A stretch of 64,000 bases of DNA. It comes from Candidatus Sumerlaeota bacterium. Its GTDB lineage: Bacteria > Sumerlaeota > Sumerlaeia > Sumerlaeales > Sumerlaeaceae. Made by a program: the position numbers and the translations under genes. Location: positions 186,001 to 250,000 of the forward strand of contig JAAZBM010000011.1 in NCBI GenBank assembly GCA_012513815.1. The letters run 5' to 3'. Below the pieces are notes generated by a model that saw only the letters and a program-made list of their open reading frames with translations, was not told where the DNA came from and did no database searches. Positions within the stretch are counted from its first letter, which is position 1. Every line of letters starts with the position of its first letter. Positions 1 through 64,000 of the stretch are shown here, piece after piece.

Positions 1-870
1 CATCATTACTCCATAGAGGCTGTCGGTGCTCAGGGCATCGTGGCGCATCGTCGGCCAGACATCAAAGCTGTCGCCAGGTGTGCGGCTGCCGCCGGAACCA
101 ATCACGTTTGGTACAAACAATTCGGTGCCAACCGCAACCGGAGAATTGGTCGGGTTGGTCAAATCCAGTTCAATCACCATGGCCGGATAAGAGGAATCTT
201 TTTCTTCGCCAATCACCATCGGGCTCCATGCGTTGATGGCAACCTTGAGCGGGCGCACAGGCTCGAAATCCAGATTTTCCAGCCGCATAAATGGCCATGC
301 GGCCTGAGCGTGTATGGCCTGTAGCGCCGGAAGATTCGCGAGCGCAGGACTCTGCAAACTCGGACGACTGCTGTCAAGACAGAGCAATGTGGCCTTACCA
401 CCGCCCGAGTATGTTTTGACTGATAATGCCAGAACCATGCCCGACAAACTGATGGACGAATCATAATTGTTCATGATTGAAGCGGCGCCAAAACGGCCGT
501 CGGCATACAGTTCAATCGCGCCGGTACCGATGCCACCAACGGGCATTCCATGATCCCAGTAGTTGCCGCCGTAGAGACCGCCATAAGAAGTGGCAGTTCC
601 GTCCGCGGCGTTCCATGTGCCCGGCATGCGGGAGCTAAGGGTCGGAATGGCAGGATAAGGAGTCGGCTTGGGTGTCGGTTTGGGAGGCTTTATAGGACGA
701 GGCTTCGGGCGGGGCCTGGGAGTCGGAGTCAATTCCACAGGCTGTTGCTGATACTCTTGTTGTGAACGGCGTCCGAAGAAACTAAAAAACTGCGCCGACG
801 CATTCTCGGAGAAAACGCACGAAATTATTACAACCAACCCTGATAAATAAAAACGTTGCCGGGGATGCAA
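1..870 (-). CDS. Secreted GH116-family glycosidase, N-terminal part (runs off the left edge)
   Basis: The frame is open from a TTG codon at 870-868 to the window edge (290 codons). The TTG is preceded by AGGAGAG about 9 nt upstream, and no in-frame ATG lies nearby. Residues about 9-28 form a hydrophobic signal peptide ending near NASAQ. A proline/lysine/threonine-rich linker follows (about residues 45-75). A region with the motif MPVGGIGTGAIELYADGRFG then matches the start of the GBA2/GH116 N-terminal domain, where PLGGIGTG is the family hallmark. The family hydrolyses beta-glucosides or related glycosides. The catalytic domain is beyond the edge, so substrate and activity cannot be judged. 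Export is inferred from the signal peptide; the linker may tether the enzyme to the cell surface. Confidence 0.75.
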   Translation of the reverse strand, partial: MHPRQRFYLSGLVVIISCVFSENASAQFFSFFGRRSQQEYQQQPVELTPTPRPRPKPRPIKPPKPTPKPTPYPAIPTLSSRMPGTWNAADGTATSYGGLYGGNYWDHGMPVGGIGTGAIELYADGRFGAASIMNNYDSSISLSGMVLALSVKTYSGGGKATLLCLDSSRPSLQSPALANLPALQAIHAQAAWPFMRLENLDFEPVRPLKVAINAWSPMVIGEEKDSSYPAMVIELDLTNPTNSPVAVGTELFVPNVIGSGGSRTPGDSFDVWPTMRHDALSTDSLYGVMM

Positions 871-928
871 TTTTTATAACTCTCCTACATAAGCTGTGGT
901 GAAAACAATCGATTTTCACAACAGTAGA

Positions 929-958
929 ATTATGACAATATAATAATATTATGCTCAA
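929..958 (-). promoter_or_regulatory. Candidate promoter of the GH116 gene
   Basis: Reading the minus strand, TTGAGC (958-953) and CATAAT (934-929) are separated by 18 nt. This is a fair sigma70-type pair and leaves a leader of about 50 nt before the TTG start. The surroundings are AT-rich, so chance matches are likely. Confidence 0.35.
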
Positions 959-1009
959 AAAAGCAAAATCTTTGTTTCGCTTCAGGCTGCAACCGGGAAA
1001 ATAGAGAGA

Positions 1010-1041
1010 ACCGCCGCGAAACCGGATGATTCTGCGGCGGT
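1010..1041 (-). terminator. Probable terminator after the first pseudopilin gene
   Basis: An 8-bp GC-rich stem (ACCGCCGC / GCGGCGGT) encloses a 16-nt loop about 40 nt past the pseudopilin stop. On the minus strand it is followed by a pyrimidine-rich TTCTCTCTATTTT run. The loop is long and the U-tract interrupted, so strength is uncertain. Confidence 0.5.
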
Positions 1042-1080
1042 ATCAACTCTTTGCTTTGCTAAAAATAAAAAGGCGAAAGA

Positions 1081-1740
1081 CTACTTCATGCCTTTAGATG
1101 TCAACTGAATATCACCGGCTGATATAGTGCCATTGGTCGGGTCGTAGTATGCAATCGGATTGCCCGAAGCATCTTCACCGGTCACGAAGCTGTTGTTGAC
1201 ATCGTTCACGACCTTATCCGGACCCATGCTCTGCAATTTCCATGCGCCAAAGTTCTTCTCGAATTTTTTGGCATCACTTTCCGAAATCTCAGCCCAACCG
1301 GCACTGGCCTTTTTACCTGAATAGGCTTTGCCCGTTGGAAGCCAGCAGCATGCCCAACCATCACCGGCACGGTTACCATTCAGGTTGCAGTAACGGAACT
1401 TTGTCCCCAACCAACCGTATGTAGCATTTCCATAAGTCTTTTCCATCCCCGAACCGACGGTGAACAAATCGTTTGGCACTGCCGTTATGTAGGCAACGGG
1501 CGAGGAAATGATGTCTGTGGTGTACCACGGGAACCCATAAGGTATACGATCGAACGGATACTTGCTGTGGTCAACCATGTATGATTCCAAAGCAGTTGCG
1601 AGGCTACGCATATCTGTTTTGCAACGAGAGACCTTGGCACGAACTTGTGCTTCAAGGAAATTGGGAACTGCGATAGCTGCCAGAATTGCGATAATAGCAA
1701 CCACAATCAGCAACTCAATGAGTGTAAATGCATGTTTCAT
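1081..1740 (-). CDS. Type II secretion/type IV pilin-like pseudopilin (GspG-like), copy 1
   Basis: The protein has 219 aa. Residues 1-32 are a class III prepilin leader: a very short basic start (MKHA), then FTLIELLIVVAIIAIL with the conserved Glu at mature position 5, and the helix AAIAVPNFLEAQ. PilD-type peptidase should cut before Phe. The rest is a small soluble head ending in a GPDK segment and YYDPTNGTISAGDI, a tail pattern shared with the next two genes. An AAAGGAT ribosome site precedes the ATG. No secretin, ATPase or platform gene is in the window. The protein could be a minor or major pseudopilin of a secretion machine encoded elsewhere, or a surface fibre subunit. A 15-nt inverted repeat lies about 40 nt upstream. 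Confidence 0.9.
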   Translation of the reverse strand: MKHAFTLIELLIVVAIIAILAAIAVPNFLEAQVRAKVSRCKTDMRSLATALESYMVDHSKYPFDRIPYGFPWYTTDIISSPVAYITAVPNDLFTVGSGMEKTYGNATYGWLGTKFRYCNLNGNRAGDGWACCWLPTGKAYSGKKASAGWAEISESDAKKFEKNFGAWKLQSMGPDKVVNDVNNSFVTGEDASGNPIAYYDPTNGTISAGDIQLTSKGMK

Positions 1741-1778
1741 GATATTTTTATCCTTTTGTATGATAAAATAATAATTGA

Positions 1779-1793
1779 GCTAAACTCTTTAGC
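1779..1793. promoter_or_regulatory. Inverted repeat upstream of pseudopilin copy 1
   Basis: GCTAAA-CTC-TTTAGC is a perfect 6-bp-arm palindrome, 38 nt upstream of the start codon, in an AT-rich stretch that should hold the promoter. It may be an operator; nothing identifies a binding protein. Confidence 0.3.
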
Positions 1794-1883
1794 TGTTTAC
1801 CATTATAATGAAAAACACAAATTTTTGCAAGAGTTTTTTTCATAACATGCAAAAAAATGATTATTCTTTGGGGATAAACTCAC

Positions 1884-1928
1884 GATTCGCCGCAATTAAC
1901 CCTCCCAAAGGGAAAATCGTGGCGAATC
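1884..1928. other. Stem-loop between pseudopilin copies 1 and 2
   Basis: Outer arms GATTCGCC and GGCGAATC (8 bp, perfect) enclose a smaller CCCT/AGGG stem. It sits about 30 nt past the stop of pseudopilin copy 2, where a terminator would be expected, but no clear U-tract follows on either strand. It may be a 3'-end stabilising structure. Confidence 0.4.
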
Positions 1929-1960
1929 TCAGACTTTTAGTTCAGTTTAAAAGGATGCTA

Positions 1961-2596
1961 TTAGTTCGGATAGTTTGGGCTGATTTGAGCGCGAATAATA
2001 TCACCATTACTCACAGTACCATTGGTCGAATCATACGGCAGTGGAACCTGTGAAGAATAATATGCGTTAGGACCTGTGGTGCCCGGACCTTCCCAACCAT
2101 GAGGACCATAGGTGCGATCGGGACCGGCACTATCAAGATACCAGCCACCGTACTGACGCTGCAATCCGGGGAGGAAGCTTGCCGCACTGGAACGACCTGT
2201 CAGTGTGGGGAAATCCATGCCCCATGTTGACGACGTGGAAATATAGCGCAAGCCCTGATACTGTCTTGTGGTCGCCTGTACACGGAACTGATCTTGGAAG
2301 TCACATGTCGTCAAGTAGGAAACCGGTGACGTGAGAGTGAAGTTCAAATACCAATAACCCACACTGTTGTAGGGAGCAGGCGGGGCAGTACCGGTATTGT
2401 ACCCATCATAAGGATACTTGTTCCAATCGACAAAATATGATTCCAAACCAGTCGCGATAGTACGCATATCTGACTTGGCACGTGTTACCTTGGCACGTGT
2501 TTGTGCTTCGAGGAAATTGGGCACAGCGATGGCGGCCAGAATCGCGATGATTGCGACCACAATCAAAAGCTCAATGAGCGTAAAAGCATGTTTCAT
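1961..2596 (-). CDS. Type II secretion/type IV pilin-like pseudopilin (GspG-like), copy 2
   Basis: The protein has 211 aa with the same prepilin leader and helix as its neighbours, then AKVTRAKSDMRTIATGLESY, typical of GspG-like heads. The C-terminus carries SAGPDRTYGP and YDSTNGTVSNGDI. An upstream ATG at 2605 would add three residues, but it sits only 3 nt from the AGGAG ribosome site, whereas the ATG at 2596 gives the exact MKHAFTL start of the paralogues, so 2596 is preferred. The middle of the head (residues about 60-160) is rich in Tyr, Gly, Ser and Thr and differs strongly from copies 1 and 3. The three are diversified subunits rather than fresh duplicates; synonymous sites in the leader also differ. 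Confidence 0.9.
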   Translation of the reverse strand: MKHAFTLIELLIVVAIIAILAAIAVPNFLEAQTRAKVTRAKSDMRTIATGLESYFVDWNKYPYDGYNTGTAPPAPYNSVGYWYLNFTLTSPVSYLTTCDFQDQFRVQATTRQYQGLRYISTSSTWGMDFPTLTGRSSAASFLPGLQRQYGGWYLDSAGPDRTYGPHGWEGPGTTGPNAYYSSQVPLPYDSTNGTVSNGDIIRAQISPNYPN

Positions 2597-2648
2597 TATC
2601 TTCATCTTCTCCTGATATGTTTTATGATTTAAGGGATGATGTGTTCCT

Positions 2649-2654
2649 TATTAT
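2649..2654 (-). promoter_or_regulatory. Possible -10 element for pseudopilin copy 2
   Basis: A perfect TATAAT on the minus strand lies about 50 nt upstream of the start and downstream of the terminator closing copy 3. No convincing -35 box is visible at 16-18 nt, so this is weak. It fits separate transcription of the paralogues. Confidence 0.3.
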
Positions 2655-2707
2655 AAAAGCAATATAGCATAGTTTGATTTACAAATACAAGTATAAAATG
2701 CAATATG

Positions 2708-2742
2708 AAAAAAAACCTTAATCGCAAACGATTAAGGTTTTT
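2708..2742 (-). terminator. Intrinsic terminator after pseudopilin copy 3
   Basis: Perfect 14-bp stem (arms 2711-2724 and 2729-2742) with a 4-nt loop. On the minus strand it is followed by a run of eight T's ending at 2708. It lies 20 nt past the stop of copy 3 and should separate its transcript from copy 2. Confidence 0.88.
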
Positions 2743-2761
2743 ATACTAAACCGTATTCAGA

Positions 2762-3421
2762 TTAGTTCGAATAACCTTCGCCACTTTTCTGGGTACGCAA
2801 AATATCACCATAGCTTGTTGTTCCGTTTGTTGGATCATAAGGCATGTTCATATCGTACAAGCTCTGCTTTACGCCGTTATACGTAATAACCCAAACAGCC
2901 GGATTGTAGGTCGTGTTTGAACCGTTCGAGAGCACTCTGTCGGGACCGGACGAGGACATACGCCACATACCCATTGCTTGGGCATACATGTCATAGTATG
3001 AACCACTGCCAGTAGCAGTCCCGGTACCATTCGAGTATTCTTTGTAACCTGTGGACACAGGAGCCCAAGTTGCGCCAACATTCGTATAGCGAAGGTTGCG
3101 ATAAAGAGTGCTGGTATTCTGTGTGCGGAATGGGTCATCAAAATCGCTGATCGTCGAATAGGCAACAGGCGTCGTAATGATGTATGGCAACTGCCAATAG
3201 TTGAACCCTGTCACTTTGGAGTTGGAACCATCAAAGGGATAGCGATTCCAGTCGACGAAATAGGACTCGAGTGCGGTTGCAATCGTGCGCATATCCGATT
3301 TGCAACGTGTCACCTTAGCGCGTGTCTGCGCTTCGAGGAAGTTGGGGACTGCGATGGCTGCCAAAATCGCAATGATAGCAACCACAATCAAAAGCTCAAT
3401 GAGCGTAAAAGCGTGTTTCAT
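2762..3421 (-). CDS. Type II secretion/type IV pilin-like pseudopilin (GspG-like), copy 3
   Basis: The protein has 219 aa, with the same cleavable leader and hydrophobic helix (residues 1-32) and a head starting AKVTRCKSDMRTIATALESY. The tail has SSGPDRV and YDPTNGTTSYGDIL. The middle is again rich in Tyr, Ser, Thr and Gly but unlike copies 1 and 2. The gene is furthest upstream of the three and has its own strong terminator. A weak TTTATC-17-TATATT pair (3473-3445, minus strand) is a possible promoter. The GGAGAG ribosome site precedes the ATG. Confidence 0.9.
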   Translation of the reverse strand: MKHAFTLIELLIVVAIIAILAAIAVPNFLEAQTRAKVTRCKSDMRTIATALESYFVDWNRYPFDGSNSKVTGFNYWQLPYIITTPVAYSTISDFDDPFRTQNTSTLYRNLRYTNVGATWAPVSTGYKEYSNGTGTATGSGSYYDMYAQAMGMWRMSSSGPDRVLSNGSNTTYNPAVWVITYNGVKQSLYDMNMPYDPTNGTTSYGDILRTQKSGEGYSN

Positions 3422-3616
3422 GATTTTCTGTTTCTCTCCATGATAATATAATAGTTCCCATTTGGGGGATAAACCTATATGTCTCTATTTTTGCACAAAT
3501 TCACGTAAATTGCAAGTGTTATTTTACTTTTTTTTCATTTTCTACGTATTAATTAGGCAAAAAATATCTACACTCCCCTAAATGATTAGAGATTCTTGGA
3601 AAATTTTCTTAAAGTT

Positions 3617-5194
3617 TCACTTGCTTTTTTCATCAAATACTGTTGGCAATGCCGCCAACAAATCGCGTATCATCACACCGCGTTCATCCATGCGCCGACA
3701 GCATTCATCACCGGCACGAGCCAGCAAACGGCATCCCAACACAGCCGCCTTCCATGACGTCAAACCCTGTGCCATGAGGCCGCCAATCAGCCCACTCAGC
3801 ACATCTCCGGTGCCACCACGTGACAAAACAGGCGACGCGTAATTGTCCATCCATAGCTGGGCATCAGGACGAGCAATCACCGTACAAGCGCCCTTGAGCA
3901 AGACAACGGCACTAAACTGCTTAGCCAGTGCCCGTGCCGTCGCGCATCGGTCGATCTGTATTTCATCGATTGTCTTCCCAAGCAATCGCGCCGCTTCGCC
4001 CGGGTGTGGCGTTATCACGCAGTGCTCCGCGTTCTGCGCTTGGAAGGGAATCACCGACGCCGCAATGCAATTCAAACCATCGGCATCAATCACAACTGCA
4101 GGCGCTTTGTCGGTTTGCAAATCTCTCAGCAAAACGCTCACCAGTTTCTGCGTGCCGTCACTGCATCCCAAGCCGGGACCAATGACGACGGCATTCATTT
4201 TCGGCAACATTCTCTGAAGTATTTCGGCGGATTGCCCATCCAGAAAATCCGGGTCGGCGCTCGGCGCAATGATTGTGCAACTCTCGGGGAGAGCGTTTTT
4301 GTAAATCGCGTTTTGTTCGCGTGTCGTCGCAATATAGACCAGTCCCGTGCCCACTCGATGTGCCGCCGTTGCAGAGAAAATCGCAGCCCCGGCATAGGGC
4401 GCGCTGCCGCAAACACACATCAGGCGCCCAAAGCTGCCCTTGTTGGCATTGAGCGGACGCGGCGGCAACCACGACTTGAGTTCCGTCCAGTCTTCCCAAT
4501 TCTCTGTGACTTCTTCATCGCTCAGCAAAGCGTCCGGAAACTGTATTTTTTCAATCACAATTCGGCCGGCGCATAACGCATCCGGCATCGCAAACAAACA
4601 GCGTTTGGGCGCACCGACGCACACGGTCAAATCCGCATGAACAGCAGTGCTGCCGCGAACCGCATCGCCCAAGCCCGATGGCACATCAACCGCGACAATG
4701 GGAAGCCGACCCTTGCATTGGTTTATCAAGTTGACAGCATCCGCCCAGTAGTCGGCGAGTGGCCGCGACAACCCAACGCCGAAAATCGCGTCGACGATAC
4801 CCTGCGCTGTGCCGAGCCGGTCGCTCAAATCATCAACGCCCATGCGCACTGACACTGTGCCGGAAGGAACCTTGCACATGACATCACACAAGAAATCCCA
4901 AGCTTGCGCGGCCTCACCTTTTAAATCCGGCGAGGAACACAAAAAGACGACGTCCGCGGAATAGCCTCTGTCCGCGTATTCGCTTGCCAACACAGAGGCG
5001 ACAATCAGTCCATCGCCGCCGTTGTTGCCATTGCCGCAGACAACGCACCAACGCCGCACTGATGGATACTCACTGACCAGACGACGCGCGATGGCTCGCC
5101 CGGCCGAGAGCATGAGGTCGAACCCGGCGATTCCATATTCATTCTGGGTACGCCGATCAACTTCCTGAGCATGAATGCTGGTAAATACTTTCAT
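3617..5194 (-). CDS. nnr: Bifunctional NAD(P)H-hydrate epimerase / ADP-dependent dehydratase
   Basis: The 525-aa protein has two domains, the usual fused form. Residues about 1-215 are the YjeF-N epimerase (GNGNNGGDGLIVASVL; later VDVPSGLG). Residues about 235-520 are the ribokinase-like dehydratase: KGSFGRLMCVCGSAPYAGAA, VVIGPGLG, VIDADGLN, ITPHPGEAARLLG and the nucleotide-site SRGGTGDVLSGLIGG. It repairs the damaged cofactor forms NADHX and NADPHX in the cytosol: the epimerase interconverts R and S forms, and the dehydratase restores NAD(P)H using ADP or ATP. The ATG directly abuts the stop codon of the upstream cupin gene, so the two are translationally coupled. All catalytic motifs appear intact. 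Confidence 0.95.
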   Translation of the reverse strand: MKVFTSIHAQEVDRRTQNEYGIAGFDLMLSAGRAIARRLVSEYPSVRRWCVVCGNGNNGGDGLIVASVLASEYADRGYSADVVFLCSSPDLKGEAAQAWDFLCDVMCKVPSGTVSVRMGVDDLSDRLGTAQGIVDAIFGVGLSRPLADYWADAVNLINQCKGRLPIVAVDVPSGLGDAVRGSTAVHADLTVCVGAPKRCLFAMPDALCAGRIVIEKIQFPDALLSDEEVTENWEDWTELKSWLPPRPLNANKGSFGRLMCVCGSAPYAGAAIFSATAAHRVGTGLVYIATTREQNAIYKNALPESCTIIAPSADPDFLDGQSAEILQRMLPKMNAVVIGPGLGCSDGTQKLVSVLLRDLQTDKAPAVVIDADGLNCIAASVIPFQAQNAEHCVITPHPGEAARLLGKTIDEIQIDRCATARALAKQFSAVVLLKGACTVIARPDAQLWMDNYASPVLSRGGTGDVLSGLIGGLMAQGLTSWKAAVLGCRLLARAGDECCRRMDERGVMIRDLLAALPTVFDEKSK

Positions 5195-5539
5195 TTATTC
5201 CTTGATAATCAATGCCATAAAAACAAGCGGTTCGCTGCCTGTGTTTTCCAAACCATGACCGGTTCCATCCGCACAATACAGCACATCGCCGGGCTTGACG
5301 GGTGTCGGAGTGCCATTGTCACTGTAGAGTCCTTCGCCAGACAAAATGTAATAAGCTTCGGCTTCGCCATGATGCTCATGATAGCCAAGTGTCGCTCCCA
5401 CTTCGATTGTGACCGAGGCATACATTCCGCATTTATCTTTCAGTTCCGCAGGGCCAAGCAAGTGCTTCATAATCAGCTTGCCTTTGCCTCCCGCAACGTT
5501 CTCCTTGCACAGTGTTTGAATCTCTCGTCTTCCGCTCAT
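5195..5539 (-). CDS. Small single-domain cupin protein
   Basis: The 114-aa protein is one beta-barrel cupin. The first metal-binding motif appears as GYHEHHGEAEAYYILSGEG (two His, one Glu and the spacing typical of cupin motif 1), and motif 2 as PGDVLYCADGTGHGLENTG. Such proteins bind a divalent metal and act as small isomerases, dioxygenases or sugar sensors; the exact reaction cannot be read from sequence. The stop codon is immediately followed by the nnr start, so it is the first gene of a two-gene unit and may be translationally coupled to metabolite repair. Confidence 0.85.
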   Translation of the reverse strand: MSGRREIQTLCKENVAGGKGKLIMKHLLGPAELKDKCGMYASVTIEVGATLGYHEHHGEAEAYYILSGEGLYSDNGTPTPVKPGDVLYCADGTGHGLENTGSEPLVFMALIIKE

Positions 5540-5683
5540 TGATATAAGTCCATTGTACCTTTCATACAGTTATCTTATATAAAAAGAATTCAGGTGAACG
5601 AACATTCACTATTTTTCGTGCGGTGATGATTTTCACGTTAAAAACTCAAACAGCCTCCAATCACAAGAGTATGTTATATAGAT

Positions 5684-6046
5684 ATGAAATCGACTTCTAA
5701 AACTTTTCGCGTGATGGCATTGTCGAGTCTGGCAATTGTCAGTTTGTCCTTGCTTACCGCTTGTGGTGGCGTGCGTCGCACAGCCTACATCTGCTCGGCT
5801 CCGGCGGGCGCAGAATGCCGTGTGAATGGTGTCTACTACGGAAAAACACCCGTCGCAATGCCTTATCTGTGGAATTGGTATTATGAAATCAATTTGAGCA
5901 AAGAAGGCTATCAGCCGGTCAAAGACATGAAGTTCTTTAAGCCGGCATTCTACAATCAAATTCCGTTTGATTTCGTCACTGAATCTCTGCCGTTCCCGGT
6001 CAGAGAAACTAAAGAATTGAACTATAGTCTGACCCCGACAAAGTAA
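5684..6046 (+). CDS. PEGA-domain-like lipoprotein
   Basis: The 120-aa product starts with a basic n-region, a hydrophobic stretch and the lipobox LLTAC (Cys at residue 27), so it should be acylated and anchored in a membrane. The mature part has APAGAECRVNGVYYGKTPV and later INLSKEGYQPV, the pattern of PEGA domains (surface beta-modules: Pro-Glu-Gly-Ala repeats with G-x-TP and GY motifs). It ends 4 nt before the polysaccharide deacetylase gene, so both are probably one operon. The role may be envelope-associated; no enzymatic site is visible. A clear ribosome site is lacking, but the lipobox supports this ATG. Confidence 0.8.
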   Translation: MKSTSKTFRVMALSSLAIVSLSLLTACGGVRRTAYICSAPAGAECRVNGVYYGKTPVAMPYLWNWYYEINLSKEGYQPVKDMKFFKPAFYNQIPFDFVTESLPFPVRETKELNYSLTPTK

Positions 6047-6050
6047 CATT

Positions 6051-7274
6051 ATGGACGCCTTCAAAAAAGTTTTTCTGGTTTTCTTTCTCATTATTCTTGT
6101 GGGCGGTGGTTTCAGCCTGTACAAGTATTGGCGCGAACTCGACGACAAAGGTCAGCTGACAAATCTCTTTGAAAAGATGATGCCCAACTTAGCGAAAATG
6201 CCGAAGGATGAAACTCTGCCGGATCAGAGCCAACCCCGTGGCGGAAATATCGCGGCGATTGTGCTTGATTATAAGGAAGCCGCCAAAGCCGAGGAAGAAG
6301 CACGACGCACCGGCAAGCCGCTCAAACGCAACACCGTCAAGCTTGTACCCACGCCCGGCCCGGACGACCAGTTGCTCATGGAATGGTCAACCGGACGCAA
6401 AATGGTCGCGTTGACTTATGACGACGGCCCCAACAAAACGTATACCCCACTGCTGCTGAATGTGCTCCGCGAGAAAAAAGCCAAGGCGACATTTTTTGTT
6501 CTTGGCCAGAACATCAAGGGCAACGAAGAATTGCTGCGTGAGGTGGCAAAAGAAGGACACGAAATCGGAAGCCACAGCTGGTCACACAAGCAGCTTTCAC
6601 GCCTAAAGGGGGAAGCCCTCGCGGCCGAAATCAACAAGGGAATGGAAGGCATTGCCCAAGTGACCGGAATACAGCCACGACTCGTGCGCCCACCCTATGG
6701 AGCTCAGAATCAGACGACTCGCGATTTCGCCAAAGAACACAATATCTATCTCATCAACTGGAGCGTTGACACAAACGACTGGCAGAAGAAAACAACAGTG
6801 GAAAGTGTCGTCGCCGAAGTCGGCAAGAGCGCCTATGACGGATGCATCATTCTGATGCACGATCGTCTGGACAAAACCATCGCCGCAACCGGACAGATTA
6901 TCGACCTACTGAACAGTAAAGGATATCGGTGCGTGACGGTGAGTCAGTTGCTCGGATTGGAAGACCCCGATGCTCCTAAACCAACACCCACACCGTTCCC
7001 AACTCCACCGCCGATTGAAACAGTAACACTGCCACAACCCGGCAGCGCTGTGCCCGTGGCTCCAACACCGGCAGCTCTGCCGCTTAACGTGATGACAACA
7101 GTCACCGCGACACCAATCCCTGCGCCAACACCGACGCCTGTCATGGCACTGCCCTTGCCGCAGTTGCCCGTGTCGTCGCTGCCGCAACCCGCGCAGACAA
7201 CAGCAACAACGCCCACGTTTGAGTCTGCCGTGCCTGATTTGCCGCCGGAAGTCATTACGGTTCAGCCGCGCTAA
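6051..7274 (+). CDS. Membrane-anchored NodB-type polysaccharide deacetylase
   Basis: The protein has 407 aa. Residues 8-25 are a single N-terminal membrane anchor. The NodB (CE4) domain spans about residues 120-300 with the expected motifs: ALTYDDGP (catalytic Asp and metal Asp), HEIGSHSWSH (metal His pair), RPPYG (Arg, binding Tyr), a VDTNDW segment and the final GCIILMHD. The family removes N- or O-acetyl groups from peptidoglycan or other polysaccharides in the periplasm. From about residue 308 on, the tail is a low-complexity Pro/Thr/Val/Ala stretch of about 100 residues that may cross the envelope or bind the wall. It follows a PEGA-like lipoprotein by 4 nt, which suggests joint action at the envelope. 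Confidence 0.92.
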   Translation: MDAFKKVFLVFFLIILVGGGFSLYKYWRELDDKGQLTNLFEKMMPNLAKMPKDETLPDQSQPRGGNIAAIVLDYKEAAKAEEEARRTGKPLKRNTVKLVPTPGPDDQLLMEWSTGRKMVALTYDDGPNKTYTPLLLNVLREKKAKATFFVLGQNIKGNEELLREVAKEGHEIGSHSWSHKQLSRLKGEALAAEINKGMEGIAQVTGIQPRLVRPPYGAQNQTTRDFAKEHNIYLINWSVDTNDWQKKTTVESVVAEVGKSAYDGCIILMHDRLDKTIAATGQIIDLLNSKGYRCVTVSQLLGLEDPDAPKPTPTPFPTPPPIETVTLPQPGSAVPVAPTPAALPLNVMTTVTATPIPAPTPTPVMALPLPQLPVSSLPQPAQTTATTPTFESAVPDLPPEVITVQPR

Positions 7275-7320
7275 ACCACCAACAGCACGACCATCAAGTC
7301 TTGACGTTTTATCTGCATTT

Positions 7321-7351
7321 TTGTCGAATAGAAAACAACTTCCCGTATAAT
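7321..7351 (+). promoter_or_regulatory. Candidate dinB promoter
   Basis: A perfect TATAAT (7346-7351) lies 37 nt before the TTG start. TTGTCG (7321-7326) is the best -35 match but its 19-nt spacer is long. The LexA-like box lies just downstream, where it would block the polymerase. Confidence 0.45.
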
Positions 7352-7368
7352 TTTCAGTAAATCATTTA

Positions 7369-7384
7369 TAGAACATTTGTTTTA
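7369..7384 (+). promoter_or_regulatory. LexA-like operator (SOS box) before dinB
   Basis: TAGAAC-ATTT-GTTTTA matches the GAAC-N4-GTTC LexA/DinR consensus with one mismatch. It ends 3 nt before the dinB start and shares its flanks (TAGAAC) with the perfect box upstream of recA. The position, between the -10 element and the start, is suitable for repression. Confidence 0.6.
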
Positions 7385-7387
7385 ATT

Positions 7388-8578
7388 TTGAAACGGGATA
7401 TTCTACATATAGACATGGACGCATTTTACGCGTCAGTAGAGCAACGGGATTTTCCTGAGCTTCGCGGCAAACCGATTGTTGTGACCGGGAGCAAAGACAA
7501 GCGCCACGGAGTTGTCTGCGCCGCATCCTATGAGGCCCGCGCCTTTGGCATACGCGCCGGGATGCCTGCCTATCAAGTGTCGATGCTCTCCCCCGAAATC
7601 ATTCATCGACCGGGACGCTTTGATGAGTACATGAAGACGTCACGGAAGATGCACAAAATCTTTGGGACGTATACGCCTGTAATTGAGCCGGTTGGATTGG
7701 ACGAAGCGTTTCTGGATGTTACGGAGAGTAAACGACTGTTTGGCAGCGCCGAGGCCATCGGGCATAAAATCAAGCAGCGGATTCACGAGGAATTGCGTCT
7801 CAATTGCACGGTCGGCATTGCGCATAACAAGTTGCTTGCCAAACTGGGAAGCGATATGGGCAAGCCGAATGGTTTTATGATTTTCACGAAGGATTTGTTT
7901 GACCAAATGGCGCCCAAAATCAAAGCCAATAAACTTTGGGGAATTGGGCCGTCGGTGTCGGCGACGCTGGCGCTACTTGGAGTGGTCACAATCGCTGATT
8001 TGCGGAAGTGCCCGGTCAAGGTTCTGCGCGATTATCTCGGAACGCATTCCGCTTATCATTTGCAGGAGATGGCACTGGGCGAAGATTCGTCGGTGGTTAT
8101 CCCCTATACGCTGCCCAAATCGTTCGGAGCCGAGGAGACTTTTGAACAGGACATTTCGGATGAGTCGCAGTTGTTGGGTCGGCTTTACCGGTTGGTTGAC
8201 CGTGTTGCGAAAACTCTTCGTGCCCATCACATGCAAGCGCGGACAGTCCACATGAAAGCCCGCTTCTCGGACTTTATCACGGTTGGTTATTCGCAGACGC
8301 TGCCGACGCCCACCAACCAGACACTGGAATTGCGGCGTGTGGCGCAAGTGCTTTTCAGTGTGCGTTTTTCGCGCAACGGCAGACCACTGCGCTTACTCGG
8401 GATTAATCTTTCGAACTTGACGCCACCCGGGGAAATCTGCGAGGAGCTGCCTTTGTTTGGCGAGACCGACAAGAAATGGGAATTGCTTGACCATGTCATG
8501 GACCAAGCGCATGACAAATACGGCAAGAAGATTATTGGGATTTGTATGCCACCGACGCCCGCTCACAAAAAATGGTGA
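7388..8578 (+). CDS. dinB: DNA polymerase IV (Y-family translesion polymerase)
   Basis: The 396-aa protein shows all Y-family signatures: HIDMDAFYASVEQ (first metal-binding Asp), YEARAFGIRAGMP (fingers), VGLDEAFLDVT (catalytic Asp-Glu pair), NKLLAKLGSDMGKP and a helix-hairpin-helix region with LWGIGP, followed by a little-finger domain. It copies across damaged bases with low fidelity. The TTG start is chosen because it gives the canonical N-terminus; the next in-frame ATG lies inside the metal-binding motif. The C-terminus ends without an obvious QLxLF-type beta-clamp peptide that I can point to; ELPLFGE (residues about 355-361) is the best candidate. Regulation by LexA is likely from the box directly upstream. 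Confidence 0.95.
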   Translation: MKRDILHIDMDAFYASVEQRDFPELRGKPIVVTGSKDKRHGVVCAASYEARAFGIRAGMPAYQVSMLSPEIIHRPGRFDEYMKTSRKMHKIFGTYTPVIEPVGLDEAFLDVTESKRLFGSAEAIGHKIKQRIHEELRLNCTVGIAHNKLLAKLGSDMGKPNGFMIFTKDLFDQMAPKIKANKLWGIGPSVSATLALLGVVTIADLRKCPVKVLRDYLGTHSAYHLQEMALGEDSSVVIPYTLPKSFGAEETFEQDISDESQLLGRLYRLVDRVAKTLRAHHMQARTVHMKARFSDFITVGYSQTLPTPTNQTLELRRVAQVLFSVRFSRNGRPLRLLGINLSNLTPPGEICEELPLFGETDKKWELLDHVMDQAHDKYGKKIIGICMPPTPAHKKW

Positions 8579-8590
8579 TGCGAGCGTCGG
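8552..8590. terminator. Possible terminator hairpin between dinB and skp
   Basis: CCGACGC and GCGTCGG arms (7 bp) flank a 25-nt loop that itself can partly pair. The structure overlaps the end of dinB, and no clear T-run follows, so it is a weak candidate for the convergent genes. Confidence 0.3.
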
Positions 8591-8599
8591 AGCATGCGA

Positions 8600-9340
8600 T
8601 TATTCTTTAACAGTTGATGAGCTACCCGTCAGTGGGGCTTCGGCATCAATGGACACAGACACGCTGTTGATTTTCGCGGTTGAAGTGCCCTCAGAATCGT
8701 CTTCGCCAACCAGTTGGATGTCTGATTTGGGAGACGCCGCACTTTTACCGGATGTTGCTTTTTCGCTTGTTTCAGCAGGCTTGGCGGCTTGTTCCTCCGC
8801 ATCCTTCTTCGCTTCGGCAGCCACAGCTGCAGCGGTTGTGCCATTCAACTTCGCGATGACATCATTTGTCAAATCGGCCGCGGTTGTTCCATACAAAACG
8901 GTTTCGCCGTTGACGACAACATCGATTTTCCGTGCCTTGGCCACCTCTTCGATTGCGCCCTGAATTTCCTTTTTCAGCGGACCAAAAGTATCCGTTTCAA
9001 GAAATCTCATTTTCTGTTTTGAGTCGCGTTGTAGTGCATCCAGTTCGTCCTCGAGCGTCAGCAATTCCTTGCGTTTCTGCTCGACGATATCCTTTGCCAA
9101 TACACCGGTATCGCGTTTCAGTTGTGCGTCAAGTTCCGATGCCATTCGTTCCTTGTCGGTGATTTTCTTCTGCATATCTTGCAATTGTGCAGACAAATCC
9201 TGCACGGCTTTAGAAACCATTTTGGCTTTTGCGGTCACTCGTTCGATATCGACATATCCGGCTGTCTGAGCCTGAAGTGATGAGGCTGCGCACAGGCATA
9301 TTGCCGCCGCGGCAAGCAGGGAGGTCATTGTTGTTTTCAT
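8600..9340 (-). CDS. skp: OmpH/Skp-family periplasmic chaperone
   Basis: The 246-aa protein has a signal peptide (about residues 1-25, ending SLQAQTAGY), then a segment starting VDIERV and a long charged coiled coil (about residues 40-120). This is the Skp layout, in which helical arms of a trimer hold unfolded outer-membrane proteins in the periplasm. The conserved KIDVVVNGETVLYG stretch near residue 140 is the usual beta-core strand. The Ala/Glu/Ser-rich C-terminal extension of about 75 residues is longer than the family norm (about 160 aa total) and looks disordered. It follows bamA by 40 nt in the same direction, the common bamA-skp pairing, which supports the call. Confidence 0.9.
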   Translation of the reverse strand: MKTTMTSLLAAAAICLCAASSLQAQTAGYVDIERVTAKAKMVSKAVQDLSAQLQDMQKKITDKERMASELDAQLKRDTGVLAKDIVEQKRKELLTLEDELDALQRDSKQKMRFLETDTFGPLKKEIQGAIEEVAKARKIDVVVNGETVLYGTTAADLTNDVIAKLNGTTAAAVAAEAKKDAEEQAAKPAETSEKATSGKSAASPKSDIQLVGEDDSEGTSTAKINSVSVSIDAEAPLTGSSSTVKE

Positions 9341-9380
9341 TATATTATCCTATCATCCGTAGAGATTTGAGCAAGCCGAC

Positions 9381-11663
9381 TTAGAGTCCGGACGACATCG
9401 AGAAGTGAATGACTTGCGTCTGGTCTTCGCTCTTCTTGACAACCGGTACGCCAAGGTCAAGCCCGATTGTGGCAATCGGCATACGCAAGCGAGCGCCCAC
9501 ACCGGCGGCCATGCGCGGTGACGAAATGTCTGTCATTGAGTCGCCGAGGAGACCGGCATCCACGAATCCGAGGAGGGCGAAATTGTCGGTGATGCGGCGA
9601 CGTGCTTCGAGTTGTGTCACAAGTTTCAAAGAACCACCAAGCGGCACATCTGTCGCGGCTTCATCGTGTTGTCCGGCGCCATAGAGTTTAAAGCCTCGTA
9701 GGTCGCGCGAACCGCCCATGAAGAACCGGTCACTGTATCCAACGTTGTGCGCCTTAACAGGCATCACTCCGCCCATGGTGTTGCTCATGATTGTCCAGTC
9801 GTTCGAGACGTCAAAGTAGCGTGTGTAATTGCCCTGCAATTTGGCGAGCAATCCATCCGCGATACCGAGTTCGGCGGCGCCTGTAGCGACATAGCCGGTC
9901 GTTGGCATATAGCGATCATCCACCGTGCGTTTGGTCAAACGATAGCCGATTGTGGCCGCCACATAATTGTTGATTTCCTCGATTGGTGCCGGGTCATCAG
10001 GCAAACTGTAATTCAATCCTTCGAGGCGCAGACGCACCGCATGGCTCAGCGAATCGCTCAACGCTTTGGAGAACTCGACAGAGCTGCCGAGGCGTTTTTC
10101 GGTGATGTCGCCGGTGCGGTTCGTATGTTGATAGTAGAGATTCAAGCGGGCATTCCAGTCAGACTCCATAAAGTGGCGGCGCAGAATCGAGAAGTCCGCC
10201 GAATAGGCACTGGTTCCAATCATGGCGCTGAAGCCAAGGTCCGTCGCGTCGCCGAGAAGGTTATGCTCGACAAGAGAGACATACGCGAACAAGCCTTCGA
10301 CATCGCCGAAGCCAACACCAAGAATGCTTTGTCCGGTGTCGCCGGTCAACGTATCAACGACCAAATTGCGAACATTGGGATCTTCCGTTGCTTCATCGTA
10401 AACTTTGACATCCTTGAAGATGCGCATGGATTCCAGCGAATCGCGGGTGCGTACTTCGTCGTAGCGGCGATAGACCTGCCCGGGCTGCAGCTTGACTTCG
10501 CGAGCGACAATCTCATCGGACGGTGGCGGCGTGAAGCGGCTGTACCACTTGCGCAATCTGCTTGTGCTGTCATCCGGCAAAGCACGCGAAATTACGCGGA
10601 CATTGCCAACATAAATGCGGGGACCTTCGCTAATGACGACATCAAGGTCGACAGCGGCACGCGAGGAATCCTTGTGGAATTCCGGTTCCGCATCGGTGGT
10701 CAAGTAGCCTTCGTTGCCATAGAGTTTCTGAAGACGCGACACACTGCGGGCGAATTCTTTGGAGTCATAGGGTTTGCCAACCAACCCGCGGAAAGGCTTC
10801 AGGGCTTCGTCGCGTGAGAAGAGTGTGCAACCGCGAACTTCAAGGCGACCCACAGTGTAGCGCGGGCCTTCCTGAATATCAATCACGGGAGTGATGCTGC
10901 CATCGGAAAGCACATCGGTGTGTCCTTCGACAACGGCATCCAGATAGCCGTGAGCCACATAGAAAGTCTTCAGGCGAGACACATCTTGATCGAATTTGCT
11001 CTGGTTGAACCAATGCTTGAAACCGAGCCATGAGCCTTTGGTTTCGTTAGACATCTTCAACCGCAAATCGGTGTAGGATTGGTTGCCGTTCAGTTTGACC
11101 TTGTTCACCTTTTGACGGGTCCCCTCGTCAACAACAACCTCGACATTCATCGTATCGTTCGTGCCGGCATACTCATTCACCATCACCATTGCATCCGAAA
11201 AACCTTTGTCTTCGTAGAGCTTTTGCACCGAAGTCACAAGCTTTTCGTTCGTCACAGCCGAGTAAGAATCTCCGGACTTAATCGAGATTTCGTCGAGGAT
11301 TTTCTTTGTGTCAATCTGCTGATTGCCACTGACGGAGACTTGTCCGACTTTGGGGCAGGGTTGCAGATGATAAGTCAGGTTGACCCCATCGGAGGCATCG
11401 TCCATACTGATGCGGATATCCGGCGAAAACAGGCCGCTCGTATACAGTCGTTCGATATCATCGCGTTGGGTTGTTTCGTCAAGTTCGGTTCCGACACGGG
11501 TGGCAATAAGCGACTGTGCTTTGGACAAGTCATCGCCGCTTACACCGGAAAAGTTAATGGTGCGGATGGTGTCGGGTGACGCAAAGCAACTTGCGCTCCC
11601 AACAACTACGCTAAGCGTGACCGCAAAAGCTCTGATTCTGCGGGCAAGTGTCATTAGAGTCAT
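9381..11663 (-). CDS. bamA: Outer membrane protein assembly factor BamA (Omp85)
   Basis: The 760-aa protein has a signal peptide (about residues 1-29), about five POTRA repeats (to about residue 440) and a C-terminal 16-strand barrel. POTRA-type signatures include VSVSGNQQIDTKKIL and VNKVKLNGNQSYTD. The barrel carries the GGSRDLRGF motif, equivalent to the VRGF lid-loop motif of the family, and ends in an amphipathic strand. BamA inserts beta-barrel proteins into the outer membrane with lipoprotein partners. Two adjacent ATGs (11663 and 11654) are possible; no strong ribosome site separates them. A run of inverted repeats lies in the divergent region with rsmA, so expression may be regulated there. 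Confidence 0.95.
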   Translation of the reverse strand: MTLMTLARRIRAFAVTLSVVVGSASCFASPDTIRTINFSGVSGDDLSKAQSLIATRVGTELDETTQRDDIERLYTSGLFSPDIRISMDDASDGVNLTYHLQPCPKVGQVSVSGNQQIDTKKILDEISIKSGDSYSAVTNEKLVTSVQKLYEDKGFSDAMVMVNEYAGTNDTMNVEVVVDEGTRQKVNKVKLNGNQSYTDLRLKMSNETKGSWLGFKHWFNQSKFDQDVSRLKTFYVAHGYLDAVVEGHTDVLSDGSITPVIDIQEGPRYTVGRLEVRGCTLFSRDEALKPFRGLVGKPYDSKEFARSVSRLQKLYGNEGYLTTDAEPEFHKDSSRAAVDLDVVISEGPRIYVGNVRVISRALPDDSTSRLRKWYSRFTPPPSDEIVAREVKLQPGQVYRRYDEVRTRDSLESMRIFKDVKVYDEATEDPNVRNLVVDTLTGDTGQSILGVGFGDVEGLFAYVSLVEHNLLGDATDLGFSAMIGTSAYSADFSILRRHFMESDWNARLNLYYQHTNRTGDITEKRLGSSVEFSKALSDSLSHAVRLRLEGLNYSLPDDPAPIEEINNYVAATIGYRLTKRTVDDRYMPTTGYVATGAAELGIADGLLAKLQGNYTRYFDVSNDWTIMSNTMGGVMPVKAHNVGYSDRFFMGGSRDLRGFKLYGAGQHDEAATDVPLGGSLKLVTQLEARRRITDNFALLGFVDAGLLGDSMTDISSPRMAAGVGARLRMPIATIGLDLGVPVVKKSEDQTQVIHFSMSSGL

Positions 11664-11693
11664 TTGATAATAATTATCCGTAATTATAATTTC

Positions 11694-11736
11694 ACTACAT
11701 ATATTATGTAGTTATACAACTTGTTGTGATTATCAC
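11694..11736. promoter_or_regulatory. Three consecutive inverted repeats between bamA and rsmA
   Basis: A perfect 8-bp-arm palindrome (ACTACATA-TAT-TATGTAGT, 11694-11712) is followed by ACAAC-TT-GTTGT (11716-11727) and GTGAT-T-ATCAC (11726-11736). A TATAAT for bamA lies at 11688-11683 (minus strand). The cluster is in the middle of a 256-nt divergent gap; operator function is inferred. Confidence 0.4.
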
Positions 11737-11919
11737 GGACATAAAAATGCGATATTTGTTTCTTAATGACAGATTTCGCTCAAATACTACGACCGACGCC
11801 GCCGGAACAAATCTGACAGAATGATGCCGACGGGTTGTGTTGTACATGAGAAGACTTTTCATTTGTATATTAATGGTTCAATCACAACAATACATTTTTT
11901 TACCAAAAAGAGTAATTGC

Positions 11920-12813
11920 ATGACACTTGAGACACGCGAATATCTTCAGAGACTTCTCCGCTTTCATGGCGTATGGCTACGAAAGTCGCTTGGGCAGCAT
12001 CTTCTTGTCGATGACACAGCTCTTGAAGATATCGCCTCGGCCGCTTGTCCCGAACCGGGATGTTCCGTCGTCGAGATTGGCGCCGGCGCCGGTAGTTTGA
12101 CGGTCGCCCTCCTCGCTCGCAAAGCAAGTGTCACCGGCATCGAACTCGACACACGATTCACGGAGATTCACAAGGAATTGTGCGCCAGTTGGGCTGCGGC
12201 AAACAACCCCGAGACATTGGACTTTTTTTATGGCGACGCGCTGGATTTCGATTACGCGAAAGCCGCCGAAAAAGCCCGCGAACAGGGACGCCCGTTTGTC
12301 ATTGCGGGGAATATTCCCTACCAAATTACCTCACCGCTGATTATGAAAATCATCGAAGACGCTGTCGCATTCGACTCGATGACGCTGATGATGCAACTGG
12401 AAGTCGCGCAACGGCTGACGGCAAAACCACGCACCCGCACCATCGGTTCAATCTCGGTCAAAGTGCAGTACTTCTGCGAGATTGAGCAGATTCGTGATGT
12501 TGGAAATCGGTCGTTTCTCCCACCGCCAAAGGTGCAGAGCCGCGTATTGCGATTCAAGCGGCGCACGGGAATCAACCCTGATCCCAAAGCTTGCAAGAGA
12601 CTCTTCAATTTGATTGATGCCGGTTACCGCTATCGCCGCAAGGTGTTGCCGAACTCGATTGGCACATCCGGAATGTATCATTGGGACAAGGCAACCGCGG
12701 AGAAAGCACTGCTAGAGATTGGGTTGTCGCCCAACACACGCGCCGAGGAATTGGGAATCGCGGAATGGGAGAAACTGTTGCAGGCTCTCGACCAAACACG
12801 TCCGGAAAAGTAA
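11920..12813 (+). CDS. rsmA: 16S rRNA A1518/A1519 dimethyltransferase
   Basis: The 297-aa protein has the KsgA signatures: [20 protein letters not shown] near the N-terminus, SAM-site [16 protein letters not shown], acidic GIELDTRF and the catalytic [12 protein letters not shown] (NIPY motif). It dimethylates two adjacent adenines in the 3'-end hairpin of 16S rRNA late in 30S assembly. The frame stays open upstream to 11821, but the ATG at 11920 with AAAGAG upstream gives the family-like N-terminus and length, so I chose it. It is the first gene of a likely operon with uvrB, 10 nt further on. Confidence 0.95.
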
Positions 12814-12823
12814 GTTTTGCCTG

Positions 12824-14869
12824 ATGGATAAACCTTTTAAAATATGCTCACCCATGCGCCCTACCGGCGATCAGCCAGAGGCCATCGATCAACTTGTCGC
12901 CGGTCTGAACAGCGGACTGGAGCATCAGGTGTTGCTTGGTGTGACGGGTAGCGGCAAAACATTTACGATGGCAAATGTCATTGAGCGGGTCAACCGTCCG
13001 GCGCTGATTCTCGCGCATAACAAAGTGCTGGCAGCGCAGTTGTACCGTGAATTTAAAGAACTTTTTCCGGAGAATGCGGTCGACTATTTTGTCTCTTACT
13101 ACGACTATTATCAGCCCGAGGCGTATCTGCCTCATACGGACACGTATATCGAAAAAGATTGTGCCATCAATGACGAATTGGAAAAGATGCGTCTGTCGGC
13201 GACGAAGGATTTGCTCGAACGCCGTGATGTCATCATTGTCGCCAGCGTGAGTTGCATCTATGGTCTGGGGACGCGTGCCGACTGGCAAACGATGGTCATC
13301 AATCTGGAAGAAGGCATGGCCATCTCGCGCAAGGAAGTGTTGCGTGACCTCGTCTTCATTCAGTACGAACGCGGAGATGTGGACTTTCACAGAGCCTCCT
13401 TCCGAGTGCGTGGCGACATCCTCGACATCTTCCCGGCCTACGAGGAAAAGACGGCAGTGCGCGTGGAGTTTTTCGGGGACGAAATTGAGGCGATTTGGGA
13501 AATCGAAGCCTTGACGGGAAAGAAGACGAAGAATCTGAAATCAGTGAGTATCTATCCGTCCTCGCATTACGTCACGACGCGAGACAAACTGCAAATCGCG
13601 ATTCATTCCATCGAGGATGAATTGTGCATTCGACTGCAAGAGTTGCAGGCGCAGAACAAGATATTGGAGTATCAGCGTTTGTCTCAGCGCACAAAGTATG
13701 ACTTGGAGATGCTGCAGGAAATGGGTCGGTGCAACGGCATCGAGAATTATTCGCGGCATTTGGCAGGACGCAAACCCGGCGAACCGCCCGAAACACTGAT
13801 TGACTACTTCCCGAAGGATTATGTCCTTTTTGTCGATGAGAGCCATGTGACCATCCCGCAAGTGCGTGCCATGCACGAGGGCGACCGCTCGCGCAAAACG
13901 GTACTGGTCGAACACGGATTCCGTCTGCCAAGCGCGCTCGACAACAGACCTTTGCGCTTCGAGGAGTTCTTGACCCGCACACATCAAACGATTTTTGTCA
14001 GCGCCACACCGAGCGAATGGGAACTGGAACAATCCGGTGGCATCGTCGCGGAACAAATTATCAGACCAACCGGACTGGTCGACCCGGAGATTGCCGTCAA
14101 ACCTGCGAAGAATCAGGTCGAGGACGCACTGGACGAAATCAGATTGCGGGTGCAAAAGGGCGACCGCGTTTTGGTCACAACTCTGACGAAACGCATGGCG
14201 GAAGATTTGACTGCTTATCTGGTCGAGCTTGGCGTCAAGGCGAAATACATGCACGCCGATACCACCGCCATTGAACGGGCACGTCTCATCAAGGAATTGC
14301 GGCAAGGTGTTTTTGACATCTTAGTCGGAATCAACTTGCTGCGCGAAGGATTGGATATTCCCGAAGTGTCGCTGGTGCTGATTCTGGATGCCGACAAGGA
14401 AGGGTTCTTGCGTGGCCGCACAGCGCTCATCCAAACGATAGGACGTGCATCGCGTAACGTCAACGGGCGTGTCGTGTTGTACGCCGATAGGGAGACCAAG
14501 GCCATCGCCGAGGCTATTGACATCAGCACTCGCCGACGCAAAATTCAGCAACAGTATAACGCCGAGCATCATATTATGCCTAAGACAATCAGCAAGCGTG
14601 TGGGCAATATTCTGGATGTCCCGGAAGTTCAGGAGTATGAGGAATCCGTTGCCGCTGAAGCTCAGGCGATGTATGGTGGCACGACGATTATCATCGACAA
14701 CCCGCAAGACTTGCTTGCCCGTGTCACTCTTTTGCGCGAGGAAATGCGCGAGGAGGCTGCCAAGTTGAACTTTGAGAAGGCCGCGGAATTGCGTGACAGA
14801 ATCAGAGAACTCGAACGCCGACTGCTTGGGCTTGATGGCACGGAACCCAATTCTCGACCAAGTAAGTAA
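12824..14869 (+). CDS. uvrB: Excinuclease ABC subunit B
   Basis: The 681-aa protein is full length. It has Walker [15 protein letters not shown], the beta-hairpin segment [20 protein letters not shown] that clamps the strand, the DESHV helicase motif [11 protein letters not shown] (motif VI) and a C-terminal UVR domain (about residues 635-670) that contacts UvrC. It verifies damage and loads UvrC during nucleotide excision repair. The ATG at 12824 gives the expected [20 protein letters not shown] start; earlier in-frame codons lie inside rsmA. No LexA-type box is visible upstream of rsmA or between the genes, so SOS control is not supported here. Confidence 0.97.
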
Positions 14870-14893
14870 GTGTTTTGATGGTACTACAATTAG

Positions 14894-15256
14894 ATGGAAT
14901 ATAAGAACAGGGACATATCGAGATTTTGTTCATGCAGTGACTATGCTTACAATCAATGTGTGACATTGCAATGCCTTGTCAACCCACATGATATCGGTTA
15001 CATATGTTGCATTGTTGAGTCATACGAGGGGCTGGCTGTCGTCAGTACAATTGACGAACGCAAGGGACTCCTCCATTTTTACTGCACTATTGACTTGCGT
15101 GACGAGTTCATGGAGTTTTTTGAACAGCTCAAAAAGGAAATTCACATCACTATCCTCTCGGAGAGAAAAATGAATGCCGAGGAGATGAATGCTATTGAAT
15201 ATTCGTCGGGCAAAAACCACCCGAGAAAACGCAATATTCCGGCAGATTATCGTTAA
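14894..15256 (+). CDS. DUF4911-like small protein
   Basis: The 120-aa protein has a domain with HDIGYICCIVESYEGLAVVS and a following acidic segment with RDEFMEFFEQLKKEI, which resembles DUF4911 (small proteins of unknown function that contain the E-x-YEGLA core). It carries several Cys near the N-terminus (CSCSDYAYNQC) that might bind metal. It sits between uvrB and the O-antigen-ligase-like gene, 24 nt after the first and 12 nt before the second, so it is probably cotranscribed. No enzymatic motif is visible. The family match is from memory and moderate. Confidence 0.7.
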   Translation: MEYKNRDISRFCSCSDYAYNQCVTLQCLVNPHDIGYICCIVESYEGLAVVSTIDERKGLLHFYCTIDLRDEFMEFFEQLKKEIHITILSERKMNAEEMNAIEYSSGKNHPRKRNIPADYR

Positions 15257-15268
15257 GAAGAGGGACTT

Positions 15269-17677
15269 ATGGCTAAGAACACTGAAACATTAGAGAATGA
15301 TTATGTTACCCCCGGTTGGATAACGCTGATTGCGACAGCAATCGTCATGACTCTGATTTTTGTTTTCTTCACACCGTACACACATCAGCTCGATGAAATC
15401 AAAAATGTTTTCTTGATGATATTCCCACCCTTCCTACTGCTCTCGGCTGTCCTGCAAAAGGACTTCTCGAAGGTTTCGTGGAAGAGCGATTCGCCAACGA
15501 TATTCTGCGGATTGTGGGTTGTCGCGATGCTCTGTTCGTACATAGTCAATCCCTACAAGTTGACAGGCGAACGCATCGTGTGGTTCCAGATGGCGTGTCT
15601 TACATTCACGCTCGTGTTTGCGTGGCTGATGAATACCGAAGACAAAATGCGCAAAACGATGATGTTCCTGACGGGCCTTGGATTTATCTCGGTTCTGTTC
15701 GGTCTCTTCTTCTTTGCGGGACGCGGCTTCACCGATGCCATCTACAATTTCATGAAAAGCGATCCGTTCTGGCGTCGGAATTACAGCGAATGGGTAACGC
15801 TTTTTTACACGCTGAAAGAATCCCGTCAGATGTACTCGACCATCCTCAACGAGGATTTCTATGGCGCGTTCCTTGTCATGACAACGGCCATTCCGCTGGC
15901 CATGTTCTTCGTCGAAAAAGAACACTTCTGGCGCCGCATTTTTGCGCTTGGCACATTCCTCCTGATGAACATCTGCCTTGTTTTCACCAACAGCAACGAC
16001 TCCTACTCCGCGACCATTCTCATTCTCTACCCCATGTTTTTCGTTCTTGGAGCGTTGTTTGTTAAACGCGAAGAATGGGGACTCACACGCAGTATCGTTC
16101 TGACGTTCATCATTGGCGCACTCATCCTCGCGATTACCATTTTCGTCCTGCAATCACCCAAGATTATGCAGACATGGGCGTTCAAGAGCGAGGCCCTCGA
16201 GGGACGCAAAATCCTTTGGAGTGGCGGCCTATTGCCGTGGCTCAAGGGCACCGATTTCAACAATCCACACTTCAGCCCAATCACAGCCATCTTCGGCACA
16301 GGGCCGGGTGGATACCGCTTCTATTTCCCCGTATGGCGCAATCCATTCTGGTTCGACAACCAAATCAACAACGTCACGACATTCGGGCACAACTGGTACT
16401 TCGATGTTCTGCTTGAATTCGGAATCTTCGGGCTGCTGTCGTTCTTAGGAATGCACATCATGGTCGTCGTGCGTGCGTTGAGACAAATCGCCCACACAAC
16501 CGTCACCACCCACAAGTTCTATCAGATGGCGCTCGTCAGCGGACTCTGTGCTGTAGCGCTGCAAAACTTCTTCAGCCCCAACAACAGATGGGCCGTCGCC
16601 GGCATGATTTACTGGTCAATGTTCGGACTGAGCATGGGTTTGACCATGCTCGACAAACCCGTGGATGACAAGAGCAAACCATCACAAAAGAAAATGCGGT
16701 TTATCACCGGGGTCAAGTATGCTGCCATCGTCGTCTGCTTGCTCTTCATTGTGCGCTCGCCATGGCAGGGATATTGGTACTGGCAAGCCGCAAAGGCTAA
16801 CGCTGAGGGTATCCGCAGTATGGATATCGCCGGCTACAGAGAGCTTGGCAAATCCGAACAAGCCAAGTATCTCCAACTCGCCAAGAAACAGCTGACGTTC
16901 GCCGTCAACGCAAACCCGACTTTCGCGACATCCTATTACAAACTGGGACATGTCCTCCATAGCATCGGCGAGAGCGACAAGGCCATCGAAACCTACGAGA
17001 AGCTGCACACCGTTTTCCCATACTACAGCGAACTCAACTGGAATCTGTCGACCATGTATTTCGCCAAGGCATTTGAGGACACGACACCGGAAGAACAAGT
17101 CAAGGACATGGGCAAGTCGTGGGAACATATGCGTATCGCGGCGCAACAGTCACGCAAACCCGCCGTCCAGTTCCGCGTTTACGAACTGGGGTCGGCCATC
17201 CTGAAGATGTATAATTCGCTGGGAATGACAAAGGAAGCCGACGCCATCCGCAAAGATATGAAAGTGGCGCTGCATAACTTCATCGACTACGAACCTAAAC
17301 TCGAGGAATTTATCGCGGACAAAAAAGATAATTACGATGCTGCTGAGCTTGGCCTGCTCAAGATTTGCAAGGAAACATCGGACACACAAGGCTCAATCGA
17401 TATCTTGCGGAAGATGTATTTTGAACATCCCGACAACACCGTCAACCTCAACAATTTGCTCGCAGTCTACAACCAAGATAACCAAACAACCGCGATGCTG
17501 AACTTCATGAAGGAAGCCATCGACAACGCGCCACTGGATCCCAAACTGCGCGAGGCCTATGCCGCGGTGCTTGACAAGGCTGACAACAAAAAGGAATCTG
17601 AAGAACAGCTGAAACGTGCAAGCATTCTGCGCCAGATGTTGGCGGTGGACACCAAAGCAACCACGGCAACAAAATAG
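15269..17677 (+). CDS. O-antigen ligase/polymerase-like membrane protein with C-terminal TPR repeats
   Basis: The 802-aa protein has about a dozen hydrophobic segments (residues about 15-520). A long periplasmic loop includes the FGTGPGGYRFYFP and FGHNWYFDVLLEFG stretches; the HNxYxxxLxE-like motif is typical of the Wzy/WaaL (Wzy_C) superfamily. After the last membrane segment, residues about 535-790 form TPR-like helical repeats (for example FATSYYKLGHVLHSIGESDK). Such proteins polymerise or attach lipid-linked glycans at the periplasmic face; which of these it does is not readable. The TPR tail may bind partner proteins. It is the last gene of the rsmA-uvrB run and ends before a shared terminator. 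Confidence 0.85.
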   Translation: MAKNTETLENDYVTPGWITLIATAIVMTLIFVFFTPYTHQLDEIKNVFLMIFPPFLLLSAVLQKDFSKVSWKSDSPTIFCGLWVVAMLCSYIVNPYKLTGERIVWFQMACLTFTLVFAWLMNTEDKMRKTMMFLTGLGFISVLFGLFFFAGRGFTDAIYNFMKSDPFWRRNYSEWVTLFYTLKESRQMYSTILNEDFYGAFLVMTTAIPLAMFFVEKEHFWRRIFALGTFLLMNICLVFTNSNDSYSATILILYPMFFVLGALFVKREEWGLTRSIVLTFIIGALILAITIFVLQSPKIMQTWAFKSEALEGRKILWSGGLLPWLKGTDFNNPHFSPITAIFGTGPGGYRFYFPVWRNPFWFDNQINNVTTFGHNWYFDVLLEFGIFGLLSFLGMHIMVVVRALRQIAHTTVTTHKFYQMALVSGLCAVALQNFFSPNNRWAVAGMIYWSMFGLSMGLTMLDKPVDDKSKPSQKKMRFITGVKYAAIVVCLLFIVRSPWQGYWYWQAAKANAEGIRSMDIAGYRELGKSEQAKYLQLAKKQLTFAVNANPTFATSYYKLGHVLHSIGESDKAIETYEKLHTVFPYYSELNWNLSTMYFAKAFEDTTPEEQVKDMGKSWEHMRIAAQQSRKPAVQFRVYELGSAILKMYNSLGMTKEADAIRKDMKVALHNFIDYEPKLEEFIADKKDNYDAAELGLLKICKETSDTQGSIDILRKMYFEHPDNTVNLNNLLAVYNQDNQTTAMLNFMKEAIDNAPLDPKLREAYAAVLDKADNKKESEEQLKRASILRQMLAVDTKATTATK

Positions 17678-17707
17678 CGTCCACAACATCGACACGACAA
17701 ATAAATG

Positions 17708-17738
17708 AACCCCGCAAACCGTTACGGAATGCGGGGTT
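17708..17738. terminator. Hairpin terminator between the O-antigen ligase-like gene and tRNA-Gln
   Basis: Arms AACCCCGC and GCGGGGTT (8 bp) enclose a 15-nt loop that can pair internally. It lies 30 nt past the plus-strand gene and just past the minus-strand tRNA. On the minus strand a T-rich CATTTATTTG follows; the plus strand has no T-run, so it fits the tRNA best. Confidence 0.55.
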
Positions 17739-17744
17739 TAAATC

Positions 17745-17820
17745 TGGCTGGCAAGGAAGGGCTCGAACCTTCAACCCTCTGATCCAGAGTCAGATGCGCT
17801 GCCAATTGCGCCACTTGCCA
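17745..17820 (-). tRNA. tRNA-Gln (CTG anticodon)
   Basis: The 76-nt gene folds into a full cloverleaf: acceptor TGGCAAG/CTTGCCA, D arm GCGC...GCGC, anticodon stem TCTGA/TCAGA with loop CTCTGGA (anticodon CTG) and T arm GAAGG-TTCGAGC-CCTTC. Discriminator G and an encoded CCA follow. The U1 and G73 identity elements fit glutamine. Confidence 0.95.
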
Positions 17821-17838
17821 TTAGCACTGTCTAACTTA

Positions 17839-18618
17839 TCATTTAATGGATTTCTTATTCGAGGATGCAAGCGGTTTTTTGAACGGAATCCCATTTGCCC
17901 GAGGATAATTCCCGGGGCAGGAACGGATTTTCCGTATGCACAAAATCATCCGTCGATATGTATCGCCCGCAAAGCTGTAGAGGTAGTCGGGTTCTCGCGA
18001 ACCGCCAAACTCGTGGGCAAGTGTACTCGCGAGTTTTAGTTCAGCGGGGTCTGTATGGTCGGTTTTGAATAGCATCAGAAGACCGCCCACTTTGACCAGT
18101 GGCAGTCCGACTTCCATCAATGTCGGGATGGACGCAACGGCGCGAGCGGTGACGATATCGCAAGTTTCACGAGCGCATAACACCTCCGCAGTGGCTTCCG
18201 TATGCCCCAAATCCTCGGCACGCATGTTCAGCGCATGAACATTCGTCAGGCCTGCGGCCGCCGCACACGCTTGCGTGAATCGGCTCTTCTTGCCGGTCGA
18301 TTCAACCGCATACCATTGGCACTGTGGCATGACAACAGCACAAGGCAAGGTCGGAAATCCCGCACCCGCGCCAATGTCTGCCGCGACGGAGAACTGTGCG
18401 CCGTGGCCGTTCACCCGAAGCGCGTCGAGAAGTGCCAGCGAATCCGCGAAATGAATAGTGACTGCTGTCGCTGCATCAGCCACAGCAGTCAGATTGATTG
18501 TTTTGTTTGCTTCGAGCAACTGTTCCAGAATAATCGCGAATTGCTCTCGTTGTTGGGCAGTACAAGCCGCTGTTATCGGCTGCTGCTCAAACAGCGTGAG
18601 AATCTCAGTGTTCGCCAT
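17839..18618 (-). CDS. rsmG: 16S rRNA G527 N7-methyltransferase
   Basis: The 259-aa protein has the GidB/RsmG layout: NKTINLTAVADAATAVTIHF (the N-[LI]T motif then the DS of HFADSLALLD) and the SAM-site VAADIGAGAGFPTLPCAV. A V-T-ARAVASIPTLMEVG segment matches the conserved ARA(V)A stretch. It makes m7G in the 530 loop of 16S rRNA. The gene starts 3 nt after recA's stop, so it is translated from the recA message and may rise with it under SOS. The basic C-terminal tail with KKPLASSNKKSIK extends beyond the core. Confidence 0.93.
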   Translation of the reverse strand: MANTEILTLFEQQPITAACTAQQREQFAIILEQLLEANKTINLTAVADAATAVTIHFADSLALLDALRVNGHGAQFSVAADIGAGAGFPTLPCAVVMPQCQWYAVESTGKKSRFTQACAAAAGLTNVHALNMRAEDLGHTEATAEVLCARETCDIVTARAVASIPTLMEVGLPLVKVGGLLMLFKTDHTDPAELKLASTLAHEFGGSREPDYLYSFAGDTYRRMILCIRKIRSCPGNYPRANGIPFKKPLASSNKKSIK

Positions 18619-18621
18619 AGG

Positions 18622-19683
18622 TTATTCGGCAGCCGGAGCCGTTGGCTCCTCATCCTTCTTCTCCGAGGGCATCAGTGCCTCTTTGACTCTTGTCTCGATT
18701 TGCGCCATGATGTCCTTGTTTTCCTTCAGGAATCTTTTGGCACTCTCGCGTCCCTGACCGATACGGTCGCCATTGAACGAGAGCCATGAACCTGATTTGT
18801 CGATGACGGAATTGGCAATCGCCAAATCGATAACATCGCCTTCACGCGAGATGCCTTCGCCAAACATGACATCGAATTCAGCTTCGCGGAACGGCGGGGC
18901 AAGCTTGTTTTTGACCACTTTCACCTTGACACGGTTACCGACATTGTCCGTTCCGTCCTTGATTGCGCCGGTACGGCGAATGTCCATGCGGATGGTCGAA
19001 TAAAACTTCAATGCGCGACCACCCGTTGTCGTCTCGGGGCTACCGAACATGACGCCGATTTTTTCGCGAATCTGGTTGATGAAAATAACGGTTGTGTTGG
19101 AGGTGCTAACAATACCGGTCAGCTTACGCAGTGCCTGACTCATCAAGCGCGCCTGCAGACCCATAAAGCTGTCGCCCATTTCGCCCTCGATTTCGGCGCG
19201 TGGCACCAGTGCCGCCACAGAGTCGATTACAATCACATCAATAGCCGACGAACGAACAAGCATCTCAACGATATCGAGCGCCTGCTCCCCTGTGTCCGGC
19301 TGGCTGAGCAAAAGCTCATCTGTCTTGACACCCAACTTGTTGCAATACTGTGGGTCAAGCGCATGCTCGGCATCAATGTAGGCGGCTGTGCCACCCGCAC
19401 GCTGAGCATTGGCGACAATGTGCAATGCCAGTGTCGTTTTACCCGAAGACTCGGGACCAAAAATCTCGATGATACGGCCGCGGGGAACGCCCCACACTCC
19501 AAGAGCATAATCGAGTGACAGAGAACCTGTGGAGATAACCTGAAGACCCTCCGCAAAATTCTGATGCTCACCAAGACGCATTATGGAACCTTTGCCATAA
19601 TTGTGCTCAATCTGCTGTAATGCCAAACTTAAGTTTTTGTCTTTGGTATTCGAATTATTGACTGACATTTTTGCCATTGACAT
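18622..19683 (-). CDS. recA: Recombinase A
   Basis: The 353-aa protein contains Walker [14 protein letters not shown], the catalytic Glu in the [10 protein letters not shown] region, Walker [13 protein letters not shown]1/L2 loop sequences ([35 protein letters not shown]) and an acidic C-tail. It forms filaments on single-stranded DNA for recombination and triggers LexA self-cleavage. Either the ATG at 19683 (GGAG only 4 nt away) or the ATG at 19677 (10 nt away) may be used. A perfect LexA-type box lies 107 nt upstream, so it is probably damage-induced. rsmG follows in the same unit. Confidence 0.98.
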
Positions 19684-19789
19684 TTATCTCCATTTTTGGA
19701 ATTTATCCTAATTTCTAATATTGATTCCGCTGTTTAATATTGCAAGCAACAACAGTTTTGCTTCTTCTTGTCTAGCAGCTACACTTAAA

Positions 19790-19805
19790 TAGAACTATTG
19801 TTCTA
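19790..19805 (-). promoter_or_regulatory. LexA operator (SOS box) upstream of recA
   Basis: TAGAAC-TATT-GTTCTA is a perfect 6-bp-arm palindrome and an exact match to GAAC-N4-GTTC, the LexA/DinR box of Bacillota and several other phyla. It lies 107 nt before recA and 88 nt before the divergent hisC. Control of recA is the natural reading; lexA itself is not in the window. Confidence 0.75.
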
Positions 19806-19892
19806 AACCCTGCTAAATATATTCTGCTATGAGTGACCATCTTGCTTGTAAACTACAATAATAATATATCGTATAGTAATAAGGAAATTTGT

Positions 19893-20957
19893 ATGCCTGT
19901 TTGTCCGAATAAGTATGTCAGCAGCCTAGTTGCTTATGTCCCCGGCGAGCAACCGCGAGGCAGCGGCTTCATCAAACTCAATACGAATGAGAATCCCTAT
20001 CCTCCTTCGCCCTCAGTCACAAAGGCACTGAGTGAGATTGGCAAGGACGGAATGCATCTCAATAAGTATCCGGATCCATGGGCAAATGAATTGCGCAAAA
20101 AGTACGCAGAAATAATTAATTTTTCGGACACTTCTATTATTGTGGGCAATGGTTCGGATGAGATTTTGCGCATGATTTTCGAGGCGTTTGCAACCGAGGG
20201 CGACACACTCGTGGTTGCGGACCCCACCTACGTGCTCTACGAAACGCTGGCATCGATGTTCGGGTGCAAGACAGTCCGCTATCCCCTGTCAACCGAGGAC
20301 TTCACGTTGCCGGAGGCATTCTATGGCGCTGAAGGCAAGATTCTGATTTTGCCCAACCCGAATCCGCCTTATGGCATTTGCTACGGTTTGGAGACACTCG
20401 AACGCATCGCCGCTGCCAAACCGGAGCGGCTGGTCGTCTTCGATGAAGCTTACATTGATTTCACCGAGAATCCCCGTGGCGCGCTTGATTTGGCATTGCG
20501 TTATGACAATGTGATGGTGACGCGCACCTTCTCCAAGGGATGGTCACTTGCGGGCGGGCGCATTGGCTTTGCCTGCATGAATCCGGCGCTGTTCGAGTCC
20601 ATGGCCAAGGTCAAGGATTCGTATAATGTGAACAAGATGTCGCAGGTTGCCGCCTCTGCCGCCCTCGACAGTGCAGAAGCTCAACGCGAGAACAACGGAC
20701 GCATCGTCGCGTTGCGCAGCGAGATTGCGGAGCAATTGCGTAAACGCGGATTCACGATGCCACCATCGAACGGAAACTTTGTTTTTGCGCGCGGCAACAA
20801 CGCGCCGGAACTCTACCGTCAACTCAAGGAGCACAAAGTTCTTGTCCGCTGGTTTGACACACCCTTGCTTCGCGACGGATTGCGCATCACAATCGGCACC
20901 ACCGAAGAGATGCGTGTTTTCCTTGAGAAACTTGATCTCTGTTTAGCGAGCATGTAG
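19893..20957 (+). CDS. hisC: Histidinol-phosphate aminotransferase family
   Basis: The 354-aa PLP-dependent class II aminotransferase has LNTNENPYPPSPSV at the N-terminus, VGNGSDEILRMIFEAF, PNPNPPYGICYG, VFDEAYIDF and the Schiff-base lysine in TFSKGWSLAGGRIGFA. The family transfers an amino group from glutamate to imidazole-acetol phosphate in histidine synthesis; single HisC-like enzymes outside a his operon can also act on aromatic 2-oxo acids. No other his gene is near. The ATG at 19893 follows AAGGA by 7 nt and gives the expected length. It overlaps nothing and runs into dnaG with a 3-nt gap. Confidence 0.88.
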   Translation: MPVCPNKYVSSLVAYVPGEQPRGSGFIKLNTNENPYPPSPSVTKALSEIGKDGMHLNKYPDPWANELRKKYAEIINFSDTSIIVGNGSDEILRMIFEAFATEGDTLVVADPTYVLYETLASMFGCKTVRYPLSTEDFTLPEAFYGAEGKILILPNPNPPYGICYGLETLERIAAAKPERLVVFDEAYIDFTENPRGALDLALRYDNVMVTRTFSKGWSLAGGRIGFACMNPALFESMAKVKDSYNVNKMSQVAASAALDSAEAQRENNGRIVALRSEIAEQLRKRGFTMPPSNGNFVFARGNNAPELYRQLKEHKVLVRWFDTPLLRDGLRITIGTTEEMRVFLEKLDLCLASM

Positions 20958-20960
20958 CCT

Positions 20961-22814
20961 ATGCCCTCTCCGGTTGAGTTTGCCGAAACCTTGCGTCAGC
21001 GCATCGACATCGTCGATGTGGTGCAAGGCTATGTCCGCCTGAAGCAGTCGGGCGCGAACCACAAGGGATGTTGTCCGTTCCATCAGGAAAAAACACCATC
21101 CTTTATGGTCAGTTCATCCAAGCAGATTTTTCACTGTTTTGGTTGCGGCAAGGGCGGCGACGCGCTCAAGTTCATCATGGAAATTGAGCATCTGACATGG
21201 ATGGAGGCTCTGCGTTTCCTTGCAGAGAAATACGGCATCACCGTTCCCAACTTTGGGGGTGCGCATTCGGAGCATAACGCACAGGAAACACGCACCAAGC
21301 GCGACATTCAATTCCGAATTTGCCAGTACGCCCAAGACTTTTTTGCTCATACGCTACAAGCCGAAATATCTAACCTCAACACGGAAGCTGCCGTCTATAT
21401 GCAACGGCGCGCGCTGTCGCCGGAACTGTGCGGGCATTTTCATCTGGGCCTAGCGCCGACTTCGGGATGGCGCAATCTGCTCGAGAGCGCGGTGCGGCAA
21501 AACATCGCTACTCAAGCCGACATGGTGGAATCGGGTCTGGTCATCGAAAAGGACAGCAACACCTACGACCGATTCCGCAATCGGATTATTTTTCCCATTC
21601 ATGACGCCAACGGGCGCCCGGTGGCGTTTGGTGGACGTGTCTATCACAGCAGCGCCAAACCCGACGACCCCAAGTACATCAACTCGCCGGAAACGCAACT
21701 CTATCACAAGGGGCAACAGCTCTATGCGTTGCACTTGGCACGACCGGAAATCCAAAAGCGGAACTGTGCCCTGTTGATGGAAGGTTATATGGATGTCATT
21801 CGCTGTCATCAGTACGGCTTCACCAATGCGGTGGCAAGCTGTGGCACGGCGCTGACCGAACAACAGGCGCGGCTGCTCAATCGTTTCACCAAAGAAGTCA
21901 TTCTGATTTATGACGGCGACAGTGCAGGACAAAAAGCGATGCTGCGGGCAGCGGAAATCCTGTTGCCGATGGAATTCAAATTATCGTTTGTTGTGTTGCC
22001 TAACGAACATGACCCGGATTCTTATCTGCGCGAATATGGTGCCGAGCCATTTGCCGCACTCATCAGTCAGGGCAGGAATGTTTTGCAGTTTCTGTGGGGA
22101 CTGGCGCAAGCGCACTGGAATCTGGCGTCGCCGGAAGACAAACACCGGACAGCCACGTTTATCTTGTCCTATATTCTGCGCATCCCAAGTCCGGTCACAC
22201 GCGAAGACTATATCCGACAACTGGCGAATGGGTTGGCGGTCAGCATCGAGAGCATTAATCAACTGTCTAAGCAAATCGTCACACAACAGCCGATGGAACA
22301 ACAGACGCAAGAGAAGTTACGCAATGAGTTTTATCGTCACGAGAACGAGCCGCGCAACGAAACTCTGTTGCTCATCACCGCCGTCGAGGATGCCGAGATG
22401 CGCAAACTCATTCTGGAACATCTGAACATCGAATGGTTGCAGGGACGCAAAACGGGACAACTATTTCGGCTGTTGACAGAGTTGGTCGGCACGGCGGACG
22501 AAGTCTCATGGAACACATTGCTGGAGAAATGTCCCGACGAGGCTTTGCGGGTTTTCTGCACGCAAACCGCCATGACAGATTGCATGGAGTTCAAGGTTGA
22601 GAGAACGTCTCAGGAACGCGAAAACGCGTTGCGGAATCTGATTACGCGAATTGAATTGCGTCATGGCAAGCGACATGTCAAGGCCATCTCGCAAACGCTG
22701 CACGATCTTAACAAGCCTGACACGGATAGCGAGCAAATCGAAAAACAGTTGCAGGCTTTTGACTTGTACGCGCATAAAAATGTCGAGATTAAGAACCGTT
22801 GCAAGGGCAAATAG
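20961..22814 (+). CDS. dnaG: DNA primase
   Basis: The 617-aa protein starts with a CHC2 zinc-ribbon domain (CPFHQEKTPSFMV...FHCFGCGKGGDALKF), then the RNA-polymerase core with EGYMDVIRCHQYGFTNAVAS (Toprim acidic motif) and YDGDSAGQKAMLRAAEILLP (second acidic motif). The C-terminal part (from about residue 440) is the helicase-binding region and is not closely conserved. It makes RNA primers for lagging-strand synthesis. The usual partners rpsU and rpoD are missing from the vicinity; hisC precedes and a PP2C phosphatase follows. A stem-loop lies after the gene. Confidence 0.96.
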   Translation: MPSPVEFAETLRQRIDIVDVVQGYVRLKQSGANHKGCCPFHQEKTPSFMVSSSKQIFHCFGCGKGGDALKFIMEIEHLTWMEALRFLAEKYGITVPNFGGAHSEHNAQETRTKRDIQFRICQYAQDFFAHTLQAEISNLNTEAAVYMQRRALSPELCGHFHLGLAPTSGWRNLLESAVRQNIATQADMVESGLVIEKDSNTYDRFRNRIIFPIHDANGRPVAFGGRVYHSSAKPDDPKYINSPETQLYHKGQQLYALHLARPEIQKRNCALLMEGYMDVIRCHQYGFTNAVASCGTALTEQQARLLNRFTKEVILIYDGDSAGQKAMLRAAEILLPMEFKLSFVVLPNEHDPDSYLREYGAEPFAALISQGRNVLQFLWGLAQAHWNLASPEDKHRTATFILSYILRIPSPVTREDYIRQLANGLAVSIESINQLSKQIVTQQPMEQQTQEKLRNEFYRHENEPRNETLLLITAVEDAEMRKLILEHLNIEWLQGRKTGQLFRLLTELVGTADEVSWNTLLEKCPDEALRVFCTQTAMTDCMEFKVERTSQERENALRNLITRIELRHGKRHVKAISQTLHDLNKPDTDSEQIEKQLQAFDLYAHKNVEIKNRCKGK

Positions 22815-22830
22815 CTTTCACGGATTTTGC

Positions 22831-22861
22831 TGTGAGAATATTTCCTTGCGAAAATCTCACA
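22831..22861. other. Stem-loop after dnaG
   Basis: Arms TGTGAGA and TCTCACA (7 bp) lie 16 nt past the dnaG stop. An A-run, not a T-run, follows on the plus strand, so it does not look like a standard intrinsic terminator. It may stabilise the mRNA end. Confidence 0.35.
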
Positions 22862-22994
22862 CAAAAAAAACATCATCGCCCCTTATGATTTGTATAAATA
22901 AGCAAAATCTATAATTAATTATTTCGTTGACTAACATCGATTTACATAGTGTGGAAGAGTGTTTTTGCAGTCTGCCGAATTCAGGTGGTCTCGC

Positions 22995-23759
22995 ATGAAA
23001 CTGATTTCTAACGCCCAAACAGATATAGGACTTCAGCGGGCTACCAATGAGGACGCATTCTTTGCGTCTGACGAATATGGTACTTTCGTCGTTGCTGATG
23101 GAATGGGTGGCCATGCCGCGGGCGAAGTCGCCAGCAACACCAGCATCCAGATTATTCGTAATTTCATCGAACGTTATCAGAAGGATCCCGGCATCACTTG
23201 GCCCTATGGTTTTGACAAACGGCTCAAGGCCGAAGCCAACGCGCTCATCACCGGAATTCGCATAGCCAACGTTTCGCTGTATGCGATGCAGTCCGAGAAG
23301 CCCGAATTACAAGGCATGGGAACGACAATCGCGGCGACACAGTTTTCGCCGGATGGCACACTGACCATCGCGCATGTGGGCGATTCGCGAGTTTATCGGT
23401 TGCGGGAGGGCGAACTGATTGCGATGACACGTGACCACAGTTGGGTCAACGAACAACTCGCGCGCAATCTCATCACCGAAGAAGAAGCACGCACACACCG
23501 CTTCCGCAATGTCATCACACGGGCGCTCGGATATAAAACAGATATGTCGATTGATGTCAAAGTCGAACGCTGGCAGACCGGAGATACTTATCTGATTTGC
23601 AGTGACGGACTCAGCGGTTTGATTGATGACAACAAATTATGCCTGATGATGCGCATGAACAAAGATTTGAAACTCTGCGTGAAAAAGTTTGTGGATCAGG
23701 CCAACGCCGAAGGCGGCTCGGACAACATCACCGCTATTATCATTCGCGTCGAAGACTAA
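22995..23759 (+). CDS. PP2C-family serine/threonine phosphatase
   Basis: The 254-aa protein has all main PP2C metal-binding and catalytic motifs: an Arg/Asp start TDIGLQRATNEDAFF, VADGMGGHAAGEVAS, HVGDSRVYRL, CSDGLSGLIDD and GGSDNITAIII. It hydrolyses phosphoserine/threonine with Mn or Mg, in the cytosol. The ATG at 22995 is preferred because AGGTGG lies 7 nt upstream and the next residues match the family start; an upstream extension of 12 residues is open but unsupported. No kinase or FHA gene is adjacent, so its substrate is unknown. It converges on rimO with 6 nt between the stops. Confidence 0.93.
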   Translation: MKLISNAQTDIGLQRATNEDAFFASDEYGTFVVADGMGGHAAGEVASNTSIQIIRNFIERYQKDPGITWPYGFDKRLKAEANALITGIRIANVSLYAMQSEKPELQGMGTTIAATQFSPDGTLTIAHVGDSRVYRLREGELIAMTRDHSWVNEQLARNLITEEEARTHRFRNVITRALGYKTDMSIDVKVERWQTGDTYLICSDGLSGLIDDNKLCLMMRMNKDLKLCVKKFVDQANAEGGSDNITAIIIRVED

Positions 23760-23765
23760 CGCCCT

Positions 23766-25139
23766 TTACTTCAGCACCACTTCGCCATACAAATCATGCA
23801 CATCTGAACCTGTAATCAGTACTTGCACGAATTCACCGGCTTTGAGTGGCTCGAACGCCTCAACAATCACCACACCGTCAACCTCGGGAGCGTCACGCCA
23901 ACCGCGACCTATCCACCGATTCTTCTCGATTTGTTCCTCAATCAAAACAGGAATCGTGCGCGTTTTCCAGCGCAACCCAGACTCCGCCGAAAACTTCTCC
24001 TGAACAGCCATCAAGCGGTTCTGCCGTGACTGCGCAATGCGGGCGGCGACACGGGGCTTGATAAACAGTGCATCGGTGTTTTCCTCGGCCGAATAGAGAA
24101 ACGACCCCATGCGGTCAAAGCGCAAAGCACTGAGGGCGTTTTCCAGATGACGATACTGCTCGGCAGTCTCGCCGGGGAAACCAAGAATGAAGGTCGTACG
24201 CAAGGTCACATCCGGCAATGCGTGACGAATCTTTTTGATTTTTGCTTCGATGTCAATTGTCGCATCGGGACGGCGCATCGCGGCAAGAATTTCCGGATGA
24301 GTATGTTGAAGCGGCATATCTATATAGGGTACGATGCGCGGCGACGACGCCATAACATCCAACAGTTTGGGCGTGATACCTGCCGGATACACATACAGCA
24401 ACCGAATCCACCATTCACCCGCCACAGGCAGAGCCGCAAGGTCAGCGAGCAAATCAGGCAACCCGTAGTTGCGCCCGTACAAGTCGCGACCATAGGCAGC
24501 TGTATCCTGAGCAACGACGCACAGCTCCTTGATTCCCGAGGCCAACAGGTCTGTCGCTTCACGCAAAATCTGTTCGTGTGGGACACTGATTTGTGTGCGC
24601 CCTTTGATTTGCGGAATCGCGCAGAACGCGCAGTTGTGCGGGCAGCCATCTCCTATCTTAAGAAATGCATAAAACTTCTTGCCTTCATCCAGTCGGATAC
24701 GATTTTGCCCTTCGCAAACAGCCATTTGCGGATGAGCGTCAATCAGCTCGGCATGGCGGCTCTCGTTCGCCAACAGTTGCGGAATCTTGCGCCAGTCGCC
24801 CACGCCCAACCACCCATCGACCTCTGGGAGTTCCTTGGGGAGTTCGGTCGCATAGCGCTGACTGAGGCACCCGACAACATAGAGACGAAAAGACCGATGT
24901 TTGCGGATGAGGGTTTTCTTGAGTCTTGCCCAATCAAGGATTGCCGCAACGGATTGAGACTTTGACGATTCAATAAAGCCACACGTATTAATAATGACTC
25001 CGTTCAGCATCTCGTCACCCGCGACAGGTTCGGCTTCGACAGCGACAGTTTGCACCCCCTGCTTGGCCAGTTCCGCTGCGTAATACTCGCTGTCAGCGGT
25101 GTTCTTATCGCACCCCAAAGTTAAAATTCCGAACTTCAA
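23766..25139 (-). CDS. rimO: Ribosomal protein S12 (Asp88) methylthiotransferase
   Basis: The 457-aa radical-SAM methylthiotransferase has the N-terminal MTTase iron-sulfur domain (LGCDKNTADSEYYAAEL; NTCGFIESSK; VGCLSQRYA), the radical-SAM motif DGCPHNCAFCAIP and the RimO-type AQDTAAYGRDLYG, with a C-terminal TRAM domain. It attaches a methylthio group to an Asp of ribosomal protein S12. The TTG at 25139 is chosen because GGAG lies 8 nt before it and it gives LKFGILTLGCDKN; longer frames up to 25208 have no support. It converges on the PP2C gene and diverges from gap. Confidence 0.92.
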   Translation of the reverse strand: MKFGILTLGCDKNTADSEYYAAELAKQGVQTVAVEAEPVAGDEMLNGVIINTCGFIESSKSQSVAAILDWARLKKTLIRKHRSFRLYVVGCLSQRYATELPKELPEVDGWLGVGDWRKIPQLLANESRHAELIDAHPQMAVCEGQNRIRLDEGKKFYAFLKIGDGCPHNCAFCAIPQIKGRTQISVPHEQILREATDLLASGIKELCVVAQDTAAYGRDLYGRNYGLPDLLADLAALPVAGEWWIRLLYVYPAGITPKLLDVMASSPRIVPYIDMPLQHTHPEILAAMRRPDATIDIEAKIKKIRHALPDVTLRTTFILGFPGETAEQYRHLENALSALRFDRMGSFLYSAEENTDALFIKPRVAARIAQSRQNRLMAVQEKFSAESGLRWKTRTIPVLIEEQIEKNRWIGRGWRDAPEVDGVVIVEAFEPLKAGEFVQVLITGSDVHDLYGEVVLK

Positions 25140-25354
25140 CTGGCATTCTCCCCGACACAATTTCACTCTTTTTAGCATGCGCAAGTGCACAAGACAAAGG
25201 CATGACACACTTTTGCCATGCCAAAATTGCGTTTTTTTTTAGAATTAACTCACTTTATTATTGCACAAAGTAAGAGATAAAGCAAGGACAAAATGAACAA
25301 CGCTTGCTTTTTCTTCAAAAAAGACAACAAAAAATATGAAAAGGATGTTTTACA

Positions 25355-26365
25355 ATGGCAGTAAAAATTGCTATTAATGGTTTTGGCCGCATTGGTCGTC
25401 TCGTTTTCCGCGCCGCAATGGCGAACCCAGATGTTGAAGTCGTTGCTATCAACGATTTGGCAACCCCCGAGGCAAACGCTTATCTTCTGAAATACGACTC
25501 AGTTCATGGTCGTTATCAGGGCACCGTCGAAGCAAAAGACGGCAATCTTATCGTCGACGGCAAGACCATCGTTGTCTGCTCCGAGAAAGACCCGAAGAAT
25601 TTGCCCTGGGCAAAGCTCGGTGTCGAGGTTGCTGTGGAATCCACAGGTTTCTTCACAAAGGCTGACGCCGCCAAGGCTCATCTCGAGGCCGGCGCGAAAA
25701 AGGTTATCATCTCGGCTCCCGCAACCGACGAAGATATCACAGTGGTTCTTGGCGTGAACGACGACAAACTGACTGCCGCTCACAACATCATCTCCAACGC
25801 AAGCTGCACCACAAACTGCTTGGCCCCCGTCTGCAAGGCTCTTGCAAACGCCGGCTACAACATCAAACGCGGTTTGATGACCACAGTTCACAGCTACACA
25901 AACGACCAGAAAATGCTCGACCAGATCCACAAGGATCTTCGCCGTGCACGCGCTGGCGCAATGAACATTATCCCCACCAAGACCGGTGCCGCCAAGGCTA
26001 TCGGACTGGTTATGCCCGAACTCAAAGGCAAGATGGACGGCTATTCACTGCGCGTCCCGACCTGCAATGTCTCGGTTGTTGACGTCGTTATGGAACTCGA
26101 CAAGACCGTTACACCTGAAGAGTTGAATGGCGTTTTCGAGAAGGCATCCGAGAAAGAACTCAAGGGCATCCTTGGTTTCACAATGGATCCGGTCGCCTCG
26201 ACAGACTTCAACAACTGCAAACTCAGCTCCATCGTTGATGGTCTGATGACAAAGGTTCTTGACAACAATTTCGTGAAGGTCGTCAGCTGGTATGACAACG
26301 AGACCGGTTACAGCAACCGCGTCGTCGAACTGGCCGCTCAGTTGCGCGCTAAGAAGTTTGTATAA
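25355..26365 (+). CDS. gap: Glyceraldehyde-3-phosphate dehydrogenase
   Basis: The 336-aa protein has the NAD-binding start IAINGFGRIGRLVFRAA, the catalytic ASCTTNCLAPV (nucleophilic Cys) and the conserved WYDNETGYSNRVVEL near the end. It oxidises glyceraldehyde 3-phosphate to 1,3-bisphosphoglycerate with phosphate and NAD+. AAAGGATG upstream gives the ribosome site. It is the first gene of gap-tpiA-pfp, followed by a strong terminator. An imperfect hairpin (GGCATG...CATGCC, 25199-25222) precedes it on the rimO side; its use is unclear. Confidence 0.98.
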   Translation: MAVKIAINGFGRIGRLVFRAAMANPDVEVVAINDLATPEANAYLLKYDSVHGRYQGTVEAKDGNLIVDGKTIVVCSEKDPKNLPWAKLGVEVAVESTGFFTKADAAKAHLEAGAKKVIISAPATDEDITVVLGVNDDKLTAAHNIISNASCTTNCLAPVCKALANAGYNIKRGLMTTVHSYTNDQKMLDQIHKDLRRARAGAMNIIPTKTGAAKAIGLVMPELKGKMDGYSLRVPTCNVSVVDVVMELDKTVTPEELNGVFEKASEKELKGILGFTMDPVASTDFNNCKLSSIVDGLMTKVLDNNFVKVVSWYDNETGYSNRVVELAAQLRAKKFV

Positions 26366-26415
26366 ACGGACTTCCCCGCGATACAACAGTACATTTAGTT
26401 ATTGAAACGCAGTAG

Positions 26416-26457
26416 AAACGGGGGCAACCTCCAGGATGGAGTCTGTCCCCGTTTTTT
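26416..26457 (+). terminator. Intrinsic terminator between gap and tpiA
   Basis: Arms AAACGGGG (26416-26423) and CCCCGTTT (26447-26454) with an inner CTCC/GGAG stem, and T's through 26457/26458. It is 50 nt past the gap stop and only 34 nt before tpiA. It may end most gap transcripts and let a fraction read into tpiA-pfp. Confidence 0.88.
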
Positions 26458-26491
26458 TCTATCAACACTTACTTTTTAGAAGGAATTTATT

Positions 26492-27244
26492 ATGGCTCGT
26501 AAACCTATTATTGCAGGAAACTGGAAACTCAATTGCCTTAAGGCCGAAGCGGAAGCGCTTGCCAAAGGTCTGGTGGAAACTGTCGGCACCAAGAGTGACG
26601 TCGATGTCGTTCTTTGCCCCACCTTTACATCACTCGACACAGTCGCAAAAGCCATCTGCGGCACCAAAATCGCTATGGGCGCACAAGATTGCTACTGGCA
26701 GGAAAAGGGCGCTTTCACAGGCGAAATCGCTCCGTCCATGCTTGTCGACGCCGGATGCAAATTCTGCATCATCGGCCACAGCGAACGCCGTCAATATTTT
26801 GGCGAGACAAATGAGACGATCAACAAGAAGGCACAGGCGCTCTATGCCGCCGGCCTGACCCCCATTATTTGCGTTGGTGAAACACTTCAGGAACGCGAAG
26901 AGGGCAACATGGAAAAAGTCATCACCACTCAGGTGCGTGGTTGCCTGGCTGGCCTCGAGGCCGCCAAAGTTGCCGAAAGCGTTATCGCTTATGAACCTGT
27001 CTGGGCCATCGGCACAGGCAAAACCGCAACCAAGGAGCAAGCACAAGAAGTGCATGCACTGATTCGCAAGACAGTCGCGGATATGTTTGGCGATGCGACA
27101 GCGCAGGCCGTTCGCATTCAGTACGGCGGAAGCGTCAAGCCCGACAACGCCGCCGAACTTATGGCGCAGCCGGACATCGACGGAGCACTCGTCGGTGGTG
27201 CCGCCCTCAAGGCGGACAGCTTTACCGCTATCATCAATTTCTAA
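26492..27244 (+). CDS. tpiA: Triosephosphate isomerase
   Basis: The 250-aa protein has GNWKLN (active-site Lys), IGHSERR (catalytic His), AYEPVWAIGTGK (catalytic Glu and loop 6) and YGGSVKPDNA (phosphate site). It interconverts dihydroxyacetone phosphate and glyceraldehyde 3-phosphate. It lies between gap and pfp, 34 nt after a terminator and 33 nt before pfp. The AAGGAA ribosome site fits the ATG. With the terminator upstream, its expression is likely lower than gap unless a promoter lies around the hairpin. Confidence 0.98.
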   Translation: MARKPIIAGNWKLNCLKAEAEALAKGLVETVGTKSDVDVVLCPTFTSLDTVAKAICGTKIAMGAQDCYWQEKGAFTGEIAPSMLVDAGCKFCIIGHSERRQYFGETNETINKKAQALYAAGLTPIICVGETLQEREEGNMEKVITTQVRGCLAGLEAAKVAESVIAYEPVWAIGTGKTATKEQAQEVHALIRKTVADMFGDATAQAVRIQYGGSVKPDNAAELMAQPDIDGALVGGAALKADSFTAIINF

Positions 27245-27277
27245 TTTAGTATAAACTTCAGGAGTTATCGTATTATC

Positions 27278-28951
27278 ATGTCTTGCACAAGCAAAATCTC
27301 TGTTTTACAAGAAGCCCGCAAGGCCTATCAGCCTAAACTGCCGGGCGCCCTCAAATCGGGCAAATTCGCCGTCAAGGAACTCAGCGTTGTTGAACCACCT
27401 CGCGATGCGGACGAAATCAAGGCGCTCTTCCCCAACACCTTTGGCAAACCCATGGTGCAGATTGTTGCCGGTGATGGCAAACTCTCTACCGACGCAATGA
27501 ATGTTGGCGTCGTCCTCAGTGGCGGACCTGCCCCCGGTGGACACAATTGCATCGCCGGACTTTATGACGCACTCATGGCTGTCAATCCCGCAAGCAAACT
27601 CTATGGCTTCCTCAGCGGACCTAAGGGTGTCTTCACGGGTAAGTATGTGGAAATCACTGCCGAAATGGTCGACGACTACCGCAACACCGGTGGCTTTGAC
27701 ATGATTGGATCGGGCCGTGACAAAATCGAAACGGATGAGCAAGTACTGGGATGTGTCAAGGTTCTCAAGGAACTGGGATGCAAGGCTCTTGTTATCATCG
27801 GTGGCGATGACTCGAATACAAACGGAGCAGTTCTCGCCGAAGCCTTCGCGGCAAAGGGCGAAAAACTTCAGGTGATTGGCCTACCCAAGACAATCGACGG
27901 CGATATGCGTAACGAGCACATCGAAGCCAGCTTTGGTTTTGACACCGCTGCCAAGACATTCTCGCAGCTTGTCTCCAATGTGTGCCGCGACAGTGCCAGC
28001 GCCCGCAAGTACTATCACTTCATCAAGCTCATGGGACGCAGTGCTTCCCATGTCGCGCTCGAAGTTGCCTTGCAGGTTCAGCCAACAATCACGCTTATTA
28101 GCGAAGAAATTCAGGAACGCAACCTCTCGCTCAATGACATCGTCAACGAGATTTGCCGCGTCATCGCGGAACGTGCCGCCAAGGGACTCAACTACGGCGT
28201 CATCGTTATCCCCGAAGGTCTCCTGCAATTCGTGAACGAATTCAAGAGCTTCTTCAAGGACTTGGAAGACCTGATGCGCCAGCATATTGACGCCATCGAA
28301 TCCATGCCTGACAAGGACAAGTATCCTTTCGTGACCCGTCACCTGCCTCCGACCTCGTCCGCGCTTTACGCGTCATTGCCGGTCAATCTGCAGGATGTGC
28401 TTCTGCGCACGGACAGCCACGGCAACCTAACTGTCAGCCAGCTCGAAACAGAAGTTTTCTTGATTGACTGCGTGAAGAAGAAGCTTGACGAAATGGCTAA
28501 AATCGGTTCTTTCCAAGGCAAGTTCGCCGCGCAACCACACTTCTTCGGTTACGAAGGCCGCTGCGGCCAGCCATCAAATTTTGACGCTGACTACTGCTAC
28601 TCGCTTGGCTATGCCGGAGTCCAGCTGATTCGCGCAGGTTTGACCGGTTACACCGTCAGCGCTCAAAACCTCGACGCACCCGCAGACGAATGGGTTCTCG
28701 GCGGCATTCCCGTCAGCTCCATGCTGCACATCGAAATCCGTAAAGGTCAACCCAAGCCCGTTATCGAAAAGTGCTTAGTCGACCTCAAGGGCGGACCGTT
28801 CCAAGCCTTTGTCACATGCCGTGACGAATGGAAAGCGGTTGACGCGTACAAGTTTGTTGGCCCTGTCCAGTACTGGGGACCGGCGGAAGTCTGCGACGCG
28901 CCCACCATTACCCTCGAACTCGAAGGCAAAAAGCGCAAAGCCGCAAAGTAA
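27278..28951 (+). CDS. pfp: PPi-dependent 6-phosphofructokinase, long clade
   Basis: The 557-aa size and the motifs SGGPAPGGHNCIAGLYDAL, GGDDSNTNGAVLAEAF, PKTIDGDMRNEHIEASFGFD and KLMGRSASHVALEVALQVQP identify the long pyrophosphate:fructose-6-phosphate phosphotransferases (plant-beta-like and spirochaete/chlamydial types). The GGDD in place of the ATP-enzyme GGDG and the Lys of PKTID are the usual marks of PPi use. The reaction is reversible and saves ATP. It closes the gap-tpiA-pfp unit and ends at a bidirectional hairpin. I infer the donor from these residues; it was not tested. Confidence 0.93.
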   Translation: MSCTSKISVLQEARKAYQPKLPGALKSGKFAVKELSVVEPPRDADEIKALFPNTFGKPMVQIVAGDGKLSTDAMNVGVVLSGGPAPGGHNCIAGLYDALMAVNPASKLYGFLSGPKGVFTGKYVEITAEMVDDYRNTGGFDMIGSGRDKIETDEQVLGCVKVLKELGCKALVIIGGDDSNTNGAVLAEAFAAKGEKLQVIGLPKTIDGDMRNEHIEASFGFDTAAKTFSQLVSNVCRDSASARKYYHFIKLMGRSASHVALEVALQVQPTITLISEEIQERNLSLNDIVNEICRVIAERAAKGLNYGVIVIPEGLLQFVNEFKSFFKDLEDLMRQHIDAIESMPDKDKYPFVTRHLPPTSSALYASLPVNLQDVLLRTDSHGNLTVSQLETEVFLIDCVKKKLDEMAKIGSFQGKFAAQPHFFGYEGRCGQPSNFDADYCYSLGYAGVQLIRAGLTGYTVSAQNLDAPADEWVLGGIPVSSMLHIEIRKGQPKPVIEKCLVDLKGGPFQAFVTCRDEWKAVDAYKFVGPVQYWGPAEVCDAPTITLELEGKKRKAAK

Positions 28952-28978
28952 TCGCTTCAAGTTTTCACGATACAAAAG

Positions 28979-29012
28979 AATCTCCGGCAGAGTACTCACT
29001 TTGCCGGAGATT
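28979..29012. terminator. Bidirectional terminator between pfp and the M20 peptidase gene
   Basis: An 11-bp perfect stem (AATCTCCGGCA / TGCCGGAGATT) with a 12-nt loop lies 27 nt from each stop of two convergent genes. The T-tracts are short (ACTATTTCT on plus, CTTTTGT on minus). The location supports a shared terminator. Confidence 0.75.
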
Positions 29013-29039
29013 ACTATTTCTACGAATTGTCACGCGTGA

Positions 29040-30539
29040 TTAGTGGGTGCAAATTTGTGCCAGCATCAACGAGTAAATGCGTACATTACGCAGCATCACA
29101 TCAATCGAAATTCTCTCGTCCACCTGATGCGCAAGTTCGCCGCCATCGTCGGTACTATCGACCGGACCGAAGCAAACCGCATTGGTAAAGGCCTTGGCGT
29201 AAGTGGTGCCACCCATACTTCTGTACTCAGCCTTGCGCCCGGTGACGTTCTCATATGCGTCGCGCATCGCCTCCAGATAGCTCGAGAATTTCTCCTCGGG
29301 CGTGAGGATTGCCTCCATCGTCTTGCCGACTGTTTCAACGGTAATCGTCAACTTCAGATTCTTGCTCAGAGCGCTAAAGCGATTCTCGATAATCTTGCGC
29401 AACTCTTCGGGCTTTTGCCCAAGAGTCGGACGAATGTTGAAAGTCGCGGCAACCTGACCATTCTCCCATGACAGCAACCCGAGATTGACCGTTGTCGCGC
29501 CAACCACCGGATGCGCATCCGACACGCACAACCAGCAGCCGCTTGTATCGGCTCCGGCTTGGCTGAGCGCTCGCGAAAACACACGTTCCTGCCGTGTCAG
29601 AATCGAGTTGTTGGATAAGAATCCGAGCAGATCAACAGCGGCGTTGTGCCCCAGTGTTGGGGTACTGCCGTGCGCGGGTTTGCCGATGAAGCGCACCACC
29701 ATTGTCCCCGGTTCCGGGGTCAGCAATTCCGACGACGCGCCCTTCGTTAATGCCGTGTAGTGCGTCAGAGCTGCTCTCGTCTTTTCCAATTCGCGATCCG
29801 TGACCCTGGCAAACACAGCCTCGGCCGTGTCGGGAACAACATTGACTCGAGTGCCCGCAGACATTGACTTGAGATATGCCAGAGACTGTATCTGCGATGT
29901 GTCATTATTACCGGGAACAAGCGTTGGAATCTGCGTCGAAACCTTGACGGACAAAAGACCTTTTTCGGCATTGATAATCGGAAATTCAGCGTCTGCCACA
30001 ACACAAATCGCGGCCTCGGGAGCCTTGGACGCGTAGAGCTTAATCTCGTCCCACGAACCGCCTTCCTCCCACGTACCGATGATGATGCGGGCGCCGTGCG
30101 TCAGCGGGACATCGAGTGACGAGAGAAAGCGCATCGCCCAGTACATCTGCACTAGCGGGCCTTTGTCATCTTGGGTGCCGCGTCCCCAGATAATGCCTTT
30201 GTCGTCAATCACACCATCAAAAGGCGGATGCGTCCAACCGTCGCCGACAGGAACGACATCACAATGAACAGGCAGTCCGACGAATTTGTTTTCGGTGCCC
30301 ATATGCACCCATGCCACCCGACGTTCGTAGTCGCCATACGAGAAACCGGCATCCGTGGCGCGAGCCTCCACCCACTTCAAACATGAGTCGGTTTCACGCT
30401 CGAATTCCGTTCGATCCGTTTGCGTCAAATCGGGGCTGACTGTCTTGAAGCGCAAGATATCAACCATATCTTTCAGGATTTGATCGCGGTTCGCGGCGAT
30501 AAAAGCATCAAGTTTCTCGTTCAATTCGTTCTTAGTCAT
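29040..30539 (-). CDS. M20-family dipeptidase (PepV/CPG2-like)
   Basis: The 499-aa protein has PVHCDVVPVGDGWTHPPF (metal His and Asp), WGRGTQDDKGPLVQMYWAM (bridging Asp) and a following GTWEEGGSWDE stretch with the catalytic Glu; MGGTTYAKAF near the C-terminus carries the second-domain residues. The lid domain spans about residues 200-370. The family cleaves dipeptides or acylated amino acids with two zinc ions. Residues match PepV-like members best by length and order. It follows the ETF-QO-like gene by 48 nt in the same direction and is probably the last gene of that unit. Confidence 0.88.
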   Translation of the reverse strand: MTKNELNEKLDAFIAANRDQILKDMVDILRFKTVSPDLTQTDRTEFERETDSCLKWVEARATDAGFSYGDYERRVAWVHMGTENKFVGLPVHCDVVPVGDGWTHPPFDGVIDDKGIIWGRGTQDDKGPLVQMYWAMRFLSSLDVPLTHGARIIIGTWEEGGSWDEIKLYASKAPEAAICVVADAEFPIINAEKGLLSVKVSTQIPTLVPGNNDTSQIQSLAYLKSMSAGTRVNVVPDTAEAVFARVTDRELEKTRAALTHYTALTKGASSELLTPEPGTMVVRFIGKPAHGSTPTLGHNAAVDLLGFLSNNSILTRQERVFSRALSQAGADTSGCWLCVSDAHPVVGATTVNLGLLSWENGQVAATFNIRPTLGQKPEELRKIIENRFSALSKNLKLTITVETVGKTMEAILTPEEKFSSYLEAMRDAYENVTGRKAEYRSMGGTTYAKAFTNAVCFGPVDSTDDGGELAHQVDERISIDVMLRNVRIYSLMLAQICTH

Positions 30540-30587
30540 TTTGGTCGGTCATCTTTCGATAATAATGAATCCTATGCATTAGTACAA

Positions 30588-32468
30588 TTAGTTCTCGGCA
30601 GAATGCAAACCACCGGAACCGGCATCAAACTCAACATTTGTCCAATCGGTTTCGGTGTCCGTGCCCCGCAAGGGATGTGTGCAATTCCACAAACAGGCGC
30701 CGCAATGGACGCACTTCTCGCGGTCGAACAAGGGCGCACCCTTATCCGGATTGACCGTGATGGCCTGTCCCGAACAAATCTCGGCGCAAATCTGCGTTTC
30801 GCATTTCTCGCAAATCTCGGGGAACGCGAATCTCACATGGTTGGCATAGCCGCCCGCCGCCTGCACTTTTCCACCGGTCAGCAACGCGTCCTGATGCGAG
30901 ACAAGAAGTTTGCCGTCATATGGGATTGGCTCCCAGCCTGCGTAATCCATCAGCGCATCATGAAGCGACTCGCCTCGCGCCTTGCACTCGCGGCGCAACC
31001 GTTCGATTTCTGCCCGTGGGACGCGTCCGCGGTAATACTCCTCAACCGTCGGAATCCCGTTCCAGACCTGCTTTTGTTTGCCGGGAACATATACTTTCCC
31101 GCCCGTCATTCCGGCCATTCCCATCCCGAGAACACCCATCACAAACCCATGAACCCAACCATCGCGCGCATGTTGCGATGCTAGCGCTTCCTTGTCCAGA
31201 ATACTTGCTCTACGACGCTTCACATAAGCTTCGTTCAAGTTCTCCTCGGTAAAAGGCAACTTCTTTTCCATCAGTTCCAGAACGCCTTCGGCCAGAAGAA
31301 CACCTGTCTGCCAAGCCTCGTCGACGCCACTGTTCAGGAGAATGTTGGTGCTGCCGGACCCCTCGCCGATGCGTGCGAAGCCATTGCCTACGAGATATGG
31401 TTCGCCACCGCGCCCAGCCTCTTGCAAACTCTTGGCGCCCCAGCTGCGCATCGTTCCGCCGGAAATATGTTTCCAGATAGCGGGATGTCTCATCCAGTGT
31501 TGGAGATACCGATAGCCGGTGCGTGTCGGGCTGCGGAAACTCGACGGAATCAGGATACCGAGCGACGCCACATTGTTCGGATGCACATAGAGGAAACCCG
31601 CGATTTCCGGTTCAGGATACCCAAACGTATGCCACACCGTCCCGGGTTTCAAATCGCAACCCTCCGGCAAATCGATAACGAACTTTATCCCTGTAGCCCA
31701 TTCCCGACGATGATTGCCTTTGGGCAGACCGAGTTTCGCGTCTAACTTGCGGCCGACGGCGCCCACCGGCCCATCGCCCAATACCGTCAGCGCGGCATGG
31801 ATATCCATCCCGGGCATATAGCCCGCATCGGGCGAACCGTCTTTGCCGACGCCTTGGTCGCTCAGGCGCACGCCCTTGACGCTGCGTTCTTGCTCGTCGA
31901 AAATAACTTCGGACACAGGAGACCCCGGCCAAATCTGCGCCAGACCACTGCCCATCACGTTGTTGCCCGACCATTGCATAAACTGTCCCATGCTCATGAC
32001 GAACCCGCCATGTTTGCGCATGAAAGGCGGAATCCATGGCAGCGTAAAGGCATCGTCCGCATAGGGCAACACCGGTTTGATGGTACGGATGACTGCATCG
32101 GCAGCCTGAACAAGGGGGCTGCGGTGACTGTGGTCATTGGGGTCAAGCAGATAGAGAAGTTTCTCGTCGGTGACCTCGGCGCACATGGGAATCTCGCCGG
32201 TCAAATCTTTTTCGGGGAACGACGCACGCAGAAAACGTCCCCGTGTCACAACGCCGGAAACGCCAAAGGCGATGTCATCCGCACGTTCGTAACACAACAC
32301 AACGGGCGGCATGCCGGGCATCACCGTACTCTCGAATCGCAGAGTCACGCCATCCTCGGCCATCATCCCACGCCCCAGAGTTGTCAGGAATCCGGCGGTT
32401 GCTGGGCCAAAGCCGACGCAAACTATATCGGCATCCATCTGTGCCCGTTCAATATTTTCAGCAGTCAT
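30588..32468 (-). CDS. ETF:quinone oxidoreductase-like flavoprotein with C-terminal iron-sulfur domain
   Basis: The 626-aa protein begins with an FAD-binding CVGFGPATAGFLTTLGR fold, has a large middle (GGxxxAKSL-type and GEGSGSTNILLNSGVDEAW flavin-site regions) and ends with CEKCETQICAEICSGQAI and FDREKCVHCGACLWNC, a 4Fe-4S ferredoxin-like domain placed as in ETF-QO. The last residues (WTNVEFDAGSGGLHSAEN) resemble the ETF-QO tail. It should pass electrons between a carrier and quinone at the membrane. The ATG at 32468 has GGGAG upstream and is preferred over a TTG 42 nt earlier. No etfA/etfB is in the window, so its electron partner is unknown; FixC-like or geranylgeranyl-reductase-like relatives remain possible. 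Confidence 0.78.
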   Translation of the reverse strand: MTAENIERAQMDADIVCVGFGPATAGFLTTLGRGMMAEDGVTLRFESTVMPGMPPVVLCYERADDIAFGVSGVVTRGRFLRASFPEKDLTGEIPMCAEVTDEKLLYLLDPNDHSHRSPLVQAADAVIRTIKPVLPYADDAFTLPWIPPFMRKHGGFVMSMGQFMQWSGNNVMGSGLAQIWPGSPVSEVIFDEQERSVKGVRLSDQGVGKDGSPDAGYMPGMDIHAALTVLGDGPVGAVGRKLDAKLGLPKGNHRREWATGIKFVIDLPEGCDLKPGTVWHTFGYPEPEIAGFLYVHPNNVASLGILIPSSFRSPTRTGYRYLQHWMRHPAIWKHISGGTMRSWGAKSLQEAGRGGEPYLVGNGFARIGEGSGSTNILLNSGVDEAWQTGVLLAEGVLELMEKKLPFTEENLNEAYVKRRRASILDKEALASQHARDGWVHGFVMGVLGMGMAGMTGGKVYVPGKQKQVWNGIPTVEEYYRGRVPRAEIERLRRECKARGESLHDALMDYAGWEPIPYDGKLLVSHQDALLTGGKVQAAGGYANHVRFAFPEICEKCETQICAEICSGQAITVNPDKGAPLFDREKCVHCGACLWNCTHPLRGTDTETDWTNVEFDAGSGGLHSAEN

Positions 32469-32574
32469 CGTTGTGTGTTCTCCCAAATTACATAAGGGTG
32501 TCTGTTTCAAACCTAATATATACCAAATAACACAACCAACGGGCTTTTTATGCGTTTTGACACCCGACGAAACC

Positions 32575-34431
32575 CTACGACTGGGGTGAGTCGTCTTCCT
32601 TGTCGGCGCCTTCCTCGAGTTTATCTAGCAAATTAATTACCGCTTCGGTGCCGGGAGTCCCGCTCAGACGTGCCAGCGCGGACGCCACACCATGCCGCAT
32701 CTCGGCATCGCGGTGCGGCAAGTTATGCCAGTAATTCAGCAGAGGCACAAGGGCGGTGCCATCACCCACCCGTGCCAACAAATGCAGATTGTTCAGCCGC
32801 ATAGTACGGTCGGCCTTGCTCGCGAGCGCCCTGCCAAGTAGCTCCTGCGTAATCTCCGTCTTGTTGCCCATCTGTTCCAGCGCCGCGATAGATGCGTTGC
32901 GCATGTCGGCATCCGGGTCGGAGCAAGCTTCGAGCAGTTCGTGCGCGCCCAGTGCCGAATGCAGACGGCCAAGCGTCCCGACGGCCTCGAGCCGTTCCGC
33001 CATACTATCGCTATCCTGAAGAATCGTAACGGCTTTCATGCTTCGCCACGTATCACGCGATATGATATAATGCCACATCTTTAAAATGCCGGCAGCGCCC
33101 GGGTCATGAATATTCTTGGTGATGTTCAAGGTGCAGAAAGTCAAAAGAATGGAGATTATGAAGGAAACATGATAACCTCCAAAGCTGTAGACCCCAATGT
33201 TGAGTTTGCCAAAGCCCTGCACCCATTCAATCAGGGCACCGGCAACAATGGGCATAATCCCCATCACAATCCCCAGACAAATAATATTGGTCACAGCCAC
33301 ATACATCACGCGATTCTCACGGGGCGTAAATTTGATGCTGTAACCCGACGTGGACAAGGTCCAACCGCTGCCGATGATGCCATCAGTGAACATCAGAACC
33401 CCAACGAAAATCGTCGCCATTACCGGATTGTGTTCCGGCGCCAGAATGAACAAAAGCGGCGTCGTGAATTTGACAACGGACACAAAGGTCAGCATGGAAC
33501 GCAAGCCCAGTTTGTCGCACAGAAAACCCACTTGCCGCGCGCAAAGAACAATCGCGATTGTGCCCAGAGCATTCAGTAACTGATACTGCATCACCGAAAA
33601 TCCAAGCTCGGACAGAATATAGATGCCATAGAAAGGCGTGGCAAATGCCATCGCTAACTGGTAGGCCGCCATAAATAGCAGGAATGGACGGAAGCGGCGA
33701 TCGCGCAATGGTTCGATCAATTTGGGCAAAACCTGACGGAACGATGATTCCTTATTCACAACAGGCTTCTCGGGATTCGGCACCCATTGATAAAGAATAA
33801 TATCGCTGACGCCTAGCACAAGTCCAATGGTCGCCATGAGGGAATAACCGCCAATCACGTGCCCTCGCACCTCGAAGAAGTGAAACCCGAGACCAACAAT
33901 GACCATCGAGAACAGACTACTCACCATCAGCATCTTTTGCCGTATCGCAAAGCTCCGCGAGATGACATCGGAGGGCAGCAACTCGCCCATCCAAGCCGTC
34001 CAGAGCGGATTGGTCATGAAGGAAAGCGCGTCCTGAAAGAAGACAATGGTACACACGGCGGCGACACGCACACCAACGGACATGTCGGCCGTAACAATCG
34101 GAACGGACAACATCGCCAGAACAAGCAGTCGGGACACCGACAGTAACAGCGTGTAGCATTTGCGATAGCGAGCAAGCCGAAGACTCAGCAAGCCACTGAA
34201 GAACTGCATCAACCAAGCAAGTGACGACAACCCGGTGACCATCCCGAATTCCTTGGGGCCAAAACCAAGTTCCTTGAAGAATCCCGTGCGCGGCGCACCG
34301 GCAACAAATATCGAATAGGCCGCGGAAAACATTCCCGACCAAATAATAAGCTGCCACGCACGATGACGGGCAACTCTGTCAGTAGGGTCATACGAGTGAC
34401 CCGACCCATGTGAATCCAAGTCAGAATTCAT
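32575..34431 (-). CDS. Major facilitator-type transporter fused to C-terminal HEAT-like repeats
   Basis: The 618-aa protein has about twelve membrane segments (residues about 25-450) in MFS arrangement; the middle loop has VLCARQVGFLCDKLGLRSML, like the MFS signature D-R-x-G-R/K. After residue about 470 the chain is soluble and made of short helical repeats: AERLEAVGTLGRLHSALG, DADMRNASIAALEQMGN and DAEMRHGVASALARLSG, typical of HEAT-like (PBS-lyase) repeats. Substrate is unknown. The ATG at 34431 lacks a strong ribosome site; the frame is open to 34491. ETF-QO-like and peptidase genes follow in the same direction. Confidence 0.85.
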   Translation of the reverse strand: MNSDLDSHGSGHSYDPTDRVARHRAWQLIIWSGMFSAAYSIFVAGAPRTGFFKELGFGPKEFGMVTGLSSLAWLMQFFSGLLSLRLARYRKCYTLLLSVSRLLVLAMLSVPIVTADMSVGVRVAAVCTIVFFQDALSFMTNPLWTAWMGELLPSDVISRSFAIRQKMLMVSSLFSMVIVGLGFHFFEVRGHVIGGYSLMATIGLVLGVSDIILYQWVPNPEKPVVNKESSFRQVLPKLIEPLRDRRFRPFLLFMAAYQLAMAFATPFYGIYILSELGFSVMQYQLLNALGTIAIVLCARQVGFLCDKLGLRSMLTFVSVVKFTTPLLFILAPEHNPVMATIFVGVLMFTDGIIGSGWTLSTSGYSIKFTPRENRVMYVAVTNIICLGIVMGIMPIVAGALIEWVQGFGKLNIGVYSFGGYHVSFIISILLTFCTLNITKNIHDPGAAGILKMWHYIISRDTWRSMKAVTILQDSDSMAERLEAVGTLGRLHSALGAHELLEACSDPDADMRNASIAALEQMGNKTEITQELLGRALASKADRTMRLNNLHLLARVGDGTALVPLLNYWHNLPHRDAEMRHGVASALARLSGTPGTEAVINLLDKLEEGADKEDDSPQS

Positions 34432-34544
34432 CAATGATTTACTAACCAAACTAAAATGGATGAAAGACAGAAGTCTCCATCGCCAAATCATACAAAGAGA
34501 TTTGTCTGTTGTGCTAAAATAAACGACACATTCGCTGTTTTGTA

Positions 34545-34573
34545 TTGAGTATCCTTTTGAATAAATATATCAT
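34545..34573 (+). promoter_or_regulatory. Promoter of the kelch-like gene
   Basis: TTGAGT (34545-34550) and TATCAT (34568-34573) are exactly 17 nt apart. This is the best sigma70-type match I saw in the window. It leaves a leader of about 55 nt, and the inverted repeat starts 2 nt downstream of the -10 element. Confidence 0.65.
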
Positions 34574-34574
34574 A

Positions 34575-34600
34575 ATTGTGAATTGCACGGTGCTCACAAT
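34575..34600 (+). promoter_or_regulatory. Operator-like inverted repeat at the start of the kelch-like transcript
   Basis: Arms ATTGTGA (34575-34581) and TCACAAT (34594-34600) flank an inner GCAC-G-GTGC palindrome (34585-34593). The outer arms equal the half-sites of the lac operator but with 12 nt, not 4, between them; CRP-type TGTGA/TCACA spacing is also 12 rather than 6. It spans the expected transcript start, so it may be an operator, or a hairpin in the 5' leader. Confidence 0.5.
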
Positions 34601-34636
34601 CTATGTAATTTTAAGACAAACAAAAGGAGCAGTAAA

Positions 34637-36133
34637 ATGTCTAACAAAATGATTATTAGCGTGAGCGCATTTGCCGTCGCGCTAACCTTAAGCAGCAACT
34701 GTGGAGCAGGCCTCGAATGGGCAACAGCCACAGAAAAACTCCCCTATTATCAACAGATGCATGGCATGAGCGCACTCACTGTTAATGGGAGCAGCTATCT
34801 GTATACCATGGGCGGTAACAGCACCAACTACCCAGAAAAAACAGCGGTTCATGATATCAAAGCCATCTTCTTTTCTAAGGTAGGCGCTGACGGGCAACCG
34901 GGCGCTTGGCAAGTATCATCGGTAGTTCTGAACGAACCATCATCCACACCAGATTCTCTAAACGCCTATCTTGAACGGGCAACTTTTTCCGCTGGAGATA
35001 AAATCTTTATTGTTGGCGGCGACACAAATGGGAGTATTTCGGGGACAAATCGCTATCAGACCATTACGGTCAATGAAAATGGCGAACCAACCGCATGCAC
35101 CGAATATGCAATCACGGGCAGCTATACTTATGCATATAGCGACAGCGTGGCGTTTGACTCAGTCAATAATCGTGTGTACGCAATGAAGAGAGCTGATGGT
35201 TCGGTACATGTTGCTTCGGTCAGTAACGGAACTATTGGCGAGTTTTCGATGGCAAGTGTGAGTGGAGCCGCTAATAGAGCCATTGCTCCTGCGGTTGTGA
35301 AAAATGGGTATTTGTACTGGTTCGGTGGTCAAAACTCTGCAGTCTATAAATCAACAAATATCTTTACCTTAGGTTCAGATGGTATGCCGACCGACGTTAA
35401 TACGGCAACCGCAATGTTCCCAAACAATTTGTATGATAGTGTCGCGTTTAATTATCGCGGTGAGATGTATGTCGGTGGCGGTTGCATCTCTGGTAATGCG
35501 GACGCGCAAACAGCAGTGTACAGAGCAGTGTTTGGAGACAATGGTGATATCACAAAATGGGAAAAGGACTCGGATCTTGTCAAAAACGCGCGGCGTATCC
35601 CATGCTGTGTTCTCGGGGACTACATCTACATCAGTGGTGGACGCTACAATAGTACTCTTTACGATGTGGTTCAAGTCGGCAAGGCACATCAGGTGGCTCC
35701 GGTGACCGAGACGATACCCGACGGACAAGAAACCGCTGTTTCCTGTGAACTTCCCGAGGGTCGCAATGTCGCTCTGCAATTGACCCCGACAACCGGTGGG
35801 ACACTGAAGGTTGACTACAGGAGTGGCAGCGAATTTGTTGCGGCCGCCGCCTTCAAAAACCCTGATGACTTGTACAAAGAATCACTCGTTCTGACCAATA
35901 CAGGAATGAGTGGTTTCAGCGCGAGTCTTGCATGGCAGGTTGACACCACCCTTCTTCCGGCGAAAGAAATCAATACGCTCTTCCGTGTTAGCAACGGTGA
36001 AATCGTTGAAACATTCCCTGTGACTAAGCAAGAAAATGTCTACGCGGCAACAGGCATCACCGGATTTAGCGAGTGGTATCTGGGCAATTCTGCCGCCGTA
36101 CCTGTCAGCCTATCCGGCTTTGAACTCGAATAG
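34637..36133 (+). CDS. Secreted kelch-like beta-propeller protein
   Basis: The 498-aa protein has a signal peptide (about residues 1-24, ending NCGAG). It then shows repeated blocks with a GG/YxxGG pattern: YLYTMGGNSTNY, KIFIVGGDTNGS, YLYWFGGQNSA, EMYVGGGCISGNADAQTAVY and YIYISGGRYNSTLYDVV. These are typical kelch-type blades, so a beta-propeller of about five or more blades is likely. The last 120 residues form a separate domain ending SEWYLGNSAAVPVSLSGFELE-like sequence, seen before sorting tails in other phyla, but here the chain simply ends. The function is unknown, possibly carbohydrate binding. ATG at 34637 has AAAGGAG upstream. The promoter and palindrome before it suggest dedicated control. 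Confidence 0.8.
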   Translation: MSNKMIISVSAFAVALTLSSNCGAGLEWATATEKLPYYQQMHGMSALTVNGSSYLYTMGGNSTNYPEKTAVHDIKAIFFSKVGADGQPGAWQVSSVVLNEPSSTPDSLNAYLERATFSAGDKIFIVGGDTNGSISGTNRYQTITVNENGEPTACTEYAITGSYTYAYSDSVAFDSVNNRVYAMKRADGSVHVASVSNGTIGEFSMASVSGAANRAIAPAVVKNGYLYWFGGQNSAVYKSTNIFTLGSDGMPTDVNTATAMFPNNLYDSVAFNYRGEMYVGGGCISGNADAQTAVYRAVFGDNGDITKWEKDSDLVKNARRIPCCVLGDYIYISGGRYNSTLYDVVQVGKAHQVAPVTETIPDGQETAVSCELPEGRNVALQLTPTTGGTLKVDYRSGSEFVAAAAFKNPDDLYKESLVLTNTGMSGFSASLAWQVDTTLLPAKEINTLFRVSNGEIVETFPVTKQENVYAATGITGFSEWYLGNSAAVPVSLSGFELE

Positions 36134-36161
36134 CGCTTCAAGTTTTAGCGCACAATAATCT

Positions 36162-36198
36162 AAAGCCGCTCACGGATGATGATTCCGTGGGCGGCTTT
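36162..36198. terminator. Bidirectional hairpin between the kelch-like gene and polA
   Basis: Outer arms AAAGCCGC/GCGGCTTT and inner CACGGA/TCCGTG pair to a long stem. It lies 28 nt from each convergent stop codon. The T-tract after the plus-strand arm is short. Placement and stem strength support termination for both genes. Confidence 0.75.
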
Positions 36199-36226
36199 CA
36201 GCTTTCAGCGACTTAGCGTGGCGGCA

Positions 36227-39025
36227 TCATTCGCAGCACTCGGCCCACGTCTTACCAATAGCCGTATCCACGACGATAGGCACACTCAGCGGCATGGCGG
36301 TTGCCATAATTTCCGAGATGCGATCCCCCACATAAACGCTTTCCGTGGTCGGAACGTCCAGTATCAATTCATCGTGTACCTGCAGCAGAATGCGACTGGT
36401 CAGTTCTTCGCTCACCAGCCACTGGTCGACATTAATCATCGCTTGCTTCATCATATCCGCCGCAGTCCCTTGGATAGGCGCGTTGATGGCGACACGGCGC
36501 GCGGCCTCGCGCAACCGTGTATTGCTCGAAGTCAGGTCGGGGATATAGCGACGGCGTTTCCACATCGTCTCGACAAAGCCCGTCACTTCTGCCTCTTCAA
36601 TCGTCTTCTTAATCCAGTCGTTCACGCCCGCATACAGGCCAAAATAGCTGTCGATAAACTTGCGTGCTTCCTCGACGCTGATGCTCAAATCTTTGGACAG
36701 CGTATAGGGCGTTTTGCCATAGATGATGCCGAAGTTGACAATCTTTGCGTAACTGCGCATTTCCTTGGTCACCTTCGTTTCGCCCACCTTGAAGACAGCC
36801 GCCGCCGTCAGTGTGTGGACGTCATAGCCTTTTTGGAACGCCTCCGTCAGCGCCGGGTCCTTGCTCAGATGCGCCAGAACGCGCAATTCGATTTGCGAGT
36901 AGTCGGCGGATAGCAACCGGTGCCGTACCGTATCCGGAATAAACCCGGCACGAATGCGCAAACCGTCCGTAGATTTGACGGGAATGTTCTGCAAATTTGG
37001 GTCACTCGACGCAAGACGCCCCGTCGCGACGGCCGCCTGCCGAAAAACAGTATGAACGCTCTTACGTTTGAACGGGTCAATTTTCGCGTAGTTCAGCATC
37101 GGCAAAACATAGGTGCCGTTGAGCTTTTCTAATTGTCGGAAGCGAAGCAGCAAATCAATCAGTGGATGCTTGGTTTGTTCGCGCAACGATTGCAGAACCG
37201 CTTCATCCGTACTTGTTCCACGCACACGAGGCAGATGCAGTTTATCGAACAGAACCTCGGCGATTTGCACCGGCGACGAAGGATTAAAGTGGATTCCGCT
37301 GACCTTGTACATTTGCGACCGTAGTTCATCGATTTCCTTTTCGAACTCGGTTCGCAATTCTTCAAAGTGCGGCATACTGATGCGGGCGCCATCGCGCTCC
37401 ATGCGAATCAGCACACCGATTAGCGGGATTTCCAGCTCACCAAAAAGCCGCCACAAGGTACGGTTGGCGCGAAGTTTGGATTCCAGTTTCTGCCAGAGTT
37501 GCAAGGTGTAGTCCGCATCAGCGCAAGCATAGGGCGCCGCCTCATCAATCGGCACATCGCTAAAGCGCTTGTATTCTTTGCCCACGACTTCCTTGAACGA
37601 AGTCATCGCGACATCCAATTCTTCAAGCGCAAGCTGTTTCAGCCCAAGTTTGCGGTCGGGGTTCAGCAAATAGGCGGCAAGCATCGTATCAACAAGGCTG
37701 CCTTCCATGTCGTTGAAGAACCCGTCGAGATCCAAATAGCGCATCAGAATATGCAAATCATATTTAATGTTGTGCCCCACCTTGAGGATGGAGCGTTCGC
37801 GCAACAACTCGTCAATCACGGGAATCACTTCATCGGCCGTCAGCACTGGCTCCTTGAGTTCGTCATCAAGAGATGCGAACAAATCCCCTTGAACAAATCC
37901 GCTGTCGTCGTCATCGCTTTTGGGTGGCACAGCGATGGGAACATACACTGCCGAATACGGTTTGTAGGACATCGAGATGCCGGCCAGTTTGTCGAAAATC
38001 GGATGAGGTGTAGCGAATTTTGTGTTTGTTTCGGTGTCGAACGCGAGAATACCGGCATCACGTGCTTCATCGCGGAAGGCGAGCAGTTCGTCCATCTGGC
38101 GAATGACACGGTAGTTGGCAATGCGCCCACCCACAAGAATGCCTTTGGGCTGCGGGCGTGGCGACTCCGCGTCAAGTTCCTCGACCAGTTTGCGGAATCC
38201 GAGTTCTTGGTAGAGTTTGCGCAAGGCGCTCACATCGCGTTCGGGGACCAGATAGAAATCCGGCGGAATCACCAGTGGAACTTCATCTTCCAGAACCACA
38301 AGCTGGCGTGACAATTGAGCGTTCTCGGCTCCCGCCTCTAGCTTCTCTTTCTGGCGGCCTTTCATCTCAGGCACAGCCGCCAAAACGCCATCAAGTGTTT
38401 CGTAAGTCTCCAGCAATGATGCCGCTGTCTTGGGGCCAATTCCGGCCACACCGGGCACATTGTCGCTCGAATCGCCCATGAGCGAAAGCAAATCCGCGAT
38501 TTGGTCGGGGCGCACACCCCACTTCTCTTTCACGGCTTGCGAATCAATGACATTGATGTCACTCGATTTTGCTTCCATGCGCAACATGGTGATATTCTCA
38601 TCCACCAGTTGCATCAAATCTTTGTCCGACGAAATAATGCTGACCTTCATCCCGGCAGCAGCGGCACGGCGAGCAATCGTCGCGATAACGTCATCCGCCT
38701 CGTAGTTCTCGGCCGACGCGATCGGAATACGCATGGCCTCCAGAACGCGCACCACGTCCTCTATCTGCGGGCCGAGGTCCTCGGGCGGGGCAGGGCGATT
38801 GGCCTTGTAGAGCGGATAGATTGTATGGCGGAAAGTGGAGCCGGGCAAATCGAAGGCAACGACGAGATGCTCCGGTTGTTGTGTCTTGAGCAAACGCTGA
38901 AAGATTTGACAAAAACCAAATGTAGCATTCGTAGACCTACCATTATGCGACATGTTCCGTATCGCGTGGTAGGCCTTGAAAATCTGCGAAAGTGCATCAA
39001 TTATGTATAGTGTCGTATTTGCCAT
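36227..39025 (-). CDS. polA: DNA polymerase I
   Basis: The 932-aa protein has three domains. The 5'-nuclease (about 1-300) contains YEADDVIATIARR, SSDKDLMQLVDE and GVAGIGPKTAASLL. The 3'-exonuclease is intact: FDTETN, KVGHNIKYDLHIL and YACADADYTL carry the three DEDDy motifs. The polymerase has LSADYSQIELRVLAHLS (A), the O-helix RSYAKIVNFGIIYG with Phe at the sugar-discriminating position, and LLQVHDELILDVP (C). It fills gaps and removes primers and takes part in repair. The ATG at 39025 is the second start; upstream residues are unsupported. Many bacteria have lost proofreading motifs here; this one keeps them. Confidence 0.97.
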   Translation of the reverse strand: MANTTLYIIDALSQIFKAYHAIRNMSHNGRSTNATFGFCQIFQRLLKTQQPEHLVVAFDLPGSTFRHTIYPLYKANRPAPPEDLGPQIEDVVRVLEAMRIPIASAENYEADDVIATIARRAAAAGMKVSIISSDKDLMQLVDENITMLRMEAKSSDINVIDSQAVKEKWGVRPDQIADLLSLMGDSSDNVPGVAGIGPKTAASLLETYETLDGVLAAVPEMKGRQKEKLEAGAENAQLSRQLVVLEDEVPLVIPPDFYLVPERDVSALRKLYQELGFRKLVEELDAESPRPQPKGILVGGRIANYRVIRQMDELLAFRDEARDAGILAFDTETNTKFATPHPIFDKLAGISMSYKPYSAVYVPIAVPPKSDDDDSGFVQGDLFASLDDELKEPVLTADEVIPVIDELLRERSILKVGHNIKYDLHILMRYLDLDGFFNDMEGSLVDTMLAAYLLNPDRKLGLKQLALEELDVAMTSFKEVVGKEYKRFSDVPIDEAAPYACADADYTLQLWQKLESKLRANRTLWRLFGELEIPLIGVLIRMERDGARISMPHFEELRTEFEKEIDELRSQMYKVSGIHFNPSSPVQIAEVLFDKLHLPRVRGTSTDEAVLQSLREQTKHPLIDLLLRFRQLEKLNGTYVLPMLNYAKIDPFKRKSVHTVFRQAAVATGRLASSDPNLQNIPVKSTDGLRIRAGFIPDTVRHRLLSADYSQIELRVLAHLSKDPALTEAFQKGYDVHTLTAAAVFKVGETKVTKEMRSYAKIVNFGIIYGKTPYTLSKDLSISVEEARKFIDSYFGLYAGVNDWIKKTIEEAEVTGFVETMWKRRRYIPDLTSSNTRLREAARRVAINAPIQGTAADMMKQAMINVDQWLVSEELTSRILLQVHDELILDVPTTESVYVGDRISEIMATAMPLSVPIVVDTAIGKTWAECCE

Positions 39026-39263
39026 GCAACAATCCACTATGCAGATAATGAGCCAAAGAGACCACTTTACTCTTTGACCATTTTCTTTTTTGCATTAAGG
39101 GTAAATGTATATATACGTTTCTTGGAAGTTCGTTTCACTTTTTCGCCAATATCTTGTCAAAAATAGCTTTTTTTTAACAAAACGGACATTTCTCGTTTTT
39201 TTGTCACCCTGATTACAGCACAATTCCCCCACTGAGCGGTAAAACTAACAGATGGTATAACTG

Positions 39264-40352
39264 ATGTTTGTTGATTATGTAAAGATATCCCTCCATGCCG
39301 GTGACGGCGGTGACGGTTGCGTGAGTTTTCTGCGCGAAAAGTATGTTCCCAACGGCGGACCTAACGGTGGCGACGGTGGGCGCGGCGGGCATATCTATCT
39401 TGTCGCGGACAAAAATATGACGACACTGCTCGACTTGCGCGTGCGACCGCACTTCACCACCAAACGTGGCCAGCACGGAATGGGGAAGAACTGTACGGGC
39501 AAGGACGCCGAAGACCTTTACATCAAGGTCCCTCTTGGCACTTCTGTCAGCTCGGAAGATGGCGAGCTTCTTGCCGACCTGATTACTCCCGATGAGGTTT
39601 GGCTTGCCGCGAAAGGCGGATGTGGCGGAGCGGGCAACCAGCACTATGCCACGGCCAACAACAAGGCCCCACGCAAGTTCAAGTATGGCGGTGCTGGCGA
39701 AGAGAAAACACTCATATTGGAATTGAAAGTCATTGCGGATGTCGGATTGGTCGGTTTTCCCAACGCAGGCAAAAGCAGCCTGCTTGCAAGTTTGACGCGG
39801 GCAACGCCCAAGATTGCGTCGTATCCGTTCACGACCATTCACCCGAATCTGGGGGTGATGGAAATTGGCATGGACCAGCGTGTCACGATTGCGGATATCC
39901 CGGGCCTAATCGAAGGCGCACACCGCGGGCAAGGCCTCGGCGACAGATTCTTGCGTCATATCGAACGCACCCGTATGTTGGTGCATCTCGTCGCACCGCT
40001 CGAGGAAGAAGACGACCCGACAGACACAGCCGGACTGCTCTACTCCTATGATTTGATTATGCAGGAACTGGTGCAATACAGCTCCACCTTGGCATCGCGC
40101 CCGCAGATTGTTTGTCTGTCAAAAACGGATATTCTGACTCCTGAGGAAATCGAAAAGGGACTGGCGGCTTTCGAGAGTCATGGCATCAAGGCGATTGCCA
40201 TTTCCTCGATTACCGGCGATGGCATCGAGGAGCTCAGCAAGAAGATTTATGATACGATTTCGCAGTTGCCCCCCGTGATTCCTGTCGTCCCACAGGCACA
40301 AAGACAGCCGCTGCCGGAATTCCCTGACGAGGAGCCGGACGAGGATGATTAG
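39264..40352 (+). CDS. obg: Obg-family GTPase
   Basis: The 362-aa protein has the glycine-rich Obg fold (HAGDGGDGCVSFLREKYVPN; GGDGGRGGHI) at residues 1-155, then the G domain: VGFPNAGKSSLL (G1), DIPGLIEGA (G3) and LSKTDI (G4), SSITGDG (G5). It has a short acidic tail instead of the long Obg_C domain of some species. It binds the large ribosomal subunit and affects assembly and stress responses. Its last 8 nt overlap the start of the next gene, so translation is probably coupled. The leader upstream is AT-rich; I found no good ribosome site. Confidence 0.95.
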   Translation: MFVDYVKISLHAGDGGDGCVSFLREKYVPNGGPNGGDGGRGGHIYLVADKNMTTLLDLRVRPHFTTKRGQHGMGKNCTGKDAEDLYIKVPLGTSVSSEDGELLADLITPDEVWLAAKGGCGGAGNQHYATANNKAPRKFKYGGAGEEKTLILELKVIADVGLVGFPNAGKSSLLASLTRATPKIASYPFTTIHPNLGVMEIGMDQRVTIADIPGLIEGAHRGQGLGDRFLRHIERTRMLVHLVAPLEEEDDPTDTAGLLYSYDLIMQELVQYSSTLASRPQIVCLSKTDILTPEEIEKGLAAFESHGIKAIAISSITGDGIEELSKKIYDTISQLPPVIPVVPQAQRQPLPEFPDEEPDEDD

Positions 40353-42120
40353 TCCGGTGCGCAATCTTGCCGATTGGTGCAAGGCAATCCGTCACTGGGA
40401 ACTACGGAAGGAAGCATTGTTTGTCTTTGCCCTATGGGCAGTGATTGTCATCATCCGTATGCTTGGCCCGTACAATCTTATCGATCAGGACCAAGAACGC
40501 CCCGCCGCTTATATGATGGATGTTTTGTGCCACAACGAATGGATTGTTCAGCGTGATGTGACTGGCGACGTCAGCAGCAAGCCGCCGCTTTATACATGGT
40601 TGGGCGCGATTGTATCGCTGCCATTCGGCACGGTCAACCGCTTCACCCTTTATTTCCCATGCATGCTCTCCGTTCTGCTGTGCGCTCTACTGATTCTGTG
40701 GCGCGGCGGACTATACTTCGGCCGCAAAGCGGGCTTCTGGGGCGCGATTGCCTTTACGGCAAGCCTCACCTCCGCCAAAATGGTTTGTCTTGCGCGGACA
40801 GACCCACTGTTTATGCTGACGGTTTTCGCTATGGGGCTGACCGGTTTTGAGTGTTGGTCGCGCAAACGTGACTGGGCTAATTTCTGGCTCTTAGGCGCCT
40901 TTGCCACCCTGACCAAAGGACCGCTTGGCATTATTCTCGGCGCGATGGGTCTGCTGGCAATCCTCTGGGAACGCCTTGACAAACGGGCACCTGTCGGCGG
41001 TGGGTTGCGCCTGTCAGAGCACTTGATTGGACTGATTTCTTTCATCGTTTTGAGCGCCGGTTGGTTCTGGCTTGCGGTACGCGAACTAGGGCAACCAGTC
41101 ATTGACAAGATGATTGGCGCTGAACTCGAACGGCATATTGTTATTGGTGACGCCGGAGAAAAACCGCTCGAAAACTTCTTCAATCCGTTGGCGTATTTCA
41201 TCACGCGATTTATCCCGTGGAGTCTGTTTTCGATTGTCGAAACCGTGGCGATATGCAAAGCGCCTTCGCGCCATGACAATGCCCGCCGCTTTGAACGATT
41301 CTGCATCATGGCTTTGTTCGGTGCCATCTTTATGTTTGGCTTTGCCGGGCACAAACGTCCCGACCACTTGTTCCCGTTGCTACCCTTTGGGGCGCTCCTT
41401 GCCGGACGGGCATTGGCGTGGCTGACCGACCGCAAGTCGCTTGTTCTGCGCTATGCGCCGTGCGTCATTACGGTTGTCGTCGTTGCGTACACAGCCGTTT
41501 ATTACACCGTTATTGAACGCGGCGAACCCAAGCTCAAGACGATGGAACAGTTGTATGATTTGGCGATGACCGCAAAGGACAACAACGCGGCGCCACTGGT
41601 GTACATGAGCGATCCGTATTACGGCGCCCCGCCGTATACGATGCAGTACTTCCTTGGCGACATGACTTATGAGGTTACCTCGAGTAGCATTGTGCGGATG
41701 CTCAATAGCAAAACGCCGGTGCTGGCAGCCATTCGCTCGCCCAAGATACAGTTACCACTCTTGCGCGATGCCATGACGACGCCATCACGCTTGCATGTTC
41801 TCGCACAGACAAAACCCGGCGATGCCGATGACGACGATGTATGTCATGTCGCCATCATCTCGAACCAACCGCAATGGGCGCCGGACGGTCGAATCGCGTT
41901 CACGCTGTGGGATTTGGACATCGTCACAAGCAACGCCAAGGTGCGCTCGAACAGTAGGCGGCAGGCAATTGCCTTTGAGAAAATCGACCCGAAAAAATCG
42001 GCACGGGTCGGCATTGCCAACCACAACAGTTTGCCCAAACAGCTTCGCATAACGGTAGACAAGCGAAAAGAGAATGTTGAACTTAATCCTAATGAATCAT
42101 GGTCGATGATGATTCGATAA
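40345..42120 (+). CDS. ArnT-like (GT39/GT83) membrane glycosyltransferase
   Basis: The 591-aa protein has about 11-12 hydrophobic segments (residues about 25-420) and the first periplasmic loop with DQDQERPAAYMMDVLCHN, carrying the acidic pair of GT-C enzymes, then SSKPPLYTWLGAI (the K-PPL-xxW motif of ArnT/PMT-type proteins). The tail (about 430-591) is soluble. The enzymes move a sugar from a polyprenyl-phosphate donor to a lipid or protein acceptor in the periplasm. The target here is unknown. It overlaps obg by 8 nt. A WecA-like enzyme and undecaprenyl synthase elsewhere in the window could supply the donor path. Confidence 0.85.
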   Translation: MISPVRNLADWCKAIRHWELRKEALFVFALWAVIVIIRMLGPYNLIDQDQERPAAYMMDVLCHNEWIVQRDVTGDVSSKPPLYTWLGAIVSLPFGTVNRFTLYFPCMLSVLLCALLILWRGGLYFGRKAGFWGAIAFTASLTSAKMVCLARTDPLFMLTVFAMGLTGFECWSRKRDWANFWLLGAFATLTKGPLGIILGAMGLLAILWERLDKRAPVGGGLRLSEHLIGLISFIVLSAGWFWLAVRELGQPVIDKMIGAELERHIVIGDAGEKPLENFFNPLAYFITRFIPWSLFSIVETVAICKAPSRHDNARRFERFCIMALFGAIFMFGFAGHKRPDHLFPLLPFGALLAGRALAWLTDRKSLVLRYAPCVITVVVVAYTAVYYTVIERGEPKLKTMEQLYDLAMTAKDNNAAPLVYMSDPYYGAPPYTMQYFLGDMTYEVTSSSIVRMLNSKTPVLAAIRSPKIQLPLLRDAMTTPSRLHVLAQTKPGDADDDDVCHVAIISNQPQWAPDGRIAFTLWDLDIVTSNAKVRSNSRRQAIAFEKIDPKKSARVGIANHNSLPKQLRITVDKRKENVELNPNESWSMMIR

Positions 42121-42144
42121 AATTGTATATCAGCTAAAGAAACA

Positions 42145-42768
42145 ATGAGTGACAATACCACAACAGACCAAAATCAGTCCGCTGGTGCGGACACCCCTGA
42201 ACAGCCGCGTGTTTATGCGGCGTTGGTTCACTTTCCCACCATAGACCGACGCAAAATGGCAGTGGCAACCTCTGTCACAACGCTGGATGTCCACGACATC
42301 GCCAGATCGTCTCGAACCTATGGCATTAAGCGCTATTACGTCGTGACGCCAATCGAGCCGCAACACTGGATTGTCAAACGTATTATCGAACACTGGGAGA
42401 GCGAATGGGGGCAACTCTACAATCCCAATCGCGGCGACGCACTGGGAACGGTCGAACTGATTGCGGATATCGCAGCCGTTGCCGAGAGTATTCGCGAGCG
42501 GGAGGGCGAGTATCCTGTTATCGTAGCAACAAGCGCCCGCCATTATCCGAACACGATTACATTCAGAAATCTGCGCAAACAAATGCACGCTCCCGGCGCA
42601 CCGCCCTATCTGCTTATCTTTGGCACCGGATGGGGACTCCACCCCGAATTGGTCTGCGAATGCGACCTGACTCTTCAGCCGATTGACGGCCCCACGCCCT
42701 ACAACCACTTGAGCGTCCGGAGTGCGGCGGCCATCTGCTTCGACAGACTGCTCGCTCCCGAGTTTTAG
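42145..42768 (+). CDS. SPOUT-type RNA methyltransferase family protein (Methyltrn_RNA_4-like)
   Basis: The 207-aa protein resembles the Methyltrn_RNA_4 group, SAM-binding SPOUT proteins often found next to or fused with TrmD. Supporting stretches are LVHFPTIDRRKMAVATSVTT, a central HDIARSSRTYGIKRYYVVTP and the C-terminal LLIFGTGWGLHPE, with PIDGPTPYNHLSVRSAAAI matching the knot region. It probably methylates tRNA or rRNA; the target is unknown. No trmD lies nearby. It follows the ArnT-like gene by 24 nt and converges on the tRNA-Asp region. The family assignment rests on memory of this signature. Confidence 0.75.
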   Translation: MSDNTTTDQNQSAGADTPEQPRVYAALVHFPTIDRRKMAVATSVTTLDVHDIARSSRTYGIKRYYVVTPIEPQHWIVKRIIEHWESEWGQLYNPNRGDALGTVELIADIAAVAESIREREGEYPVIVATSARHYPNTITFRNLRKQMHAPGAPPYLLIFGTGWGLHPELVCECDLTLQPIDGPTPYNHLSVRSAAAICFDRLLAPEF

Positions 42769-42793
42769 AGCGCCATTTTACCGCTAAAAACTG

Positions 42794-42828
42794 ATACGCG
42801 TCTTACCTTTTCGGGGCAAGACGCGTAT
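42794..42828 (-). terminator. Terminator after tRNA-Asp, shared with the SPOUT gene
   Basis: A 14-bp stem with one mismatch (arms 42794-42807 and 42815-42828) lies 12 nt past the tRNA 3' end. On the minus strand CAGTTTTTAGC follows. The plus-strand gene ends 25 nt away, so it may act in both directions. Confidence 0.8.
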
Positions 42829-42839
42829 ACAATTAAAAA

Positions 42840-42917
42840 TGGCGGAGCCGACGAGGCTCGAACTCGCGACCTCCGGCGTGACAGGCCAGCGTTCTAAACC
42901 AACTGAACTACGACTCC
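42840..42917 (-). tRNA. tRNA-Asp (GTC anticodon)
   Basis: The 78-nt gene folds as GGAGTCG/CGGCTCC acceptor (one G-T pair), D arm with AGTTCAGTTGG, anticodon stem CTGGC/GCCGG with loop CTGTCAC (GTC) and T loop TTCGAGC. Discriminator G and an encoded CCA follow. It is closed by the hairpin terminator downstream. Confidence 0.95.
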
Positions 42918-43000
42918 GCTTTATCACAGCGCAATATATTACTTAAGCATGTGGTTTTTATTCCATCATGAAAAGAAAAATCTTTTACTCGCTTCAGAAA

Positions 43001-45340
43001 CTAGATTGCCGCTGCAATTTCTTCGATGCGATAGTCAGAACTTTGCGTTCCATCAACAGAAGTCGCGGTCACCACATCGCCTTTGTGGGCGCCAAGGAAC
43101 GGCGTCATAAAGGGTGTCTCGTAAGAGATGATGTGTTGTTCCAAATCGCTCTCGAAGCTACCGAGAACAATATACGACTCGATTGCGTCTGTCGAAAGAT
43201 TGCGAGCGGTAAACCGAACGCCAAAGGAAACAGTTGTCGTGTCAACATCTTCAGGATTGAAGATTTTGCATGAGCTCAGACCCATGGACAAAATGTTGAT
43301 TTCGTCCAGAAGCATTCCATGGCGTTCACGTGCGGCATGGTATCCGGCGTTTTCCTTCAAGTCACCCTCAGCGCGTGCCTTAGCGATTTCCTCAGCATTC
43401 TTGGGCAAAGCTTCATTCTGCAAATACGCAAGACGCTCGGACATTTTCTCGCGTCCTTGCTTGGTGCACCAATGCCAACCTTCACCCGCATCGACAGGTG
43501 ACGCTTCGGGCATTGGTTCAGCTTCGCCGGCGTCATGCGCAAGCATCTCGAGGCTTTTCTGGATGGCCTTTTCGGCGCCGACACAGAAAACATTATTAAA
43601 CGCAGGGCAGGCCGCAATGGCGCTACGCAACTGGGCGAGTTGTTCGGAAGGCAGTTCCAGTGTGGCCAAACGAATGGGCATAAAATCAAGTTGTCTGTCC
43701 AAAACTTTCCCGCGTATCTGCAACATCGTGCGCACACGGGCAATCAGCTTCTTCGCTTCTTCGCGTGTTCTACGGTTGACACTCTCTTTGTCAGCCATCA
43801 CAACCCAATCGCCAAGCAAGTTGACCAATTCGATGATAAGTCGACTGGCCGGGATAGCGTCCGCAAGCGCCTTCCAACTGCCTGACAAGATGCAATGAAC
43901 CGCCCAGAGATAAGTATCGGGATTATCAATCGGGCTTGCAAGCAATTGCTGAATCGCGTCAACGGCGCACTCCTCGTTCTTGTCCTTTGTGAGTTCGCGC
44001 CAGATGGCCTGGGCGACTTTTGGCGACGCGTAAGGCAACAACGCGCAAGCAAGTTCGTGGCCTTCCTCGCCATCGCGAGCATAGAGCATATTCAACGCAC
44101 GAACGGAATAATCATAGCTGCTGATATCGGCCAGCAAAGCGTAGTCGTCAATCTTGGCAATAATCGCGGCTGTCGAGCAAGCTTCCGGCAATGTCCCTTT
44201 GGCGCCGATTTGGGCAAGGTCTTCATGCATAAACGCGATTTGCAATTTGTCAATGAGCGATGTCTCGGGTTTCGTCGCAAGAGCCTCGATATGTTTTTGC
44301 ATTTCGAGCGGCAACTCGTCTTCCACCTCGTCGCCCTTCGAGAGACGATCGAGCATATCAAGCAATGCATCGACCATCGTAGAGCAATTCGAGTTGAAGA
44401 ATACTTCTCTAATTTCGTCTGTCAGCGAGCGCGGAGTTGAACGCAAAACCAACGTCGCACGGGCGCCACCGGTGGTGTCGAATTCAATCATCGGGTCTTT
44501 CTGAATCTCAAGTCGTGCCTTTTCCCACCAGCGATTCCACGACTTGGCAGCAACGATTGTGCCCGACACAAAATCCTTCAAATCACTCTGATTGATTGTG
44601 CCGTTGTGTCCTTTCAAAATCATGCGCACAAGCTTCTGAGGGGCCTCTTCCGCAATTTTCTGCAGCTCAGGCAAATCGGTCATGCGGCGGGCAACGATAT
44701 GATCCGGCGCAAAATACTTAAGGAAACTGTTCGCGCCATCAAAGCTAAATTCCTTCTTCATCTTATTGCCGTTTTCGGCATCATCAAACTCGATGACAAT
44801 GCGGCGGGTGTTCATGTCAAAGTCAGTGATAATGCCATCGCCGAACTGATAGTGGCGCCACACCTGTCCGGGAGTCAGTTTGATGTATTCATCGAAACGG
44901 TCAAAAACGACCGACAACTTGGCGCCGTTCAATGACGACGCAACGGAGCGGAACCATGGGTTGGCACCGTAAAGCCCCTTGAGGGCACGACCGGCGAGCG
45001 GACCGAATTTGCCGCATTTGGGCCAAGTCTGAACTGCGAATTTGATGATTTCATACATAAAGGCAAAATCTTTTTTTACCTGTAACTCATTGGCCAACAG
45101 AACAATTAAATCTGTTGTCTTCTCGTCGTCTTGTTTGGCACGATTTTTCAGCCAACGGAAAACTTGAAAATACCAGCTCACGATACGCGGTGGCGTCTGC
45201 GTCAAATCCGTCCATGAGTCTTCGACTCCCGAGCTGTCCCCCTGCTTGGCTGCCTCCCATACGCGAACCCAAATAGACAAGGGTTCCTTTGTGACATCCT
45301 CGAGGGGCATGGCAGGGTCTGACGATTTTGACTGAATCAT
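43001..45340 (-). CDS. greA: Giant GreA-type transcript cleavage factor with long N-terminal extension
   Basis: The last 150 of 779 residues are a complete Gre factor: the coiled-coil segment KARAEGDLKENAGYHAARER has the conserved Asp and Glu of the tip that act in RNA cleavage, followed by the FKBP-like Gre C-terminal domain. The first 620 residues are an extension of helical repeats, and residues about 157-206 (GQVWRHYQFGDGIITDFDMN) resemble the small Tudor-like DUF3553 module of UvrD tails. A long GreA fusion of this kind is known from chlamydiae. It should rescue backtracked RNA polymerase. The ATG at 45340 has AAGGAA upstream and is preferred over a TTG at 45367. tRNA-Asp follows. Confidence 0.88.
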   Translation of the reverse strand: MIQSKSSDPAMPLEDVTKEPLSIWVRVWEAAKQGDSSGVEDSWTDLTQTPPRIVSWYFQVFRWLKNRAKQDDEKTTDLIVLLANELQVKKDFAFMYEIIKFAVQTWPKCGKFGPLAGRALKGLYGANPWFRSVASSLNGAKLSVVFDRFDEYIKLTPGQVWRHYQFGDGIITDFDMNTRRIVIEFDDAENGNKMKKEFSFDGANSFLKYFAPDHIVARRMTDLPELQKIAEEAPQKLVRMILKGHNGTINQSDLKDFVSGTIVAAKSWNRWWEKARLEIQKDPMIEFDTTGGARATLVLRSTPRSLTDEIREVFFNSNCSTMVDALLDMLDRLSKGDEVEDELPLEMQKHIEALATKPETSLIDKLQIAFMHEDLAQIGAKGTLPEACSTAAIIAKIDDYALLADISSYDYSVRALNMLYARDGEEGHELACALLPYASPKVAQAIWRELTKDKNEECAVDAIQQLLASPIDNPDTYLWAVHCILSGSWKALADAIPASRLIIELVNLLGDWVVMADKESVNRRTREEAKKLIARVRTMLQIRGKVLDRQLDFMPIRLATLELPSEQLAQLRSAIAACPAFNNVFCVGAEKAIQKSLEMLAHDAGEAEPMPEASPVDAGEGWHWCTKQGREKMSERLAYLQNEALPKNAEEIAKARAEGDLKENAGYHAARERHGMLLDEINILSMGLSSCKIFNPEDVDTTTVSFGVRFTARNLSTDAIESYIVLGSFESDLEQHIISYETPFMTPFLGAHKGDVVTATSVDGTQSSDYRIEEIAAAI

Positions 45341-45438
45341 CTGAGCAATTTCCTTTTCAACGAACAATAAACTTCAATGTATCAAGTACGCATCAATGGA
45401 AATTGCATTTAGAAAAACAAGTGATAAGCACACAAAAA

Positions 45439-46497
45439 CTACTGGTTTTGTGAAGTCTGTTTATTCTCGAGATAGCGCAAACTGCCTATCAGAATATAGC
45501 TGCCTATCAGCACAAGCGCAAGGATAGCGAATGTGGCTATCGGCGCCATCTTCTGTACCATGTAGGCAACAAGACCAAGAAAAGCGGTCAAATAATAGAA
45601 TATCAGAACGGTTCTGCGCTGAGAGAATCCGGCCGCCATGAAGCGGTGGTGCAAATGCCGACGGTCGGGCGTAAAGGGGTGTTTGCCGGCAATCAGGCGC
45701 CGCATAAATGAGAAGACTAAATCGAACAGGGGCAAGCCCACCGCAAGCATCGGTACCAGCAAGGCGAGCAAGGCGGGCGACTTGGAACTGGAAAGCATCG
45801 TCTGTGTCGCAAGCGCGAATCCCAGTAACATACTCCCCGCGTCACCCATAAAGATTTTCGCGGGATTGAAGTTGAGCGGCAGAAAACCGCAACAGGAGGC
45901 GGAAATGAGGACGCCGAGAATAATGCCGATTGGCTGGTTCAAATCCCAAGCCACCGCCGCCAAAACCAGCGCGCTGATGCCGACAACGCCGGCCGCAAGA
46001 CCATCCAAGCCGTCAATCATATTAACCGCATTGATGAGTAAACCGTACCAAAGCATACTGCACACAAGACCGACAATCGGCCACAGGATAAGTTCGCCGC
46101 CAAAGGGATTTGTCACTTTCTCGATGGTAAACCCATTGTAATACATCCATCCGCCAATGCCGAATTGAGCGAGCAGTTTGAACCACGGCTTTAGGTCGAG
46201 CAAATCGTCCGAGACACCAAGACAGACTGTCGCAGCGGCACCAATCACAATCGCAATAAACAGATGATAATCGAAGACAAATTCAGGCTGACGCCAATAG
46301 GTCAGACAGAGACCGACAAGCAACGCGACAAACATAGCGAGACCGCCCTCGTAAGCAATCGGATGACAATGCCGTTTGCGCTCCGTGGGGACATCCATCA
46401 CGCCAAGCACCAACATCAGGCGACGCACACAAACAGTGCAAACAAAGGACACAAATGCGGTCGCGGCAAACAAGCATACGATAAATTTCAGACTCAC
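45439..46497 (-). CDS. WecA/TagO-type polyprenyl-phosphate sugar-1-phosphate transferase
   Basis: The 352-aa protein has about ten membrane segments and GT4 motifs: NAVNMIDGLDGLAAG (catalytic Asp's), KIFMGDAGSMLLGFALA and RRHLHHRFMAAGF. It transfers a sugar-1-phosphate, usually GlcNAc, from a UDP sugar to undecaprenyl phosphate on the cytoplasmic face. The GTG at 46497 is used; no ATG fits better. MraY is excluded because the MraY-specific C-terminal motif is absent, but the exact sugar is not certain. It follows the nitroreductase by 56 nt and probably belongs to a minus-strand unit with hemW upstream. Confidence 0.9.
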   Translation of the reverse strand: MSLKFIVCLFAATAFVSFVCTVCVRRLMLVLGVMDVPTERKRHCHPIAYEGGLAMFVALLVGLCLTYWRQPEFVFDYHLFIAIVIGAAATVCLGVSDDLLDLKPWFKLLAQFGIGGWMYYNGFTIEKVTNPFGGELILWPIVGLVCSMLWYGLLINAVNMIDGLDGLAAGVVGISALVLAAVAWDLNQPIGIILGVLISASCCGFLPLNFNPAKIFMGDAGSMLLGFALATQTMLSSSKSPALLALLVPMLAVGLPLFDLVFSFMRRLIAGKHPFTPDRRHLHHRFMAAGFSQRRTVLIFYYLTAFLGLVAYMVQKMAPIATFAILALVLIGSYILIGSLRYLENKQTSQNQ

Positions 46498-46553
46498 GAT
46501 GATTCGGCTTTAGGCGGCTTTCTCTTTTCAAAATATATACAAATGTATCTATG

Positions 46554-47078
46554 TTACCAACGGTTGCGATGAACTTTTTCTTCGGCATAAGGGCGCGGTT
46601 CAGGCGCGACAACATCCGTGTGACCAATGGCCAAAAACGAAAGCGGCACAATATGCGCAGGCAAACCAAGCTGTTCGCTCAGCCACTTCATCCGTTCCTC
46701 GCGCGGATAAATCCCAATCCACAACGACCCAAGCCCAAGCGCATGGGCAGCATTCAGAATATTCGTGGAGGCGTTGGAGCAGTCGGCAACGCCATAGCCC
46801 GGCGCAAGTTCCTTTTGTGTATCAATGCAAACGACAATACCGAGCGGCGCTTGGTGAACCATCTTCGCGTAAGGATGAAAATCCGCGAAGGCATCGAGCT
46901 GAGCACGGTCGTCGATGACGACGAAACACCATGGCTGACGGTTGCGCGCGGTCGGGGCGTTCATACCCGCGACAAGCAGAGCACGCACCTCCTCGTCAGT
47001 GATGGCAGGGCTCGCCTGATAGGAGCGTATGCTGCGACGTGTACGTAAAATCTCATAAGCTGTATTTGTGTTCATCAT
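46554..47078 (-). CDS. Nitroreductase family protein
   Basis: The 174-aa protein has RRSIRSYQASPAITDEEVRA, AGMNAPTARNRQPWCFVVI and GVADCSNASTNILNAAHALG, the usual FMN-binding sequence of small nitroreductases. It is probably an NAD(P)H-dependent flavoenzyme that reduces nitro compounds, quinones or flavins. GGAGG lies 4-7 nt before the two adjacent ATGs. Its partners are unknown, as members of this family act on many substrates. It lies between hemW and the WecA-like gene. Confidence 0.9.
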   Translation of the reverse strand: MMNTNTAYEILRTRRSIRSYQASPAITDEEVRALLVAGMNAPTARNRQPWCFVVIDDRAQLDAFADFHPYAKMVHQAPLGIVVCIDTQKELAPGYGVADCSNASTNILNAAHALGLGSLWIGIYPREERMKWLSEQLGLPAHIVPLSFLAIGHTDVVAPEPRPYAEEKVHRNRW

Positions 47079-47145
47079 CCGACCTCCGAAAAGTGTTTGT
47101 TAAAAACTATTTGATGACCGAGGATTGATTCAATGGCGGCACAAC

Positions 47146-48297
47146 TCAAATCAGATATTCGATAATGGAATCCAATCGCACACGACCATCGTCAGTCAGT
47201 CGGACAACGGAGCCTTCCTCGCCGACCAACTCGATGACACCCATATTCAATAAATCGTTCCACTGCATCTGCCGAATCTGCCGAATGTCCAAGCCAAAAC
47301 GCTTGGAGAACTGATTGAGGTCAACGCCATCCGACAGGCGCAACGCCATTTGCAAATTCTCCAACAAACCAACATGAGGATCCTGCGAATCGTTCAGGCG
47401 ACGCACAAGAAGTCCGCGCTCGATGGCGTATTCCCACGACGCCACGTCGTCCGGATTGGCCCAGCGATGCGGAGCAAGAAACGAATGCGCTCCGGCGCCA
47501 AGCCCAACATAATCGCCCAACAACCAATAATTTTCGTTGTGTATCGAACGACAACCCGGCTGAGCGTAATTGCTAATCTCGTAGTTCTCATATCCCATCG
47601 CGCTCAAGTGCCGCTGCGTAAACCGGTAGATGTCAATCAACGTGTTTTCAGGCAACGGATTGGCGCGATCCTTGAGACGAGCTTCCTCGTAGAATGTCAA
47701 TTCGTAAACACTGAGATGCTCCGGACGGAAAGACAACGCCTCATCAAGGCTCTCGCCCCACTCGCCGACGGTCTGCCCTGGCCAACCACTAATCAAGTCA
47801 ATCGACAGACGGGCATCGCCAAGGCCATTAATATCGCGCAAAAGACTCCGCGTTTGCTCGACGGTGTGGCGACGCCCAACAAAAGCAAGATGCCTCGGAT
47901 CGAAAGATTGAGCGCCGACGGAAAAGCGATTGATGCCAACCGCCCGCAAACGGGACAGCTTGTTACTATTGCAGGTCGCAGGCTGAGTTTCAAGCGTAAT
48001 CTCGGGATTATCGGCAAAGTCCATCTCGTCACGAAGCCCCGAAAGAAAAAGGTCGAAACTCTCCGCTATCGCCAGACTCGGTGTCCCGCCGCCAAAATAA
48101 ACGGTCTTCACCCTACGCTCGCGCAGCTGTGGTTCTGCAGCCAACAGCAAGCGGAACTCTTCCAACGCAAGCGACAAGTAACGATTGGCACTCTCGACGG
48201 GCATCGGACTGACCGTCGAGTAAAAATCACAATAGGAGCAACGAGCCGTGCAAACGGGAATGTGAACATATATAAAGAGATCTTGCGAGGATGACAA
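47146..48297 (-). CDS. hemW: Radical SAM heme chaperone HemW (coproporphyrinogen oxidase-like)
   Basis: The 383-aa protein has YVHIPVCTARCSYCDFYS, with the CxxxCxxC 4Fe-4S motif, YFGGGTPSL, RFSVGAQSFD and DLISGWPGQT. The C-terminal HemN_C domain (about 300-375) follows. HemW-like proteins bind heme and insert it into respiratory enzymes; lack of the extra N-terminal Cys of HemN supports HemW over true coproporphyrinogen dehydrogenase. The TTG at 48297 gives SSSQDLFIYVHIPVC and has GGAG upstream. It starts 16 nt after the GT-C-like gene. Confidence 0.9.
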   Translation of the reverse strand: MSSSQDLFIYVHIPVCTARCSYCDFYSTVSPMPVESANRYLSLALEEFRLLLAAEPQLRERRVKTVYFGGGTPSLAIAESFDLFLSGLRDEMDFADNPEITLETQPATCNSNKLSRLRAVGINRFSVGAQSFDPRHLAFVGRRHTVEQTRSLLRDINGLGDARLSIDLISGWPGQTVGEWGESLDEALSFRPEHLSVYELTFYEEARLKDRANPLPENTLIDIYRFTQRHLSAMGYENYEISNYAQPGCRSIHNENYWLLGDYVGLGAGAHSFLAPHRWANPDDVASWEYAIERGLLVRRLNDSQDPHVGLLENLQMALRLSDGVDLNQFSKRFGLDIRQIRQMQWNDLLNMGVIELVGEEGSVVRLTDDGRVRLDSIIEYLI

Positions 48298-48313
48298 TAG
48301 CGTTTTCTCTCCT

Positions 48314-49486
48314 TCAGTTCGTTAATGCAAGTAATGTATGAAAGTAGTTCTTGCCCCAGTAACATGTTAGAACGATTGACACACCGGTCAACACCATCAG
48401 AACACGCCACGACAAAAAGCGTAACCAAGGCAAAAGACAAAACGGCAATAACGCAACATAATACCGATCCTGATAATTGAAAAGGGGAATCATCGAACCC
48501 TCGTACAGCAACCGTTTCAGACTGAGATGAAACAGGATGAAAAACACCGTGTAGATGCTCGCGAAAAGATTAAATGGTGTGCGCTGCGACGAAACGAACC
48601 GGCGCACATAGATAATTGCTGACACAACAAAAAACGAGACCGCAAGCAAAATATAAAGCGCGCGAATCGTACTGACTTCGCTTATGCCGTCCAAACCACT
48701 CAACGGCAAACCGATTTTCGGACTGTACAGCCCAATTGTACTACTCCCCCAAACAGACTTACACAGGAGCAACAAAAGCCCCGGCAAAACGAGCGCCAAA
48801 CCAAGTAAGACGACCCGGCGTATCTGTTCGCGTTTGGTGCCCATCGAGCGATGAAAATAGAAGTCGGCCGCAAGTTGCGCGATGCCCAATAGGAACACCG
48901 GTAACCGCACACAAGTCGCGCAAGACAAGAGCACGGCAGACAAAACGAATCGCTTGGATTGCCATGCGCACATGCATGCGATAATCAACAGTAGCAAAAT
49001 GGAATCAACGAGCGCAAAAGACTGGAAGTAGAGGAGTGTCGGATAGGCAAAGCCAAACGCAAACACAGCGCGGAGCCTTGCCGACGCGTCAAAGTTCAGT
49101 CGCGTGAGCATTTTGTCGTACAACAAGAGCGCGCCCGCAAATGAAGCCGTCATCAACACCCAAGCAATAACCCACACGGGAACAAACGGAAGCGCGATGC
49201 GAATCGTGCCGATGAGGAATGGCCAACCGGGATTGACTCGGCGGGCGCTGTCGGGGATGGACGCTAAATCAAATCGAGAAACGGCGTCCGCATACGCGAG
49301 ATAGTCGACGCCATCGTGCCCTGCGAGGACACCTGCCAGACCACCGGGAGTCAGCGCAGAAAACCACACAATAATGCACACCCGTGTGATGATGACCGAA
49401 ACAATAATTAGGAGCAACCACAACAGATGGCGCGATGCGGTAGGCAGCATGTAAAAACATTGCAATGGCGAACGTTTCAGAATCAT
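48314..49486 (-). CDS. Polytopic GT-C-like membrane protein
   Basis: The 390-aa protein has about nine or ten hydrophobic segments. After the first, a loop reads GHDGVDYLAYADAVSRF, with paired acidic residues as in GT-C enzymes such as GPI mannosyltransferase-like proteins, followed by RRVNPGWPFLIG. This is a family-level guess. Donor and acceptor are unknown. The ATG at 49486 is used because the TTG-started frame to 49525 adds a charged tail without support. It is upstream of hemW in the same direction; a link to heme is not implied. Confidence 0.6.
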   Translation of the reverse strand: MILKRSPLQCFYMLPTASRHLLWLLLIIVSVIITRVCIIVWFSALTPGGLAGVLAGHDGVDYLAYADAVSRFDLASIPDSARRVNPGWPFLIGTIRIALPFVPVWVIAWVLMTASFAGALLLYDKMLTRLNFDASARLRAVFAFGFAYPTLLYFQSFALVDSILLLLIIACMCAWQSKRFVLSAVLLSCATCVRLPVFLLGIAQLAADFYFHRSMGTKREQIRRVVLLGLALVLPGLLLLLCKSVWGSSTIGLYSPKIGLPLSGLDGISEVSTIRALYILLAVSFFVVSAIIYVRRFVSSQRTPFNLFASIYTVFFILFHLSLKRLLYEGSMIPLFNYQDRYYVALLPFCLLPWLRFLSWRVLMVLTGVSIVLTCYWGKNYFHTLLALTN

Positions 49487-49571
49487 AAAACAATTTACTT
49501 TTTCAATGTCAGAGCATTTTAACAAAACGCTGTTTTAGAATAATCTGCGCGTTTGGAATGAAATCTGTTAT

Positions 49572-49970
49572 ATGTTTGGCAAAGACAAAAGGCACATGCG
49601 CGGCGTCATTGGCGAATCGATGGCGGAGAGCTACCTACATAACATCGGGTGGCGCATTATCGCACGGAACTGGCACTGCCTCAAAGGCGAGATTGACATC
49701 ATTGCCATGGATGGACAGACGCTCGTGTTTGTCGAAGTCAAAACGCGAGATGCGGACACACCTTTCGACCCGCAAACAGCCGTCAATCTCAAGAAACGCC
49801 AAAACCTACGGGCCGCAGCGGCACAGTATATGCGCCAGTGGCAACCGACTCAATTTCAGTATCGCTACGATATCGTCTCGGTTTTGTTGAAGACCTTCAA
49901 CGAGTTGGACAGAATCGAACTCATTCGCAACGCATTCCGCGACGAACGCCAAAAGCCAATGGACGAATAG
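49572..49970 (+). CDS. YraN/UPF0102 family protein
   Basis: The 132-aa protein has GVIGESMAESYLHNIGWRII, then NWHCLKGEIDIIAMDGQTLVF and VEVKTRD, the order of nuclease-like residues (E, D, ExK) of this RecB-fold family. It may be an endonuclease or Holliday-junction-resolvase-like protein; its physiological role is not settled. It lies alone on the plus strand between two minus-strand genes. Confidence 0.9.
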   Translation: MFGKDKRHMRGVIGESMAESYLHNIGWRIIARNWHCLKGEIDIIAMDGQTLVFVEVKTRDADTPFDPQTAVNLKKRQNLRAAAAQYMRQWQPTQFQYRYDIVSVLLKTFNELDRIELIRNAFRDERQKPMDE

Positions 49971-49988
49971 CCACGGAGACGCCATGAC

Positions 49989-50822
49989 TTACTTTGTTTT
50001 GCTGCGCTCGATATCCTTGGCCTCACACCACAGAACGTCCATCTCTTCTAGTGTCATATCCTTCAGTTCACGTCCCTGATTGTGGGCACCGTTCTCGACA
50101 TACTCGAAGCGCCGTTTGAACTTGGAGCAAGTGCTACGCGTCGCCATCTCGGCATCAATGTTCATCAGTCGCCCAAGGTCGGCCATCGCAAACATCAAAT
50201 CACCGTATTCCTCGCGCGTATGCAGTTCTTCGCCACGCGCCAGTGCCTCGCGCATCTCGCCGATTTCTTCCTCGATTTTGTCCAGAGACTGAGCCGTATT
50301 GTCCCAATCAAAACCAACACGTGCCGCCTTTTCCTGCATCCGTTGAGCCTGCAACAGCGCGGGCAAATTCGCCGGAATACCGGACAGTGCGTTGCGATGC
50401 AGCGCGACAAGCTCCGGATCATCCTTCGCTTTCGCCTCGCGTTCCTTCTGCTTGATTTGTTCCCAATTCTTCAGCACCTTGTCGGATGTATTGGCCACCA
50501 CATCACCAAACACATGCGGGTGGCGCGAAACCATTTTGTCGGACACACCATTGATAACATCGTCAACGGTAAACTCGCCTGCCTTCTCTGCCATCACCGC
50601 ATGAAACACCACCTGCAACAGGACATCGCCCAGTTCTTCACAAAGGTCTTTCATGTCGCCCCGGTCAATGGCGTCAACCGCCTCATAGGCCTCCTCAATC
50701 ATGTACGGACGCAACGACTCATGCGTCTGTTCGCGGTCCCACGGGCAGCCATCCGGCGCCTGAAGCCGCGTCATGATTTCGACAAAGCGTTTGAATGCTT
50801 CCTGAGGAGTTCCGTTTTTCAT
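49989..50822 (-). CDS. mazG: Nucleoside triphosphate pyrophosphohydrolase
   Basis: The 277-aa protein has two MazG domains: the first with CPWDREQTHESLRPYMIEEA and EELGDVLLQVVFHA; the second with KIEEEIGEMREALARGE and EEYGDLMFAMADLGR. Paired E-x-x-E plus E-x-x-D residues bind Mg. It degrades NTPs, including damaged ones, and tunes (p)ppGpp or nucleotide pools. The ATG at 50822 follows AGGAAAG; the longer frame runs into the upstream membrane-protein gene. It is the last gene of the unit from uppS. Confidence 0.93.
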   Translation of the reverse strand: MKNGTPQEAFKRFVEIMTRLQAPDGCPWDREQTHESLRPYMIEEAYEAVDAIDRGDMKDLCEELGDVLLQVVFHAVMAEKAGEFTVDDVINGVSDKMVSRHPHVFGDVVANTSDKVLKNWEQIKQKEREAKAKDDPELVALHRNALSGIPANLPALLQAQRMQEKAARVGFDWDNTAQSLDKIEEEIGEMREALARGEELHTREEYGDLMFAMADLGRLMNIDAEMATRSTCSKFKRRFEYVENGAHNQGRELKDMTLEEMDVLWCEAKDIERSKTK

Positions 50823-50839
50823 CTGTTTTTCTTTCCTGA

Positions 50840-52456
50840 TTATTGTTGTATAGGCTGCGGTTTGACACGTTCCCAACTCGGCATTTTGTTTGTGCCGACG
50901 GGACGGACAATCCAGACGTCAAAATGTTCATCCAATGCCGGTAGTGGATGCTCTTTGGTCGAGACACTCACCTTTAGTGGCTTACCGGCCCAGTTTTCCA
51001 GTATCTGCTTATGCGTCATATCCCACACGAACGCCTGTTGGCACCACGGACGGACAAGGTAATCATCGAACCCCTCCATTCGTATCATCGTGTTTTCGGG
51101 CAGGCTCGTCAGCCACGGCCGCAGCATATTCTCCTGCATTGTCAGTTCCGCGCCTGCCTCTTGCCACAGCGCCACAGACCGATGCGTATGAACGGCACTG
51201 CACACAACCCAGAGCGACAGAATCCCCGTCAGGCCGACGCGCACCCACCGGGCGGCGCCGTTCCTCTTGAGGTAAGCGGGAATCAACCCCACCAACAACG
51301 CCAACGCAATGACTGCCAACACATAAGCGTAACCGCGATAATATCCGGCAACACCGACGGGCGGACGAATGAACTGCCAGAGGGATTTTGTCTGAAACAG
51401 CAGGAACACACCCAAGATGAACAGGGGTAACGAATGAACGGCGAAAAAGCGACGAACGCGCCGCAGACACAACGGAGCGAAAACGATGAACGCCACAATT
51501 CCACCACTCAGCAATATCGCCACCGGCGAGCGTAAGTCACGGTGCGTCGGAACATCAAGCCAGCTAATCGCGAACGGTCCCAACAGAATATTGAAATCCT
51601 GTTCGATGCCCAGAAGCCAAAGCGCCGGTTGTTGCCAAAGCGGAATATGACTGATGTTGTTCAGCCCACCAAACAAACAGCCGACCGCATGCCACCGGGC
51701 GTAGAAATAAGCAACCGGAATAAGCGCCAAACAGAACGCAATCATGACGCCATGAATCAGGCGCAAATGATGCTTCGCCAGTTTTTGCCACAGACGAAAC
51801 AGAATCCACAAACCAATGGCGCCCATGCCAGCGACGCCTGCTTCGGCGACGAACGGCACACACAGCACAAAGGCAAAACAAAAAACGAAACCTATCCACC
51901 ATTGCCATTTGCGGAAGCTCGTGACATCTGTGTGGGTAAGCAGTAGTTCCCACATCAGCGCGGCAAGCAAAAAGACTGTCCCGGTATAAAGCGCCCAACG
52001 CGCCGAAATCCACACAACAATGGCCGTCAGCGCGGGATGACAGACGTAGGTCAACGCCCCAAGCGCCGACGCGAAAAGGTTGCGATTGGTCATCAGGCGC
52101 AAAAGCAAGAATATCAATAAACCGCACAGTGCATGCAAAACAATCGAGACCATATGCGTTGCGCGGACGGCATCCGCGGTCGCCCCACAAACGCCCATGG
52201 CATTCAACGCGTAGTCATAGAGACGCCAGAGGGGGCGATAGTAGAAACAGGGTTCGATGTAGGCGGTGTTGACAAAAAACTGCCACGGCGAGCGCGAACC
52301 CAATTCAACTTCGACATAATCTTGACTGAGTAGCGGGAGCGAGACCGCAGGATAATAGAGAGCGAATGCGCTTGCCACGACAACAATGACAGCAACGACG
52401 AGCGCCGCAATCGAGCGTATCTTGTCGGATTTAGCAAACAAACTGCGCACAGGCAT
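50840..52456 (-). CDS. GT-C-like polytopic membrane protein
   Basis: The 538-aa protein has about 11-12 hydrophobic segments, then a soluble tail (about 430-538). The first loop has LLSQDYVEVELGSRS followed by an acidic/aromatic stretch YIEPCFYYRPLW; this fits GT-C proteins like PMT/ArnT, but no signature is decisive. It is the third large membrane protein of the cluster, starting 3-6 nt after the previous gene, with ATG at 52456 or GTG at 52459. It may use a polyprenyl-phosphate sugar donor, by analogy. mazG follows 17 nt downstream. Confidence 0.6.
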   Translation of the reverse strand: MPVRSLFAKSDKIRSIAALVVAVIVVVASAFALYYPAVSLPLLSQDYVEVELGSRSPWQFFVNTAYIEPCFYYRPLWRLYDYALNAMGVCGATADAVRATHMVSIVLHALCGLLIFLLLRLMTNRNLFASALGALTYVCHPALTAIVVWISARWALYTGTVFLLAALMWELLLTHTDVTSFRKWQWWIGFVFCFAFVLCVPFVAEAGVAGMGAIGLWILFRLWQKLAKHHLRLIHGVMIAFCLALIPVAYFYARWHAVGCLFGGLNNISHIPLWQQPALWLLGIEQDFNILLGPFAISWLDVPTHRDLRSPVAILLSGGIVAFIVFAPLCLRRVRRFFAVHSLPLFILGVFLLFQTKSLWQFIRPPVGVAGYYRGYAYVLAVIALALLVGLIPAYLKRNGAARWVRVGLTGILSLWVVCSAVHTHRSVALWQEAGAELTMQENMLRPWLTSLPENTMIRMEGFDDYLVRPWCQQAFVWDMTHKQILENWAGKPLKVSVSTKEHPLPALDEHFDVWIVRPVGTNKMPSWERVKPQPIQQ

Positions 52457-52462
52457 CACTCA

Positions 52463-54385
52463 TCAAAATTCCTTGATTTCAATTTCCTGCAGTGCCACAC
52501 CTGTAGCACCCTGCGAAGCCAAACGCCCATAGTAGGCGCGGTTGGTGCGGATGGAAAAATCGCTTACTTTACCAACATTGAGATACTGCCGCGGCAAATC
52601 CATCCACTCTGTCTTTTGCGGATGTAAGAACGCACCCTCGAAAATATGTTCGCCGATCTTTATCCCATTCCAGAAGAACTCGACTCTGAGAGGATCAAGA
52701 ATATAGGTCGGCCCGGCGACTGTCAGGCGCAACTTGTACCATGCGTCCTTGTTCAACGTAATCGCCAAACCGGACTCGGGTGGCACTGTCCACCAACCGA
52801 TGGTCGAATCCATCGTGAACCCATACCAGATATACGGATTGGGTTTAGGGCTCAAGTCGATGACTCCGTTTTTGGGCAGCACATAAGTGTCCGGGCTTTC
52901 CGGCCAACCTGCGGTATGCCGTCCGTGCGTGAGCATATGCATCATCAACGGTCGACGCCATTCCCAAGCCTTGCGGCTGTACCAGAACTCATAGCGTTTC
53001 CACATTGCGCTGTTCCACAAATGGCTCTCACGGCTGACGCCCATCCACTGAATGAACGTCGAACTGATTGCAGCCAATAGGAGCACACAACGCATCACGC
53101 GCAGCTTTTTGCGTGACCACTCGGGGTTATCGCCCTCGATGACATTACGCATAAAGGGAGCAATGACCAACATCATGCACGGAATAAAGTCGAGCATATA
53201 ACGGCCGCCGAAGACGTTCCAACCGGCCCAGTTTGGCACCAGACCACGGAAGACAACGCCGATGGTTGTGGCAAGAGCCATGACCGAGAGTTCCGGGTCT
53301 TGATGACGGCGCCGCCAAGCGCCGGGGAGAAGACAAATCCCCAACAGAACCAATGGCGAGAAGATGCACAAGCCAACATTGAACGAGAAGTAAGCGCCTA
53401 ACAATCCAAAGTCGCGCGGGCTGAAAGGATTAATGATTTGCGCGAAACGGATAAGTGAATCGTACCCCAATGCCTTGGACAAGTAGGTACCAAGCAACGT
53501 TCCGCTCTCGTAATAGTTATTGACCATCCACAGCGCCATAAGCAGTATCAAAATGATAAGCGCGACGATACCAAGACGCCAGTTGCGCCGCCACTGGTAA
53601 CCCATCACGACAATAACGATGGTGGCAGCCTGAGGACGACACCAAATCGCAAGCGCGAACAGGAAGGTGGCAATCACTAATCGCAAACCGTGACGGCTCG
53701 CGCCATCGAGAACACACAACCCCATCATGAGCCAAAATAGTTCGCCCGTGTGCTGCCAGAGCTGACGGCTCGACACGCTCCAAACCGCCGTCCCGAAGGC
53801 AAAAAGTAACGCCATCCAGAAGGCGGTGCGACGACCATGCCGACGCACAATCCACGCAAGCATTGCCACCGTCAGCGCGGATAACAAGTTCGCTGCAAAG
53901 CAGTCAAAGAAAACAATGTTGTCCGGGCTCATGTCGAACCCAAGGTAGAGCGCTATTTTAAAGACAATCGCGCCAAGCGCCGCCGTGCCAATAGGCGTAT
54001 GCGAAACGAGATAATCGTTCTCAGTGCGCGAAAAACTGTTGCACGTCGTTATGTCCGGATTGAGAACTTCCCAGTCCACGGCACCTTCGGTCGCAAGCAG
54101 CACCGACCCAAAACGCAAGGGGACGTTATCGTCAAGTCCCTGCACCAGTGGGCGGTATGAGTAGCTGAACAGGCAGATAAGGAAAACAATAATCGGGATA
54201 GGAAGCTTGCCAATATACGCCAACGTAAGTTGCCAGTTTTGCAACAACCAGAGCTTGAAGCGGTTGCCTTCGCGCAAAGCGAGTGCCCGCCCGGAGGCCA
54301 TACGCTCCTGCCACGTCATCTTGACGGGTGCGGCAACAGGAACCGGTTTACGAATCATCTTTTTTGTTTGCTTAGGGAAGCGCAT
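52463..54385 (-). CDS. GT-C-like membrane protein, paralogue of the upstream gene
   Basis: The 640-aa protein has about eleven membrane segments between residues 50 and 430 and a C-terminal beta-rich segment (about 500-640) with VEFFWNGIKIGEHIFEG. The order of blocks (PLVQGLDDNVPLRFGSVLLA; HTPIGTAALGAI; RRHGRRTAFWMALLFAFGTA) closely follows the neighbour at 54372-56261, so the two are duplicates. The start ATG lies inside the last codons of that gene, and the AAGGAGGTGA ribosome site is also inside it. It may be a glycosyltransferase whose tail binds sugar; function is unproven. Confidence 0.65.
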   Translation of the reverse strand: MRFPKQTKKMIRKPVPVAAPVKMTWQERMASGRALALREGNRFKLWLLQNWQLTLAYIGKLPIPIIVFLICLFSYSYRPLVQGLDDNVPLRFGSVLLATEGAVDWEVLNPDITTCNSFSRTENDYLVSHTPIGTAALGAIVFKIALYLGFDMSPDNIVFFDCFAANLLSALTVAMLAWIVRRHGRRTAFWMALLFAFGTAVWSVSSRQLWQHTGELFWLMMGLCVLDGASRHGLRLVIATFLFALAIWCRPQAATIVIVVMGYQWRRNWRLGIVALIILILLMALWMVNNYYESGTLLGTYLSKALGYDSLIRFAQIINPFSPRDFGLLGAYFSFNVGLCIFSPLVLLGICLLPGAWRRRHQDPELSVMALATTIGVVFRGLVPNWAGWNVFGGRYMLDFIPCMMLVIAPFMRNVIEGDNPEWSRKKLRVMRCVLLLAAISSTFIQWMGVSRESHLWNSAMWKRYEFWYSRKAWEWRRPLMMHMLTHGRHTAGWPESPDTYVLPKNGVIDLSPKPNPYIWYGFTMDSTIGWWTVPPESGLAITLNKDAWYKLRLTVAGPTYILDPLRVEFFWNGIKIGEHIFEGAFLHPQKTEWMDLPRQYLNVGKVSDFSIRTNRAYYGRLASQGATGVALQEIEIKEF

Positions 54386-56261
54386 TGGCAGTCACCTCCT
54401 TTTTTTTCTCCAGTTCTTCGTCGGGAGACTGCAAGAAGCGGACACTGTCGAAAACGACGCCCAGTGCTGCCGGCGAATTAATCTGATAAATCGCGCGGCC
54501 AACACGGAACTCCAAGGTATTGATTTTGCCGGGAGTAATATACTTCGACGCGACACGGAACCACGGCGTCTTGTCGAGACCCTCGTGCATCGAAATCGTC
54601 AGCATACGCCCAATCGGATGACCATTCCAGTAGATATCAATGGGTATCGGATAGTACGGATAAGCCTTCGCGTGAACACGCAATTGAAGCTCCAATCCGC
54701 GATTGAGTGATTCGGGCGGAATCAGCCACAAACCGGACACGGTCGGCAGCGCCCACACTTCGTCGGCCAAACGAATGAAACCATAGGCCAAGAACTTACC
54801 GCGAGTCACTTCCCAACGCGATATCGAAAGGCTCTTCGTGTCGAGATAATACTCTTTGGTCGGCAGCGCGACAGCCGACGAACGCCCCTCAGTCGCGACA
54901 TGGCGCAACAGAGGATTCTTCATTTCCCACGCAAGACTCGAACCGTTGCTCTCGCAGAACGTGTGCCAGATAATCCATTCACGCCCCACGCCAAGCATCT
55001 GGATGCCAAGCGCGATGACTACCACGACCATGCTCAATGAGGCGCGCAACGGCGTCTTGATGAAGAAGGCAAACATCGGGGCGGCCGAAAGAATCGCAAT
55101 GGCGGACAGAGGCACAACATAAGGCGAACCGAAACTGTTCAACTGTGACCAGTAGGGACTGGCGGCGAAACTTAACAACATCAGAACGAAAACAAGGAGC
55201 ATCCGCGCTGTCCATTGTGTGGCAAAGTCGTCGAAATGACGACGATGACAAAAACGGACAATCGCGACAATCAACGCAATGAACGCAGGCAGTGCAAAGG
55301 CGAGCATTCCACGATTCGGCGCAATAAGCAGCCCTATCAGGGCCGCGAAGTAATTGTCGGGATGCATCTGCTGAAGTACGACCGGAATATCACGGAAGAA
55401 AAACCACGTTTTCGGCTCGTTCAGGACGGACATATTCATGTGGCACCACAGCGCAAAAACTCCGCAAAGCAACACACTAATGCTCAGCACTCGCAACCAT
55501 GTATAAGACTGTTTGCGCCATGGCAACGCAACCGCCAGCGCCGCAAGACCACACGACGGCATACTGACGAACGCCCACCACAACGCGACATAGCCAAGCA
55601 GACGACGGAACAGTGTCAGTGCTGAACCGGGCGCGGGATAGAGCATATATAACGCGAAGATGATGCAAAAAACGGCGCCTGTCTCGGGCCACAAGCAGCG
55701 GCTGCACATGCTCCAAGCCGGAGTGCAAAAGGCAAACAAGACGGCGATGCACCACGCCGCCCGACGCCCCCACCGAGGACGAACCAAACCCGCGATGAGC
55801 GCGGCACACAGCGCCATCAGTATACTCGCGGCAAATCCCTCGAGCGGAATCACATTCTCGGGAGTTAGGACTAAGCCAAACTGATGCGCCAAATAATAAA
55901 TCGGAAGCGCGAGCCACCCTGTGCCCATCGGGGCATTCGGGCGTGAATGGACCCCGGCAGAAAACACTGTCGCGGGCGAAGGCGCAAGCCATGGAGTCGA
56001 GTCGTTGGGCAAAACTTTCATGTAAGCGAAATCGGCGACCCCATGCAGCGACTTCAGCGCAGGACCATAACGCAATACCATGTTGGACGCGTCGCTCTGG
56101 ACCAACGGCTTGGGAAGGTAGAGCGCAAAAACCACTAATCCGACGAGAATTGCAACGGGTGTCCGCCGTATCAGCGCATAAATCACCCCACATAACCAGC
56201 GCAAGTTTTCGCGCACCGGCAACCATATACTTTTAATTTTATCTTTGTCTATTATCCGCAT
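54372..56261 (-). CDS. GT-C-like membrane protein, first of a paralogous pair
   Basis: The 629-aa protein has about eleven membrane segments and a C-terminal region with IDIYWNGHPIGRMLTISMHE like the paralogue. The N-terminal half has PLVQSDASNMVLRYGPALKS, SRPNAPMGTGWLALPIY and PRWGRRAAWCIAVLFAFCTP in parallel with the paralogue. Its final residues, EKKKEVTANALP, are encoded by the sequence that also forms the ribosome site and start of the next gene; overlap is 14 nt. GT-C function is inferred from topology. It lies 50 nt downstream of uppS, with a short hairpin between. Confidence 0.65.
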   Translation of the reverse strand: MRIIDKDKIKSIWLPVRENLRWLCGVIYALIRRTPVAILVGLVVFALYLPKPLVQSDASNMVLRYGPALKSLHGVADFAYMKVLPNDSTPWLAPSPATVFSAGVHSRPNAPMGTGWLALPIYYLAHQFGLVLTPENVIPLEGFAASILMALCAALIAGLVRPRWGRRAAWCIAVLFAFCTPAWSMCSRCLWPETGAVFCIIFALYMLYPAPGSALTLFRRLLGYVALWWAFVSMPSCGLAALAVALPWRKQSYTWLRVLSISVLLCGVFALWCHMNMSVLNEPKTWFFFRDIPVVLQQMHPDNYFAALIGLLIAPNRGMLAFALPAFIALIVAIVRFCHRRHFDDFATQWTARMLLVFVLMLLSFAASPYWSQLNSFGSPYVVPLSAIAILSAAPMFAFFIKTPLRASLSMVVVVIALGIQMLGVGREWIIWHTFCESNGSSLAWEMKNPLLRHVATEGRSSAVALPTKEYYLDTKSLSISRWEVTRGKFLAYGFIRLADEVWALPTVSGLWLIPPESLNRGLELQLRVHAKAYPYYPIPIDIYWNGHPIGRMLTISMHEGLDKTPWFRVASKYITPGKINTLEFRVGRAIYQINSPAALGVVFDSVRFLQSPDEELEKKKEVTANALP

Positions 56262-56287
56262 TGTTCTATACTAACCATTAATTAAGC

Positions 56288-56304
56288 GCCTTTTCACAAA
56301 AGGC
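56288..56304 (-). terminator. Short hairpin after uppS
   Basis: GCCTTTT-CAC-AAAAGGC (7-bp stem, 3-nt loop) lies 8 nt past the uppS stop. On the minus strand GCTTAATTAATGG follows, so there is no real T-run. It may weaken, rather than stop, transcription into the membrane-protein cluster. Confidence 0.4.
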
Positions 56305-56311
56305 ACAAAAG

Positions 56312-57133
56312 TCACTTCAATCCTCCGAATCGCCGGTCGCGCCGTGCGTACTCGACCAGAGCTTCATACAAATTCTCACGGGTAAAATCCGGCCACAAAA
56401 CCGGAGTAATCCATAATTCCGTATACGCTATTTGCCACAGCAAGAAGTTCGACACCCGCAACTCACCCGAAGTGCGTATCAGCAAATCGGGGTCAGGCAG
56501 CCCACGCGTATAGAGTGAGTCGGCAATTGTCTGTTCGTCAATCTCATCCGGCGACAGTTCCCCGGCGCTCACCTTGGCAGCAATCTCACGCACAGCCTGA
56601 GTAATCTCGGTTCGGGCGCCATAGCTGATTGCCAAATTCAGAATCAGTCCGGTGTTACCCGCTGTTGCAGCAATGGCGTTGTCAAGCGCCCCACGGACAC
56701 TGGCCGGAAGATCGCTCAAGCAGCCCGCCGCACGCAAGCGTACATTGCCCGCGTTCAGTTCGTCGATTTCATTCTTGAGAAACTTCTCAAACATCTTCAT
56801 CAAGAAATGGACTTCGCTCTTGGGGCGCTTCCAGTTTTCCACCGAAAAAGCATAGAGCGTCAGGACGTGAATATTGAGTTCGCCGCAGGCTCGAACAACC
56901 CGCCGAACGGTGTCGGCACCAGCCTCGTGACCGCGAACACGCTCCGCGAAACCGGCACGCTTTGCCCAACGACCATTCCCATCCATGATGACGGCAATGT
57001 GATGTGGCAAGGGCGCCGATTGCAATTGTTTAAGCAATTGGCGCTCGATATCAGATAATGGACTCCGCAGACCAATCCCCGCAAGGGCATTGGCAACACT
57101 GGGAATGCCTGTAAACTGAACCTTTTCTGTCAT
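56312..57133 (-). CDS. uppS: Isoprenyl (undecaprenyl) diphosphate synthase
   Basis: The 273-aa protein has HIAVIMDGNGRWAKRAGF (catalytic Asp and Mg site), RVRGHEAGADTVRR, YAFSVENWKRPKSEV and the end motif RTSGELRVSNFLLWQIAYTE. It makes the cis-polyprenyl diphosphate that carries cell-wall and polysaccharide units. A 35-residue N-terminal extension precedes the core. It leads a minus-strand set of GT-C-like membrane proteins, all of which could use this carrier. The 165-nt gap to the PTS IIA gene holds no well supported gene. Confidence 0.95.
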   Translation of the reverse strand: MTEKVQFTGIPSVANALAGIGLRSPLSDIERQLLKQLQSAPLPHHIAVIMDGNGRWAKRAGFAERVRGHEAGADTVRRVVRACGELNIHVLTLYAFSVENWKRPKSEVHFLMKMFEKFLKNEIDELNAGNVRLRAAGCLSDLPASVRGALDNAIAATAGNTGLILNLAISYGARTEITQAVREIAAKVSAGELSPDEIDEQTIADSLYTRGLPDPDLLIRTSGELRVSNFLLWQIAYTELWITPVLWPDFTRENLYEALVEYARRDRRFGGLK

Positions 57134-57298
57134 TTTGTTTCCATCATTAGCTCTAATGTATTATAAGGATAGGGGGAAAGTATGCAAATAACGAAATGAA
57201 CAAAATCGCACTTGGAGGGATTAATATTACTATTTTTGTAGTAAACTCTGAAATAGCGGTTATTATTTATTTAAAGTTTAGAATCGTACCAAAACACA

Positions 57299-57751
57299 AT
57301 GATTGACTTTATGAAAATGATAGATGCTTCGCGCATCGTAGATTTGAAAGCGAAAACGAAAGACGACGCATTACACGAGTTGATTGATGTTCTTGCAACG
57401 TCGGACAAGGTTACCAATCGCGATGAACTCAGCGAGGCCATTAGAGAACGAGAACAGTTGAACTCAACTGGAATCGGTTTAAACACGGCCATCCCTCACG
57501 TCAAGATTCCGTCGGTTAGGGATTTTGTTATCGCGATTGGACGGGCACATCATAGCATTGACTACGGTTCCACAGACGGCGAACCAGTCTATATCATTAT
57601 CATGATTGCCGCCAATGACAAGCAAGCGGGCGAGTATCTCCAAGTGTTGGCAAACCTCGTGCTGAAGCTCAAAGACCGTGCCTTCCGCAACAAGGTTTTG
57701 TTTGCGTCCGACCCGGAAAAAATCCGAGATTTGTTCTGCGAAAAGGCGTAA
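57299..57751 (+). CDS. PTS IIA (EIIA-Ntr/fructose type) domain protein
   Basis: The 150-aa protein has a PTS_EIIA_2 fold. The phosphorylated His lies in GIGLNTAIPHVKIPSVRDFV, and YIIIMIAANDKQAGEYLQVL and the last helix complete the domain. It may be a regulator like PtsN rather than a transporter part, since no EIIB or EIIC is near. The start could be this ATG or the one at 57311 (MKMIDAS); neither has a strong ribosome site. A 36-codon frame overlaps its start codon. The next gene follows by 5 nt. Confidence 0.85.
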   Translation: MIDFMKMIDASRIVDLKAKTKDDALHELIDVLATSDKVTNRDELSEAIREREQLNSTGIGLNTAIPHVKIPSVRDFVIAIGRAHHSIDYGSTDGEPVYIIIMIAANDKQAGEYLQVLANLVLKLKDRAFRNKVLFASDPEKIRDLFCEKA

Positions 57752-57756
57752 CCATT

Positions 57757-58608
57757 TTGGCGAGCGAAGAAGATATCTCCACTAACCAGAAACTCGACGA
57801 GCTGTGCGTAGCCTTGGATGAACGCATGACGGACGACGTCAGAAAAGTGCCGCCGAGTGTTGTCATCGTCGCGGGAAGCGGGCTGAATATGCTGCCGGAC
57901 ATGGCGGAGGACGCGCTCAAACTGGACTATGGGGAGTTGCCTCATGTCGGGTCTGTCACTGTCGCCGGACACGGTGGCAAGTTGGTCATCGGCAAAGTTG
58001 CCGGTAAGAAAGTGGTCATTCTTGGTGGGCGTCGCCATCCATACGAAGGCATCACGCTTAGCCAATCCACGCTGTTGTTGCGCGCGGTCATCAAACTGTT
58101 CGGCATTCGCGTCGTCGTTTTGAGCAATGCCGCAGGCGGACTGAATCCGTCCTTTAATCTCGCGGACATCATGATTGTTCGCGACCATATCAATTTCATG
58201 TTTGAGAATCCGCTGACGGGTCCCAATGACGACTCGACCGGCAAGCGTTTCCCCGACATGAGCCAAGCCTACTCACCGCGCCTGATTGCGTTGGCACACG
58301 CCGCAGCCGCAGACACCGGAGTGCCCGTGCGCGAAGGGGTATACATCGCGGGCAAAGGCCCCACCTACGAAACGCGAGCGGAGATGGCGATGTTCCGCAA
58401 CATCATGGGCGCCGACAGTATCGGCATGAGCACCGTCCACGAAACCATCGCCGCAAAACACGCGCGATGCGAAGTCCTCTGTCTCTCGGTCATTACCAAT
58501 CTTTTGCCGCCACGGGACGAGGTCACCCATGCCGAGGTTATGCAGACGGGAAAAATCGCGGGTGAACGCATGGTGCGCCTACTCAAAGATTTTCTGACAA
58601 AGCTCTAA
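57757..58608 (+). CDS. Purine nucleoside phosphorylase (trimeric type)
   Basis: The 283-aa protein has VIVAGSGLNM (phosphate loop), GGRRHPYEGITL, VVLSNAAGGLNPSFNLADIM and GVYIAGKGPTYETRAE, the markers of the trimeric PNP/MTAP family. It cleaves purine nucleosides with phosphate to free base and ribose-1-phosphate. A TTG start, 5 nt after the PTS IIA stop, is used. The base-specificity stretch (SVITNLLPPRDEVTHAEVM) differs from the usual TNxxxG form, so guanosine/inosine preference is not certain. It converges on rmlA with 3 nt between. Confidence 0.9.
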   Translation: MASEEDISTNQKLDELCVALDERMTDDVRKVPPSVVIVAGSGLNMLPDMAEDALKLDYGELPHVGSVTVAGHGGKLVIGKVAGKKVVILGGRRHPYEGITLSQSTLLLRAVIKLFGIRVVVLSNAAGGLNPSFNLADIMIVRDHINFMFENPLTGPNDDSTGKRFPDMSQAYSPRLIALAHAAAADTGVPVREGVYIAGKGPTYETRAEMAMFRNIMGADSIGMSTVHETIAAKHARCEVLCLSVITNLLPPRDEVTHAEVMQTGKIAGERMVRLLKDFLTKL

Positions 58609-58611
58609 GAT

Positions 58612-59514
58612 TTATTCCGACTGAAAATCGGTCATCACCGATTCGAGATAACGCTTGTACGGACTCTTCGGGGTCGTCTCGCAAATGCGCTGATACTGCT
58701 CCAAATCAATGAAGCCCATCCGCAACGCCACTTCCTCGATGCAGCCTACCTTCAGGCCCTGCCGCCGTTCGATAGTCGCGATAAAATTGCAAGCGTCCAA
58801 CATGCTCTCGGGAGTACCCGTATCGAGCCACGCGACGCCACGGCGAATCTTCAGAACACGCAACGCGCCTTGTGACATATACGCCTTGTTGACGTCCGTG
58901 ATTTCCAGTTCGCCACGTGCCGACGGCTTCATCACCTTGACAATATCAACAACCTGATTGTCGTAGAAATACAGCCCCGGAACGGCATAGTTGCTCTTGG
59001 GCACGGACGGTTTTTCTTCAATCGAAATTGCCTTGCCGCTCTTGTCAAACTCAATGACGCCATAGCGCTCGGGGTCATTGACAAAATAGCCAAACACGGT
59101 CGCACCGGCAATGTCCATCGCCGCCTCGCCCAGAATAGTACGTAGATTGCCGTAGAAAATATTGTCGCCCAGAATGAGCATGGATGAGGAATTGCCGAGG
59201 AAGTTTTCGCCGAGCAAAAAGGCCTGCGCGATCCCCTCGGGGTGCGGCTGTTCAACATATGAAATGTTCATCCCAAGACTCGAACCATCGCCGAGCAAAT
59301 GCTCAAAGCGCGGCAAATCGGATGGGGTCGAAATGAGTAAAACATCACGAATGCCTGCGAGCATCAGGGTGCTCAGCGGGTAGTAGACTAGCGGCTTGTC
59401 ATAAATCGGCAAAAGCTGTTTGCTGGCGACTTGCGTCAGCGGATGGAGACGACTGCCCGAACCGCCTGCAAGCAATATCCCTTTGCGCGAAAAAGTATTG
59501 AATGATGAGCCCAT
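58612..59514 (-). CDS. rmlA: Glucose-1-phosphate thymidylyltransferase
   Basis: The 300-aa protein has [16 protein letters not shown] (nucleotide loop), [29 protein letters not shown] and [20 protein letters not shown]. It joins dTTP and glucose-1-phosphate to give dTDP-glucose for deoxysugar synthesis. No rmlB, C or D is present here, so the route continues elsewhere. The ATG at 59514 leaves an 11-residue N-tail before the core. It is isolated between convergent pnp and the DUF2157 pair. Confidence 0.96.
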
Positions 59515-59608
59515 ATCATTTGCGTCCTTTATTCAACATAACTCTTTTTATGATACCACAGGCAACGAAAAATCAAAAAGATTTCGTACGTTTTGAGAGT
59601 TCGTGCGG

Positions 59609-60514
59609 TTATTGCCGCGAAAATTCTTTGGAGTACTGCGACTGCCAAGTCTTGCCACCGATAACAATGCCATCGCTCGAAAAGTTGCCGTCACGGGAGA
59701 CACGCAACCGCAAAAGAGAACTTGTTTTATCATCGTTTGTCGCCATCCCAACAGTCTTGACACTCTGAACAATGTCAGCCGCAAACATGCGCTGCTCTTG
59801 TACTGACTTGGGTTGCCGATTCTGCGAGTCATAGAAACTACACAACGCGAAGACTTGTTTCCCCTTATCATCCATCATCAGATTGCGCGAGATTGTCTCG
59901 GTCGTCGTCATATCGGAATAGTGCTCCTTCACAATATGAACAACTTCGCTCGTGGCGAGGTCACGATTCAGATTGCACAACTTATCGAGAGAATTCACAT
60001 AGTTCTTGCGACGGCTGATTTGCTCCTGAATCACACGAATCTCGTCTTCAGAAAAATGCATCTGCCCCACATTGAAATTCGGATAAGGCTGAGACTTTTT
60101 TGCAGCAGACCAACGATACGCCAGTCTCCCCTTGAGCGTGACAGCCCCAGCCGCCGCGCCCTGAACAGGATGTTTCCGAGAAAAGCGATCCGCCTGCGCA
60201 ATGCCATTCGCGTCGGGAACCACTGTCGCATAAATAGGGATTCCGGACATCATGCCGGTTGTGATTGTCTCATCAAACTTGAAGACGCCGTTTCGCTCAA
60301 CACTGGGTGTCACGACAAGCGAATGTCCCGACAGAACATGGCGGGCATCATACGAACCGAGTGAGTTTAAATAGTCGACATCGAGCAGAATGGTTTGCGC
60401 GTCCTTGTCCGTATATATCGAGATTTTATTATGAGCTAACCACCCAAGGTAAGAGAACTGAAAAAGGAATAGCACAATCAAACTTATCAGACAAATGCGT
60501 TTACTTATCATCAT
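59609..60514 (-). CDS. GDYXXLXY-type membrane-linked protein
   Basis: The 301-aa protein has one N-terminal membrane segment (residues about 6-22), then a LDVDYLNSLGSYDARHVL stretch that resembles a degenerate GDYXXLXY motif. It always follows DUF2157 genes, as here, where it overlaps the end of the previous gene by 14 nt. The rest, with YPNFNVGQMHFSEDEIRVIQ, has no known fold that I can place. It is probably extracytoplasmic. The ATG at 60514 is chosen because of the overlap and the lysine-hydrophobic start; the frame is open to 60607. Confidence 0.7.
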   Translation of the reverse strand: MMISKRICLISLIVLFLFQFSYLGWLAHNKISIYTDKDAQTILLDVDYLNSLGSYDARHVLSGHSLVVTPSVERNGVFKFDETITTGMMSGIPIYATVVPDANGIAQADRFSRKHPVQGAAAGAVTLKGRLAYRWSAAKKSQPYPNFNVGQMHFSEDEIRVIQEQISRRKNYVNSLDKLCNLNRDLATSEVVHIVKEHYSDMTTTETISRNLMMDDKGKQVFALCSFYDSQNRQPKSVQEQRMFAADIVQSVKTVGMATNDDKTSSLLRLRVSRDGNFSSDGIVIGGKTWQSQYSKEFSRQ

Positions 60515-61961
60515 GGTTCTCCTCGTAAGTAGAATCTTCGGGCATGGCCGCGACAATATCGGCTGAAACCGTATTCGTCTTGAGCCACTTCTCGAAACGA
60601 TGACCAATCCAAATCGTCAGCAAGCCGAGGCCAATGAAGCAAATGCCTTTGACGATTAACGCCGATTCGATTTCGAAGAAACGACAAAGGACCAGTATCA
60701 GAATCATGAGCAAGCCGCCCCAAAACAGCGAACGTTTGCGCTGGATAAAACCCGCCGTCAAGTGAGCAATGCCAAACAGAACAACCGCCAGATTAAAGAC
60801 GACAGCGGTTGTGAGACTGACGGCGCCCTCTATGATAAAGTACCCACCAACCAACACCGAGAGTATCGCGCCTGCATAACAGACAACCCATCCATTGGAT
60901 TTGCGGAGCACCGGTTCGTTGCGGCAAGTCAGCGCAAACAACGCCGAGAAGAAAACAAATGCCACACCAATCACTCCCCACCAAACAAACAGGGAATGCC
61001 CGGAACTCGAATAATGGAAAGAATAGCTGTAGTGAATCAGGTAAATACCGAAGAAAATCCAACTCAAAACAGACGAGAGGCTTTGGATGTGTTCCGCGGA
61101 TCCGTCACGCTCGGGGAAGTAGCGTCTCTGCAACAACGGTAGCGACAACGCAAGCCCCATCACATAGAACAGGCGAAGCGCATAGTTGCATGAACTCCCA
61201 AAACCGCTGATGAAGAAGGTCAGAATAATGGCATTGATGACTAACAAAAGGCACAGCATATTCGACTTGAACGCAACGCTCAACCTGAAGTAAAGCACAA
61301 GCAGAAGATAAGGCAGCCCCATGCGAATCACTTGCTCCGCCAACGCGACACCGCCCAAAGAGTCCAACGTGTCGGAAAACGTATTTCCAAAAGTCAGTCG
61401 CAAATAGATTTGTTGGAAGGTGTACCAAAAGACTGACAGAATCATCGACAAGGCCGCTGTCGGTGTATCACGAATCAGAATGCTCAAGAGGAAGGCCAAA
61501 ACGGTCCAGACAAACAGTGCGTTGCCAGTCTGAAAATCGATATCGAAAATCTGTGCGACCAGACCAATCCCCGATCCAAAGACCAACATCTGCAAGATTG
61601 CGCAAACGGATTTCAGATAAGACTTGTCGCTCTTGCCAAGGCTCCACACCAAGCCGATTTGCGAAACCAGCATCATGGTGGCGATAATCAAGCAACGCAG
61701 TAGGACGGACATATCCTCCCAATTGGCAGAAACAATGGCAATCACACCGCCGCCAATGAGAAGCGTCCCGATAACGGAAACACCGAGTATCAACAACCGC
61801 CCGAGGTCCAACGAGACGACGGCTTTTCCCAACCCATAACGCTCGTAAATCAAGTCGGCGCTGTCACGGCTGAGCAACCCCTCATCAACCCATGAAGGCA
61901 AGGCCTTTCTCAAAAATGCAGCTGTCGTTTTGGTAACTCGCTGCTCGCCAATATTCCTCAT
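60501..61961 (-). CDS. DUF2157-domain polytopic membrane protein
   Basis: The 486-aa protein has the N-terminal DUF2157 part (LPSWVDEGLLSRDSADLIYE) and about fourteen hydrophobic segments. The first one, GVSVIGTLLIGGGVIAIVSA, and the following NWEDMSVLLRC are typical. The family is integral to the membrane, of unknown function. The next gene is the GDYXXLXY partner, which starts inside the last codons. These two probably form a complex. Neither is tied to a pathway by neighbours. Confidence 0.85.
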   Translation of the reverse strand: MRNIGEQRVTKTTAAFLRKALPSWVDEGLLSRDSADLIYERYGLGKAVVSLDLGRLLILGVSVIGTLLIGGGVIAIVSANWEDMSVLLRCLIIATMMLVSQIGLVWSLGKSDKSYLKSVCAILQMLVFGSGIGLVAQIFDIDFQTGNALFVWTVLAFLLSILIRDTPTAALSMILSVFWYTFQQIYLRLTFGNTFSDTLDSLGGVALAEQVIRMGLPYLLLVLYFRLSVAFKSNMLCLLLVINAIILTFFISGFGSSCNYALRLFYVMGLALSLPLLQRRYFPERDGSAEHIQSLSSVLSWIFFGIYLIHYSYSFHYSSSGHSLFVWWGVIGVAFVFFSALFALTCRNEPVLRKSNGWVVCYAGAILSVLVGGYFIIEGAVSLTTAVVFNLAVVLFGIAHLTAGFIQRKRSLFWGGLLMILILVLCRFFEIESALIVKGICFIGLGLLTIWIGHRFEKWLKTNTVSADIVAAMPEDSTYEENHDDK

Positions 61962-62125
61962 ACGAACCCTTTCTCAGTATCATCAAGAAGTGAGTTTGCT
62001 TTCAAATACACCCCCAAACGACATAGCACATAAAATCGATCGAAACAAGATGATTTTATTGAACACCTCTCCTCTTCATTGGTTATAGTTATATCATTAT
62101 AAATAAGTAAGGACACCCTTTGCAC

Positions 62126-62368
62126 ATGAAGCATTCTGTTCGTTTAGCTTTGCTCGTTTTGAGCGCCGGCGCGTTGTTCACATTGAACGGTTGCGCCTCG
62201 AGCATTGTTCATCAGTATATTTGGCCAGAATACAAATGCGACGATCCGTGCCTGACGGGACATCCCTACATGTATCCTAAACGCAACGCTTGCGGGCGCA
62301 TTGTACCTCCTCCGGGGGGACCGTGGTATTTTGAAAAAGGACCTGCTAAAGGAAGGGCTTACAAGTAA
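62126..62368 (+). CDS. Small lipoprotein, function unknown
   Basis: The 80-aa protein has a lipobox FTLNGC at residues 20-25. The mature part is short, with a Cys-rich CDDPCLTGHPYMYPKRNACG and a proline/glycine-rich end. It should be anchored in a membrane; it has no known fold. AAGGA lies 6 nt before a TTG at 62120 and 12 nt before this ATG, so the start could be either. nadB follows after 43 nt in the same direction and may share its transcript. Confidence 0.7.
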   Translation: MKHSVRLALLVLSAGALFTLNGCASSIVHQYIWPEYKCDDPCLTGHPYMYPKRNACGRIVPPPGGPWYFEKGPAKGRAYK

Positions 62369-62411
62369 TCTCCCGCATCAATTATCGCAGGGATTATTGC
62401 GCATTTGATTT

Positions 62412-63986
62412 ATGGAAAAAGTAGATTTGTTGGTCATCGGCTGCGGCATCGCCGGAGCCACAGCAGCACTTATCGCCGGTGAAGCAGGACTCAATGTACT
62501 CATCGTGACTCGAAATTCGAACCCTGCGCACAGTACGGCAACACGCTGGGCACAAGGCGGAATCATCTACAAGGGCGAAGGAGATTCGCCCGAACTTTTG
62601 ACTTCGGATATTTTCTCGGCCGGACACAGCTTCGGCAACCTTGACGCCATTTGGCATCTGGCGGTGAACGGCCCAAAGCTTGTCGAACAGATTCTCATCG
62701 AACGACTTGGAGTGCCCTTCGATACTACAGGCAACCTCAGCGATACACTGGACACAACCGAAGAGGGCGCGCATTCCGTGCGCCGCATCATCCATTGCGC
62801 CGACGCAACCGGTGGCTCAATTGAGCAACAGCTTATCGCGCAACTCATGAAGGTTCCCAATGTACGCTTCATGACACGCAGCGTAGCGGTCGAACTCATG
62901 ACACTCGAACGCAACAGCGCAAATATTCAGGACATCTACAAACCACAAACGTGCATCGGAGCCTACTTCCTGCATCGTGACACAGGCGATGTAACTTCCA
63001 TTCTGGCGCAAAAAACAATTCTAGCGACGGGCGGACTTGGACAGCTTTATCTACACACAACAAACCCACATGCCGCACGTGGCGATGGTATCGCGATGGC
63101 GCACCGCATCGGGGCGCGCACACTCAATCTCGAATATATTCAGTTTCATCCGACGGCCTTTTACGATTCGCATGGAGAACGATTCCTCATCAGTGAATCA
63201 GTTCGCGGCGAAGGCGGCGAGCTTGTCACACGCGAAGGTAAACCCTTCATGCAAAACTATCACAAGCTCGGCTCACTGGCGCCGCGCGATGTCGTGGCTC
63301 GTGCCATTCATCAGGAAATGCTCAACCGCAAAGAGCCTTGCGTTTTCCTCGACATCTCGAATAAAGATCCCGAATTTTTGCGTCACCGGTTCCCGACGAT
63401 TTATCGCAAGTGCAAAAACTTGGGCGTCGACATGACCACCGGGCCGATTCCGGTTGTCCCTGCGGCGCATTACCTGTGCGGCGGCATTGCCGTTGACCTC
63501 GAAGGACGCACGAATATCAAGAATCTGCGTGCCGTAGGCGAAGTCAGTTGCACGGGCATTCATGGCGCGAACCGACTCGCGAGCACCTCGCTACTCGAAG
63601 GCTTGACGTGGGGATATTTCGCAGCCAAGAGTATCATCAAGGAATTCGACGAACAAGCCGCACGCAACGAAGCTGTCACGTTCCCGGAAATTAAACCGCT
63701 TACCGTCGAGTATGAACAAACCGACACCGCTCTCGTCCAGCAAGACTGGATGACAATCAAATACACGATGTGGAATTATGTCGGGCTGATTCGGTCAAGC
63801 AAACGGCTCAAGCGGGCGCAATCGCTTTTGCAAACACTGTTTGCGGAAACATCAACATTCTACGAGCGTGCCAAGCTGACGGACGATATCATCGGATTGC
63901 GTAACGGTTGTCAGACGGCTTTGCTGGTCATGGAAGCCGCCATGAAGAATAAGCAAAGTTGCGGCTGTCACTTCCGTGAAAATTGA
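62412..63986 (+). CDS. nadB: L-aspartate oxidase
   Basis: The 524-aa flavoprotein has GCGIAGATAALIAGEAGLNV (FAD fold), TRWAQGGIIYKGEGDS, QFHPTAFYDSHGERFLISES, RGEGGELVTREGKPFM and GEVSCTGIHGANRLASTSLL, in the order of NadB. It oxidises aspartate to iminoaspartate, the first step of NAD synthesis. The last ~100 residues form the C-terminal helical domain, ending with Cys-rich SCGCHFRE. No nadA or nadC is in the window. It ends 14 nt before the right edge. Confidence 0.95.
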   Translation: MEKVDLLVIGCGIAGATAALIAGEAGLNVLIVTRNSNPAHSTATRWAQGGIIYKGEGDSPELLTSDIFSAGHSFGNLDAIWHLAVNGPKLVEQILIERLGVPFDTTGNLSDTLDTTEEGAHSVRRIIHCADATGGSIEQQLIAQLMKVPNVRFMTRSVAVELMTLERNSANIQDIYKPQTCIGAYFLHRDTGDVTSILAQKTILATGGLGQLYLHTTNPHAARGDGIAMAHRIGARTLNLEYIQFHPTAFYDSHGERFLISESVRGEGGELVTREGKPFMQNYHKLGSLAPRDVVARAIHQEMLNRKEPCVFLDISNKDPEFLRHRFPTIYRKCKNLGVDMTTGPIPVVPAAHYLCGGIAVDLEGRTNIKNLRAVGEVSCTGIHGANRLASTSLLEGLTWGYFAAKSIIKEFDEQAARNEAVTFPEIKPLTVEYEQTDTALVQQDWMTIKYTMWNYVGLIRSSKRLKRAQSLLQTLFAETSTFYERAKLTDDIIGLRNGCQTALLVMEAAMKNKQSCGCHFREN

Positions 63987-64000
63987 TTCGTCAAAAAAAG

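Follow-up and report, generated by a model that had tools for sequence, protein, structure and literature searches.

A probable LexA operator upstream of recA in a Sumerlaeota genome, and the box shared with the lexA promoters of its family

The 16-bp palindrome at positions 19790 to 19805 of the window, the 64,000-nucleotide stretch of Candidatus Sumerlaeota DNA analysed here, very probably works as a genuine LexA operator, ordinary in form and unusual in setting. This reading, drawn from sequence comparison, follows from the rarity of the full 16-mer, from its placement before recA and before a dinB-type gene, and from the presence of this site upstream of lexA in every one of the six family relatives found to have a LexA. 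The genome from which the window comes (G000, a 66% complete assembly of 1.88 Mb) was set beside seven relatives of the same family (G001 to G007) and beside other families of the class. The features of the window on which the argument turns are as follows.

7346 to 7351, plus strand: TATAAT, possible -10 element of dinB, 17 nt before the second box, assigned by reading
7369 to 7384, no strand assigned: second proposed LexA operator, TAGAACATTTGTTTTA, 11 of 12 arm positions matched, second-ranking site of the window
7388 to 8578, plus strand: dinB-type (Y-family) translesion DNA polymerase gene (Pfam IMS 4e-50, IMS_C 2.6e-26)
18622 to 19683, minus strand: recA, the proposed controlled gene (NCBIfam TIGR02012, score 551 bits, cut-off 325)
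19790 to 19805, no strand assigned: proposed LexA operator of recA, TAGAACTATTGTTCTA, top-ranking site of the window
19816 to 19821, minus strand: TATATT, possible -10 element of recA, separated by 10 nt from the box that follows it on the recA strand, assigned by reading
19893 to 20957, plus strand: hisC, the divergent neighbour (NCBIfam TIGR01141, above cut-off)

The two 6-bp arms of the recA box form a perfect inverted repeat around a TATT spacer that is itself non-palindromic, which confirms the 16-bp box described in an earlier, sequence-only reading of this DNA; the distances of 107 and 88 nt given there measure 106 nt to the recA ATG (19683) and 87 nt to the hisC ATG (19893). The RecA encoded in the window has its best named match, at 72%, in a Candidatus Sumerlaeota genome. 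When the pattern TAGAACNNNNGTTCTA is allowed at most one mismatch, the window yields two sites where 0.08 is the mean expectation, and none of 100 shuffles contains two; with at most two mismatches there are three against 1.12, and 7 of 100 shuffles reach three. The second site, overlooked in the earlier reading, ends 3 nt before the TTG start (picked by reading) of the IMS/DinB-type gene. Scored with a matrix built from the six lexA boxes of the family, to which G000 contributed no data, the recA box reaches 22.8 bits and the dinB box 18.5, the next site of the window standing at 11.9; none of 60 simulated windows attains the recA score, and the dinB score is unmatched among their three best sites.

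The relatives place this box at the lexA gene itself. A perfect GAAC-N4-GTTC lies before lexA in six of the six family relatives with a LexA, 24 to 115 nt from a start codon chosen by script, and the simulated chance of such a site was 36 to 80 in 20000 for each promoter, with a product of 3e-16; together with the second box at dinB, this gives good support to the LexA-type operator proposed from the letters of the window. The further idea that the box is conserved upstream of recA in relatives held in part. A site matching at least 10 of 12 positions is present in the recA promoters of five of the eight family genomes (G000, G002, G003, G005 and G006), the site of G005 falling in an apparent opposing coding frame, and no site at that threshold was found in those of G001, G004 and G007; the recA distances for G004 and G006 are rough because the starts used for these two genes are internal. 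IMS-type polymerase genes have a site with no more than one mismatch ahead of them in G001, G004, G005, G006 and G007, G006 also showing a 10/12 site at a second IMS gene; no site was found before the start of the IMS gene of G003, and the G002 genome gave no IMS match. Other sites with at most one mismatch lie 34 nt before a DnaE-type gene in G003 and 19 nt before a Hel308-like helicase gene in G006, for which the helicase models score below their curated cut-offs, and some sites in relatives are found within frames or before genes without a clear SOS sense (sulfatase-like, pilin-like). Over the 27 family sites compiled, the outer positions are T in 76% and A in 87%.

In the mechanism that we infer, a LexA dimer would bind the palindrome at 19790 to 19805 and repress recA, its twin at 7369 to 7384 being predicted to act on dinB in the same manner, and damage would relieve this repression, in that RecA activated on single-stranded DNA would promote LexA self-cleavage and free both genes. 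If TATAAT at 7346 to 7351 and TATATT at 19821 to 19816 serve as -10 elements, both boxes would lie just downstream of a -10. The promoter scan returned no sigma-70-like pair adjoining the box on either the recA or the dinB strand, and both -10 elements are for that reason putative. The suggestion that the divergent hisC could also be affected finds no support, since the sole promoter-like match toward hisC, a weak one at 19833 to 19862, falls downstream of the box.

The sequence-only reading had named the lack of a lexA gene as evidence against an operator, and the lack of one is, literally, what the search of G000 returned: neither PF01726 nor a profile of the family LexAs found a LexA in this assembly, and PF00717 matched two XRE-type proteins only. 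Because a third of the genome is unassembled and a LexA is present in six of the seven family relatives (none was found in G007, which is 80% complete), the missing gene weighs little, and the species presumably carries its LexA in the unassembled third. Synteny was of no use in explaining the missing gene, because the lexA neighbourhoods of the six relatives are dissimilar, save for a nearby tRNA-Met in three.

It could be argued that another damage-sensing repressor, for instance an XRE-type S24 protein, has bound the box since the canonical LexA was lost, and G000, with no LexA found, does encode two such proteins, at C10:375696 (L249:1423-2052, HTH_3 plus Peptidase_S24) and at C14:53780 (L250:1180-1827). 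However, no box matching at least 10 of 12 positions was found at either locus (the best match, 9/12, lies within the second gene's own reading frame), and with no box before them the two proteins were rejected as its regulators; furthermore, the box matches the LexA boxes of the relatives, where its position at lexA in 6/6 is that of autoregulation, and a different repressor is on these grounds very unlikely. The protein at C14:53780 reads GTQM where its counterpart on C10 reads GDSM, so that its catalytic serine may be missing. Just as improbable is a relic operator, unbound since LexA disappeared from a small-genome lineage. Such a relic would fit the failure to find LexA in 1.88 Mb, but the assembly is incomplete, and a relic should decay, whereas the arms are intact, at 12/12 before recA and at C14:49552 and at 11/12 before dinB and at C15:35148.

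The box counted here as a LexA operator is set apart by its placement, not by any numerical excess in the genome. For the core GAACNNNNGTTC, the window has one occurrence where 1.36 would be expected by chance, and the genome-wide scan for GAAC-N4-GTTC that had been proposed as a check found no enrichment in G000 (48 sites, the reversed control giving 55); taken by itself the core carries no significance, and a core-only scan was rejected as proof of an operator. A crude ORF call places 46 of the 48 core sites within reading frames and leaves two outside, that of recA among them; the only other GAACTATTGTTC, an identical core at C10:94025, was rejected as an operator, lying within a 594-aa frame. 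For the 16-mer, the counts in G000 are five sites with up to one mismatch, where the control pattern gives seven, and 25 with up to two, where it gives 127; a genome-wide excess was accordingly rejected. The five sites stand before recA, before dinB, at a frame on C14, at a phage-type protease gene on C15 and within a frame on C10. Only those of recA and dinB are intergenic by the crude ORF call, which puts all seven control sites in frames; the sites on C14 and C15 are intergenic only by our reading of start codons and strand, a re-reading that the control sites did not receive. That the palindrome arose by chance, the intergenic DNA being AT-rich, would suit a core at chance level in window and genome and counts no higher than the controls, but is hardly credible given that the 16-mer is rare, recurs before dinB and matches the lexA boxes of the relatives. 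The C15 box lies 28 nt before the protease gene, and the C14 box, a perfect 16-bp copy, lies 22 nt before the likely ATG of a gene of unknown family (L198:934-1530), whose product has no match in Pfam or PHROGs and which is perhaps a new SOS gene.

Family LexAs align with a solved LexA across both domains. The cleavage site is kept (V-A-A-G in six rows, I-T-A-G in G022, a genome from another family of the class), as are a serine region of the G-D-S-M type (with N-S-M and E-S-M in one row each) and the lysine of T-V-K. The recognition helix is of an STNT type, R/A-STNTV-x-Y-H/Y, and aligns with RSPNAAEEHL of E. coli; it probably differs from the helix of B. subtilis LexA, SSSTVHGHL. The comparison of lexA genes took in 33 of the 34 class genomes with a PF01726 match, G036 being left out (partial, E 4.9e-4), and in it the palindrome accompanies seven of seven STNT-type LexAs (the six family members and G022) and 0 of 26 others, with a Fisher p of 2e-7 that ignores kinship. 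In the LexA tree the 26 others group as one (98/96) and G022 joins the family (88/96), its placement being unsure owing to its long branch. The LexA of G011 has an odd helix, RSAATIHQDL, and that genome carries a UmuD-like frame with a UmuC-like frame after it (L309:528-1600, C356). Near-identical LexA-like proteins are also found in different genera (L163 on C1 of G002 and L166 on C74 of G004), that of L163 beside a recombinase-like frame; these two are probably carried by a mobile element.

Outside the window family, 27 lexA promoters of the class were compared, and that of G022 is the only one with a perfect GAAC-N4-GTTC core. Palindromes in the other 26 did not rise above mononucleotide shuffles, and direct repeats were therefore tested, again with mononucleotide shuffles. 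A repeat TTYGY-N6-TTYGY, with a period of 11 bp, is present in 18 of the 26, most other spacings giving 0 to 2; counts are likewise above that level at spacings of 13, 22 and 24 (5, 6 and 8 of 26), the last two spacings fitting stacked repeats. The repeat was found in none of the six lexA promoters of the window family. Its spacing is the commonest before sister recA genes as well (8 of 28 promoters, the next at 5; G028 and G009 left out) and before sister IMS genes (6 of 22, the next at 2, in a set with loci for 30 of 45 matches, 7 of those 30 left out). The lexA promoters, 5,173 bp in all, hold 35 repeats, compared with 2 in 108,718 bp of other class DNA, both strands counted. Across six genomes the stricter TTCGCYTNNNYTTYGC matched 30 sites and its control 11. 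By our count 15 of the 30 precede repair-type genes, namely lexA (5), recN (4), ruvB (2) and, with single sites, uvrB (325 nt), an IMS gene, a Hel308-like helicase and a DEAH helicase, the uvrB and helicase genes being cut off by the stretch end and below cut-offs; the other 15 include sites in frames and sites before unrelated genes. At recN, G013 and G034 each have two tandem repeats, situated 27-28 and 68-69 nt upstream of its start. Taken together, these comparisons suggest that one class uses two operator architectures, each with its own type of LexA helix, STNT with the palindrome and a SLAT type with the direct repeat, and the class would offer a natural series on the change of LexA specificity, in which protein and operator pairs can be swapped. 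Two frames lie at some distance from such sites: a family-B DNA polymerase has a palindromic box 489 nt upstream (L223, G002 C25), and a similar-looking frame with no family match stands 859 nt behind a direct repeat (L379, G026 C53), an intervening gene being possible in both.

Passages of PMC3323433 give GAAC-N4-GTTC as the LexA box of B. subtilis and Gram-positive bacteria and GTTC-N7-GTTC as that of the Alphaproteobacteria, parts of PMC9578287 give the Gram-positive form as CGAACN4GTTCG, together with a statement on monophyly, and sections of PMC8565304 describe LexA motifs as varied and lexA duplication as often tied to motif change. The window box resembles the LexA/DinR box of B. subtilis in its palindromic core, its spacing and its place before recA and translesion polymerase genes. 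The assignment of the box to the Bacillota form stands for the core but not for the flanks, which are T-A...T-A in the window and TA...TA in its family instead of C...G, and the phylum is Sumerlaeota, not Gram-positive. In its 11-bp period and its tandem layout the sister repeat, TTCGY-N6-TTCGY, agrees with the alphaproteobacterial GTTC-N7-GTTC (from portions of PMC3323433 and PMC8565304), but its half-site is TTCGY, not GTTC, and the window family lacks it. What is new is the setting of the box; the box itself is a further case of a known operator form. The LexA motif of Verrucomicrobia is reportedly TGTTC-N4-GAACA, likewise a palindrome of GTTC-like half-sites but opposite in orientation, and in the 350 nt before the window recA the best match to GTTC-N4-GAAC is 6/8. 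The main text of a Sumerlaeota genome paper (PMC8092238) makes no mention of LexA, RecA, phage or capsid, and the literature search found no paper joining Sumerlaeota with 'SOS response'; 'Sumerlaeota' and words starting with 'lexa' co-occur in PMC12206884 and PMC8896826, and among papers with LexA, TTCGC and SOS none is, by its title, on the TTCGY-N6-TTCGY motif.

The family box is also found within a phage-type cluster of head genes, consisting of a Mu-type portal, a head maturation protease, a small head protein, a major capsid protein and, in some genomes, an adaptor. In G000 the cluster lies amid host genes.

C15:33531-38138 (L248:1531-6138): head-gene cluster of portal, protease, small head protein, major capsid and adaptor

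A box with at most one mismatch occurs within the cluster in seven of the eight family genomes, one site each; G004 has no such capsid gene. The box stands before the portal in G002 and between portal and protease in the others, falling in G005 and G007 in a crude N-terminal extension of the protease frame, and the flanks of the cluster vary from genome to genome (those of relatives are on stretches L310-L314 and L345-L364). The capsid gene was found in 34 of the 40 class genomes searched, as a single match in 29 of the 34, and all four head genes are present with their order kept in 13 of 20 sister-family stretches. A direct repeat before the sister head clusters was rejected, with none at the genes: of the two repeats in the 108,718 bp, both strands, one is inside the G020 protease and one is near a stretch end in G021. 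One palindrome match of 10/12 lies 228 nt before the portal gene of G010.

It is possible that the head cluster is domesticated and resembles a gene transfer agent. A wider reading, tentative and on balance doubtful, is that LexA swapped both operator architecture and helix within the class, by divergence or by replacement of lexA, with TTCGY-N6-TTCGY in most families and TAGAAC-N4-GTTCTA in the window family and G022, and that the SOS response of the family took over a chromosomal head cluster of phage origin, GTA-like, that damage would induce. A link between LexA and gene transfer agents is already reported in Dinoroseobacter, according to part of PMC6473078; if the head cluster works, DNA damage would trigger particle production in an uncultured phylum. 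In G001, a gene resembling the terminase large subunit (phrog_38; L240:1918-3897, C7) lies about 2 kb from lexA, apart from the head cluster.

Follow-up and report, generated by a model that had tools for sequence, protein, structure and literature searches.

Gre factors are textbook transcription proteins that rescue stalled RNA polymerase, and the canonical GreA and GreB consist of a coiled coil with an acidic Asp/Glu tip, and a C-terminal domain. Longer forms are on record as two family models, PRK14720 (NF011309) and PRK06330 (NF004969), the second of which I take to be the model of chlamydial-type GreA fusions; both carry the description 'transcript cleavage factor/unknown domain fusion protein', which treats the extension as unknown and makes no mention of a Tudor part. 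Tudor-like barrels that bind RNA polymerase occur in CarD, in the RID of Mfd, and in RapA, and CarD pairs its polymerase-binding domain with a DNA-binding domain. In the helicases PcrA and UvrD, a Tudor domain forms the C-terminal tail (PF21196; structures 5dma, 7egs, and 6yi2). Residues H681, W684, K712, and L714 of PcrA are required for RNA polymerase binding (PMC5397179), and the domain grips a hairpin of the form [VIL]Dxx-TGE-[VIL], which is found in the SI1 insertion of the beta subunit and in UvrB (PMC8318588), while CarD and Mfd bind beta1 rather than the SI1 hairpin (PMC5397179, PMC8318588).

The window analysed here is a stretch of 64,000 nucleotides from a Candidatus Sumerlaeota genome, and its minus strand encodes a long GreA fusion (Table 1). 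The open frame covers positions 43001-45367 (788 aa) and starts from a TTG at 45367; the ATG at 45340 was preferred because an AAGGA Shine-Dalgarno sequence lies ~10 nt 5' of it (at about 45351-45355) and because it fits the starts of the homologues. Residue numbers returned by the tools refer to the 788-aa TTG form, and subtracting 9 converts them to the 779-aa form. The gene is flanked by a glycosyltransferase gene and an RNA methyltransferase gene, and no conserved gene neighbourhood was seen around the fusion in the handful of loci that were read.

Table 1. Position and supporting evidence of the fusion gene and its parts, in window coordinates.
Feature	Position	Strand	Evidence
GreA fusion gene, 779 aa, ATG start	43001..45340	(-)	ORF, homologue starts, Shine-Dalgarno
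N-terminal region of helical repeats, ~7 helices predicted	44882..45277	(-)	AlphaFold2; conserved in homologues
UvrD/PcrA-type Tudor-like barrel, residues ~159-210 of 779	44711..44866	(-)	AlphaFold2, profiles, Foldseek, conservation
Winged-helix-like domain with W..WW and DP motifs	44444..44674	(-)	Predicted secondary-structure order only; conservation
Alpha-solenoid between winged-helix-like domain and GreA	43532..44425	(-)	AlphaFold2; Foldseek HEAT/ARM-type solenoids
Flexible linker, pLDDT below 50	43481..43525	(-)	AlphaFold2
GreA N-terminal coiled coil	43262..43471	(-)	PF03449 E=1e-19; Foldseek 1grj
Acidic catalytic tip GDLKEN, intact	43349..43366	(-)	Sequence comparison
GreA C-terminal FKBP-like domain	43016..43237	(-)	PF01272 E=1.2e-9

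Both Gre families of Pfam matched the window protein well above their cut-offs (GreA_GreB_N with 70.9 bits against 24.5, GreA_GreB with 38.5 bits against 26.9), and both matches were confined to the last ~155 residues. This bears out the initial annotation, in which only the last ~150 residues were assigned to a Gre factor with its acidic tip in place. The protein thus has the coiled coil, the acidic tip, and the C-terminal domain in common with canonical GreA and GreB, and differs from them by the extension of ~620 residues that precedes these parts, and by being the sole Gre factor found: its genome, a 1.88 Mb draft that is 66% complete, contained one Gre match.

The fusion is colinear from end to end through the class, as seen in an alignment of 27 sequences whose homologues share 20-39% identity with the window protein. 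In 32 genomes of the class, one Gre N-domain scored above the cut-off in each, always in a frame that was either of fusion size or truncated by the contig end. The fusion would be the main transcript-cleavage factor of the cell, and probably its only one. The window protein alone found no match when used as a query against the genome contigs. A six-sequence alignment of the extension built with close homologues recovered genomes of Candidatus Sumerlaeaceae and BRC1, one of which is 100% identical to a relative from the same family (L023), and this assigns the window to Candidatus Sumerlaeota. The extension alone matched 66 of 386 genomes, 32 of which lie outside the phylum (of about 350 sampled there) and represent 23 families. 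Nearly all of these outside matches have a Gre domain at their end, a single Gre was found in 28 of the 32 outside genomes, and the GDLxEN pattern of the cleavage tip was present in almost every fusion that was read through. In a tree of Gre domains, a branch supported at 99/96 had 52 of 57 fusions to one side of it, and the label changed three times or more across the tree, which argues that the fusion is mostly, but not strictly, of one lineage. A long fused Gre that is annotated only as carrying an unknown domain, and is the sole Gre found in the class, reaches well beyond the phylum.

Two outside genomes, G143 and G279, each have a separate short GreA, which in G143 is adjacent to the fusion, and in a third genome with two Gre proteins (G158) the tip is kept and the fused copy stops without the C-terminal Gre domain. 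The fusions of G143 (L078) and G279 (L093) retain the helical arm and have, as judged by eye, two tandem Tudor barrels at their start, and their coiled coil has lost the cleavage tip. The existence of such tip-less versions with arm and barrels suggests that the helical arm serves some purpose other than cleavage.

The window protein is colinear with both long fusion models, Tudor segment included. PRK14720 matched residues 150-786 (E=6e-57) and PRK06330 residues 148-768 (E=1.5e-45; both in 788-aa numbering), at scores of 193.4 and 156 bits that fall far below the equivalog cut-offs of 714 and 697, and no member of the class reached the PRK14720 cut-off. When the Tudor segments of 28 homologues were searched in isolation, each model matched 21 of them, which places the Tudor part within the wider GreA fusion family, the chlamydial-type model PRK06330 included. 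The open-access papers searched gave no account of GreA with a Tudor domain, in line with the earlier view that this part is an undescribed feature.

The full-length AlphaFold2 model had a mean pLDDT of 87.6 and showed a helical extension in which beta structure is limited to a single barrel and some short strands. This barrel, the sole one outside GreA, lies at residues 169-219 (788-aa numbering), and the Tudor segment folded alone gave the same strands in a five-stranded barrel with a pLDDT of 85. A Foldseek search of this barrel against 350,542 PDB chains returned C-terminal domains of UvrD and PcrA at ranks 1-7 (7egs, 7egt, three chains of 9dqs, 5dma, and 6yi2) with probabilities of 0.98-1.00, among them the UvrD domain bound to the RNA polymerase lobe (7egs), and NusG, Spt5, CarD, and Mfd followed in the list. 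The E-values were only about 0.04, as is expected for a domain of 62 residues, so that rank and probability carry the argument for the fold. The window barrel, which carries a five-residue insertion, had no Pfam Tudor match of its own, and the resemblance surfaced in homologues, profiles, and structure. Among 28 isolated homologue barrels, 13 matched PcrA_UvrD_tudor (best 6.7e-5), eight matched DUF3553, three the RapA Tudor, and two the CarD/TRCF RID, and, DUF3553 aside, each of these families takes its name from a protein associated with RNA polymerase. The formal cut-off of PF21196 was missed, with 21.8 bits against 23.9 for the fusion of G012.

A profile of the barrel run against about 2000 ORFs picked fusion proteins and Tudor-type ORFs only (best 1e-5), and a profile-profile comparison with 19 standalone Tudor proteins gave E=1.1e-7, while shuffled and unrelated controls gave 0.07-0.52. 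Chance resemblance was rejected on the grounds of these controls and of the clean pick among the ORFs. The barrel shares its fold, strand order, the motif G..H..WG.G.V...F, and, apart from a lysine that is kept only in part, the binding-face residues with the PcrA/UvrD Tudor, from which it differs in its location inside a GreA protein and in lacking the W709 cage residue; CarD, the Mfd RID, and the RapA Tudor gave weak matches and are less similar than UvrD. Its identity as a Tudor domain of the UvrD/PcrA type is close to certain. The initial annotation had proposed a UvrD-tail-like segment akin to DUF3553, to be judged by a Tudor-like fold and by presence in homologues, and both the fold and the presence were found.

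The remainder of the extension agrees with the helical repeats noted earlier, which AlphaFold2 and Foldseek resolved as an alpha-solenoid. Directly after the barrel, the model has the order helix-strand-helix-helix-strand-strand, and a W..WW motif is conserved there. Neither Pfam nor a PDB sequence search gave a match to this domain, and the name winged-helix-like consequently refers to the order of its secondary structure alone. A Foldseek search with the whole model returned only Gre and generic solenoids.

Mapping the PcrA binding residues onto the fusions showed that the position of H681 is His in 49 of 52 and that of W684 is Trp or Phe in 46 of 52. The K712 equivalent is basic in 41 of 54 fusions, with His or Gln often found at this position, and the L714 equivalent is Met, Phe, Leu, Ile, or Val in 53 of 54. 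His and Trp are thus near-invariant at the positions of the PcrA binding face, distant members included, and the cage residue Trp709 of UvrD is not conserved. On the side of the putative partner, each of the 29 RpoB sequences that could be read had the TGE hairpin (two further ones were truncated), including that of the window's own genome, where it reads IDAETGELI. The motif is widespread across bacterial RpoB (PMC8318588), and its presence is therefore permissive rather than specific to the fusion. In UvrB, a strict pattern for the Tudor-binding motif matched in none of 30 genomes, and a lone loose match came from an outgroup genome. With the motif in RpoB and none in UvrB, the predicted target of the Tudor domain is the beta subunit of RNA polymerase and not UvrB.

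Of the two functions proposed initially, a second polymerase contact can be retained as a prediction on the strength of the conserved binding face and the target motif in RpoB, while a link to repair found no such backing. It is very improbable that GreA is linked to nucleotide excision repair through a Tudor contact with UvrB or joint action with Mfd. The C-terminal domain of UvrD does bind UvrB as well (7egt; PMC8318588), and in G013 a single gene separates the fusion from mfd downstream; however, this was the case in one genome only, no repair gene recurred as a neighbour in the loci read and the flanking genes in the window are the two named above, and UvrB lacked the strict motif in all 30 genomes.

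I consider it probable that a second anchor ties GreA to RNA polymerase, namely the UvrD-type Tudor domain on the beta subunit. The GreA part would enter the secondary channel, where its Asp/Glu tip would, as elsewhere in bacteria, promote the cleavage of backtracked RNA, and the Tudor domain would dock on the TGE hairpin of SI1, an insertion in the beta-subunit lobe; PcrA/UvrD use this very peptide. Solenoid and winged-helix-like domain may bridge both polymerase sites and may also touch DNA. Such an anchor would raise the local concentration of GreA, and a single docking site would be contested by GreA, UvrD/PcrA, and small free-standing Tudor proteins. Cleavage factors may thus dock on RNA polymerase at the site that UvrD helicases use. 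A further, more speculative and rather doubtful idea is that GreA and UvrD/PcrA share the hairpin through homologous Tudor domains, and that in bacteria with the fused GreA this one site decides, for a stalled polymerase, between a backward pull by UvrD and a reset by cleavage through GreA. The fold, the known partner motif, and the single-residue predictions make this unstudied factor directly testable.

A different reading, which appears unlikely, is that the Tudor barrel and the winged-helix-like domain bind DNA (e.g. the upstream or downstream duplex of the elongation complex) and that only the GreA part contacts the polymerase. The order of secondary structure elements after the barrel would suit a DNA-binding domain, and the pairing found in CarD provides a parallel from general knowledge. 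The UvrD Tudor by itself also binds DNA weakly (PMC7585439), but the isolated C-terminal domain of PcrA bound no DNA (PMC5397179), the most conserved residues of the barrel are those that PcrA uses for protein binding, and fold searches lent no support to the winged-helix assignment. It is also quite improbable that the barrel is a structural module within the solenoid and has no outside partner. It is divergent and sits within a continuous helical protein, the window copy carries an insertion, and a few outside members (L076, L087, L093, L094, L100, and L101) have little detectable barrel; yet the His and Trp of the binding face persist in distant members, and the two genomes that lost the cleavage tip still retain Tudor barrels. 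The second anchor on the beta subunit is hence the preferred reading.

Several further observations were made along the way. In G013, the fusion, a gene for a 173-aa protein, and mfd follow one another on one strand (L164, G013:C2:398000-406500). In a genome of the same family as that of the window, the fusion is broken into two frames, one of 293 and one of 519 aa (L069, G004:C77), by a frameshift that is either real or derived from the assembly. The minus strand of the window also holds two overlapping long frames, 52463-54385 (640 aa, without a Pfam match) and 54372-56261 (629 aa). RpoB of the window's own genome is unusually long, with about 2031 aa (L163:581-6673, G000:C7:347080-353172) compared to 1340-1480 in most relatives, and it contains an insert of several hundred residues after the stretch VKHGTYGTVIATRTF, around the position of the known SI2 insertion. 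Finally, many genomes of the class contain short free-standing Tudor proteins of the UvrD type, several of them with acidic tails (L067 at G000:C10:459190-459294, and L032-L051 in relatives), which could compete for the RpoB hairpin.
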